Below, in pieces: positions 1-41,813 of a DNA stretch of 41,813 nucleotides (position 1 is the stretch's first letter; the number at the start of each line of letters is the position of its first letter). A program made the position numbers and the translations under genes. The notes beneath the pieces were generated by a model that ran no database searches, was not told the DNA's origin, and worked only from the letters and a program-made list of their open reading frames with translations. Source of the stretch: Flavobacteriales bacterium (GTDB taxonomy: Bacteria; Bacteroidota; Bacteroidia; Flavobacteriales_D; Parvicellaceae); assembly GCA_024635865.1 (NCBI GenBank), contig JAGXIB010000094.1, forward strand, positions 1 through 41,813. The letters are read 5' to 3'.

Positions 1-408
1 CCATATACTGCGCAAGTTGCTCCGAGTAACTCAGCTCAAATTGGTTCATCTGATGGAACAACAAAAGGAAATCCATTTGGAGCTAGAATGCCTGGAACTT
101 TTAGGGCTAACATGCAGTTGGATAAAAACATTACGCTAAGATTTGGTGAAGACAAGAAAAAATCTGCAAATATGAATATCTATTTATGGGTAACTAACTT
201 ATTTAACACATTAAATATATCACAAGTATATCGTGCAACAGGTAACCCTGGAGATGACGGATTCTTAAATGCAGCAAATTCACAAACAATTATTCAGCAG
301 CAAAATGATGCTCAATCATTCAGATACTACTATGCCTTAAAGGCAAATGACCCTTACAATTTTGGGGTTCCTAGACAAATTAGATTAGGAGTAAAAGTTG
401 ACTTTTAA
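1..408 (+). CDS. TonB-dependent outer-membrane receptor, C-terminal end (partial)
   Basis: The frame is open from the first base of the window, so this is the tail (about 135 residues) of a longer gene. It has the alternating polar/aromatic pattern of the last strands of an outer-membrane beta-barrel and ends in VPRQIRLGVKVDF, a typical terminal strand with C-terminal Phe. The stretch NIYLWVTNLFNTLNI resembles the 'V.NLFN' strand of TonB-dependent receptors of the carboxypeptidase-regulatory-domain/plug class. It lies 27 bases upstream of a very large secreted protein, which is followed by a PorV/PorQ-like barrel, so the three are probably co-transcribed. The substrate and the N-terminal plug cannot be judged from this fragment. 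Confidence 0.75.
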   Translation, partial: PYTAQVAPSNSAQIGSSDGTTKGNPFGARMPGTFRANMQLDKNITLRFGEDKKKSANMNIYLWVTNLFNTLNISQVYRATGNPGDDGFLNAANSQTIIQQQNDAQSFRYYYALKANDPYNFGVPRQIRLGVKVDF

Positions 409-435
409 ATTAAGACATTTTAATTCATTACAATT

Positions 436-3400
436 ATGAAAAATAAAATAAATATTATTTCACTCTTTATAGGGTTTTTCGCAATATCTAGTTCAGTTTC
501 TGCAATAGATTATATTGGTGCAAAATCTTCAAAGAAAAATTCTTTTAAAGCTAAAGCCGCTGGTTGTGTGCAAGCTGAAACAAGGTTCACTATGACCTAC
601 AATAATGTTAGTGGATTAATAGAAACCGGTGGGACAATGTGGCAAGATAGAGCCAACGGTTTACCAGCATATGAGGTTCCTAAAAACTCTGGTGAGTTTT
701 TGATCTTTAGTGGTGCTCTTTGGGTTGGTGGAGAAGATGTAAATGGACAGCTAAAACTTGCAGCAATGAAATTTGGGTCTGATGGAAATGATTTTTGGAC
801 AGGTCCATTATCAGTGACTCCAAACACTGGTAATCCTGCTATAGGTAGAAAAGATTTCGGTGCAGCAACAATTGACGGACAAACATGTACAAATTATGAT
901 AAGTTTTATATTACAGAACGTACTGAAATACTTGAATTTAATGGTTGGTTTGAAACACCAGATGCAGATAAAGATGCGGACTTTCCTGGATATTCAATTC
1001 CAGCAAGTATACTAAACTGGCCTGCACATGGAGATTTAGGTAAATTTCAAGACTTTTATTTAGCCCCTTTTTACGATAGAGATGGAGACGGTGTATATAA
1101 CCCTGGTAATGGTGACTACCCTTGGTATGATCTAAAAAAAGAAGTTGATTGTAGAAATGATAGACAAATAACACTGTATGGAGATTATAACATGTGGTGG
1201 GTATTTAATGATAAAGGAGATATACATACAGAGAGTGGTGGAGAACCAATAGGAATGGAGATTAGAGGTCAAGCATTTTCATTTGCAACTACAGATGAAG
1301 TAAATAACATGACGTTTTATAACTATGAATTAATCAACAGATCTACTCAAACATTAACAAACACCTTCTTTGCTTTTTATACAGATGCAGATGTTGGCTG
1401 TGCAGGTAATGATTATGTCGGGTGTGATATTCAAAGAGGTTTAGCCTTTACTTATAACAAATACGATAATGATGGGGCTAACCCAGGACAAATTGCTTGT
1501 GCTACTCCACTTGACGCATCAAAAGTACCTTCAGCAATAGGAATTGATTTTTTTGAGGGTCCATATCAAGATAATGACGGTAAAGACAATCCATTAACAA
1601 CAGATGTTTCTTTAGCATTGGCAGAAGATGGAATTCCTTATAAAGGTTTAGGGATTGGATATGGAGATGGTGTTATAGATAACGAACGTTTTGGAATGCG
1701 AGAATTTGCATACTACAATAATGCTCAAGGAAACCAAGGAGATCCTGTATCAGGAAGTCCAACACAGTTTTACAATTATATGCAAGGTTTATGGGCAGAT
1801 GGATCACCTTACTTCTTTGGTGGATCAGGATATTCAGGTCAACCTGGTGTATCAACTGTTGAAACAAACTATATAATGTTTGGAAATACCGATCCATTTA
1901 ATTGGGCTACAAATGGAATACAACCTCCGACTTTAGGACCAGATGGATGGACTGAATTTGCACTGTCAAATCCAGATGATGATAAAAGAATGGTACAATC
2001 AGCAGGACCTTTTACATTAGAGCCAGGAGCTGTTAATAATATTACAGTGGGAGCAATATATTCAAGAGCTCAAAATGGAAATGCATTTCAATCAGTAATT
2101 GAAATGAGAACAGCAGATGATAAAGCACAAGCTTTATTTGATAACTGTTTTAGAATATTAGATGGGCCAGATGCTCCAGATGTTACTATACAAGAAATGG
2201 ATAAAACCATCATACTTTATTTGAGTAACCCAAGCAACAGTAATAACTTTAATGAACTATACTCTGAAAAAGATCCTGTAATAGAGGCCTTAGGATTTAC
2301 TGACGATAAGTACAAATTCCAAGGATATAAAATATATCAAATGTCATCTGAAGAGTCAAGTGTTGGTGATCTAGATAATCCAGATTTAGCTAGACTTGTT
2401 GGACAGTGTGACATTAAAGATAATGTTGCTAATTTGATTAACTATGAAAAAGACCCAACACTAGGACTTACAACTCCAGAATTGATGGTTACAGCAACAA
2501 ATGATGGTATCTACCATACCATAAAAATAACAGAAGATTTATTTTCACAAGGGGATCCTAGATTAGTAAACCACAAAAAATACTATTACCTAGCAGTAGC
2601 TTACGGATATAACAATTATCAAAATTATGATGTTGGATCAGGTTCTGGACAAAATAAACCATATTTTCAAGGTAGAAAAAGTCCAATTGGATCTATAAAC
2701 GCTGTGGTTGGGATACCTCATATCCCAACACCTGAGCTATCTGGAACAATAATAAATGCAGAGTATGGTGATGGACCAAAAATAACAAGGGTTGAAGGAA
2801 GAGGAAATGGAGATAATATTATTGATTTAACGGAAGAATCTGTTGATGATATTGTAAATAATATAGTTCCTCCTATAGAAATTACCTATCAGAACAATAG
2901 AGGTCCAATAAAGATAAAGGTTATTGACCCACTTAATGTAAAAGATGGTCAATATGAAATTACATTTGTGAAGGATGGTAATAATCAATTAGATAGTGCC
3001 AGCTGGTTTTTAGTTAGAAACTCAATAGATACTATATATTCAGATGTTACAATAGATTTTAGAAATGAACAAATAATACCTGAGTGGGGTATATCAGTAA
3101 ATATCGTTCAATATATTCACCCAGAAATTACTACGAACTTTACTAGTACTGAATTATTAGAGTCAACAATTGAGTTTATTGATTATGATAATAACTGGTT
3201 CACTGGCGTTAAAGATCAAGATGGGTTAATCTCTGAAAACTGGATAAGATCTGGAGAAGTAAACACTCCAGACCCTACACCTGGAACGCCTGAATGTCAA
3301 GATCCTGTCTTTTTTAATGACTACTTAGAAGGAACAAATCCTATTGACCCTTCACAGGATTTTGAAAAAATATTAGAAGGTACTTGGGCGCCATATATTT

Positions 3401-4611
3401 TAACTGCAGAAGGAAACTGTAATCATGCACCAATTAGTCCTGAAAACTGGAGCTCTAGAGATCAGACAGAACTTAGCGACATAACAAGTGTAGATATAGT
3501 TATAACAAATGATCGAAGTAAGTGGACAAGAGTTCCAGTACTTGAGTCACAAGATAATAGCTCGCTATCTTGGGATGGAAGTACGAGTAAGATGAGAGTT
3601 AAAATGAAGCCTTCTGTTGACAAGTTTGGAAAACCAACAACAAATCCTTCTGGAACAAGTAATAATGCAAACGATGCAAACTTTATATCTGGAGAAGGAA
3701 TGAGCTGGTTCCCAGGTTATGCAATTGACATTCAATCTGGAGAACGTTTAAACATTGCTTTTTCTGAGGATTCTTGGATAGCAAATGAAAACGGAAATGA
3801 TATGATTTTTAATCCTACTAAAAACCAGACAACTCAATTTGTAGACCCTATGAATCCAGCTTCATCAGTCTTGTTTGGAGGAAAACATTATGTTTATATT
3901 TTCAAAAACCTAGACAAAGAGAATAAAATAGTAGGAAATATTGGCGCATATGACAATGGTGCATTCTTCAAAGAAAACATAATAGATAACCAAAGTAGTT
4001 CAACACTAAGAAAAGCATGGAGAGGATGTATGTATGTAGGAATACCATTATTATCAGAAACGGCTTTAGGTTTAAGTGATGAGAATGACCCTTATTCCTA
4101 TATAGAATCAGATGTTAAAATACGTATAAGAGTTGCAAACGATTATGAGCAACATGCTGAAAGTGGACAATATGTAAATGACGGTCCTGGAACATCAACA
4201 AATGGGTGGTATAACAAATACTCTTTTGACATGGACGATATCGCTACTCAAACTCAAGCAGATGTAACCGATAGTATTAAAGACAGCATCATGAATTTAA
4301 TTAATGTTGTACCTAATCCATATTATGCTTATTCTAATTATGAGACGAATAGGTTAGACAATAGAATTAAAATAGTTAACCTACCAGATGAATGTACTAT
4401 AAAAATCTACACTGTATCAGGAACTTTAGTTAGAACCTTTACAAAAGATGATAGTAGAGTTACATCAATTGACTGGGACTTAACAAACGGTGCAGGGATA
4501 CCAATTGCAGGAGGTTTATACTTAATACATGTAGATGTGCCTAGTATAGATAGAGAAAGAATTTTAAAATGGTTTGGTGTGATAAGACCTCCAGATTTGA
4601 AAAACTTCTAA
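436..4611 (+). CDS. Large secreted protein with T9SS/FlgD-like C-terminal domain
   Basis: 1391 residues. A signal peptide is visible at residues 1-23 (MKNKINIISLFIGF..., cleavage after SVSA). The body is rich in Asp, Asn, Gly and aromatic residues, with acidic loops such as DRDGDGVYNPGNGD (about residues 215-228) that could bind calcium. The last ~90 residues (from NVVPNPYYAYSNYE) contain IKIYTVSGTLVRTF and end in a WD.TN..G.P...G.Y-type segment, a FlgD-Ig/T9SS sorting-like domain. This suggests outer-membrane translocation by type IX secretion. The internal sequence gives no enzymatic signature. The downstream PorV/PorQ-like gene and upstream receptor support an outer-membrane assembly, whose function I cannot name. 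Confidence 0.8.
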   Translation: MKNKINIISLFIGFFAISSSVSAIDYIGAKSSKKNSFKAKAAGCVQAETRFTMTYNNVSGLIETGGTMWQDRANGLPAYEVPKNSGEFLIFSGALWVGGEDVNGQLKLAAMKFGSDGNDFWTGPLSVTPNTGNPAIGRKDFGAATIDGQTCTNYDKFYITERTEILEFNGWFETPDADKDADFPGYSIPASILNWPAHGDLGKFQDFYLAPFYDRDGDGVYNPGNGDYPWYDLKKEVDCRNDRQITLYGDYNMWWVFNDKGDIHTESGGEPIGMEIRGQAFSFATTDEVNNMTFYNYELINRSTQTLTNTFFAFYTDADVGCAGNDYVGCDIQRGLAFTYNKYDNDGANPGQIACATPLDASKVPSAIGIDFFEGPYQDNDGKDNPLTTDVSLALAEDGIPYKGLGIGYGDGVIDNERFGMREFAYYNNAQGNQGDPVSGSPTQFYNYMQGLWADGSPYFFGGSGYSGQPGVSTVETNYIMFGNTDPFNWATNGIQPPTLGPDGWTEFALSNPDDDKRMVQSAGPFTLEPGAVNNITVGAIYSRAQNGNAFQSVIEMRTADDKAQALFDNCFRILDGPDAPDVTIQEMDKTIILYLSNPSNSNNFNELYSEKDPVIEALGFTDDKYKFQGYKIYQMSSEESSVGDLDNPDLARLVGQCDIKDNVANLINYEKDPTLGLTTPELMVTATNDGIYHTIKITEDLFSQGDPRLVNHKKYYYLAVAYGYNNYQNYDVGSGSGQNKPYFQGRKSPIGSINAVVGIPHIPTPELSGTIINAEYGDGPKITRVEGRGNGDNIIDLTEESVDDIVNNIVPPIEITYQNNRGPIKIKVIDPLNVKDGQYEITFVKDGNNQLDSASWFLVRNSIDTIYSDVTIDFRNEQIIPEWGISVNIVQYIHPEITTNFTSTELLESTIEFIDYDNNWFTGVKDQDGLISENWIRSGEVNTPDPTPGTPECQDPVFFNDYLEGTNPIDPSQDFEKILEGTWAPYILTAEGNCNHAPISPENWSSRDQTELSDITSVDIVITNDRSKWTRVPVLESQDNSSLSWDGSTSKMRVKMKPSVDKFGKPTTNPSGTSNNANDANFISGEGMSWFPGYAIDIQSGERLNIAFSEDSWIANENGNDMIFNPTKNQTTQFVDPMNPASSVLFGGKHYVYIFKNLDKENKIVGNIGAYDNGAFFKENIIDNQSSSTLRKAWRGCMYVGIPLLSETALGLSDENDPYSYIESDVKIRIRVANDYEQHAESGQYVNDGPGTSTNGWYNKYSFDMDDIATQTQADVTDSIKDSIMNLINVVPNPYYAYSNYETNRLDNRIKIVNLPDECTIKIYTVSGTLVRTFTKDDSRVTSIDWDLTNGAGIPIAGGLYLIHVDVPSIDRERILKWFGVIRPPDLKNF

Positions 4612-4642
4612 GATCAAAGTATACTAATTAAAAAAAAAGAAA

Positions 4643-5707
4643 ATGAATTTATATCACTATATATCTAAAAGTATTTTGCTTGGAAGTGCATTAGCAATAT
4701 CATCCGTTTCTTTTGGAGGAAATGAAGATAGAGCTGGTTCTGCTGGCGCATCCGAACTGTTAATAAATCCATGGGCAAGAAGTTCTGCTTGGGCTGACGC
4801 TGGAGTATCTTCTGTAACGGGTTTAGAAGCAATGTTTGTAAATGTTGCAGGGTTATCTTATGCAGATAAAACCGAAATAATGTTTACCAATACGAATTGG
4901 CTTAGTAAATTAGCAGATATCTCTGTAAATAATTTCGGTTTGGCTCAGAGAATTGGTGAAACATCTGTTTTAGGAATCTCTTTTATGAGTATGAATTTTG
5001 GTGAAATTCCTATTACAACAACAGAATTACCTGAAGGTGGTATTGGTACATTTAATCCAAGATATAGTAATATTAATTTGGCATACTCTAAACAATTTTC
5101 TAGTTCAATATCTGGAGGTTTAAATGTTAAGCTAGTAAATCAAGCAATAAGTAACATAAAAGCTTCTGGTGTTGCATTTGATGCTGGAGTTAGATACATC
5201 ACTGGTGAAAATGATAACATTAAGTTTGCAATAAGCTTAAAGAATGTTGGAGCACCAATGTCTTTTTCTGGAGATGGTTTAAGCTTAGATATCTTAAATA
5301 CAAGTACTGGAAACACTATAGCAATGGTGCAGAGAGTAAGTGATTTTGAATTACCATCTTTACTAAGTATAGGTGCATCTTACGATTTCTTGTTTAATGA
5401 GAACAATACACTTACAATAGCAGGTGCTTTTACCTCAAACTCATTTACAAAAGATCAATTTAGAGCCGGTGCAAACTACACATTATCGAGTAGTAAAGCA
5501 ATATTTACGATGAGTACTGGATATGTTTTTGAAAAAGCAATATTCGATAAGGAACTTAGAACATCTGCTTTAACAGGTCTAACTGCAGGAATTTCTGTAG
5601 ACTTTCCCGTAGGAAAATCGAAATCACCGATAGGTATAGACTATGCCTATAGGGCGTCAGTTTTTGGAGGAGTTCATACCATAGGAGCTAGAATAAATAT
5701 TAAATAA
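4643..5707 (+). CDS. PorV/PorQ-family outer-membrane protein
   Basis: 354 residues with a signal peptide (residues 1 to about 25, MNLYHYISKSILLGS...). The mature N-terminus contains GASELLINPWARSSAWADAG followed by EAMFVNVAGLSY. This is the hallmark opening of PorV/PorQ proteins, FadL-like barrels that work with the type IX secretion machinery by shuttling or retaining cargo at the outer membrane. The remainder is regular beta-strand pattern, ending in a barrel strand (GGVHTIGARINIK). It starts 31 bases after the 1391-residue secreted protein and so probably serves that cargo. It looks like one of the several PorV-like paralogues common in Bacteroidota rather than clearly the canonical PorV. 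Confidence 0.85.
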   Translation: MNLYHYISKSILLGSALAISSVSFGGNEDRAGSAGASELLINPWARSSAWADAGVSSVTGLEAMFVNVAGLSYADKTEIMFTNTNWLSKLADISVNNFGLAQRIGETSVLGISFMSMNFGEIPITTTELPEGGIGTFNPRYSNINLAYSKQFSSSISGGLNVKLVNQAISNIKASGVAFDAGVRYITGENDNIKFAISLKNVGAPMSFSGDGLSLDILNTSTGNTIAMVQRVSDFELPSLLSIGASYDFLFNENNTLTIAGAFTSNSFTKDQFRAGANYTLSSSKAIFTMSTGYVFEKAIFDKELRTSALTGLTAGISVDFPVGKSKSPIGIDYAYRASVFGGVHTIGARINIK

Positions 5708-5733
5708 ATATCAAAAACACATATAAAGCATTT

Positions 5734-5765
5734 AAAGAGAGTCTGTAGAAATACAGATTCTCTTT
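5734..5765 (+). terminator. Hairpin after the PorV/PorQ-like gene
   Basis: A 14-bp stem (AAAGAGAGTCTGTA / TACAGATTCTCTTT, one G-U pair) closes a GAAA tetraloop 26 bases after the stop at 5707. The T-tract after it is weak (CTAGTTTTAG). It probably ends the outer-membrane operon and insulates greA. Confidence 0.65.
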
Positions 5766-5797
5766 CTAGTTTTAGCACATTACCAATAAAATAAATT

Positions 5798-6271
5798 ATG
5801 TCAAAAATTGATTATTTTACTGAAGAAGGTCTACAAAAACTAAAAGATGAAGTTAATTTTTTAGAACGAGTAGAACGCCCAAGGATATCAAAAGATATTG
5901 GAGAAGCAATAGACAAAGGTGACTTATCTGAAAATGCTGAATACCATGCTTCAAAAGAAGAACAAGGGCTAATGGAAACAAGGTTATCTAAATTAAAAAA
6001 TCAACTTGCAAATGCAAGAGTAATAGATGACTCTAAAATTGATAAATCAAGAGCACTAATATTATCTATAGTTACGATTAGGAATGTGAAAAATGGAATG
6101 GAATTAACCTATACATTAGTAGCAGAACAAGAAGCGGATTTAAAGCTAAAAAGAATCTCTATTAACTCTCCTATAGGAAAAGGATTAATGGGAAAGTCAC
6201 TTGGTGATATTGCAGAAATCAAAACACCAGGAGGAACTATAGAATTCGAAATTATAGACATCACCAGATAA
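5798..6271 (+). CDS. greA: Transcription elongation factor GreA
   Basis: 157 residues, the usual GreA length. The N-terminal coiled coil covers roughly residues 8-75 and carries the tip motif KGDLSENAEYHASKEEQ. Acidic residues D42 and E45 correspond to the pair that stabilises the catalytic Mg ion when the coiled coil enters the RNA polymerase secondary channel. The C-terminal FKBP-like domain (about 80-157) has the conserved SPIGKGLMGKSLGD segment. GreA rescues backtracked polymerase by stimulating transcript cleavage. It overlaps the HIT gene by one base (TAATG), indicating coupled translation. A TAGTTTTA sequence at about 5766-5773 resembles a -7 element but is imperfect. Confidence 0.96.
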   Translation: MSKIDYFTEEGLQKLKDEVNFLERVERPRISKDIGEAIDKGDLSENAEYHASKEEQGLMETRLSKLKNQLANARVIDDSKIDKSRALILSIVTIRNVKNGMELTYTLVAEQEADLKLKRISINSPIGKGLMGKSLGDIAEIKTPGGTIEFEIIDITR

Positions 6272-6666
6272 TGTCAACTCTATTCTCAAAAATAATAAAA
6301 GGGGAAATACCTAGTTATAAAATTGCTGAAAACGAATATTGTTATGCCTTTTTAGATATAAACCCATTACAACAGGGGCATACACTTGTTGTACCAAAAG
6401 TCCAAACAGATTATATCTTTGATTTAGATGATAACCAATTAAAAGAGTTAATTACCTTTTCAAAAAAAATAGCAAAAGCTATTGAAGAAACAATTGAATG
6501 TGAAAGAATAGGTCTAACAGTAATAGGGTTAGAAGTTCCTCATGCACACATACACTTGATCCCAATAAGAGGATTAGATGATATGAACTTCTCTAAAAAA
6601 AAATTAGAACTAACTACTGAAGAATTTGAATCCATTGCGAAAAAAATTAGCGCAAAAGTTATTTAG
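6271..6666 (+). CDS. HIT-family nucleotide hydrolase/transferase
   Basis: 131 residues with the histidine-triad motif HAHIHLIP (H91, H93, H95); the central His is the nucleophile in this superfamily. The N-terminus ([19 protein letters not shown]) and [16 protein letters not shown] match the bacterial Hint/HinT-like branch, which hydrolyses phosphoramidates of nucleotides. It follows greA with a one-base overlap, an arrangement often seen in Bacteroidota. Its end overlaps the convergently transcribed ruvC by 8 bases. Physiological substrate unknown. Confidence 0.92.
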
Positions 6667-7222
6667 TACGCTTTGGATTTTTCTTTACAAATGACTCCCA
6701 ACTAGAATAAGACTTATCTGAACCACCTTCCATCCTATTCGTTTGGTAATAATGACAAACGGCAGCGGCTAAACCATCAGTAGCATCCAAGTACTTTGGA
6801 ATCTCTTTAAAGTTTAAAATTGTTTTTAGCATATGAGCAACTTGTTCCTTACTAGCATTTCCACTTCCCGTGACCGCTTGTTTTATCTTACGAGGAGCAT
6901 ATTCTGTAATTGGCAAATCTCTCATAAGTACTGCGGCCATTGCAACACCTTGAGCTCTACCAAGTTTAAGCATTGATTGAACATTTTTTCCAAAAAATGG
7001 AGCCTCTATTGCAACTTCATCAGGTAAATATTCATCTACTAAAAAACGAACTTTTTCAAAAATTCTTTTTAATTTTAATTCGTGATTTTCTAACTTTTGA
7101 AGATGAATAACACCAGTACTGATGACACTAAGCTTTGAACCTTTTATCTGAATCAAGCCATAGCCCATTACATTTGTTCCAGGGTCAAGACCAAGTATTA
7201 TTTTATCAACTTTAGACAACAA
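6659..7222 (-). CDS. ruvC: Crossover junction endodeoxyribonuclease RuvC
   Basis: 187 residues. The four acidic catalytic residues of the RuvC resolvase fold are visible: D13 in GLDPGT, E73 in AIEAPFF, and D146/D149 in YLDATDGLA. It resolves Holliday junctions together with RuvAB. There is no ATG at the N-terminus: an in-frame TGA lies at 7225-7223, immediately followed by two TTG codons at 7222 and 7219. Translation therefore begins at TTG, most naturally at 7219 (giving [14 protein letters not shown]). The short Lys/Arg-rich tail is ordinary. It is convergent with and overlaps the HIT gene, and divergent from the membrane gene at 7287. Confidence 0.95.
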
Positions 7223-7237
7223 TCAAAGAATTTATAG

Positions 7238-7254
7238 TTACTTTACTAAAGTAA
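7238..7254. promoter_or_regulatory. Inverted repeat in the ruvC / 7287 divergent intergenic region
   Basis: TTACTTT-ACT-AAAGTAA: 7-bp perfect arms around a 3-base centre, in the 64-base gap between the divergent starts at 7222 and 7287. It could be an operator or chance in AT-rich DNA; no regulator is encoded next to it. Confidence 0.3.
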
Positions 7255-7286
7255 TACATTTTAAAAAGTTAGAAGGCAGTTTAAGA

Positions 7287-8252
7287 ATGAAATTAAATAA
7301 ATATATAAGCTATTTACTTAAAATAATTTATGGCTTTATAGTCCTTAACTTTATCTATTATACGATTAATTCCGAAGAAAATTTAAATAACTTTAAAAGT
7401 ATAGTAGAAAACCTAGAAGTAAGCTCTTACTTATTGATAAGTATAGTAATTATTCTACAATTTATAAATTGGACAATAGAAGCTATAAAGTTTAGATACA
7501 TCTTAAAAAAAGAGTTAGAAATAACCCTTAAAGATTCAGTAAAAGCAGTCTACATAGGAAATGCTACTAGTTTGTTTACTCCAGATAGAATTGGGAATTT
7601 TATTGGACGTTTTCTCTACTTCAAAAAAGTAAAGAAAACGTTAATCACCTCATCAACATTATTAGGGAACTTTGCTCAACTAATTACGACTCTTACTTTT
7701 GCATTATTAAGTAGTATCTTAATCTTGAATGTAAAAACAGCAATTAAACTACCACTCATAAACCATAATATAATATTAATATTCACTGGATTATTGTTAT
7801 CTTTTTTTATTTACCTCTACTTTAATCCTAAATATTATTTAAAATTAATTTATAAAATCAAATGGATAAGAAAACATAAAGATTCTATAAATTATCTGCA
7901 AAACTTTAATAAAAAGGAATCAATTATTATCCTATTGTATGGCTATGCAAGATATCTTATCTTTATTCTTCAGTTCTACCTTTTATTAAATGCATTTGGT
8001 TTGTCAATTTCAATATTGGAAACCTTAATTTTTTCTGGCTTACTCTATTTATTTACCACTCTAATTCCTTCACCATTCATGGGAAATTTAGGCACTAGAG
8101 AATACATGAGTATTATTTTGCTAAGTGGATATAAATATCCAGAAATTGCATTGTTAGCCTCATTAAGTATTTGGGTAGTAAATATTGCTATCCCCTCTTT
8201 AATTGGTAGTTATTTTTTATTAAATATGAACAAGAACAAAACACAAGTGTAA
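7287..8252 (+). CDS. Lysylphosphatidylglycerol-synthase-TM / flippase-like membrane protein
   Basis: 321 residues, almost entirely hydrophobic, with about eight predicted membrane helices (for example near residues 8-26, 50-66, 125-147, 160-177 and 210-235). The segment YIGNATSLFTPDRIGNFIGR is characteristic of the UPF0104/LPG_synthase_TM (PF03706) superfamily. Members include the flippase half of MprF and AglD/YbhN-like proteins, which act on lipids or lipid-linked glycans. No soluble aminoacyl-transferase domain is present. The start is ATG, with an AGAAGG Shine-Dalgarno-like sequence 10 bases upstream, unusually good for this organism. Glycosyltransferase and MuiA-like genes follow, suggesting an envelope role; the exact substrate is unknown. 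Confidence 0.8.
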   Translation: MKLNKYISYLLKIIYGFIVLNFIYYTINSEENLNNFKSIVENLEVSSYLLISIVIILQFINWTIEAIKFRYILKKELEITLKDSVKAVYIGNATSLFTPDRIGNFIGRFLYFKKVKKTLITSSTLLGNFAQLITTLTFALLSSILILNVKTAIKLPLINHNIILIFTGLLLSFFIYLYFNPKYYLKLIYKIKWIRKHKDSINYLQNFNKKESIIILLYGYARYLIFILQFYLLLNAFGLSISILETLIFSGLLYLFTTLIPSPFMGNLGTREYMSIILLSGYKYPEIALLASLSIWVVNIAIPSLIGSYFLLNMNKNKTQV

Positions 8253-8321
8253 TAGATAACCATAACAAAAGACTACGATCAGTTGTTCAAGACTAAGAAT
8301 AGGATAACTAAAATAAAAATT

Positions 8322-10022
8322 ATGACTAAATACTACGTTCTAACAGCATTGCTAATAAATGTCTTTACTCTATTAGGAAACGATATTAATAAAATAAAAA
8401 TTAATAGTGAGATTAACTCACTTACCTTATTTCTAACTGGGGGAGAAGCCAATAGAGAAGCAACAGTAAACCTTAAGAAAGGCAGAAACAAACTAATCTA
8501 CAAAGGAATCAGTGCTGTTGTTGACCAGAAAAGTATACAATTTAATGCAAACACTCCCTATGAATTGGTCTCTGTAAATACAGAAATGGATTACTTGACT
8601 CCTCTTAATGAAGATGGAAAAATTAAAAGACTAAAAGACTCTCTGACATTATTAGAAAAAAGGTTAAAGTTATTACAAGACGAAAAGAGTGCTTATGCGT
8701 CTGAAAAAGATTTATTAGAAAACAATAAGAACATTAAAGGAAGTCAATCAAACTTGTCAGTAGAGGAACTAAAGAGCATGGCAGATTTCTACAGAAAGAG
8801 AATGATAGACGTGAATAAGAAAATAACAGGTTACAATAATGAAATTAATAAAATAAACAAACAAATCCCTAACTACAAATATCAAATGCAAGAAATAAGG
8901 AGTCTATCTTCTGCTCACAACAATCAAATTATAGTAATAATTGACGTAATGGAAGCAACCAGCACAGTTACTAATATAAAGTATATTGTTTCTAATTGTG
9001 GATGGCAAGCTAACTATGATTTATTAGCTTCTGAACTAACTAATAGCATTACATTAAAATATAAAGCTAAAGTATACAACAATACAGGAAATGATTGGAG
9101 AAACATAAAAATAACACTTTCTTCTGCCAACCCAGATAAAACAGCTTCTGCTCCTACTTTAAACCCATGGATCATTTCTAATTCAAATAATTTTAAAAAA
9201 GGAGGTAAATCTAAGTCTTCATACCTAGTTCCACAAAACAGAGCATATAAACAATATTATCAAAATACTTCTGCTCCTCAAATGAACCAGCAATTAGATG
9301 TATTAGATTTTGAAAAAGATAACTTTCAAATAAGCCAACAACAAAAGAAAGCTTTAGTTAGCTTTAAAACGATTCAAGTACCACAAATAAGTGCTGAATT
9401 TGAAATTGAAAAAAAGTATAGCATTCCAAGTGATTCTAAACCCTACTTAGTAGAGATTGCTAAACATAACCTAAATGCATTATTCTCTCACAAAGCTGTT
9501 CCTAAGTTAGATAAAGATGCTTTCTTGTTAGCAAGCATTGTAGGTTGGGAAAAGTTAAACTTAATTCCTGGACCAGCAAACATTTATTTTTCTGACACTT
9601 ATGTTGGTCAATCTTATCTAGAAACACAGTCCGTCGAAGATACTTTAAACCTTTCATTTGGTAGGGATAATAAAATAACTATTGAACGTAAAAATAGTGA
9701 GGAAATGAGTGAAAAAACAATTTTAGGAAACAACAAGAAAGATACTTATTCTTATGAAATAACCCTTAAAAATAATCAGTCTGTAGCTTCTAACATAAAT
9801 GTTTATGATCAAATTCCTATTTCTCAAAATAGTGACATTACTATAACTGTTAACGAAACATCTATGGCTAAATACGATGAAGTAACTGGGGAGTTAGTAT
9901 GGGATATTAATTTAAAGCCTAATGAGATTAAAAAAATCAAGCTTTCTTTTACTATAAAATACCCTAAGGATCGAAACATAGCAGTAAAAAACTATAGAAC
10001 CATTTCAAGTCCCTCTTTTTAA
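8322..10022 (+). CDS. MuiA-like (DUF4139) secreted protein
   Basis: I choose the ATG at 8322 (566 residues) over a TTG 13 codons upstream because a signal peptide starts there (MTKYYVLTALLINVFTLLGN). The N-terminal ~100 residues fit the DUF4140 beta domain. Residues ~100-205 are a Lys/Glu-rich coiled coil. The C-terminal half is DUF4139-like, with features such as NCGWQANYDL, YKAKVYNNTGNDWRN and the late VYDQIPIS segment. This matches the 'mucoidy inhibitor MuiA family' of large periplasmic or outer-membrane proteins of uncertain function. It precedes a glycosyltransferase gene by one base, so it heads or belongs to that operon. Confidence 0.85.
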   Translation: MTKYYVLTALLINVFTLLGNDINKIKINSEINSLTLFLTGGEANREATVNLKKGRNKLIYKGISAVVDQKSIQFNANTPYELVSVNTEMDYLTPLNEDGKIKRLKDSLTLLEKRLKLLQDEKSAYASEKDLLENNKNIKGSQSNLSVEELKSMADFYRKRMIDVNKKITGYNNEINKINKQIPNYKYQMQEIRSLSSAHNNQIIVIIDVMEATSTVTNIKYIVSNCGWQANYDLLASELTNSITLKYKAKVYNNTGNDWRNIKITLSSANPDKTASAPTLNPWIISNSNNFKKGGKSKSSYLVPQNRAYKQYYQNTSAPQMNQQLDVLDFEKDNFQISQQQKKALVSFKTIQVPQISAEFEIEKKYSIPSDSKPYLVEIAKHNLNALFSHKAVPKLDKDAFLLASIVGWEKLNLIPGPANIYFSDTYVGQSYLETQSVEDTLNLSFGRDNKITIERKNSEEMSEKTILGNNKKDTYSYEITLKNNQSVASNINVYDQIPISQNSDITITVNETSMAKYDEVTGELVWDINLKPNEIKKIKLSFTIKYPKDRNIAVKNYRTISSPSF

Positions 10023-10023
10023 A

Positions 10024-11151
10024 ATGATTGTTTTAGAAATTATAAGCTTTTGTTTTATTGTTATCTACAGTATTGTCTTTAGTATTTTACTTTATGGCTT
10101 TGTTTTAAAGAAAAAAAGAAAAAAAAGGCCTTTTTTTAAACCAATTTTAATCTCAGTTATTATTCCTTTTAGAAATGAAGAAAAAAACATTGTTAACTTA
10201 GTTAAATCATTTGTAGACCTTAATTACAACTTAAATATAGTTGAGTTTATCTTTGTAGATGATCATTCAAGTGACAATGGCTACGAGCTACTTTCCTCTG
10301 AACTAAAAAAAACAAAATTAATTTATAAAATAATTAAACAGCCTGAAGCAAAATCAGGAAAAAAACAAGCCATTAAAACAGCAGTTAACAATGCTAAAAA
10401 TGAATTAATAGTAACAACTGATGCCGATTCTATCCCTTCTAAAAATTGGTTGTTAGAGTATGCGAAATCTTTTCAAAATGGAGGGGATTTTATTATAGGT
10501 CCAGTGATCAATAGCAGTTCGCCTAAGATTTTAAATCAACTTCATAGTTTGGAAGCGTTAATGCTTTCTGGTATTACTATAGGGAGTGCAAGCTTAAAAA
10601 AGCCCATAATCTGTAGTGGAGCAAACCTAGGTTTTAGTAAAAAACTATTTATAGAAATAAAACCTTATGAAGGTAACTTGCACCTTTCTTCTGGTGATGA
10701 CCTATTCTTTTTAGAGAAAGTTTTAGCTACAAACAAAAAAGTAAGTTATCTAAAGTCTATAGATGCATTAGTTTACACTAAAGGTCCTGACTCCTATCAA
10801 CAAGTTATATATCAAGCACTAAGGTGGAGTTCTAAAAATAAAACGCTTAATAATAAAAAGAACCTTTACTTGTCAGTTCTTGTATTTGAAACAAACATTT
10901 TATTATTAATAAACTTATTTACTTTAGGCTTGGGTGATAAATTCAGTCTCTTTTATGTGTCATTAAAGTTTAGTATTGATTTAATTTTTCTAATCGAAAT
11001 TGCTAAAAAATATAACCAAAAAAAATTAATCTTATTGGCTCCATTCATCTACTTGCTCTACCCTATTCATTTATTGATTATATTCGTATTATCTTTTTTC
11101 CTTTCTGTAAAATGGAAAGGACGAGTGATTAGTGAAAATGGAAAAAAGTAA
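10024..11151 (+). CDS. Membrane-anchored processive glycosyltransferase, family 2
   Basis: 375 residues. The order is one N-terminal membrane helix (about 3-27), a basic stretch, a GT-A catalytic domain, and C-terminal hydrophobic helices (about 272-300 and 335-365). Catalytic features visible: SVIIPFRNEE (44-53), VDD (78-80) for UDP binding, TTDADS (131-136, the DxD-type metal site), SGDD (223-226) as the base region, and QALRW (264-268), the Q(Q/R)xRW signature of processive enzymes such as cellulose and hyaluronan synthases. It likely polymerises or transfers sugars at the inner membrane. It starts one base after the MuiA-like gene and overlaps the next gene. Confidence 0.88.
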   Translation: MIVLEIISFCFIVIYSIVFSILLYGFVLKKKRKKRPFFKPILISVIIPFRNEEKNIVNLVKSFVDLNYNLNIVEFIFVDDHSSDNGYELLSSELKKTKLIYKIIKQPEAKSGKKQAIKTAVNNAKNELIVTTDADSIPSKNWLLEYAKSFQNGGDFIIGPVINSSSPKILNQLHSLEALMLSGITIGSASLKKPIICSGANLGFSKKLFIEIKPYEGNLHLSSGDDLFFLEKVLATNKKVSYLKSIDALVYTKGPDSYQQVIYQALRWSSKNKTLNNKKNLYLSVLVFETNILLLINLFTLGLGDKFSLFYVSLKFSIDLIFLIEIAKKYNQKKLILLAPFIYLLYPIHLLIIFVLSFFLSVKWKGRVISENGKK

Positions 11152-12358
11152 TAAAGGATCAATATATACTCAATCTTGGGGTAAGCTAAAAAAGAACAAA
11201 CCAGCTATGCTGGGACTATTTGTGATTCTTTTAGGCGTTTTTGTTTCTATCTTAGGGGGAAACATTAGGCCCGACCCTTCTCCTTATGCATACGATAATG
11301 TAAGTTCTCTTATGAAATTAAAAACAGGAACAACAGTTCAGTTTTTAAAGGTTAGAAAGAATAAAAAAGTAGAGGAAGCCTCTTTTTTAGATATGCTTTT
11401 TTTTGGAGGTCAAGAACCAACTCACCGGTCAATCCCAATTACCGATTATCATTTTGAAAGCGATGAAATTGTTACAAACACCTATTCTCCTGACAATAAC
11501 AGTGAACAAAAAAGATTTAAATTAGCTGATGTTTACTTTTCAATTAAAAAACAGAAAAATCAACAAATAAGCCCTTCAGATCAGATAATCAGGTATTCTA
11601 GTTTAAAAAATGAAGGGATCGAAATAGAAATCAATAAAAAAGAACTGCAGAACCTCATCGAAAAAGAAAACATAGTCTTTACAACGTTTTGGCTAGGTAC
11701 CGATGTCCAAGGGAGAGATTTGTTAAGTCGAATAATGGCAGGAACAATTGTTTCTCTTTCTGTTGGACTAATTTCAGTTTTAATTTCCTTAGTTATTGGA
11801 GTGCTATTAGGCGCTATTGCAGGTTATTACAGAGGCTGGGTAGACGATATCATTATGTGGTTTATAAATATTGTTTGGTCTATCCCTACGTTATTATTAA
11901 TTATCTCTGTCACTTTATTATTAGGAAAAGGTTTTACTACCGTTTTTTTTGCAGTAGGTCTTACAATGTGGGTAGAGTTAGCAAGAGTCGTTAGAGGTCA
12001 AATATTAAGCATTAGAGAGCTAGAGTATATCGAGGCTGGAAAGGCATTAGGTTTTTCTAATTTCAGAATCATTTCAAGGCATATTTTCCCCAATATAATT
12101 GGTTCGATTATTGTGATTTCTGCAGCAAACTTTGCTGCTGCTATTCTTATAGAAGCTGGCCTTAGTTTTTTAGGAATAGGAGTGCAAATTCCAATGGTAT
12201 CATGGGGAACAATGATAGAGCAACATAAAAGTTTTATTACACACCCTGACAAAGCATACTTAGCTTTAATACCAGGCTTTTGTATTATTTTTCTAGTGTT
12301 TGCTTTTATGTTGTTAGGTAATGGATTAAGAGATAGTTTTGATACTCAAAAAGATTAA
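11138..12358 (+). CDS. ABC transporter permease, OppC/DppC type, with enlarged N-terminal insert
   Basis: About 406 residues from the ATG at 11138; a GTG two codons upstream is the alternative. The N-terminus (SWGKLKKNKPAMLGLFVILLG) is an OppC_N-type first helix. The C-terminal ~220 residues form the BPD_transp_1 permease domain with the EAA loop (YIEAGKALGFSNFRIISRHIFPNI region) that contacts the ATPase. Between them lie about 130 hydrophilic residues, much longer than in enterobacterial OppC, presumably periplasmic. DVQGRDLLSRIMAGT is conserved in dipeptide/oligopeptide permeases. No OppB partner, ATPase or binding protein is adjacent. The start overlaps the glycosyltransferase by 14 bases and the stop is 3 bases before the kinase. 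Confidence 0.88.
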   Translation: MEKSNKGSIYTQSWGKLKKNKPAMLGLFVILLGVFVSILGGNIRPDPSPYAYDNVSSLMKLKTGTTVQFLKVRKNKKVEEASFLDMLFFGGQEPTHRSIPITDYHFESDEIVTNTYSPDNNSEQKRFKLADVYFSIKKQKNQQISPSDQIIRYSSLKNEGIEIEINKKELQNLIEKENIVFTTFWLGTDVQGRDLLSRIMAGTIVSLSVGLISVLISLVIGVLLGAIAGYYRGWVDDIIMWFINIVWSIPTLLLIISVTLLLGKGFTTVFFAVGLTMWVELARVVRGQILSIRELEYIEAGKALGFSNFRIISRHIFPNIIGSIIVISAANFAAAILIEAGLSFLGIGVQIPMVSWGTMIEQHKSFITHPDKAYLALIPGFCIIFLVFAFMLLGNGLRDSFDTQKD

Positions 12359-12361
12359 AAA

Positions 12362-13810
12362 ATGTTGAAGTTTACTCCCAATTTACGATTTAGAATATAC
12401 ATGTCTATGTTGGCATTAATCTTAATCTCCTTAATTGTAATTGGAGGAACAACATTCTATTTTTTTAGTAATGAAAATGAAGAGTATCACCTTGCTAGAC
12501 TGGAACGAAAAGAGAATACGATCATCGAGTCTCTTCAGTATTTTTTTGAAGATTTCCATGTGGATGAAAATACAGATGTGGTTAGTCTAGAGTTTGAGAA
12601 AGAGATTAAATTTTTGGCAGATGTCAACAAAGTAGTGCTAAATATTTTTAATACTAAGGGAGAAATCCTCATGTCTAGTAATTTTAATTATGATGACCCT
12701 GAATTTTTTGAAAAAAAAATAAACAACAAGATTCTTAATGAAATAAAAGGATCTAAAGAACGTAAAGTATTTGAAGAAGGAGAAAACTCTATTTCAGCTT
12801 ATGCATATATTTTTGACAGAGAAGGAAAACAAATTGCCATTGCTAACATTCCCTACAACAAGGAGAATATGCCAGTAAAAGATGATATTGGTCCTTTTTT
12901 AAATACCTTGTTAAAAATTTATGTTTTCTTATTAATTGGCGCAAGTTTTATTGCTTTTTTATTGTCGAACTACATCACTAAATCAATGGTTACGATTGCC
13001 GATAAAATGAAAGCAGTAAACATAACTCAGAAAAATGCTCCGTTAGAATGGAAAGCGAATGACGAAATTGGTATGCTTGTTCATGAATACAATAGTATGA
13101 TTAAAGAACTAGAAATAAGTGCCCAAAAGTTGGCTAAAAATGAACGTGAATTAGCCTGGAGAGAAATGGCTAAACAAGTAGCACATGAAATAAAAAACCC
13201 GCTAACTCCAATGAAGCTAAGTGTACAACATTTAGCCAGAGCCTTAAAAGCCAATGACCCTAACTATGAAGAAAAACTAAGTCGATTTTCGTCTAAAATG
13301 ATTCAACAAATAGATACGTTAACTTCTATTGCTAATGAGTTTTCAAACTTTGCTAAAATGCCAAAAGCAAAGATGAAAACGACTGACTTAATGACCACTC
13401 TTAAAAGTACTATTGAGTTATTTAAAGAAACAAAGGACATTACATTAAATTTCAATTCTAATATAGCAACTGCGAGCATAAATGGAGATTCGGAACAATT
13501 AACTAGAGTTTTTAATAACGTCATAAAAAATGCAATTCAGTCAATTCCAGATGATAAAAACGGGATCATATCGGTAAGCATAGAGGAAGAAGAACACTTT
13601 TTTTTAATAGAAATTAAAGACAATGGATCTGGTATTTCTGATGACTTAATAGAGAAAATATTTGTTCCAAATTTTACAACAAAGTCTAATGGAACTGGAT
13701 TAGGGTTAGCTATGGTTAAAAAAATTATAGAAACGCATAACGGAGAGATAGATTTTAAAACAAGTTTTGGGGTTGGAACTACTTTTTACATTAAGCTTCC
13801 TAAACAATAA
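12362..13810 (+). CDS. NtrY-like sensor histidine kinase
   Basis: 482 residues. Two membrane helices (about 13-36 and 181-203) bracket a periplasmic sensing region of about 145 residues. A HAMP-like segment (about 204-255) follows. The dimerisation/phosphoacceptor domain contains MAKQVAHEIKNPLTPMKLS with H275 as the phosphorylated histidine. The 'HEIKNPLTPMKLSVQHL' form is typical of NtrY-type kinases, which usually phosphorylate NtrC-family sigma-54 activators. The ATPase domain shows N (VIKNAIQSI), G1 (DNGSGI), F and G2 (GTGLGLAMV) boxes. The only NtrC-like protein in the window is at 19376-20539, a plausible but unproven partner. It is last in a tight four-gene run. Confidence 0.93.
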   Translation: MLKFTPNLRFRIYMSMLALILISLIVIGGTTFYFFSNENEEYHLARLERKENTIIESLQYFFEDFHVDENTDVVSLEFEKEIKFLADVNKVVLNIFNTKGEILMSSNFNYDDPEFFEKKINNKILNEIKGSKERKVFEEGENSISAYAYIFDREGKQIAIANIPYNKENMPVKDDIGPFLNTLLKIYVFLLIGASFIAFLLSNYITKSMVTIADKMKAVNITQKNAPLEWKANDEIGMLVHEYNSMIKELEISAQKLAKNERELAWREMAKQVAHEIKNPLTPMKLSVQHLARALKANDPNYEEKLSRFSSKMIQQIDTLTSIANEFSNFAKMPKAKMKTTDLMTTLKSTIELFKETKDITLNFNSNIATASINGDSEQLTRVFNNVIKNAIQSIPDDKNGIISVSIEEEEHFFLIEIKDNGSGISDDLIEKIFVPNFTTKSNGTGLGLAMVKKIIETHNGEIDFKTSFGVGTTFYIKLPKQ

Positions 13811-13822
13811 GTAAACACTTAA

Positions 13823-15226
13823 TTACTCGTAACAACCTATACTTGCAGGAACTCCTCTACCATTTCCTTCAATGTCTATTGACACAGATGAATTATTAGC
13901 CTTCTCTTTAGCGAATGAGTTACTAGTTAATCTAAAGTCCCATGATGTTGGATTTTCGAAACTAGGGTCATTATTAGCATAGCAATCAGTATAAACAAAA
14001 CTATTAGCAGCACCATCTTCAGACTTTATTAAACAATTACTCATTGTAATTGCCGGAGCAACAACTCCATTTATTGTGCTAGAAAGTGTATCTAACAAAA
14101 CCTCATTATCGTTTGTTCCATAAAAAATAGAGTTCGTAAAACTAGCATTAATAAATGGTCTGTAGTTTATAGTTGATGAAGCGTCTTCATAATAGTTTTT
14201 GAAAGTAAAGAGCGCTGAATTTCTTTGACCTTCATAATAGTTTCCAAAAGTACAATGGTCAAAAGAAACATCCCCTCCAATAGAAATCAAAGCGCTGTAT
14301 AACCCAGCGCTACCGAATAAAGAGTTAACTGATTTAACATTTCCTCCTTGAGTTAGTAAACCAGCATAGGAACAGTTTAGAATTTTAACAGCATTTAAAT
14401 TAACGTAGTTTCCTATTTTTAATGTATCTATTTGTATTCCTATTAATGCATTTTTAACTTCAACATAATCTAATTGGCTGGTTAATGGTTCAAAAAATCG
14501 AATCCCTCTCCATTGCCCTGCAACACTATCAGAAGGTGACAATATAAAATCCTCAACACGGTCTTGCTGAAAAGTAACAGGGTTACCTAAGACTCCATTA
14601 CAATTTAGAACTCCTTTATAAACTAACAATGTTGCTTCATTATGTCCGTATACATTTGTTCCTCCAGGAATGTTTAATGTAACATTTGAATCTACAGCGC
14701 AAAAATTATAAATGACATGTGGCTTATCATTTAACCAAGTCGTTGAGCTAGTTATAATTTCACTCACATGAAAGTAGGCGTCTTGTCCCCAAGCATTCAA
14801 AACAACCTGCTGTTGGTTTCCGTTAGTAAGAAACTTCACTTTATCTTCTACAACTAGAGGAATTGTAGCATTATTCGGATCTATAGTCACTTCAACAAAG
14901 ACAAATAAACTGTCTTTTGCTGGAATCTCAATGTTTTCAAAATTAACTCCAGAAAAACCATCTACATTAATTCTAAACATAGATAGAGTTCCTTGTTCTA
15001 GCCAAATATTAGTAATGTTTATTTTTTGGTTAAGTGTATTGTATATTTTAAAACGTTTTGTCGTTGATCCTATTGTTGTAAACAAGGTATCGAAAAGTAG
15101 CGTATCTTGAGAAAACTGAACTTTTGTAGCACTAGACAAATTCAGTTTGTCTTTCTTACAATTTGAGAGAAAAATTGAAAGAATTACAATAAAAAAAACA
15201 ATAAATAAAACTTTAAACTTCTCCAT
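13823..15226 (-). CDS. Lipoprotein with parallel beta-helix-like repeats
   Basis: The start is taken at the ATG at 15226 (467 residues) rather than an upstream TTG, because it begins a lipoprotein signal (MEKFKVLFIVFF... ending LSNC, C23 as lipidated Cys). The first ~130 residues resemble an immunoglobulin-like domain. The rest has irregular repeats with polar/hydrophobic alternation (for example DYVEVKNALIGIQ, VKILNCSYAGLLTQGG, VSFDHCTFGNYY, ASFTNSIFYG), as in right-handed parallel beta-helices of polysaccharide-active or adhesive surface proteins. The end, DIEGNGRGVPASIGCYE, is the 'choice-of-anchor Q' style terminus often seen in Bacteroidota. No catalytic residues can be assigned. It converges on the kinase gene with a 12-base gap. 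Confidence 0.78.
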   Translation of the reverse strand: MEKFKVLFIVFFIVILSIFLSNCKKDKLNLSSATKVQFSQDTLLFDTLFTTIGSTTKRFKIYNTLNQKINITNIWLEQGTLSMFRINVDGFSGVNFENIEIPAKDSLFVFVEVTIDPNNATIPLVVEDKVKFLTNGNQQQVVLNAWGQDAYFHVSEIITSSTTWLNDKPHVIYNFCAVDSNVTLNIPGGTNVYGHNEATLLVYKGVLNCNGVLGNPVTFQQDRVEDFILSPSDSVAGQWRGIRFFEPLTSQLDYVEVKNALIGIQIDTLKIGNYVNLNAVKILNCSYAGLLTQGGNVKSVNSLFGSAGLYSALISIGGDVSFDHCTFGNYYEGQRNSALFTFKNYYEDASSTINYRPFINASFTNSIFYGTNDNEVLLDTLSSTINGVVAPAITMSNCLIKSEDGAANSFVYTDCYANNDPSFENPTSWDFRLTSNSFAKEKANNSSVSIDIEGNGRGVPASIGCYE

Positions 15227-15318
15227 GAATTTAAAAAACAAGATACCAATTCGCGAACATTAACGCAAGTATTAAAATATTATTGGGTAAAGAACGAAAA
15301 AATAACATAAAAAAATCT

Positions 15319-15326
15319 TATATTTG
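15319..15326 (+). promoter_or_regulatory. Candidate Bacteroidota -7 element (TATATTTG)
   Basis: Exact match to TAnnTTTG, 78 bases upstream of the ATG at 15404. No TTG is present at the usual -33 distance. The flanking A-rich sequence is compatible with a promoter for the small T9SS cargo gene. Confidence 0.45.
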
Positions 15327-15403
15327 GTTTAATTATTGCCTAGATAAAAGCAACCTTTTAAATTAAATTAGGTTACCTAATTAATAACTTAAAATATTAA
15401 ACT

Positions 15404-16261
15404 ATGAAAAAAAACTTACTTTCTATTTTTGCATTAGGACTTAGTCTAAGTTCATTTGCACAAATTATCTATACTGACATTAATGATGTTACGCTTACAC
15501 CTGCTGTAGGAAGAGAATCATTAGACATAGATTTAGATGCTGATAATAATATTGACTTTACTGTTTTTGCATTAGATACTACTATAGTTCAAGGAGGTCA
15601 AAACTTAAACCTACAAGGTCTAGGTCTTGAGTTGTGGGGAAATAACATGATTGAGGGAACTCAGGAATCAACTCCTGCTGGAGATTCTTATTTAGCTGTT
15701 ACTAAGATTGAAGCAGGCACCAATATTAACAGTGCTTCTAACTTCATGAGTAGTAATCCAGCTAACATTTTTCCAGGCGCAGGGCTAGGGCTTTATGCTG
15801 CTACTCCTTTTGGTCCTTTTAATGGTGGTAATTTTTCAAATACCACAGACAAGTATATAGCTGTAAAGTTTGAAATTGGAACTTCTCAACCAACAACTCA
15901 TTATGGGTGGATAAGAGTAAGTGTTGCTGATCAGTGTGCTAATGTTATTATTAAAGACTTTGCTTACGAAAGTACTGCAGGTGCTGTAATTAGAGCTGGT
16001 GATGAAGGTAATGGTTTTTCTACAATATCTGAACAAGAACTAGCAAACGCTAATGTTTTTTACGGTAACAATGAGTTAAATGTGAATGGAATATCAGGGA
16101 ATTACAATGTTTCTGTCGTTGACTTGTTAGGAAAGTCAATTTCTAACACTAGAGTAGCTAACAACGCTTCTATTAATTTAAACAATGTAAATAACGGTAT
16201 TTACTTAGTTCAAATAACTAAAGGAAATGCAGTTGTAACAAAGAAAGTTTATATTAAATAA
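15404..16261 (+). CDS. Small T9SS-sorted secreted protein
   Basis: 285 residues. A clear signal peptide (MKKNLLSIFALGLSLSSFAQ) is followed by a mature domain of about 190 residues beginning IIYTDINDVTLTP, rich in Asp and Gly, with a GWIRVSVADQC segment. This pattern is seen in short secreted Bacteroidota proteins of unknown function. The last ~75 residues are a textbook type A T9SS sorting domain: VVDLLGKSI, then NNGIYLVQITKGNAVVTKKVYIK. The protein should cross the outer membrane through the type IX system. It has its own candidate promoter and a strong terminator, so it is probably monocistronic. Confidence 0.88.
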   Translation: MKKNLLSIFALGLSLSSFAQIIYTDINDVTLTPAVGRESLDIDLDADNNIDFTVFALDTTIVQGGQNLNLQGLGLELWGNNMIEGTQESTPAGDSYLAVTKIEAGTNINSASNFMSSNPANIFPGAGLGLYAATPFGPFNGGNFSNTTDKYIAVKFEIGTSQPTTHYGWIRVSVADQCANVIIKDFAYESTAGAVIRAGDEGNGFSTISEQELANANVFYGNNELNVNGISGNYNVSVVDLLGKSISNTRVANNASINLNNVNNGIYLVQITKGNAVVTKKVYIK

Positions 16262-16281
16262 TAGAACTTAATTATAATATT

Positions 16282-16317
16282 AAAAGAGCTAATTCGTGTG
16301 AATTAGCTCTTTTTTTT
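16282..16317. terminator. Strong bidirectional intrinsic terminator
   Basis: Perfect 14-bp stem AAAAGAGCTAATTC / GAATTAGCTCTTTT with a GTGT loop and T-tract (to 16317); the complementary A-tract lets it work on both strands. It lies between convergent genes. The stop codon of the minus-strand glycosyltransferase (16303) falls inside the 3' arm. Confidence 0.88.
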
Positions 16318-17214
16318 GTTCAGTAATTTTGCTAAATAGCTTAGTTTATAGTAATTAAATAACAATAAATTTACCCACCCTAACTTCAAAAAGAAGAAGA
16401 AAGTAGTATTTATAATTGGGGATAAAAACAAAACCATTCCTAGCAGTCTTTTCTCCTTTGTTTTTTGATAAAAACCCAGCAAAGTAACTTCATTTATAAA
16501 CCCTTTCTTATCTTCTATACTAGAAAGTATTGAGACTAAATTGTCTATCGCTAATCTTGTTTTTTTTAAATAAATCGTATTATTTTCTATGTCTCCATTT
16601 AATACCGGATTATTGATATGTACTATTGCTATTTTTTCTTGTTTTAAAGAATAACCAAATAAGGTATCTTCATGACCATATTTTGATAATCTTTCATCAA
16701 AAGAAATTTGCTTCAAAGTATACCTAGAAACTAAAAAGTTATTAGTCATAAAAGAGCTGTAAGGATTTTTTTGTCTCTCTTTTACTGGCTTGCTTTCTCT
16801 CTTAATCCCATACTTCCAACTTAGCATTTGATTTTTATTTGGATGGGTTCGCTCATAGATACGCCCCCCACAAATGACATTAGCCTTTGTCTCAATAGAT
16901 GTAGAAATATACTTTTGTAAAAATTGATCTGAAATAATTAAAGAGTCACAATCTAGAAACAATAACCAATCAAAAGAAACATATTCTAAAAATAAATTTC
17001 TGATTCTTGCACGGCCAATATTCTCAGTTAAATTAACAATCCGATGGCCCAGGCCTTTGCAAGCTTTTTTATTTAATGCTTTATACTCATGATTAGAACA
17101 ATCATCTATTAAGATTAACTCTATAGGGATTGTACATGATTTAATTTGCTTGGAAAGCTCTGTTACTAAATTAGTAACATCAAAATTATATATGGGAACG
17201 CAAATAGAAATCAT
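16303..17214 (-). CDS. Glycosyltransferase, family 2
   Basis: 303 residues. The GT-A domain begins almost at the start (ISICVPIYNFDVTNLV). IDDCSNHEYK is the nucleotide-sugar acidic motif, ENIGRARIRNLFLEY the conserved N.G...RN helix, and LFLDCDSLI the DxD metal site. YGHEDTLFGYSL is the catalytic-base region, in the ED form typical of enzymes that add sugars to surface polysaccharides. A hydrophobic segment (about 250-275) may dock on the inner membrane. It is last in a three-gene minus-strand operon (GT4, methyltransferase, GT2) with 9-base gaps. Sugar and acceptor are not predictable. Confidence 0.9.
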   Translation of the reverse strand: MISICVPIYNFDVTNLVTELSKQIKSCTIPIELILIDDCSNHEYKALNKKACKGLGHRIVNLTENIGRARIRNLFLEYVSFDWLLFLDCDSLIISDQFLQKYISTSIETKANVICGGRIYERTHPNKNQMLSWKYGIKRESKPVKERQKNPYSSFMTNNFLVSRYTLKQISFDERLSKYGHEDTLFGYSLKQEKIAIVHINNPVLNGDIENNTIYLKKTRLAIDNLVSILSSIEDKKGFINEVTLLGFYQKTKEKRLLGMVLFLSPIINTTFFFFLKLGWVNLLLFNYYKLSYLAKLLNKKKS

Positions 17215-17223
17215 TAAATAAAG

Positions 17224-17967
17224 CTAAATTCTTTTTACCGTTCTTAATACCGTTTCGTTTTCGGAAAACCCATTCCTGTTCTCTTTTTCTTTTCCAAAAT
17301 TAAGTACCTCAACTTCAAAACCTTTGTTTGCTAGCCTTTCTTTTAACCCTGCTACAGAGTAAATTCTTACATGATCGTCTTGTCCAAAATGTTTTAATCG
17401 CTCTTCTTTACTTGTAACTGAATAGTCCTCGTAAATTTCGCCCTCCTTAAAAGGAGTTTGAATAAAGCAAACTCCTCCTGGTTTTAGAATTCGATATAAC
17501 TCACTCATTGCTTGTTCATCTTTGATAATATGCTCTAAAACATGGTAGCAAATGATAATATCATATTGATTATCGGGTTCTTCAATTGCTTCAATATTCA
17601 ATAGTTTATCGGCATCAAACTCGCCTTCATAATCGGTTGTAATATATGCTCCTAAATCTAATTGCTTTAATTTAGTTTTAAAACCTTTGGGTGGAGAAAA
17701 ATGCAAGACCTTTTTAGTGGCTAATGTACCTTCATTCTCTATTAAAGTCAATAAACGACGAGTACGTGGAAGACATCCACAATTTGGGCACAATAATTCG
17801 TTGTTGGCTAATTGTATGAATTTAGAAAATTTATTATCACAAACGTTGCAAGTGACGTTGTCTCCTTTATATGTTAAAGCAACAAGACTTCTTAATTTCT
17901 CTTCATGTTTTTTTATAAACTGCTGAGGAATTATTTTTTTTGCTATTTTTTTTGCCTTTTCGTACAT
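17224..17967 (-). CDS. Zinc-ribbon class I SAM-dependent methyltransferase
   Basis: 247 residues. An N-terminal zinc ribbon is visible at about residues 38-64 (CNVCDNKF ... LLCPNCGC). The methyltransferase domain has an atypical motif I (KVLHFSPPKGF instead of the Gly-rich ExGxGxG). The acidic TTDYEGEFDAD strand, DIIICYHVLEHI (motif IV) and LYRILKPGGVCFIQTPF (motif V/VI) are standard. This 'LHFSP' variant recurs in methyltransferases linked to surface glycan or lipid biosynthesis. It sits between two glycosyltransferases with 9-base gaps, so it probably methylates a sugar or glycan intermediate. Acceptor unknown. Confidence 0.85.
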   Translation of the reverse strand: MYEKAKKIAKKIIPQQFIKKHEEKLRSLVALTYKGDNVTCNVCDNKFSKFIQLANNELLCPNCGCLPRTRRLLTLIENEGTLATKKVLHFSPPKGFKTKLKQLDLGAYITTDYEGEFDADKLLNIEAIEEPDNQYDIIICYHVLEHIIKDEQAMSELYRILKPGGVCFIQTPFKEGEIYEDYSVTSKEERLKHFGQDDHVRIYSVAGLKERLANKGFEVEVLNFGKEKENRNGFSENETVLRTVKRI

Positions 17968-17976
17968 GATCCTTAC

Positions 17977-19092
17977 TTATTGAATAAAAGTAGAATAAAT
18001 TCCTTTTACAGGAGCTACTTCTTGTTCCCAGTTTAATTTCTTTACTCCTTTTAATCCATTTTTTGAAAACGTTTCTATGGTCGCTTTATTACTCAGAATG
18101 GTATCTAAACCAGATAGAATTGTTTGAGGTTCGTGATTTTCTATCACCAAACCGACTTGATAGCCATTAACTATATTGGCTACTTCTTTTAAGTCACTTG
18201 CTAAAACAGGTATTCCTGCTTTCATATAATCGAATATTTTATTGGGTAAACTAAAGCGGTAGTTTATGTTCGTATCTTTATCTAGCGTCACTCCAACGTC
18301 TGCATTTAAAGTATACTGCATCATTTCTTGATAAGGTAAACGTCCAACAAAAACTACTTTGTCAATTAGGTCATTAAGTAATGCTCTTTCTTTTAATTTC
18401 TCAATAACATCCCCTGTTCCAACAAGATATAATACATAATCATTAGATAAAGCTATTGCCTCTAATAACTCTTCAGCTCCTCGATCTATATTTATACCAG
18501 CTCCTTGAAGAATTACAATGCTCTTATCTAAAGGCACTCCTAGATCTTCTTTTGTTTTAACTTTTTTAATTTCTTGACTTAAGGGAAGATTTCTTACCAC
18601 AACTAACTTTTTACCATAATCTTTCTCATATAAGTTAGCGATGGATTCATTAACAGTAATAATGGTTTTTAACTTAGGGAAAATTAAACGTTCTATTGCT
18701 GTCCAAACTTTTTTTGCGGGTCTTCCTTGTATTTCTGGAACACCTAAAAAATATTCGTGGCTATCATAAACTAATTCTTTTCCTCTAATTCTAGCCGCTA
18801 GGTAATTCGCTAACAAAGTATCTAAATCATTGGAGTGATAAATATCTACTTTAGAAAAAAGCAATACGAAAAACAACCGCAAATTAAAAAAAGCATAAAA
18901 CAAGGCTCCTTTTGTAAACAGTAGTTTTATTCTTTTTGTCTTATAGTCTCTCTCTATAGGTTTACTTTCTGGCAAAAAACGACCGATTAACTTCACTTCC
19001 AACCCCATCTCTTTTAATGTATGGCACATTTTATCTACTCGCTGATCGAATAATAAATCGTTGGTGACAGAAACTATTACTTTTTTGGCCAT
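17977..19092 (-). CDS. Glycosyltransferase, family 4 (GT-B fold)
   Basis: 371 residues. The N-terminal half begins KKVIVSVTNDLLFDQRVDKMC, a common opening for family 4 enzymes that transfer sugars to lipid-linked or surface glycans, and has YHSNDLDTLL and LVYDSHEYFLG. The C-terminal Rossmann half carries VILQGAGINIDRGAEELLEAI, LVGTGDVIEKLKER, VVFVGRLPYQEM and SLPNKIFDYMKAGIPVLASD. The last is the donor-binding segment with the EX7E-like position altered to a D...E spacing. First gene of the three-gene glycan operon; a TATCTTTG -7 element is only 7 bases from its ATG. Confidence 0.92.
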   Translation of the reverse strand: MAKKVIVSVTNDLLFDQRVDKMCHTLKEMGLEVKLIGRFLPESKPIERDYKTKRIKLLFTKGALFYAFFNLRLFFVLLFSKVDIYHSNDLDTLLANYLAARIRGKELVYDSHEYFLGVPEIQGRPAKKVWTAIERLIFPKLKTIITVNESIANLYEKDYGKKLVVVRNLPLSQEIKKVKTKEDLGVPLDKSIVILQGAGINIDRGAEELLEAIALSNDYVLYLVGTGDVIEKLKERALLNDLIDKVVFVGRLPYQEMMQYTLNADVGVTLDKDTNINYRFSLPNKIFDYMKAGIPVLASDLKEVANIVNGYQVGLVIENHEPQTILSGLDTILSNKATIETFSKNGLKGVKKLNWEQEVAPVKGIYSTFIQ

Positions 19093-19098
19093 CTAAAA

Positions 19099-19106
19099 CA
19101 AAGATA
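19099..19106 (-). promoter_or_regulatory. Candidate -7 element for the GT4 operon (TATCTTTG)
   Basis: Reads TATCTTTG on the minus strand, matching TAnnTTTG, and ends 7 bases before the ATG at 19092. The transcript would begin within a few bases of the start codon and be essentially leaderless. No clear -33 TTG. Confidence 0.45.
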
Positions 19107-19138
19107 TAAGAACGAGAAACATTAATAACTTATTATGC

Positions 19139-19146
19139 TACTTTTG
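19139..19146 (+). promoter_or_regulatory. Candidate -7 element for the S4-domain gene (TACTTTTG)
   Basis: TACTTTTG matches TAnnTTTG, 20 bases upstream of the ATG at 19166. It is divergent from the GT4 element, so both genes use a 73-base intergenic region. Confidence 0.5.
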
Positions 19147-19165
19147 TACAAAAAACCAACACCTT

Positions 19166-19375
19166 ATGACAACTTTTGAGCTAAAAGATCAAGAATACAT
19201 CGAATTAAATAAACTATTGAAAATCGAAAACCTTGTTGGAACAGGTGGCGAAGCTAAGTTTCTAATTAAAAACGGTGAAGCTATTGTCAACAATGAAGTA
19301 GAAACACAAGTTCGAAAAAAACTACGAAAAGGAGACGTTGTTAAATTCTTTGACGATACGATAGAAATTATCTAA
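19166..19375 (+). CDS. S4-domain RNA-binding protein (YbcJ-like)
   Basis: 69 residues, a stand-alone S4 fold. The sequence ELNKLLKIENLVGTGGEAKFLI with NGEAIVNNEVETQVRKKLRKGD is the conserved S4 pattern; the 'GGEAK..I..G.V.VNGE.E.R...K...GD' form matches the YbcJ/RNA-binding family thought to act on ribosomal or structured RNA. It has its own -7 element. Its stop codon abuts the stop of the convergent sigma-54 regulator with no base between them. Confidence 0.9.
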   Translation: MTTFELKDQEYIELNKLLKIENLVGTGGEAKFLIKNGEAIVNNEVETQVRKKLRKGDVVKFFDDTIEII

Positions 19376-20539
19376 TTAAGGGTTAGCATATTTATTGACA
19401 TCTTCTTTGGTAATAACAGCATTTCCAAGAATGACTAAACGTTCTATAATGTTTCTAAGTTCCCTAATGTTTCCTGTCCAGTTTACATTTTGTAAAGCGA
19501 CTATTCCATCTTCAGAAACTTCTTTAAGAGCTACTCCTAAATCTTCACATATAATTCCTAAAAAATGGTGAACTAGCAAAGGAATATCGTCTCTTCTTTC
19601 GTTTAATGAGGGGACATGAATTGGTATTACATTTAAACGATGGTATAAATCCTCCCTAAAATTACCTTCTTCTATTTCTTTTTTAATGTTTTTATTGGTA
19701 GCTGCTAAAACTCTAACATTTACTTTTATTTCCTTATCCCCACCAACTCTTGTGATCTTATGTTCTTGTAAAGCTCTCAAAACTTTAGCCTGAGCAGATA
19801 AACTCATATCTCCTATTTCGTCCAAAAATAAAGTTCCTCCATCTGCTGATTCAAATTTCCCTTTGTATTGTTTATGGGCAGAAGTAAATGCTCCTTTTTC
19901 ATGCCCAAACAATTCGCTTTCGATTAATTCTGAAGGTATTGCAGCACAATTGACTTCTATAAAAGGCATTTTAGAACGAGGACTCTTTTCGTGTAATTGA
20001 CGAGCAACTAGCTCTTTACCGGCACCATTACCCCCTGTAACAAAAACACGTGCATCGGTTTCTGCTACTTTATTAATCATTTCTTTGATGTGTAAAACTG
20101 GCGCAGATTCACCTATAATCTCAGTTATCTTTCCTTTGCTTACTTTACGTTTTAATTTCTTTACTTCTTTTACTATTTCTTTCCTATCTAACGCATTTCT
20201 TAAGGTAACCAACGTTCTGTTTAAGTCCAATGGTTTTTGAATAAAATCATAAGCTCCCTTTTTAATTGCTTCAACTGCAGTCTCTACATTGCCATGTCCA
20301 CTAATCATTACCAATGGAGTTTCAATACCTTTCTCTATTAAAGCATCTAACAATTCCATACCATCCATTTTTGGCATTTTTATGTCACTTAAAATTAAGT
20401 CATATTTATTAGCTAGAATCATTTCAAGACCTTGCTTACCATCTTCTGCAGTATCTACTTTGAAATTTTCAAACTCTAAAATTTCTTTTAGTGTACTTCT
20501 AATTGGCCTTTCGTCGTCTATTACTAATATTTTTTCCAT
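19376..20539 (-). CDS. Sigma-54-dependent response regulator without a Fis/HTH domain
   Basis: 387 residues. The receiver domain (1 to about 120) has the D8/D9 acidic pair, phosphoacceptor D52 (LSDIKMPKMDG), and the S/T and K switch positions (MISGHGN, QKP). The AAA+ domain has Walker A GGNGAGKE (169-176), GAFTSA (216-221) in the sigma-54-contacting loop where GAFTGA is usual, Walker B GTLFLDEIGD (235-244) and NWTGNIRELRNIIERL near the end. The protein stops about 15 residues after that helix, where NtrC-type activators (about 440-470 residues) continue into a Fis-type HTH. The downstream strand is occupied by the S4 gene, so this is not an obvious frameshift. It is probably transcribed with the DUF1573 gene upstream (47-base gap). 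Confidence 0.93.
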   Translation of the reverse strand: MEKILVIDDERPIRSTLKEILEFENFKVDTAEDGKQGLEMILANKYDLILSDIKMPKMDGMELLDALIEKGIETPLVMISGHGNVETAVEAIKKGAYDFIQKPLDLNRTLVTLRNALDRKEIVKEVKKLKRKVSKGKITEIIGESAPVLHIKEMINKVAETDARVFVTGGNGAGKELVARQLHEKSPRSKMPFIEVNCAAIPSELIESELFGHEKGAFTSAHKQYKGKFESADGGTLFLDEIGDMSLSAQAKVLRALQEHKITRVGGDKEIKVNVRVLAATNKNIKKEIEEGNFREDLYHRLNVIPIHVPSLNERRDDIPLLVHHFLGIICEDLGVALKEVSEDGIVALQNVNWTGNIRELRNIIERLVILGNAVITKEDVNKYANP

Positions 20540-20586
20540 AATTTTTGTTTAAAGAAGCTTGATTTCCTAAAATTAAAACTTTTTTA

Positions 20587-22194
20587 TTAATCTACGATAA
20601 TTGCTTTAACATATTGCGCTTTTCTATATTCTTCTGGCGTACCCTTTTTGGGTTCAGGACCTTGAACTAAGGTTAACTCTTCTGCAATAATTAACCGTTG
20701 AGGACTAAGTCCTCTTTTATATAACTCGCGCTCTAAATTGTCTTTTAAATCTTCTATTCTTGTATACGCTAACTTCTCTTTTGTATCCATTGGAGAGTTA
20801 CCTGTTTTACTAGAAGAGCCCTCTAGTCTTATTTTTACAGAGCCCTCATTCTTTATCAAGTAGGCTAATTGGTCCACAAAGGAATAAAACTGTTTTTGCC
20901 TTGGATCCAAGGCTTCCTTACTTTCATTATAATAATTAACAAACCCCAATGCTCCTCTTATTTCTTTAGCTTCTACCTTGTAAACCGGTATAATTTTCAA
21001 GTATTGATATTGTCGATAAAAGAAAGAGACATAATTTCGCTTATTCATTGCAGGCCCAATCACTTTAACTTGAAGCTCTGAAGTTGTTTTGGAAGTGTTT
21101 ATCTTTTTCGCATTTAACTGATTAATTAATGTTTCTAAAGAATTATTCCCTCTTAAGTTAGCAATGTATCCATTGTCAAAATCATCGGATGCATAGACCC
21201 ATTTAGAAGCACTACTAATTACTTTTAACTCTACTAACTCTTCTTTCCCTTTTATCTGTTCAGTTAATTCTGTTAAAAAGGTAATAAAATTCACGTTTGT
21301 TGTATCTATATCTCTTAATCCGTTTCTAAAATACTGAAAGTAAACAGGTAACGCTACCTGCTGAGCACTATTAATTTGAATTTTCTCTATTTTTCCGTTA
21401 ACTGAAATAGGTAACTCTGCCAGTACATCTTCATTAACGTTTGGAGTTAAATAAGAATCTTCATTGATGATTGATATTTGTAAATATTTTTCTTGAGAAG
21501 ATAATTCGACTTTAGGGTCTAAGAAGATTACACTTTGTTCAGGTAAACCTTCCTCCATTAAGTCATTTTTAAGTGTCTCGTAAGCATTTCTCAACAGCTT
21601 TTCAAATTCAAAATCAGGTTCTGGGTGATAAATTGTGATTAATAACTTAACATTTTTATGCATCAAAGCTACTTTTATCGAACGCTTTAAAAACAACTTA
21701 TAATCTTCTGACTTATCATTAATTTTTTTATCAACTTCAGCTTGCGTGTAATAATAAGTTACATTTTTCTCCTTTTGTAACGAGTCTTTCTTGATTAAAC
21801 TTTCTTTAGCTGATAAGGAAACAGTAATCCCCTTAATACTTAGGTACCTTTTAATTTCTTCTCCTTTATTACTTTTAAAAGAAACTTCTATCGATTTATT
21901 AAACTTTCCTGGCAATCCTGTAGGATCGTATGCAACCATCAATGACAAAGTATCTCCTCTACCAAATGCCTTATTAGAAACTCCCATTGTAGCACATGCA
22001 CAAGAACTTTTTGTTCCTACGACACTGTATTTATCTTTCGAGTTATTAGTAAAAAAAAACTCTGTAATCACAACCCCTCTCTCCTCTTCTATTAATTTAA
22101 AATCATGTAAAACACGATCGAAAACTACAGAACCCTCTTGAGAAAAGGCGCTAAAAACAATAAAAAAGAAACTGGTTAAAAGTATAAACCTCAT
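20587..22194 (-). CDS. DUF1573 protein with OmpA-like C-terminal region
   Basis: The start is taken at the ATG at 22194 (535 residues) because a signal peptide starts there (MRFILLTSFFFIVFSAFSQ); another ATG lies 4 codons upstream. Residues ~20-130 are a DUF1573 domain (VLHDFKLIEEERGVV, KSSCACATMGV, DPTGLPGKFNKSI), an Ig-like fold frequent in Bacteroidota secreted proteins. The middle ~250 residues are unassigned. The C-terminus (from DPRQKQFYSFVDQLAYLI, VKIRLEGSSSKTG, then LAYTRIEDLKDNL) resembles the OmpA peptidoglycan-binding fold, with LEGSSSKTG in place of the usual 'LEGHTDxxG'. Probably periplasmic and cell-wall-associated. Confidence 0.72.
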   Translation of the reverse strand: MRFILLTSFFFIVFSAFSQEGSVVFDRVLHDFKLIEEERGVVITEFFFTNNSKDKYSVVGTKSSCACATMGVSNKAFGRGDTLSLMVAYDPTGLPGKFNKSIEVSFKSNKGEEIKRYLSIKGITVSLSAKESLIKKDSLQKEKNVTYYYTQAEVDKKINDKSEDYKLFLKRSIKVALMHKNVKLLITIYHPEPDFEFEKLLRNAYETLKNDLMEEGLPEQSVIFLDPKVELSSQEKYLQISIINEDSYLTPNVNEDVLAELPISVNGKIEKIQINSAQQVALPVYFQYFRNGLRDIDTTNVNFITFLTELTEQIKGKEELVELKVISSASKWVYASDDFDNGYIANLRGNNSLETLINQLNAKKINTSKTTSELQVKVIGPAMNKRNYVSFFYRQYQYLKIIPVYKVEAKEIRGALGFVNYYNESKEALDPRQKQFYSFVDQLAYLIKNEGSVKIRLEGSSSKTGNSPMDTKEKLAYTRIEDLKDNLERELYKRGLSPQRLIIAEELTLVQGPEPKKGTPEEYRKAQYVKAIIVD

Positions 22195-22217
22195 GGCTAA
22201 AATCATAAATTAAAATT

Positions 22218-22225
22218 CAAATATA
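22218..22225 (-). promoter_or_regulatory. Candidate -7 element for the DUF1573/regulator pair (TATATTTG)
   Basis: Minus-strand TATATTTG matches TAnnTTTG, 23 bases upstream of the ATG at 22194. Clear -33 TTG not seen at the usual spacing. Confidence 0.5.
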
Positions 22226-22346
22226 ACAGCAATTATGCCACTAATTATAGTACTTAAAAATAGTATTCCCCAATTGATTGTGTACTAGAACGAACCTTTT
22301 TTTAATTCTAACGTAAAGACTTTCTCAAGACTAAAACAATCACTTT

Positions 22347-23768
22347 TTGAAGTACTTCATTTCCATACTATTTGCAACTGTTCTTATTCAGCAGTCTATC
22401 ATTAGTCAAATTCAGTTTTTAAAACAACCTTATGATTATGGTTTAATTAGCTCCAGCAACCAGTACGTCGATGTTCCTGTAAAAAACACAAGTGACAAAA
22501 AAGTATTTATTTTTCGATCAGATGTAGACAAACGTTTTCAAATACACTACTCTAGTAAAACAATATTACCAGATAGCATTGTGTATGTCAGAATACAATT
22601 TACTCCAACTAAAAAAGGAAATTTTACAGAGGAAATACCGATTCACTTTAGCTGCTACGAGGAACCAAAATCGATAAAAATAACAGGCTATGCAGAAGAA
22701 ATTCCTTCTTCAAGTATTGCCTGCCCAAGTTTTTCTCAGGAGAACATTAATAATGAGATTGCCTTTGATTTTCAAGTAAAAGTAATTGATAGGCAAACTA
22801 GAGCGCCCATCGAAAAAGCCACTGTTTTAATGATTAAAAATGGAGTAATCGCTCAAGAACTGACGACAAACAATAATGGGATTAGAAAAAAGAACGTTGA
22901 CTTAGGTTTTTATTATTTTGTAGCATCTAAAGAAGGTTACAACTCAGAAGAGTTTCCAAAATATATTAATCGAAAAAATAACTTTGTTTTATTTGAACTA
23001 GATCGAAATGAAGAACCAATTGCTATTGTTAGTGAGCCAGAAGAGACAGTGATTGAAAACACAGAACCAGACGAATCGCATTTAGATGAGGAGGAGATTG
23101 AACTAGTTATTGATAGTGAAATAATTGAAGAAGAAGAAATTCCTATCGTTATAGACACGCCTGTTGAAACTTTAGAGCCATTAAAAGAAGAAAAGTACCC
23201 AAACCTTCCATCCACTATCTATAGGCCTAACAACATTGTCTTTTTAATTGACGTGTCTGCATCAATGAAATATACTGGAAAATTAGATTTACTAAAAGCT
23301 TCTATGATAGAAATGACTAACTTATTAAGGGATATTGATAATATAACAATTGTCACTTATGCTAGTAACACCTTGGTAGAGATGGAAACAACAAGTGCAG
23401 ACAATAAAGACTCTATCATTAGTAAAATAGAAGGGCTGGAGGCTAAAGGGATGACAGCTGGAGGTAAAGGACTTAAACTGGCCTACACAAAAGCGTGTGA
23501 GTCATATATAGCAAGCGGAAATAATGAAATAATAATGGCTACGGACGGGGACTTTAATAGTGGAGGAGAAAATGTATATAGACTAGCAAAAAAATATAAG
23601 TCAAAAGGAGTAAAAGTCTCCGTTTTAGGAATTAAAAACAGACAAACTCATGAAGCTAACATGAAAAAATTAGCTGACAATGGAGGGGGAAATTATTTAA
23701 AAATAGACACCTTTGAAGATGCAAAAAAACGATTGGTAGAAGAGGTAAAAGCTAGTTCAAAATTCTAA
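22347..23768 (+). CDS. DUF1573-like protein with von Willebrand factor A domain
   Basis: 473 residues, starting at a TTG. No ATG is available between the in-frame stop at 22332-22334 and a perfect signal peptide start (KYFISILFATVLIQQS...). Domains in order: a DUF1573-type Ig domain (about 25-115, 'KQPYDYGLISSSNQYVDV'); a carboxypeptidase-regulatory-like repeat (about 144-218, 'DRQTRAPIEKATV', 'ASKEGY'); a very acidic Glu/Pro linker (about 222-290); and a vWA domain (about 294-473) with an intact MIDAS motif DVSAS (D302, S304, S306) and MATDGDFNSGG. Probably secreted or outer-membrane, binding a partner protein through a metal. Divergent from the other DUF1573 gene, with a 152-base shared region. 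Confidence 0.85.
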   Translation: MKYFISILFATVLIQQSIISQIQFLKQPYDYGLISSSNQYVDVPVKNTSDKKVFIFRSDVDKRFQIHYSSKTILPDSIVYVRIQFTPTKKGNFTEEIPIHFSCYEEPKSIKITGYAEEIPSSSIACPSFSQENINNEIAFDFQVKVIDRQTRAPIEKATVLMIKNGVIAQELTTNNNGIRKKNVDLGFYYFVASKEGYNSEEFPKYINRKNNFVLFELDRNEEPIAIVSEPEETVIENTEPDESHLDEEEIELVIDSEIIEEEEIPIVIDTPVETLEPLKEEKYPNLPSTIYRPNNIVFLIDVSASMKYTGKLDLLKASMIEMTNLLRDIDNITIVTYASNTLVEMETTSADNKDSIISKIEGLEAKGMTAGGKGLKLAYTKACESYIASGNNEIIMATDGDFNSGGENVYRLAKKYKSKGVKVSVLGIKNRQTHEANMKKLADNGGGNYLKIDTFEDAKKRLVEEVKASSKF

Positions 23769-23772
23769 TTAA

Positions 23773-23803
23773 TTGTTTTTAACCTATTCTTAACGTATTA
23801 TTG
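23773..23803 (+). promoter_or_regulatory. Candidate promoter of the TlpA-like gene
   Basis: TTG (23773-23775), a 20-base spacer and TATTATTG (23796-23803), close to the Bacteroidota -33 TTG / -7 TAnnTTTG consensus. It ends 15 bases before the ATG at 23819. Confidence 0.5.
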
Positions 23804-23818
23804 TAAAAAAATAAACCT

Positions 23819-24862
23819 ATGAAAAAACTAATTTATATTCCTTTAGCTTTAGGAATGTTAAGCTGTAATAACTCTGAAGAAAAAACAGAAGAAGTAAAAA
23901 AAGACTTTGTTACCATTTCAGGTAAGATTACGAACCTAAAAGAAGGAGATTTAGTTATTAATAGTTTTAACCCTATGTTTTCAAAATCAGTTACTGTAAA
24001 TGAAGATGGTAGCTTCCATGATACATTAAGAGTTCCTGACTCAAACTCAAGCTACATGTTCACTTATGGAGATGAATATGGAAATATATTTTTACAAAAT
24101 GGAGATGAAACTTCTTTCACTTTAGATACTGATGAATTTGATGAGTCATTAAAATTTGAAGGAACAAGTATAAAAGAGAATACTTATTTGGCTGAAAAGT
24201 CTGACTTTTTAGGCGAAATTGACTTTATGGCGTTGGTCTCTCCTGAAAATGAAAATTTTGAGAAAGAACTCCAAGTTCTAATTGAGAAAAAAGAAGCTTA
24301 TTTGAATGAAAATTCAAGCTTAAATCAAAAACTCATTGAGGAAGAAAAAAAGGGCATAGAAAACTTTAAAAAGGGAGCTATGGAATACCATAATCAAGCT
24401 GTAGAAAAAGCAAATACCTTAGCTACGTTAACAGGTAAGCCTTCTCCTAATTTTGAAAATTATAAAACTCCAGAAGACAAATTAGTTTCTTTAGACCAGT
24501 TTAAAGGCAAATATACTTATATCGATGTTTGGGCAACTTGGTGTGGCCCATGTAAGGCAGAAATTCCAGACATGATAAAGTTTAACAATACCGAAGATGC
24601 AAAGAAAATGAACTTTATAAGTCTTTCTGTAGATGAAGAAAAAGCAGTTGATGATTGGAAAAAAATGGTAGTCGAAAAAGAAATGACTTGGCATCAATTA
24701 AGAGCAGACTCTGCGTGGAAATCTAGCTTTATTGCAGATTATTCAATCAATAGTATTCCTCGGTTTATTTTATTAGATCCAAAAGGAAACATTGTTAATC
24801 CAGATGCTCCAAGACCTTCTTCTGAAGCATTTAAAACAATGATTAAAGAATTAAATTTATAA
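23819..24862 (+). CDS. TlpA-like thiol-disulfide lipoprotein (DUF4369 + thioredoxin)
   Basis: 347 residues. Lipoprotein signal peptide with C16 as the lipobox Cys (LGMLSCNN). The N-terminal beta domain (about 31-125) fits DUF4369 ('ISGKITNL...', 'VNEDGSFHDTL'). A helical linker (about 130-200) precedes a thioredoxin fold with WATWCGPCKAEIP (C242, C245) and the cis-Pro loop SIPRF. It should reduce or oxidise protein disulfides in the periplasm, anchored in a membrane. Its C-terminal half is strikingly similar to that of the permease fusion 2.6 kb downstream (IPRF...GNI.N...P.PSS..F in both), so they are paralogues. It has a candidate promoter and a strong terminator of its own. Confidence 0.93.
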   Translation: MKKLIYIPLALGMLSCNNSEEKTEEVKKDFVTISGKITNLKEGDLVINSFNPMFSKSVTVNEDGSFHDTLRVPDSNSSYMFTYGDEYGNIFLQNGDETSFTLDTDEFDESLKFEGTSIKENTYLAEKSDFLGEIDFMALVSPENENFEKELQVLIEKKEAYLNENSSLNQKLIEEEKKGIENFKKGAMEYHNQAVEKANTLATLTGKPSPNFENYKTPEDKLVSLDQFKGKYTYIDVWATWCGPCKAEIPDMIKFNNTEDAKKMNFISLSVDEEKAVDDWKKMVVEKEMTWHQLRADSAWKSSFIADYSINSIPRFILLDPKGNIVNPDAPRPSSEAFKTMIKELNL

Positions 24863-24881
24863 AAAATTCGATAACTTATAG

Positions 24882-24917
24882 AAAAGCCCCAGTTGAAATT
24901 TTCAACTGGGGCTTTTT
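24882..24917. terminator. Strong bidirectional intrinsic terminator
   Basis: 16-bp perfect stem AAAAGCCCCAGTTGAA / TTCAACTGGGGCTTTT with a 3-base loop and T-tract; the A-tract on the other arm makes it usable from both sides. Lies between the convergent tlpA-like gene and gpmI. Confidence 0.9.
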
Positions 24918-24939
24918 ATTTTCAATCAAATCTTCGTCT

Positions 24940-26456
24940 CTAAATTAATGATTTTCCAGTCATTTCTTCTGGTTGCTCTAACTCCATTAAGCTTAAAATT
25001 GTAGGAGCAACATCTGCTAATTTTCCCGATTCTACTTTCTTTGTGTTTTTGTCAATTACAATAATTGGGACTAAATTCGTTGTGTGTGCTGTATGAGGAC
25101 TTCCATCTTCATTGATCATTAGTTCAGCATTCCCGTGATCAGCAATAATAACAAATGAATAATCGTTTTTAACTCCAGTTTCTACTATTCTCTTCACACA
25201 TTGATCTACTGTCTCACAAGCTTTTATAATTGCTTTAGGAATCCCTGTATGACCAACCATATCTCCATTTGCAAAGTTTAGGGCAACAAAATCGACTTCT
25301 CCTTTTTCTAATTCAAAGCATAGCTTATCTGTGACTTCTAGCGCGCTCATTTCCGGTTGCAAATCGTAAGTTGCTACCTTTGGAGAATTAGCCATTAAAC
25401 GTTGCTCACCTTCAAACTCTTCCTCTCTTCCTCCACTAAAAAAGAAAGTAACATGAGGATATTTTTCCGTTTCAGCGATTCTAATTTGTTTTAATCCTTT
25501 TTTCTCAATTACTTCTCCAAGTGTATTTTTAATACTTTCCTTGTCAAAAACAACCTTTATTCCTTTGTAGTTCTTGTTGTAATTAGTCATTGTTACATAA
25601 TACAATGGAACTGTCTCCATATCCCCAATGTTTTCCTGAGTCAAGACTTCAGTAATCTCTCTGCAACGATCTGTTCTATAATTAAAACAAATAACAACAT
25701 CATCCTTTTGGATGGTTACTAATGGTTTCCCCTCTTCGTTTACAACTACATGAGGCTCAATGAACTCATCTGTAATAGATTCTGCATAACTATTCTCTAT
25801 GGCTTCGCTTGCACTTCGAGCCTCTATTCCTTCACCATTTAACAATAGGTCGTAAGCTAAACGTATTCTCTCCCAACGTTTATCTCTGTCCATGGCATAG
25901 TATCGACCAATAACAGAGGCTACTTTCGTCTTTTTATCTGCGAGATAATCTTCTAGTTCCTTCATATATCCTAACCCAGAATCTGGAGCACAATCTCTAC
26001 CGTCGGTAAAAGCGTGAATAAAAGATTGACCTTCTCCTATTCCTTCTTGTTCTAACAAGTCACATAAAGCATATAAATGGTCTTGAGAAGAATGAACTCC
26101 TCCCTTAGAAACTAGCCCCATCAAATGGAGCTTCTTATTGTTTTCTTTGGCATATTTTATTGCCTTTAATAACGTTTCATTTTTAAAAAAAGAACCGTCT
26201 TTTACAGCGTTATTAATTTTTGATAAATCTTGATAAACAACTCTTCCAGCGCCAATGTTAAGGTGTCCAACTTCAGAATTTCCCATCTGACCTAGTGGCA
26301 AGCCAACTTCTTCTCCAAAAGTTAATAAATTATTGTGAGGGTACTTAGTATATAAACTGTCTATAAAAGGTGTATTAGCTAAATGAACACCGTCCGTCTT
26401 ATCTAGTTTACCTATTCCCATCCATCTAAAATGATTAGTACCGTTTTTTTTGACAT
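24940..26456 (-). CDS. gpmI: 2,3-bisphosphoglycerate-independent phosphoglycerate mutase, with an apparent N-terminal frameshift
   Basis: Interconverts 3- and 2-phosphoglycerate in glycolysis. The main open frame (24940-26421, 493 residues) has GQMGNSEVGHLNIGAGR (catalytic Ser of the alkaline-phosphatase superfamily), GRDCAPDSG, GRYYAMDRD, and the metal motifs NFANGDMVGHTG and ADHGNAE. It begins MGIGKLD and lacks the essential N-terminal ILDGWG metal motif. That motif is encoded upstream in another frame: ATG at 26456 gives MSKKTVLIILDGW, then runs into TAG. One extra C in the plus-strand CCC at 26417-26419 would join the two into 505 residues, the usual family length. It is therefore either a one-base assembly deletion or a broken gene. 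A minus-strand TATTTTTG -7 element lies at 26486-26479. Confidence 0.93.
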
Positions 26457-26478
26457 GTTTATCCTTTTTTAATTATTA

Positions 26479-26486
26479 CAAAAATA
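26479..26486 (-). promoter_or_regulatory. Candidate -7 element for gpmI (TATTTTTG)
   Basis: Minus-strand TATTTTTG matches TAnnTTTG, 23 bases upstream of the ATG at 26456. This position supports 26456, not 26421, as the native gpmI start. Confidence 0.5.
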
Positions 26487-26519
26487 GAAAATTAGATTCA
26501 GATGTAGAAAATTCTATTT
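26485..26519. repeat. Imperfect direct repeat upstream of gpmI
   Basis: TAGAAAATT occurs at 26485-26493 and again at 26505-26513, with similar following bases (AGATTC / CTATTT). The copies are 20 bases apart, about two helical turns, next to the candidate gpmI -7 element. Possibly operator half-sites, or low-complexity AT-rich sequence. The 181-base gap to the ABC ATPase gene holds nothing else I recognise. Confidence 0.3.
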
Positions 26520-26637
26520 CAGGCATTTATAATTAAACGCAAGTAACTATTTTTTAATTTAGCCGTATAGGTTTTTATCTCATTGTTTTAAACAAGTTTA
26601 ATTATTCAAGATAACTGACCTAAGGTAATCGTTTATT

Positions 26638-27555
26638 ATGACCAATATAATTGAAATTAAATCACTTTCTTTTTGCTACTCTAAACAAAATAAAATTCTA
26701 AACAATTTATCTTTAAGTGTCCCTGAGGGCTCTATCTATGGTTTTTTAGGCCAAAATGGAGCTGGTAAATCGACTACCATGAGTTTAATTTCAGGCTTAA
26801 TCCCTGAGCAATCTAATTCGATTAAGCTATTTAATAAGCCTATTCAAGATCAATTACCTCAAGCTTTTTCTAAAATAGGAACTCTTATAGAGTCTCCAGC
26901 ATTATACCTTCACCTAAGTGGATATGATAATTTAAAGTACATAGCAAAAATTAAAGGAATAAGCTTGGTTAAGGTAAATGAAGTTCTAGAGCTAATAGGC
27001 CTTAAAAACGAACAAAAAAAGGCCGCTAAAAACTATTCTCTTGGAATGAAACAACGCTTAGCAATAGGCATGGCTCTATTAGGAGACCCAAAACTACTAT
27101 TACTTGACGAACCTGTGAATGGATTAGATCCATCGGGGATTAAAGAAGTTAGGAACTTGCTTATAAAATTAAATCAAGAAAAAGGAATTACCATATTCAT
27201 TTCTAGCCATTTACTTTCTGAAATAGAAAAAATGTGTACTCACATTGGAATAATAAACAATGGAGAAGTTGTCTTTGAGGGCACAATGAAAGAATTATCT
27301 GAAAAATCTACAGTAAAAAATATTGAAGTCACATTAAATAATGCTCAACATTGGGCAGACGAGCTGAACAAAGATTCATTAATGAAAGTCTCTATTATTA
27401 ACGAAACAAAAATAATTATACAAATTGAAAGTTCAACTTCGGTTCCTGGTTTCATAAAAAAACTAGTCAATATGGGAATAGATATTGATCAATTTAAAGT
27501 GCTAGATGAACTTGAAGATATTTTTATGGAAATCACAGATTCTAAAGCAGAATAA
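26638..27555 (+). CDS. ABC transporter ATP-binding protein (BcrA/NatA-like)
   Basis: 305 residues. Walker A GQNGAGKST (about residues 37-45), Q-loop region IESPALYLHLSG, signature YSLGMKQRLAIG, Walker B LLLLDEP followed by NGLDPSG, and the H-loop ISSHLLSE. The form 'SLGMKQRLGIA' with the C-terminal extension (about 220-305) is typical of drug, lantibiotic or sodium export ATPases that pair with ABC-2 permeases. The partner permease follows directly: its preferred ATG is 4 bases after this stop. Cargo cannot be read from the sequence. Confidence 0.94.
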   Translation: MTNIIEIKSLSFCYSKQNKILNNLSLSVPEGSIYGFLGQNGAGKSTTMSLISGLIPEQSNSIKLFNKPIQDQLPQAFSKIGTLIESPALYLHLSGYDNLKYIAKIKGISLVKVNEVLELIGLKNEQKKAAKNYSLGMKQRLAIGMALLGDPKLLLLDEPVNGLDPSGIKEVRNLLIKLNQEKGITIFISSHLLSEIEKMCTHIGIINNGEVVFEGTMKELSEKSTVKNIEVTLNNAQHWADELNKDSLMKVSIINETKIIIQIESSTSVPGFIKKLVNMGIDIDQFKVLDELEDIFMEITDSKAE

Positions 27556-27559
27556 AAAT

Positions 27560-29785
27560 ATGAAAAATAAACAATCAAATTTTATTACGGTATTTAATGC
27601 AGAGCTTCTAAAAAAGAAAAAGAAAGGAATTTTCTGGACAAGTCTAATTATAGGTTTAGTATTTCCACTAATCGCATTCCTTAACTCTTTTTCGAAAGGG
27701 TTTACGGATCATATTCCACAACTCCCGTACAATTTCTTTACTTGGTTTTTTAGTCATAGCATAATGGGGTATGCCGGCTTTTTCTTTCCTCTATTAATCA
27801 TAATTTCAGCAAGCAGAATTACACAATTAGATCATAAAAATGGAGGGTGGAAACTTATGGAAACAAGCCCTTTGAGTAGAAGTTCTATTTTCTTTGGAAA
27901 ATTTGCTTTATTACTTACATCAAACCTAATTTCAATTGTCTCATTTATTGTTTTTGGAGCTTTGTTTAGCTTTGTCTTAATATCCAAAGGAGGTATTCCA
28001 GAAGAAGCTGCGACTTCGTTTCCGCTACTTTTTACAGCTCGACTAATCTTTCGTCTATTTATAAGCTCTCTTTTAATCTCTGCCATCCAATATGCCTTAT
28101 CTGTTCTTTTCAAAGGAATGATATGGCCTTTAATTATAGGTTTTGCTGGACTAGTATTTTCACTGTTTTCTAGGGCAATTTTCTTGAAAAACATAAGCTG
28201 GAACCCGTTTCAAATCCTAACAAATGTAGGAACAAGTACCTCAAGAAATGAAGTGGTAGATTTTTTAGTTTATACAGACTTAATTAGTCTATTTCTCTCT
28301 ATTCCTATACTTTATATCTCCTTCGAATGGTATAAGTTCAGAACAATTAAAGTAGCATTCACAAGCACAACTTTAAAAATGGTAAAACTGTTAATCATTG
28401 TTTGTCTATCTGGTTTAGGTTTAGGTTATTTACTTACCCCAAATCAATCAAAAACTTATGAAAAAACTATTTTAGCAGGGGAAATAGAGAGCGACACCCC
28501 TATAGAGTTTGTGTATTTAATTGATAATGTACTTGGGGATACAATTGTTAAAGCTCCAATAAAAAACAATGACTTTTACACTGAAATTAAAACCCCGTTG
28601 GTTCTTGATTATTACTCATTGGCTATAGACAATAAGCTTGAGGAACCTATTTTCATAGGAGAAAAAGACAGCTTATATATTGAGGCTCGCCTATATAATC
28701 AAGAAAGTAAGATAAAAGTAAAAGGTACTCGTTTAGCAGAAAATCAGATCATCATAAAATCTAAAAATCAGAAAAGTATCATAGAGTATTACTTAAACGA
28801 AGGTGAAAATCTTGACAATGAAGTTTTTTTCACAACTTCTCTTATAGAAGAGTGGGAAAGGAGAAAAATTCAACAATCTAATTACAGAACTGTAGACAAC
28901 TTTATTCCTAAAAACGATTTTAAGAATCGAAATGAAAAATTATTAGCAATTAAATATTTAAACTATTGGAATGATTTCAAGAATAAAAGGAAAGCATTAT
29001 TTCCTGATAAAGAAACCATAGAAACAGACCAAATAACAGCTTTAAAAAACCTTATTACTATAAACGATGAAACACTATTGAGCAACCCAGCATACATAAG
29101 GCACCTAAATAAAGAAGTCTCCTCTAAAATAACAGACAACTTAGAACCAAATATTAAAGTATTAGAGGCTTATAAAACAATAGACAAAGGCTCCTTCAGA
29201 GATAAAGTTAATTATCTTCAAATAATAAAAAGTTTACAAGAGGCTTCTGATGATACCGAAAGAACATTTATACTTGAAAAATACTTACCTGAAATAGAAA
29301 ATGAGAATTATAAAGCTAAAATTTTAGCTTCAAACAAAGATATTGAGCGATTAAGTAGAGGAAATAAAGCACCTGATTTTTACGCTTACAACACAAAGAA
29401 TGAAAAGATAAACTTAAATAGTTTTAAAGGTAAGTTTGTTTTAATTGATGTTTGGGCTAGCTGGTGCGGACCTTGCAAAAGAGAGACTCCCTTTTTCGAA
29501 AAGTACGCTATTAAATATCAAGACCAAAACATTAGTTTTATCTCTTTGAACGTTGATAAAGAAGAAATAAAATGGAGATCCATGATTCAAAATAAAAAGA
29601 GTGAAAGTATACAGTTAAGAGTAAAGGAAATAGATCAATTTGCTAGTCAATATTCTATCAAAACTATTCCAAGGTTTATTTTTATAGATACATTAGGAAA
29701 TATAATAAACAAAGAAATGCCTCTTCCTTCTTCAAGCTCTTTCGAAATTCTTTTGAAAAATGAAATAAAAGAAATTAAAATCTAA
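27560..29785 (+). CDS. ABC-2 permease fused to a periplasmic DUF4369-thioredoxin (TlpA-like) module
   Basis: 741 residues from the ATG at 27560; an upstream start at 27506 would overlap the ATPase gene. Residues 1-270 are a six-helix ABC-2 permease (helices near 24-44, 68-86, 107-133, 152-172, 180-198, 233-252) with ITQLDHKNGGWKLMETSPLSR as the coupling loop. Residues 274-292 (MVKLLIIVCLSGLGLGYLL) look like a former signal peptide, acting as a seventh helix that would put the C-terminus in the periplasm. Next come a DUF4369-like domain (about 300-400), a helical linker, and a thioredoxin domain with WASWCGPCKRETP (C636, C639) and the cis-Pro segment TIPRF. The C-terminal half is paralogous to the TlpA-like gene at 23819. 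ABC permeases rarely carry such a module. Confidence 0.92.
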   Translation: MKNKQSNFITVFNAELLKKKKKGIFWTSLIIGLVFPLIAFLNSFSKGFTDHIPQLPYNFFTWFFSHSIMGYAGFFFPLLIIISASRITQLDHKNGGWKLMETSPLSRSSIFFGKFALLLTSNLISIVSFIVFGALFSFVLISKGGIPEEAATSFPLLFTARLIFRLFISSLLISAIQYALSVLFKGMIWPLIIGFAGLVFSLFSRAIFLKNISWNPFQILTNVGTSTSRNEVVDFLVYTDLISLFLSIPILYISFEWYKFRTIKVAFTSTTLKMVKLLIIVCLSGLGLGYLLTPNQSKTYEKTILAGEIESDTPIEFVYLIDNVLGDTIVKAPIKNNDFYTEIKTPLVLDYYSLAIDNKLEEPIFIGEKDSLYIEARLYNQESKIKVKGTRLAENQIIIKSKNQKSIIEYYLNEGENLDNEVFFTTSLIEEWERRKIQQSNYRTVDNFIPKNDFKNRNEKLLAIKYLNYWNDFKNKRKALFPDKETIETDQITALKNLITINDETLLSNPAYIRHLNKEVSSKITDNLEPNIKVLEAYKTIDKGSFRDKVNYLQIIKSLQEASDDTERTFILEKYLPEIENENYKAKILASNKDIERLSRGNKAPDFYAYNTKNEKINLNSFKGKFVLIDVWASWCGPCKRETPFFEKYAIKYQDQNISFISLNVDKEEIKWRSMIQNKKSESIQLRVKEIDQFASQYSIKTIPRFIFIDTLGNIINKEMPLPSSSSFEILLKNEIKEIKI

Positions 29786-29807
29786 AAGGTTAGCCTTATC
29801 TAATCTT
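29786..29807. terminator. Weak hairpin between convergent genes
   Basis: 8-bp stem AAGGTTAG / CTAATCTT (one G-U pair) around CCTTAT, filling the 23-base gap between the permease fusion and the sensor kinase. No good T-tract. Confidence 0.3.
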
Positions 29808-29808
29808 C

Positions 29809-30733
29809 TTACAGTTCAACTTCTACAATTGTTCCTTTAGGATTATTGTCTAAAATTTTAATCTTCCCTTTGTGTAGTTTAATAATTCTAGCGACTAAGT
29901 ACAGCCCTAATCCGGTTCCTTTTGTATTTCTAGTCTCTTCACTACCCGAGCGATAAAACAATTTAAAAACGCTTAATTTCTCACTATCTTTTATGCCTCT
30001 TCCTTCATCAATAACTCTAAAGATAGTTCTACTTCCTTTCTGAGAAGCAGACCATATTATTGGTGATTGATCATCAGAATATTTTACAGCATTAGAATGC
30101 AGGTTCTGTATTACAGAAGAAAAATAAAACTCATCAACATTCATAAATAAACGATCATCAATATCATATTCTATTAAGTGGTTTCCCACCATATTATTAA
30201 CGATTTGGGCAATAAAAGCTTTTACATTGACTTTAGTCGTTTTAATCTTAACAGTGGATTCATCGACCTTAGACGCCAATAAAATATCTTCAACTAATTG
30301 TTGTAGTCTATTCTGATCAGAATAGACTTTCCTTAGAATATCTTTCTCTTTTTCTTTAGGTAAATCTCTCTTTATTAGTGTTTCGATAAATAATTTAGTT
30401 GAAGCAATAGGAGTTTTTAACTCATGGGTAACAGATAAGTTAAAGTTCTTTTTTTCATGAACTAAAGCTAACTCCTTCAGTATAGATCGACGAATAAAAT
30501 ACAAGCCAACAAAAAGTAAGGTGATAAAAACAGCCGATTCTCCAGCGATCATCATTGTTTTATTACGAATGATGGTATCGTCAGTATTTACAAGCTTGTT
30601 TAACTGAATAATGTGATATGCCCACCACATTAACTGTAAGAAAACATACCCAAATAAGATGAATAATATAAGAAGTGATTTGTTGACTTTACTTTTGATA
30701 AGGCTATTTTTTATGTAAAAATAATGAATTCAT
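29809..30733 (-). CDS. Sensor histidine kinase, first helix out of frame with its only ATG
   Basis: The conventional ATG at 30630 gives 273 residues: one helix (about 27-46), HisKA with NLSVTHELKTPIASTKLF (the phosphoacceptor His), and an ATPase domain with NLHSNAVKYS, DEGRGI, F box and GTGLGLYLV. In-frame sequence continues upstream of that ATG as NKSLLILFILFGYVFLQLM, clearly a first membrane helix, back to a TGA at about 30727, with no ATG/GTG/TTG. An ATG at 30733 lies in another frame and starts MNSLFLHKK-stop. Removing one base from the T5 run (plus-strand A5, 30717-30721) or the A6 run (T6, 30707-30712) joins it, giving about 307 residues with two helices. So either a homopolymer error/frameshift or a rare non-standard start. 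No response regulator is adjacent. Confidence 0.85.
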
Positions 30734-30875
30734 GACAGAATTAATATGAAATGATTAAATACTAATTAAATAAAAGGTTGGTTTATTGATTGAGTTAAGT
30801 AAAGAAAAATGAATAACTTAGTGTTTAGGTTAATTTTCAAAAGATAGAGCTCAAGATGTTTCTAATTTATAAAAA

Positions 30876-31109
30876 ATGACAAAGCAAGCTTTTGAAAGTA
30901 AAATAATGGAAGAGGTTAATTCTCTGGAAAGGTATTTAGGCCTTTATTTTAACCCTAGAGAAGAAGGATTTGCACATCAAAAAAACCAAATAAAAACAGA
31001 ATTAGAAAACAAGATTAAATCACTCGAAGGGCTAATCAGTAGAATTATAGATAAATCATTAAAAAGTCGTTGTCTAACAGTTATTAAAAGAGCTAAACAA
31101 AATCTTTAA
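30876..31109 (+). CDS. Small hypothetical protein (77 residues)
   Basis: No family recognised. The sequence is strongly charged (Lys/Glu-rich) and looks all-helical, with heptad-like stretches at about 1-22 (QAFESKIMEEVNSLERYLG) and 38-74 (QIKTELENKIKSLEGLISRIIDK...). The central LYFNPREEGFAHQK has Pro/Gly and could be a turn. There is one Cys near the end (KSRCLTV). No signal peptide, so cytoplasmic. It is 23 bases upstream of the carboxypeptidase gene and may share its transcript. Codon use looks like its neighbours. It could be a small adaptor or regulator; nothing in the sequence fixes the role. Confidence 0.65.
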   Translation: MTKQAFESKIMEEVNSLERYLGLYFNPREEGFAHQKNQIKTELENKIKSLEGLISRIIDKSLKSRCLTVIKRAKQNL

Positions 31110-31141
31110 GTAAAACGTTTTCTAAAAACAAAATGCACAAA

Positions 31142-33493
31142 ATGAAATACCTAATATCCATCATACTCTCAATTACTCTAGCTGGAGCAGTGTCTTCTCA
31201 GAGCGTATATCATAAAGCAAAAGTCTATTATAGCTCTGCAAAAGATTTAATCTTATTAGCAAATCAGGGAGTTAGTATAGACCATGGTATGCAAAAGAAA
31301 GGTGTTTTTATAGAGTCAGATTTTTCTCAAAATGAGCTAAATATTGTAAAAGCCTTGGGGTTGGATTATAAAATAACCATTCCTAATGTTTCAGAATATT
31401 ACCAGAATCAAAACAATGTAAAAAGTCAGAATAAAAATGCAAGTTGCAATAGTCAGTTTAATTACGCAGTACCTACCAATTATAATAATGGTTCTATGGG
31501 TGGTTTTTTAACTTATAGCGAAATGTTGCAAGAGTTAGACGACATGGCTAACCTTTATCCTAATTTAATCTCTGTGAAACAAAGTATTTCTAGTTTTTCT
31601 ACAGTTGAAGGAAGGCCTGTTTACTGGGTTAAAATATCCGATAACCCAAATACTAATGAAACCGAACCAGAAATGCTTTACACAGCTATACACCATGCAA
31701 GAGAGCCTGGTTCTTTACAGCAAACTATTTTTTACATGTGGTATTTGTTAGAAAACTATGGTTCAAATGAAGAAGTTAAAGCCATTATAAACAATACTGA
31801 ACTTTACTTTGTGCCTTGTATTAACCCCGATGGATATATTTACAATGAGACAACAAACCGAAATGGAGGCGGTTTATGGCGTAAAAACAGAAGAGATAAC
31901 TTAGACGGCGAATTTGGTGTAGACTTAAATAGAAATTATAATTATCAATGGGGAGGAGCCGGAACAAGTCCGAATACTAATAGTGACATTTACAGAGGTC
32001 CAACTGCTTTCTCTGAAGTTGAAACACAAGCAATAAAATGGTTTTGCGAACAGCATGATTTTAAAATTGCATTAAACAGTCACAGTTACAGTAATTTATT
32101 ACTCTACCCCTTTGGATATGCTACAGGTCAAATTTCAGCAGACGATGCTACTTTTAGTGCTATATCTAAAGTTATGGTTGAGCAAAATGGATACGTTAAT
32201 CAAATTTCTGCTGCTCTTTATGCTGCTGCAGGTGATTCTGATGATTGGATGTACGGAGAAACTAGCACTCACAATAAGATTTTAGCCATGACCCCCGAAG
32301 TTGGAAGTAGTTTTTGGCCTGCTCAAAATTCGATTGTTCCTTTGTGTAAGGAGATGGTCTATCATAATTTAATGGCGGCTAACTTCATTACTAATTATGC
32401 TAAAACAAAAGATAACTCCTCTTTCTCAGTAACTCAAACAGCTGGCTACTTTAACTATAAAACACAACGATTGGGACTAGATAACCCAGGAGACTTTACT
32501 GTTACAGTAGTTCCTATCTCTTCTAACATAATTGCTGTAGGAGGAACGAATACTCACAATGGAATGACTTTATTACAAACAGATTTAGACTCTATAGCTT
32601 ATACGCTTTCCCCTTCGATACAAGATGGAGACGAAATAAAGTATATTCTTGTCACAAACAATGGACTGTACGATTCTAAAGATACGGTTAGAAAGTTCTA
32701 TGGAGCGTTTCAACCTGCTTTAGCCGATAATGGAGATAATACCGCAAACTGGAGTACCAATGGAATGTGGGGAACTACTTCTCAATTCTCCTACTCTCCT
32801 TCTACCTCCATTACAGATTCTCCAAATGGGAATTATAGTAACCAGTCTAACACATCAATAGAACTGACCAATGAAACGTCTCTAAGCAATGCTATAGCTG
32901 CAAACGTTAGTTTTTATGCAAAGTGGAATGTAGAGGCTGGCTGGGATTATGTTCAGTTCGAAATTTCTACAAATGGAGGTTCAAATTGGATTCCTCAATG
33001 TGGAAAATTTACTGGAATAGGAAATAACAATCAAGCAGAAGGAGAGCCTTTATATGATGGGCTTCAAAATGCTTGGGTAAAAGAAGAGATCGATTTAAGT
33101 AACTACCTAGGACAAAACATTAAAGCTCGTTTTCAATTAGTTTCTGACCAAGGAGTAACAGAAGATGGCTTTTATTTTGATGATTTTAACATTAGTGTTA
33201 TATACGGAAGTAATGCAATAGAAGAGTTAAGTACTAGTCATTATCATGTAAGCCAAAACAGCCCTAACCCAAGTACTAGAAATACAGCTGTTTATTACCA
33301 AATAAATAACAATACCTCTAATCGTTTTGTATTGATTAACCAAGTAGGTAAAGTGATTAAAACAGAACAACTATTAGATAAAAAAGGTCAATTAAACATT
33401 AACACGAATGAGTTAGCCGCTGTGGTTTACTTCTATTATATTACCGATGGTAAAACCACTTCTGCAACTTATAAAATTCTAGTCGTTGAGTAA
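31142..33493 (+). CDS. M14 zinc carboxypeptidase with T9SS sorting domain
   Basis: 783 residues from the ATG at 31142, chosen because MKYLISIILSITLAG starts the signal peptide; an ATG three codons upstream is the alternative. After a propeptide-like region (about 20-110), the catalytic domain shows the zinc motif AIHHAREPGS (His and Glu of HxxE), NPDGY, GVDLNRNYNYQWGG (substrate Arg), NSHSYSNLLLYPFGY (third His ligand) and TPEVGSSFWP (catalytic Glu). A beta-sandwich follows (about 540-690, with FYFDDFNIS). The last ~75 residues (VSQNSPNPSTRNTAVYY... to ATYKILVVE) are a T9SS type A sorting domain. A secreted extracellular peptidase for protein degradation. Confidence 0.95.
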   Translation: MKYLISIILSITLAGAVSSQSVYHKAKVYYSSAKDLILLANQGVSIDHGMQKKGVFIESDFSQNELNIVKALGLDYKITIPNVSEYYQNQNNVKSQNKNASCNSQFNYAVPTNYNNGSMGGFLTYSEMLQELDDMANLYPNLISVKQSISSFSTVEGRPVYWVKISDNPNTNETEPEMLYTAIHHAREPGSLQQTIFYMWYLLENYGSNEEVKAIINNTELYFVPCINPDGYIYNETTNRNGGGLWRKNRRDNLDGEFGVDLNRNYNYQWGGAGTSPNTNSDIYRGPTAFSEVETQAIKWFCEQHDFKIALNSHSYSNLLLYPFGYATGQISADDATFSAISKVMVEQNGYVNQISAALYAAAGDSDDWMYGETSTHNKILAMTPEVGSSFWPAQNSIVPLCKEMVYHNLMAANFITNYAKTKDNSSFSVTQTAGYFNYKTQRLGLDNPGDFTVTVVPISSNIIAVGGTNTHNGMTLLQTDLDSIAYTLSPSIQDGDEIKYILVTNNGLYDSKDTVRKFYGAFQPALADNGDNTANWSTNGMWGTTSQFSYSPSTSITDSPNGNYSNQSNTSIELTNETSLSNAIAANVSFYAKWNVEAGWDYVQFEISTNGGSNWIPQCGKFTGIGNNNQAEGEPLYDGLQNAWVKEEIDLSNYLGQNIKARFQLVSDQGVTEDGFYFDDFNISVIYGSNAIEELSTSHYHVSQNSPNPSTRNTAVYYQINNNTSNRFVLINQVGKVIKTEQLLDKKGQLNINTNELAAVVYFYYITDGKTTSATYKILVVE

Positions 33494-33590
33494 GTTTTAA
33501 TTATACCTTCAATAAAAAAATCGATCTACATATCTTTAGTTTTAGTATTAGTATTGAATATTTTTATGATGTTTACTCCTTAAAAATCTT

Positions 33591-35909
33591 CTAATTCACA
33601 AACAACAACTTGGTTGCTATTTTATCAGAACCATCTTCGGTAACTAAAAAAACATAGTAAACTCCAGTTGCCACTCGTTCTCCAGATAGCGTTTTACCAT
33701 CCCAAACTGCTTGCCCTCCCAAAGAGGTTGTAGAAGCAACGAGGTTTCCACTTGCATCTGTAATTTTCACATCTGCACTGTTCGTTAAACCTTTTATTGC
33801 AATTTTCCCCTGATACTCAGGTCTTACAGGATTTGGATAAGCATAAACTTCATTAAAGGTTGCATTAGGTTCTGTAGCTTCTCCCTTAAAGCCCATAATT
33901 CCTTTATCAGTTCCTACATATACTTCACCTGTTTTAGGGTTAATAGCTAGCGCATTTATAGTATTAGAAAAGATGGGGCTATTCTCTGTTGTAAAAGAGT
34001 TAATCATTTCGGTACCATCAGCAGAAATTAAAAATAACCCTCCACCTTCTGTTGCAAACCACTTTCTATTCGCTCCATCTACCACAATTTCATTAATGTC
34101 TTCTGAACCCAACAACACTTCTAGGATTCCGTCTTGTTCAATTAAAATTTCTTGAGCATAATAATTCCCTCCTTCAAAGATGTTTCGAGGATAATAAATA
34201 ACTACTGGGCCATTTTCTGTCCCTAACCATATTGCTCCATTTTTATCTTCAACAATGGTATTTGTTATATCCGAAGGCAAAGCTCCACTTCCTTCAACTG
34301 TAGTTAATGTCTTAAACTGATCGTCTGTTTCGTCTTCTGGAGTTTTATTAAAATCATAAACCATTACTCCTCCTCCTTTTGCTCCCATCCAGAGATAACC
34401 GTTTGTCTTGTCTATATACAACTCTGTTACTATTCCTCCTTTCATTTCTGCACTACAGACAAAAGATTTCCATGTTCCGTCTATAGTATAAAGAGATAAG
34501 GGCTCATTTACAAACGCATTAGCCACCCAAAAATTTCCATCTTCGTCGAATGCAGAACCAGAAGCACATGTTTTTGTTAAATCTGTTAACCTTCTTTGTA
34601 ATGAAGAATTATACCAGGTATGTCTGGTCACATATTTTCCGTCTTTAATTTCTACAACTCCTCCCTTGAATGAACTAGCCATTATATGTGTTTCATCTAA
34701 TGGGTCTATAGCTATGTGAACAAAGTCAAAAATAGAGTCTACTTCAGAAAGCTCCACATTTGTTAACCCATTATACATTTCCCAGTCCTCAGAATTATAA
34801 TGATAAATTCCGTTCATATTAAATGTACTATTCCAAGCTGACCCTTCCGTTCTTCCCGAAGAAACCCAGAGGTCATTATTATTGGTTGCTAAATGAAAAA
34901 CATCATTAGAAAATGGACCTTGTAATAAGTAACTCTCAAAATTAAAATTATTAATGACCTTCACCATTCCATTATCTTTATCTGCAACCCAATAAGCTCC
35001 ATCATTCCAAATACATGAGTTAGGATTAACAAAACTTGTTTCCGCATAAGTATATAACAGTTCTACCTGTTGTAAGTTTTCATCTAGCTCTAAAACCCCT
35101 CTTTGGGTTGAGAGTAAGAGGTTATTGTCTTTAGGTTGAATGTCGAAGTAATCATTGTTTGAAAGGCTTGAAACTTTTCCAAAAACTCCATTTTCTAATT
35201 GGTAAAGGGTATCCGTTAAAAAGCCTGTATATTTTGCATTTAATAATAACCGACCACCAAAAGATGTAATAAAACTATAAGAAAGAGGAGCAATGTTATT
35301 TTCTATAGACCAATTAGTTGGATCTGATAAAAAAACTGACGAAAGTCCTGCTTTATATACTCCAGCATCTGTCGCTGCATAAATAGTATCTGTATTAATC
35401 GTTATATCATTGATCTTAACTTGTGAACCTCCAACTCCAATAATGTAAGTATCCTTAACTTCTTCTTTTTCAATATCAATAACAACAATTCCAAATCCAC
35501 AGGCCAAATAAGTTAAGTTCCCTGAAGAATAAACATTATAAACCCTCTTATCTCCTATAATATTACTAGAAACAATTCCCGACAAATTAATAATTTCTCC
35601 GTTTTTTATTAAATCGATATTTCCAGATTCGTATCCAACAACTATTGCTTTTTCTTGTTCATTTACTCCCATAATACTAATTGAAAAATCAGAAAGGGAG
35701 TTAATTTCAGTTAATCGTTCTATGCTATTATCATCTTCGTCTAAATAATACAATGAGTAGGGAGTTGCAGCATAGTACTTATTATCTAAGTGTACAATAT
35801 TAAGCACATTACGATAGGGTAAATACTCTTTCCAAGACCCCAACTCAAACCCTTGAGCTTGAGTCAAGAAACTTATAAATAAAATAACAATAATTAGAAT
35901 TGTTTTCAT
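33591..35909 (-). CDS. porZ: PorZ-like T9SS protein (two-component-regulator-type beta-propellers)
   Basis: 772 residues from the ATG at 35909, chosen for its signal peptide (MKTILIIVILFISFLTQAQ); the frame is open 24 codons further up, without a signal there. The mature start, FELGSWKEYLPYRNVLNIVHLDNKYYAATPYSLYYLDEDD, is the characteristic opening of PorZ, the T9SS component linked to anionic-LPS attachment of cargo in Porphyromonas. Two seven-bladed propellers are implied by repeated short motifs (AIWLGTENGPVVIY, RKWFATEGGGLFLIS, EVYVGTDKGIMGF). The C-terminal ~85 residues (VYAYPNPVRPEYQGKIAIKGL... VYYVFLV) are a T9SS C-terminal-domain-like fold. Symbol by similarity only; other propeller proteins share the blades. 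Confidence 0.8.
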   Translation of the reverse strand: MKTILIIVILFISFLTQAQGFELGSWKEYLPYRNVLNIVHLDNKYYAATPYSLYYLDEDDNSIERLTEINSLSDFSISIMGVNEQEKAIVVGYESGNIDLIKNGEIINLSGIVSSNIIGDKRVYNVYSSGNLTYLACGFGIVVIDIEKEEVKDTYIIGVGGSQVKINDITINTDTIYAATDAGVYKAGLSSVFLSDPTNWSIENNIAPLSYSFITSFGGRLLLNAKYTGFLTDTLYQLENGVFGKVSSLSNNDYFDIQPKDNNLLLSTQRGVLELDENLQQVELLYTYAETSFVNPNSCIWNDGAYWVADKDNGMVKVINNFNFESYLLQGPFSNDVFHLATNNNDLWVSSGRTEGSAWNSTFNMNGIYHYNSEDWEMYNGLTNVELSEVDSIFDFVHIAIDPLDETHIMASSFKGGVVEIKDGKYVTRHTWYNSSLQRRLTDLTKTCASGSAFDEDGNFWVANAFVNEPLSLYTIDGTWKSFVCSAEMKGGIVTELYIDKTNGYLWMGAKGGGVMVYDFNKTPEDETDDQFKTLTTVEGSGALPSDITNTIVEDKNGAIWLGTENGPVVIYYPRNIFEGGNYYAQEILIEQDGILEVLLGSEDINEIVVDGANRKWFATEGGGLFLISADGTEMINSFTTENSPIFSNTINALAINPKTGEVYVGTDKGIMGFKGEATEPNATFNEVYAYPNPVRPEYQGKIAIKGLTNSADVKITDASGNLVASTTSLGGQAVWDGKTLSGERVATGVYYVFLVTEDGSDKIATKLLFVN

Positions 35910-36037
35910 GCCGTAAAAATAGGAATACGTTTTATATCCCTTATAACTATTCTTAAGTATTTTTATTGTTTTACTCCCCATCTCTTGAAAAAAAACAATT
36001 GATTTTATATAAAAACAGATGAGCTTAGACTAAAAAA

Positions 36038-36874
36038 TTAATAAGGTAACCGAACTCCTTGTAATTTAGTTTCTTCCTCTGGTAGTATTTCGCAATTGTC
36101 CCAAAGCCCTGTTTTTAAAGTAAGGGCATATTCTTTTGGTAATTGATTCGATAACATTAAAGCTGAAGCTTCTTCATGATTATAGGTAAAAGAGTAATGC
36201 TCATAAAACAACTCTCCTTTCTCATCAGTGTCTAAAATTAAATACCAAACTCTAGCTGTTCCATCGTTTGCAGGCATACCGATTACACCAGCGTTTATCC
36301 AGCATTTATTTTCTTTTGAATGATTAAAAGGTAATCCGCTATGTCCTGCTAAAATTAGGTCAGCCTTTGTCTCTTTAAAGTTCTTTTCTTTTTCGGACCA
36401 ATCAGTAGATTTATAAATATAACCTGCCGTTTCAAAATAAGAACCGTGTAATACAAAACCCTTATGATTTAAGTATTCAAACTGAATAAAATCTGGTAAG
36501 TCCTTCATCCAATTAATAGAGTCTTCACTTAGTTTAGATTTAGAATAAGGATACCATTGAGTAGAAAAAACATCACAGCGACTTCCTTCTTTAAATTCAC
36601 AACCACAATCTAATTGATCTTCTCTTAGTTGAACCTCAACGTTCCCAACTATAGTATTTATCCCCCAAGCTTTATTTAACTGAACCACTTCTTCTGGTTG
36701 AGCACAATACCCTACTATGTCTCCTGTATTTATAATATTAGAAGGTGGGATTTTTAAATCAGCGGCAACTTCTTGCAACTTTTTAAATGCCTCTAGATTA
36801 CTGTAAGCACCGCCAAATACCAGTACTTTCCCAGATAGCTTTCCTATATTTTTAGTTACTTTTTTTCGTTCCAT
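36038..36874 (-). CDS. Metallophosphoesterase-family protein with variant metal motifs
   Basis: 278 residues from the ATG at 36874 (MERKKVTKN); a longer frame runs back to 36928. The calcineurin-like fold is recognisable: VLVFGGAYSNLEAF (motif I), NTGDIVGYCAQPEE (motif II), GNVEVQLRED (motif III), VLHGSYFE (motif IV) and ILAGHSGLPF (motif V). Compared with the usual DxHGN / GD / GNHD / GH.H set, motif I lacks the Asp and His, GNHD is GNVE and GHTH is GHSG. A CGCEFKEGSRC cysteine cluster follows motif III. I believe a similar cysteine-bearing subfamily exists in Proteobacteria, so this looks like a distinct family rather than decay. It overlaps the symporter gene by 19 bases. Confidence 0.82.
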   Translation of the reverse strand: MERKKVTKNIGKLSGKVLVFGGAYSNLEAFKKLQEVAADLKIPPSNIINTGDIVGYCAQPEEVVQLNKAWGINTIVGNVEVQLREDQLDCGCEFKEGSRCDVFSTQWYPYSKSKLSEDSINWMKDLPDFIQFEYLNHKGFVLHGSYFETAGYIYKSTDWSEKEKNFKETKADLILAGHSGLPFNHSKENKCWINAGVIGMPANDGTARVWYLILDTDEKGELFYEHYSFTYNHEEASALMLSNQLPKEYALTLKTGLWDNCEILPEEETKLQGVRLPY

Positions 36875-38208
36875 TTTTTTAAAGTGATAGCAAATATATA
36901 AAGTATAAAACACCCTAAGAGTCCCCAAAAATTAGCCCAAAGCAAATCAGCATATTTTCCCGTTGTAAAAACTAAGCTTTTTGGGAAATATCCAATTGCT
37001 AAAATAAGACCAACTAATATTCCAAAACCAACTGGTAAGTGAAAAGCTAAAGAAGATGTTTTCTGATTCCATAATAAAAAAACTGGGGCTAAACCCATTA
37101 CCATCGTCCCACTGATTGTTGTTGCAGATAAAATTTCAGGATTTAGAAAAACTGGAATCGTTCCCAGAAGAGTAATCACCACCATTGCTAACCTTCCTTT
37201 TTTTAAGGAATGGTTTTTACCAAGGTCTATCACTACTAATTTCGAAAATGATGAAAAAGCAGAATCTAAAGTAGATGCTGCAGAAGTAATCATAATGAAA
37301 TTAACGACTAACATCACCGTTAGTCCTAATAGCTTTCCAACTTCCAAAGTTGCTTGACCATCCAATCCTTTTGTTTGGGCATAGACTCCTACTAAGCTAA
37401 ACAATGCAATAGAAATGAACCCGATTAATGCAGCCCATAAAAAACTCTTTAATGTTGTTTTTGGACTACTTAGAAAACCTCTGTCTGTTAATACTGGGTC
37501 GTGAAATGGGTAACTAAAACATTGTAACAATGCAGCGAAAAAGAGGTTTACACCTGTTGCCATTTCCCACGATCCGGTGTGCAACAATTCGGTAACATTC
37601 GTTTCTGAATCTGAAAAAATTAACCCTAACAATAAAAAAAGCATAATGCCAAAAAACACCATTTGAATTGCATCTGTTAATAAGGAACTTCTCATTCCTC
37701 CTTTAATCGTGTATGCTAAAGTCAACAAAGTAAAAACAATAACTGCCGAATAATAACCTGTAGTGCCTGCTTCTCCAAAGTAACTGCCAATAACCATTGT
37801 ATTGGACCAAACTTCATTAAACAATCTAAACCCAATAAGAATGGAAAAAACGACTACTGCGCTTCTCCCAAATTTAGTTTGCAAAAAGTGATGGATACTT
37901 TTAAAATTTCCTTTTACCCTTAGTTGATAAATAACCAAACCGGCTACCACAAATGAGAAATAATAAATAGCATACGCGACTCCTCCAACAATGCCGAATG
38001 CTAACCCTAAATTAGCTGCATTTGTAATCGACTTTGCAAAAATCCAGGAAATAACTAAACTACTCGTGAGTAGAAAAATAGATGGTTGTTTATTTTCATT
38101 AGCGCTTGCGGTAAAAAACTGACCAACAGTTTTTACTTTTGGTGCGATTAAGAAAAAAACAACTCCAAACAGAATTAAAACAATCCACTGTATATAAACT
38201 GGGTTCAT
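36856..38208 (-). CDS. Sodium:solute symporter family transporter
   Basis: 450 residues with about 12 hydrophobic helices, the SSS (solute:Na+ symporter) fold. Characteristic parts: VKTVGQFFTASANENKQPS near the N-terminus, SLVISWIFAKSITNAANLGLAFG (first unwound helix region), a central YTIKGGMRSSLLTDAIQM, and TSAASTLDSAFSSFSKLVVIDLG, the 'S..STLD' Na2-site helix. The substrate is not deducible. It sits 11 bases after the SusD-like gene and overlaps the phosphoesterase, strongly suggesting translational coupling. The operon would carry a nutrient across the outer membrane (SusCD) and then the inner membrane (this protein). Confidence 0.92.
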   Translation of the reverse strand: MNPVYIQWIVLILFGVVFFLIAPKVKTVGQFFTASANENKQPSIFLLTSSLVISWIFAKSITNAANLGLAFGIVGGVAYAIYYFSFVVAGLVIYQLRVKGNFKSIHHFLQTKFGRSAVVVFSILIGFRLFNEVWSNTMVIGSYFGEAGTTGYYSAVIVFTLLTLAYTIKGGMRSSLLTDAIQMVFFGIMLFLLLGLIFSDSETNVTELLHTGSWEMATGVNLFFAALLQCFSYPFHDPVLTDRGFLSSPKTTLKSFLWAALIGFISIALFSLVGVYAQTKGLDGQATLEVGKLLGLTVMLVVNFIMITSAASTLDSAFSSFSKLVVIDLGKNHSLKKGRLAMVVITLLGTIPVFLNPEILSATTISGTMVMGLAPVFLLWNQKTSSLAFHLPVGFGILVGLILAIGYFPKSLVFTTGKYADLLWANFWGLLGCFILYIFAITLKKWNEKK

Positions 38209-38219
38209 TTACTAACTAT

Positions 38220-39668
38220 TTAATTGATGTCCCACCAAACCTTAGTATTTATACTATTCCCATTGGTAGCTGTTGCTGCATTAAAGTTTGTTTGGTTTAA
38301 TGCTTGTTCATCACTTGGGTAAGGCATTCTTGTTGGAATTAAATCATTGTTCAAACTTCCAGAAATTGTTTTTAAAGCTGGAAAACCAGTTCTTCTGTAT
38401 TCAATCCAACTTTCGTATCCGTTTATTGAACTTGCAATCCACTTTTGCGTTATAATTTGCGCTATTACATCCGCTCCATTACTCCCGAAACTAGCATTCC
38501 CAGTTGTTAAATAATCACTAGGAATAGTTGTGTTCCAGTAATCAAAAGCCAATTGAACTCCTTGATTATAATGTTGCTGACTATTTGCTGTTATGAGTCC
38601 ACGTTCTATAGCCTCAGCGATAAGAAAATGTGTTTCCCAAGCTGTCATGAAGTTAGCTTTTAAAGTGCTTGTGTTTTCTCTAAAAATAGTTCCTGTAAGT
38701 GAGTAATCAGAAACAGAAATAGATGTTTGAGAAGCATCAGGACCATTTAATAATCCTTCATAAATAGTTCCTGTATTGTCATTTCCTTTAGGACGATATA
38801 AAACATTCATTCTTGGATCATTGTACTGATTTAAAATTTCTTCGGCAGTTAATGATAAAATAAACGAGTTAAAATCTCCATCTCTTAAATTCGCCATTCT
38901 AAAATTATTAGGACGGCTATTTGTAAAGTTAAAAACTGCATTTTGACTATTTGAGGCTTGGTAATTACCAGCATCATATATAGCTTGTAATTCTGCTCCA
39001 ACACTAACTCTATCTGAAATACGCATCAAATATTTTATTTGTAGTGACTTAGCAAAAGTAATCCAAGCCGCTAAATCTCCATTAAATAAGATGTCTCCAT
39101 CTAATGTTTGAACTCCTTGATATGCTTCTAATGCAGCTATTCCTTTCTTTAAGTTATCTAAAATTCCATCAACTCCAGTATAAATAGACTCTTGACTATC
39201 GTAAACAGGAGTAACGTTTCCTTCACTACCTTTTATTGCTTCAAAATAAGGAACATCTCCATAAATATCGGTTAAAGCTGCAGCCATATAAGCTTTTAGA
39301 ATTAATCCAGGACCTTCATAAACAGCATTTGTAGACGACTCTTTCGCTTTAGCTAGCATCAATTCATTATCTCTAAGATTCGTGTAGATAATTGGCCAAG
39401 GATTCCCTCCTAATTGAGGAGAACTTAAGTTATGCCGATCAAATAAATTAAAATCAATCATTGTAAAATGCTGTCCTAATAAATTACCTGCAACAAAACC
39501 TTCATAAGACATTTGTTCTGCGTAATCAAAAAGAACTTGTCTCAACAAAAGTGATGGCTGAACATTATTCGGCGCATTTGGGTTAGTATTTAATTCTTCA
39601 AATTTTTTGGTGCAAGAAGTTATGATTAAAACAACTAGCAAACTTATTCCTATTCTTAATTTCATCAT
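38220..39668 (-). CDS. SusD/RagB-family outer-membrane lipoprotein
   Basis: 482 residues (start at 39668, with a second ATG at 39665). The lipoprotein signal ends ITSC (C19), then TKKFEELNTNPNAPNNVQ, the standard 'F...N.NPN' opening of SusD-like proteins (SusD-like_2/PF12771 type). The body is helical, with TPR-like stretches such as ILDNLKKGIAALEAYQGV and FAKSLQIKYLMRIS, and the late segment IAQIITQKWIASSINGYESWIEYRRTGFP, found near the end of this family. It caps the SusC barrel and binds substrate on the cell surface. The SusC-like partner is directly upstream, 28 bases away. Confidence 0.95.
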   Translation of the reverse strand: MMKLRIGISLLVVLIITSCTKKFEELNTNPNAPNNVQPSLLLRQVLFDYAEQMSYEGFVAGNLLGQHFTMIDFNLFDRHNLSSPQLGGNPWPIIYTNLRDNELMLAKAKESSTNAVYEGPGLILKAYMAAALTDIYGDVPYFEAIKGSEGNVTPVYDSQESIYTGVDGILDNLKKGIAALEAYQGVQTLDGDILFNGDLAAWITFAKSLQIKYLMRISDRVSVGAELQAIYDAGNYQASNSQNAVFNFTNSRPNNFRMANLRDGDFNSFILSLTAEEILNQYNDPRMNVLYRPKGNDNTGTIYEGLLNGPDASQTSISVSDYSLTGTIFRENTSTLKANFMTAWETHFLIAEAIERGLITANSQQHYNQGVQLAFDYWNTTIPSDYLTTGNASFGSNGADVIAQIITQKWIASSINGYESWIEYRRTGFPALKTISGSLNNDLIPTRMPYPSDEQALNQTNFNAATATNGNSINTKVWWDIN

Positions 39669-39696
39669 CTAACTTTTAAGTATTATAAAGTTGTTT

Positions 39697-41813
39697 TTAA
39701 AATTTATATCCTACTTTAAATCCAAAACTTCTTGCAGTAGCATAAGAAATATCTTCTACACCACTCAAAATTTGATTTCCTTGAACAGCTATTTGCTCAG
39801 GATCGAAGTGAGGTATTTTACTCCATGCAAATAAGTTTCTTCCGATAAAAGCAACTCTTAAATCACGTCCTTTTTTTAGTAATCCTTTTTCTTTGTTCGA
39901 CTTGAATGAATAACCTATTGAAAACTGTCTTAGCTTTAAATAACTAGCATCGTAAGTATTGTTCTCTTCATGGTTTCTATCATAATATTGTCTGTAATAA
40001 CTTTCTGCAGTTATAGCAGTTGTATTTTCTACCCAAACAGGGTTCTCTTCTGTACCACTATTTACAACACCTGCTGCAACAATACCTGCTTCTGGTCTAT
40101 CTGCTGTTTCTTCTAATTGACCAGCGACACCAGCTAAAGCTAACGTTCTTGAAACAATTTCTCCACCTTGACGCCAATCTAGTAAGAATGAAAAATCAAC
40201 GTTTTTATATCTAAAGCTATTATTAATTCCAATAGCAAAATCGGGGTTTGAATTCCCTAACTTAATTAACTCTTCATTGGCAATATAATTTCCACTCGCA
40301 TCTACAATGAAATCTCCATTTTCGTTTCTTTGGTATCCTGTTCCATAAATATCTCCTATTCTACCACCTTCTTCTACTTGAAACCAAACCGTTTGATTTA
40401 CATTATCATATACTCTTGAATATCCTAATGTGATTTTATCTACACCTTTTGGGAGTTCTTCTACTGTTGCTCTATTTGTACTAAAGTTTAACTGAGTTGT
40501 CCATTCAAAATTTTCTTTTCTAATTGGTGTTATGTTAGTGATTACCTCGATACCTTTAGACCTAACCGCTCCTCCATTTACAACCTGTTGCATTGCTCCA
40601 GAAGTGATAGAAACAGGTAATGAAAGAATTTGATTTTTAGTTAATTCATTATAATAAGTCACATCAAAACTTAATCTGTTTTTGAAAAATCCTATTAACC
40701 CTCCAAACTCAACAGCTGTTGTTTTTTCTGGAGATAAATTAGTATTCGCTAATAAACTAGCCCCACTAAAAGTTGGCTGAGAGTAAACAGGTGTTCCCGA
40801 TACAAATGTGCTAGAAGTGCTATAAGGATCAGTATCGTTACCAACTTGAGCTAAACTAGCTCTAACCTTTGCAAATGAGATCCATTTTGGTAACTCAATT
40901 GTATTAGAAAGTAGATAACTTGCAGAAGCAGAAGGGTAAAAGAACGAAGTATTAGCTGTTGAAGTTGGTGTAGCTAAAGCACTAGACCAATCGTTTCTTC
41001 CTGTTACATCTAAATAAAGAAAATCTTTATATCCTAAACGAGCGATACCATATAAACTGTTGATTCTCTTTTGAGCTTTTTGCTGTAAAATTTGAATTGG
41101 AGAAGCTGCATTCGAAAAGTTAAATGTTCCCGGTTGAGCTAAAGATAAAGTCTGAGATTGTTCTGTTTGAGCATCTTGATCCATTCTATTTCCTCCTAAA
41201 GAAAAGTCTGTAGTAAAGTCTCCTACTATTCTTTTATAGTTGAACAAAAAGTTAGTATTAACTTCTCTAAAGAAAACTCCTTGTTCTGCGTAAGCTCCAG
41301 TTTTAAAACGATTAGAACTATAAGCTCTTCTATATTCTCTATTTTCATTGGAGTAATCCATTCCGCTTTTTACGATTAAATTTAAATTCTCAGTAAAATT
41401 ATAGCTTGCAGAAATGTGCCCTAATAAACGATCTCTATTGAATGAGTTTCTATTTTCTAATAGAATAAAATAAGGATTATCGAAGTAAGTATAGTTAAAG
41501 TTATACTGCTGAACACCCTCTAGACCAGGCTGCCAATAATCGACTAAGCTTTCTGTGTTTAAAGACCTTGGACCCCATGCTACCATAGAATAACCGATAT
41601 TTTCTGAACCATAACCGCCAGATGGCCTATTGTCGCTTTGAGAATTGATGTAATTAATAGAACTATTAAAACTTAATTTACTTGAAGGTTTATAGGTCAT
41701 CCTAGCTGCCATCGTCTTACGATCTAAATTAACTCCTGGAATAATAGATTCACTTCTTAAATCGGTATATGAAGCATAAACACTTCCTTTATCAAATCCA
41801 TTTGAAACTGAAA
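39697..41813 (-). CDS. SusC/RagA-family TonB-dependent outer-membrane transporter (partial)
   Basis: The frame remains open to the window edge, so the N-terminal plug and signal peptide are missing; about 705 residues are visible, all beta-barrel. Recognisable SusC features: ASASYLLSNTIELPKWISFAKVRASLAQVGNDTDP, LSPEKTTAVEFGGLIGFFKNRLSFDVTYY, SVSITSGAMQQVVNGGAVRSKGIEV, NVDFSFLLDWRQGGEIVS, DASYLKLRQFSIGYSF and a terminal strand ending in VGYKF. SusC proteins import large substrates with energy from TonB. First visible gene of the minus-strand SusC-SusD-symporter-phosphoesterase operon, whose promoter lies outside the window. Confidence 0.95.
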   Translation of the reverse strand, partial: SVSNGFDKGSVYASYTDLRSESIIPGVNLDRKTMAARMTYKPSSKLSFNSSINYINSQSDNRPSGGYGSENIGYSMVAWGPRSLNTESLVDYWQPGLEGVQQYNFNYTYFDNPYFILLENRNSFNRDRLLGHISASYNFTENLNLIVKSGMDYSNENREYRRAYSSNRFKTGAYAEQGVFFREVNTNFLFNYKRIVGDFTTDFSLGGNRMDQDAQTEQSQTLSLAQPGTFNFSNAASPIQILQQKAQKRINSLYGIARLGYKDFLYLDVTGRNDWSSALATPTSTANTSFFYPSASASYLLSNTIELPKWISFAKVRASLAQVGNDTDPYSTSSTFVSGTPVYSQPTFSGASLLANTNLSPEKTTAVEFGGLIGFFKNRLSFDVTYYNELTKNQILSLPVSITSGAMQQVVNGGAVRSKGIEVITNITPIRKENFEWTTQLNFSTNRATVEELPKGVDKITLGYSRVYDNVNQTVWFQVEEGGRIGDIYGTGYQRNENGDFIVDASGNYIANEELIKLGNSNPDFAIGINNSFRYKNVDFSFLLDWRQGGEIVSRTLALAGVAGQLEETADRPEAGIVAAGVVNSGTEENPVWVENTTAITAESYYRQYYDRNHEENNTYDASYLKLRQFSIGYSFKSNKEKGLLKKGRDLRVAFIGRNLFAWSKIPHFDPEQIAVQGNQILSGVEDISYATARSFGFKVGYKF

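Follow-up and report, generated by a model that had tools for sequence, protein, structure and literature searches.

The locus and its reading frame

We have analyzed a window of 41,813 nucleotides (the whole stretch of DNA presented above) from a member of the Flavobacteriales. On its forward strand, an intact gene at 26638–27555 codes for an ABC ATPase of 305 aa, BcrA/LanF-like by its motifs, recognized by Pfam ABC_tran and with TIGR03740 as the nearest NCBIfam model. Four bases separate its end from a second forward ORF (27560–29785) that codes for 741 aa in an open frame, without internal stop, and joins an ABC-2 permease to a thioredoxin domain. The ORF check agreed with the original prediction in coordinates and frame, and the domain layout proposed there was confirmed and extended. 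An alternative ATG located 54 bases upstream (27506) is possible, but the homologues begin at the position that matches 27560. The copy of the fused gene found in a congener is 51% identical end to end and lies in the same gene neighborhood. Further downstream, the window codes for an M14 carboxypeptidase with a type IX sorting tail (31133–33493, forward strand) and a PorZ-like type IX secretion protein (33591–35981, reverse strand), both ordinary for the phylum.

Domain layout and predicted topology

The permease part comprises residues 1–262 (27560–28345), with six transmembrane helices, and was delimited by the Pfam family ABC2_membrane_4 (PF12730), AlphaFold and the invariant columns in 37 homologues. 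The match to PF12730 at residues 13–199 reached 59.9 bits against a cut-off of 27, placing the protein in this family, and 36 of the 37 relatives also match at E ≤ 0.01. Next comes a junction with a seventh membrane helix (28346–28459; helix at residues 271–292), basic on its cytoplasmic side, that is predicted to lead the chain into the periplasm. There follow a DUF4369-like beta domain (residues 301–390; 28460–28729), with eight strands in the model, and a helical segment (residues 391–597; 28730–29350), both delimited by profile comparison and AlphaFold. The chain ends in a thioredoxin domain of the TlpA/ResA type (residues 598–741; 29351–29782) with the active site WCGPC (635–639) and the cis-proline within IPRF (703–706). 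All these parts lie on the forward strand. The thioredoxin domain with WCGPC that had been read from the sequence was recovered by Pfam, with a Redoxin match at residues 601–719 (63.1 bits, cut-off 26.6) and AhpC-TSA also above its cut-off, as well as by the nearest structures.

The AlphaFold model built with the 37 homologues (mean pLDDT 87, pTM 0.76) contains the six helices, the helix 271–292, an eight-stranded domain (303–389), helices (392–597) and a thioredoxin fold (600–740), and its permease part retains an ordinary ABC-2 fold. Hydropathy averaged over the 37 homologues gave seven hydrophobic segments, the same helices as in the AlphaFold models. The distribution of positive charges predicts a cytoplasmic N-terminus and a periplasmic location for everything after helix 7. 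The argument that an odd number of helices would place the redox module in the periplasm is in line with both these charges and the modeled topology.

The DUF4369 assignment was upheld in part. Pfam gave no DUF4369 match in the window protein and four weak ones among the 37 relatives (best E 0.0016), but profile comparison by hhalign with stand-alone DUF4369-TlpA proteins backs it (probability 100, E 6.5e-40, 345 columns, many of which belong to the thioredoxin part). No Pfam or NCBIfam model spanning the whole fused chain was found. The proposal that helix 7 is a signal peptide starting at M274 had to be abandoned, and with it a hidden second gene start, because no more than 9 of the 37 relatives have a methionine within residues 263–282, and one of the 37 has a lipobox-like cysteine after the helix. 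Helix 7 therefore anchors the fused protein in the membrane and is not a concealed gene start.

Recurrence of the fusion

When 84,980 species genomes were scanned with a pattern derived from the fused proteins, which favors the fused clade, 36 named query-related loci were retrieved. All 36 are fused, with lengths of 720–766 aa except for one cut by the end of its contig. Together with the window and its congener there are 38 genomes with the fusion, among them species of Flavobacterium, Polaribacter, Lacinutrix, Chryseobacterium, Kaistella and other Bacteroidota, and culturable type strains such as Flavobacterium rivuli DSM 21788 and F. saliperosum. The 35 further complete copies aligned end to end at 25–42% identity. 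The third fused copy came from another family than that of the window, and three more were then found in a sample of Flavobacteriaceae. The expectation that a true system should recur across genera was borne out, and the fusion is a true, recurrent protein layout. An assembly artefact or recent accident at 28370–28385 can be dismissed as next to impossible, since although the assembly of the window genome is fragmented (232 contigs) the same fusion occurs in 38 independent genomes, type strains included, and its junction has no conserved internal start codon.

Relatives with two separate genes, which would have pointed to an artefact, were looked for, and no unfused member was found inside the fused clade in the scan of 84,980 genomes, with a pattern biased toward fused forms. 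Wider profile searches over samples of the order, class and phylum retrieved, outside the fused clade, only unfused permeases of ~250 aa. Neither was a split version found, as no TlpA-like gene lay within 1.5 kb of the unfused ABC-2 permeases, with the exception of an unrelated protein with WCSYC near one of them (L084). The fused protein was present in 2 of 399 genomes of the order sample (both of the window's genus), 1 of 395 of the class (the window's own), 2 of 395 of the phylum and 4 of 299 Flavobacteriaceae. This patchy and rare distribution, about 1% of the sampled relatives, would suit an accessory function. A phage or plasmid origin was rejected, as phages and viral contigs gave no match and plasmids none of full length. 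A role in anti-phage defence was also discarded, since the PADLOC matches of the ATPase were generic and the fused protein had none.

Conservation and history

Over the 37 homologues, invariant or nearly invariant positions were found along the whole chain: E15, K18, P36, DHKxxGW (91–97), K114, G194, P216 and Y258 in the permease, G307, F339, Y352, D370, N447 and Y512 in the middle part, and W635, C636, P638, C639 and P704 in the thioredoxin domain. Between close pairs, dN/dS values, which are simple Nei-Gojobori counts and rough for small segments, were mostly 0.05–0.16 for the permease part, the helical segment and the thioredoxin domain. They reached about 0.25 in the beta domain and were 0.18–0.45 in the looser junction, which is short and of conserved length among relatives. 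These substitution patterns indicate that every part of the fused protein is under purifying selection.

When 37 fused permeases were placed in one tree with 55 unfused ones, a single branch separated the two sets (SH-aLRT 96), and the thioredoxin domains of the fused proteins were likewise separated from 35 TlpA domains (SH-aLRT 91); both trees are read as unrooted. As each tree sets the fused forms apart, the pattern is consistent with a single fusion event. The family tree hints at horizontal transfer, and with weak topology tests (AU p 0.044 and 0.151) the gene may possibly have moved between lineages.

The ATPase partner and the gene neighborhood

The original prediction had paired the fused gene with its ATPase neighbor, and this gene is indeed conserved, immediately preceding the fused one in all 38 loci and either overlapping it or lying no more than about 65 bases away. 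The window ATPase has Walker A (GQNGAGKS), signature (YSLGMKQR), Walker B (LLLLDEP) and H-loop (SSH) motifs, and the Q-loop is replaced by an acidic E-loop (IGTLIESP), whose glutamate aligns with the Q-loop glutamine of ABCA1. An acidic E-loop in place of this glutamine is a hallmark of LanF proteins. The motifs are kept across the 38 ATPases, with E at the Q-loop position, or D in Weeksellaceae, where it was read out. The BcrA-type pairing holds insofar as the lantibiotic-protection ATPases (TIGR03740) are the closest named family and the E-loop is acidic, but curated family cut-offs were not reached: the ATPase scored 232.9 bits with TIGR03740 (cut-off 309.75) and 177.2 of 402.6 with the GldA model TIGR03522, and the permease 29.5 of 117.2 with the MutG permease model TIGR03733.

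Nothing but the ATPase is universally linked to the fused gene, and the remaining neighbors vary among lineages. LytTR response regulators immediately precede the pair in Polaribacter, in Leadbetterella and, together with a histidine kinase, in Lacinutrix, as expected for an inducible export or resistance system, and a LuxR-type regulator is found downstream in some Flavobacterium. No bacteriocin or lanthipeptide genes were noticed near the pair in the lineages examined. Self-immunity to a lanthipeptide was considered, and is unlikely in six carrier genomes because the lanthipeptide cyclase LanC was not found in them. In Flavicella sediminum (L120:2282-4855) a secreted protein of 858 aa with a thioredoxin-like WCAPC domain is encoded directly upstream of the ATPase.

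The thioredoxin module and its probable electron supply

The thioredoxin fold, WCxxC and cis-proline place this domain among TlpA/ResA-like proteins. Its nearest solved structures are 2lja and 4k9z/4ka0 of Bacteroides vulgatus, and an earlier model likewise matched TlpA-like domains of Bacteroides best (4ka0, TM-score 0.91 normalized by target). The score with the ResA model PRK03147 was below the cut-off (79 of 170 bits), and we classify the domain, by sequence, as a member of the ResA superfamily and not as ResA itself. The CxxC is present in 36 of the 37 complete fused copies and the cis-proline in all 37. The single copy without CxxC belongs to a Leadbetterella MAG (L130:5968-8127), a distant member that reads WSKGADGS at this place and has kept the fusion, from which it follows that the redox module can persist without redox chemistry. 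A DsbD-type protein is encoded in all six carrier genomes tested.

The window also contains, 1.8 kb upstream, a stand-alone TlpA-like protein with DUF4369, WCGPC and a lipoprotein-like N-terminus (23819–24862, forward strand), which has a conserved counterpart in the congener (55% identity). Its product is the nearest thioredoxin paralogue in the window genome (43%). As a recent source of the fused domain it was rejected, since the fused thioredoxins make up one group, separate from it and from the other TlpA domains (SH-aLRT 91).

Possible function

In known systems of this type, BcrA has 280–320 aa and BcrB, the one permease subunit, about 200–250 aa (PMC4239024), while LanFEG and Cpr transporters expel lantibiotics from the membrane and resistance operons are under two-component control (PMC5786555). 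Like BcrAB and LanFEG (CprABC), the pair described here consists of an ATPase gene (about 300 aa, acidic E-loop) and a gene with a six-helix ABC-2 permease part of about 260 aa, and like BcrAB it has one permease only (PMC4239024). Unlike them, the permease continues into a seventh helix and a redox module of about 450 aa that is predicted to be periplasmic, the family cut-offs are not reached, there is no bacteriocin context, and the host belongs to the Bacteroidota. The module in turn resembles TlpA, ResA, CcmG and the DUF4369-TlpA lipoproteins of Bacteroidota in its thioredoxin fold, WCxxC and cis-proline, and the latter also in the DUF4369-like and helical N-terminal parts. Where TlpA-type proteins have a signal peptide or lipid as their anchor, it has a transporter permease, and in the thioredoxin tree it stands on a branch apart. 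No description of an ABC-2 permease joined to a thioredoxin was found in the open-access literature searched, and the layout is apparently, and provisionally, new, a variant on a known transporter type.

The anatomy of the pair agrees with that of an inducible system for export or expulsion that has a periplasmic reductase built in, and we tentatively favor a BcrAB/LanFEG-like two-gene exporter whose permease carries a DsbD-fed disulfide reductase acting on the expelled substrate. The ATPase would drive a homodimer of the fused permease, each chain holding a periplasmic reductase of the TlpA/ResA type on its seventh helix. Electrons would most likely pass from cytoplasmic thioredoxin to DsbD and then to the thioredoxin module, and the reductase would act on the substrate during its expulsion from, or passage through, the inner membrane. 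For example, a disulfide-bearing peptide or a small toxic molecule might be reduced, or an exported thiol compound kept reduced. We infer the dimer, the direction of transport, the substrate and the coupling of transport to redox chemistry. A disulfide- or thioether-containing peptide as substrate and a sensing role, both raised in the original prediction, are conjectural. The exporter reading is weakened by the lantibiotic-family cut-offs that ATPase and permease fail to reach, by the missing bacteriocin context and by the loss of CxxC in L130. That ATP hydrolysis is directly coupled to disulfide reduction, the permease handing its substrate to the reductase on the same chain or mechanically gating it, seems to us unlikely; if true, it would be a transport-redox machine of a kind not known to have been described. 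The layout suggests that ATP-driven transport and redox chemistry cooperate at the cell envelope. Toxic-peptide exporters and envelope disulfide reductases are studied as separate systems, and a conserved single chain with both offers a direct handle, as substrate and redox partner should meet there. The fused protein also defines a family lacking a whole-length model and present in culturable type strains.

The fusion could instead serve only as a tether, with an exporter and an envelope reductase, both of an ordinary kind, sharing one anchor and answering the same stress by acting on different molecules. In related Bacteroidota, permeases of this sort and TlpA proteins each have a gene of their own, and L130 has kept the fusion after losing its CxxC. 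However, the halves were never found split in the 38 genomes, from several families, and the ATPase gene always adjoins them, which leaves this explanation somewhat unlikely. We consider rather unlikely a maturation machine, comparable to NosDFY or Ccm, in which the ABC part would export or work on a cofactor or metal and the thioredoxin keep acceptor cysteines reduced. TlpA, ResA and CcmG do this in cytochrome c and CuA assembly, the Ccm pathway pairs ABC transport with a membrane-bound thioredoxin, the domain is of the ResA/TlpA kind, and NosF is among the solved relatives of the ATPase (144.6 bits). Yet genes for the assembly of cytochromes, copper sites or heme are not a recurrent feature beside the pair in the lineages examined, and its patchy presence is unlike that of a core maturation step.

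Less probable still would be an ATP-driven redox or mechanical device, in which hydrolysis moves no substrate but causes a conformational change in the periplasmic module that switches or powers the reductase. The single chain and the short junction of conserved length would suit it, and ABC-2 and similar ABC systems that pass force to periplasmic domains are known (NosDFY, MacB, FtsEX), but the sequence carries no sign of such coupling and the permease fold is an ordinary one. As in NosDFY and GldA/GldFG, the ABC-2 machinery here would act with a periplasmic domain, and GldG-like proteins, too, are fusions with an ABC-2 permease; in contrast to both systems, the periplasmic domain is an unrelated one and the ATPase falls far under the GldA cut-off. 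Another Bacteroidota locus (L096:4547-6937) codes for an ABC-2 permease of 796 aa with a periplasmic domain that resembles, as assigned by eye, a fusion of the GldF-GldG type.
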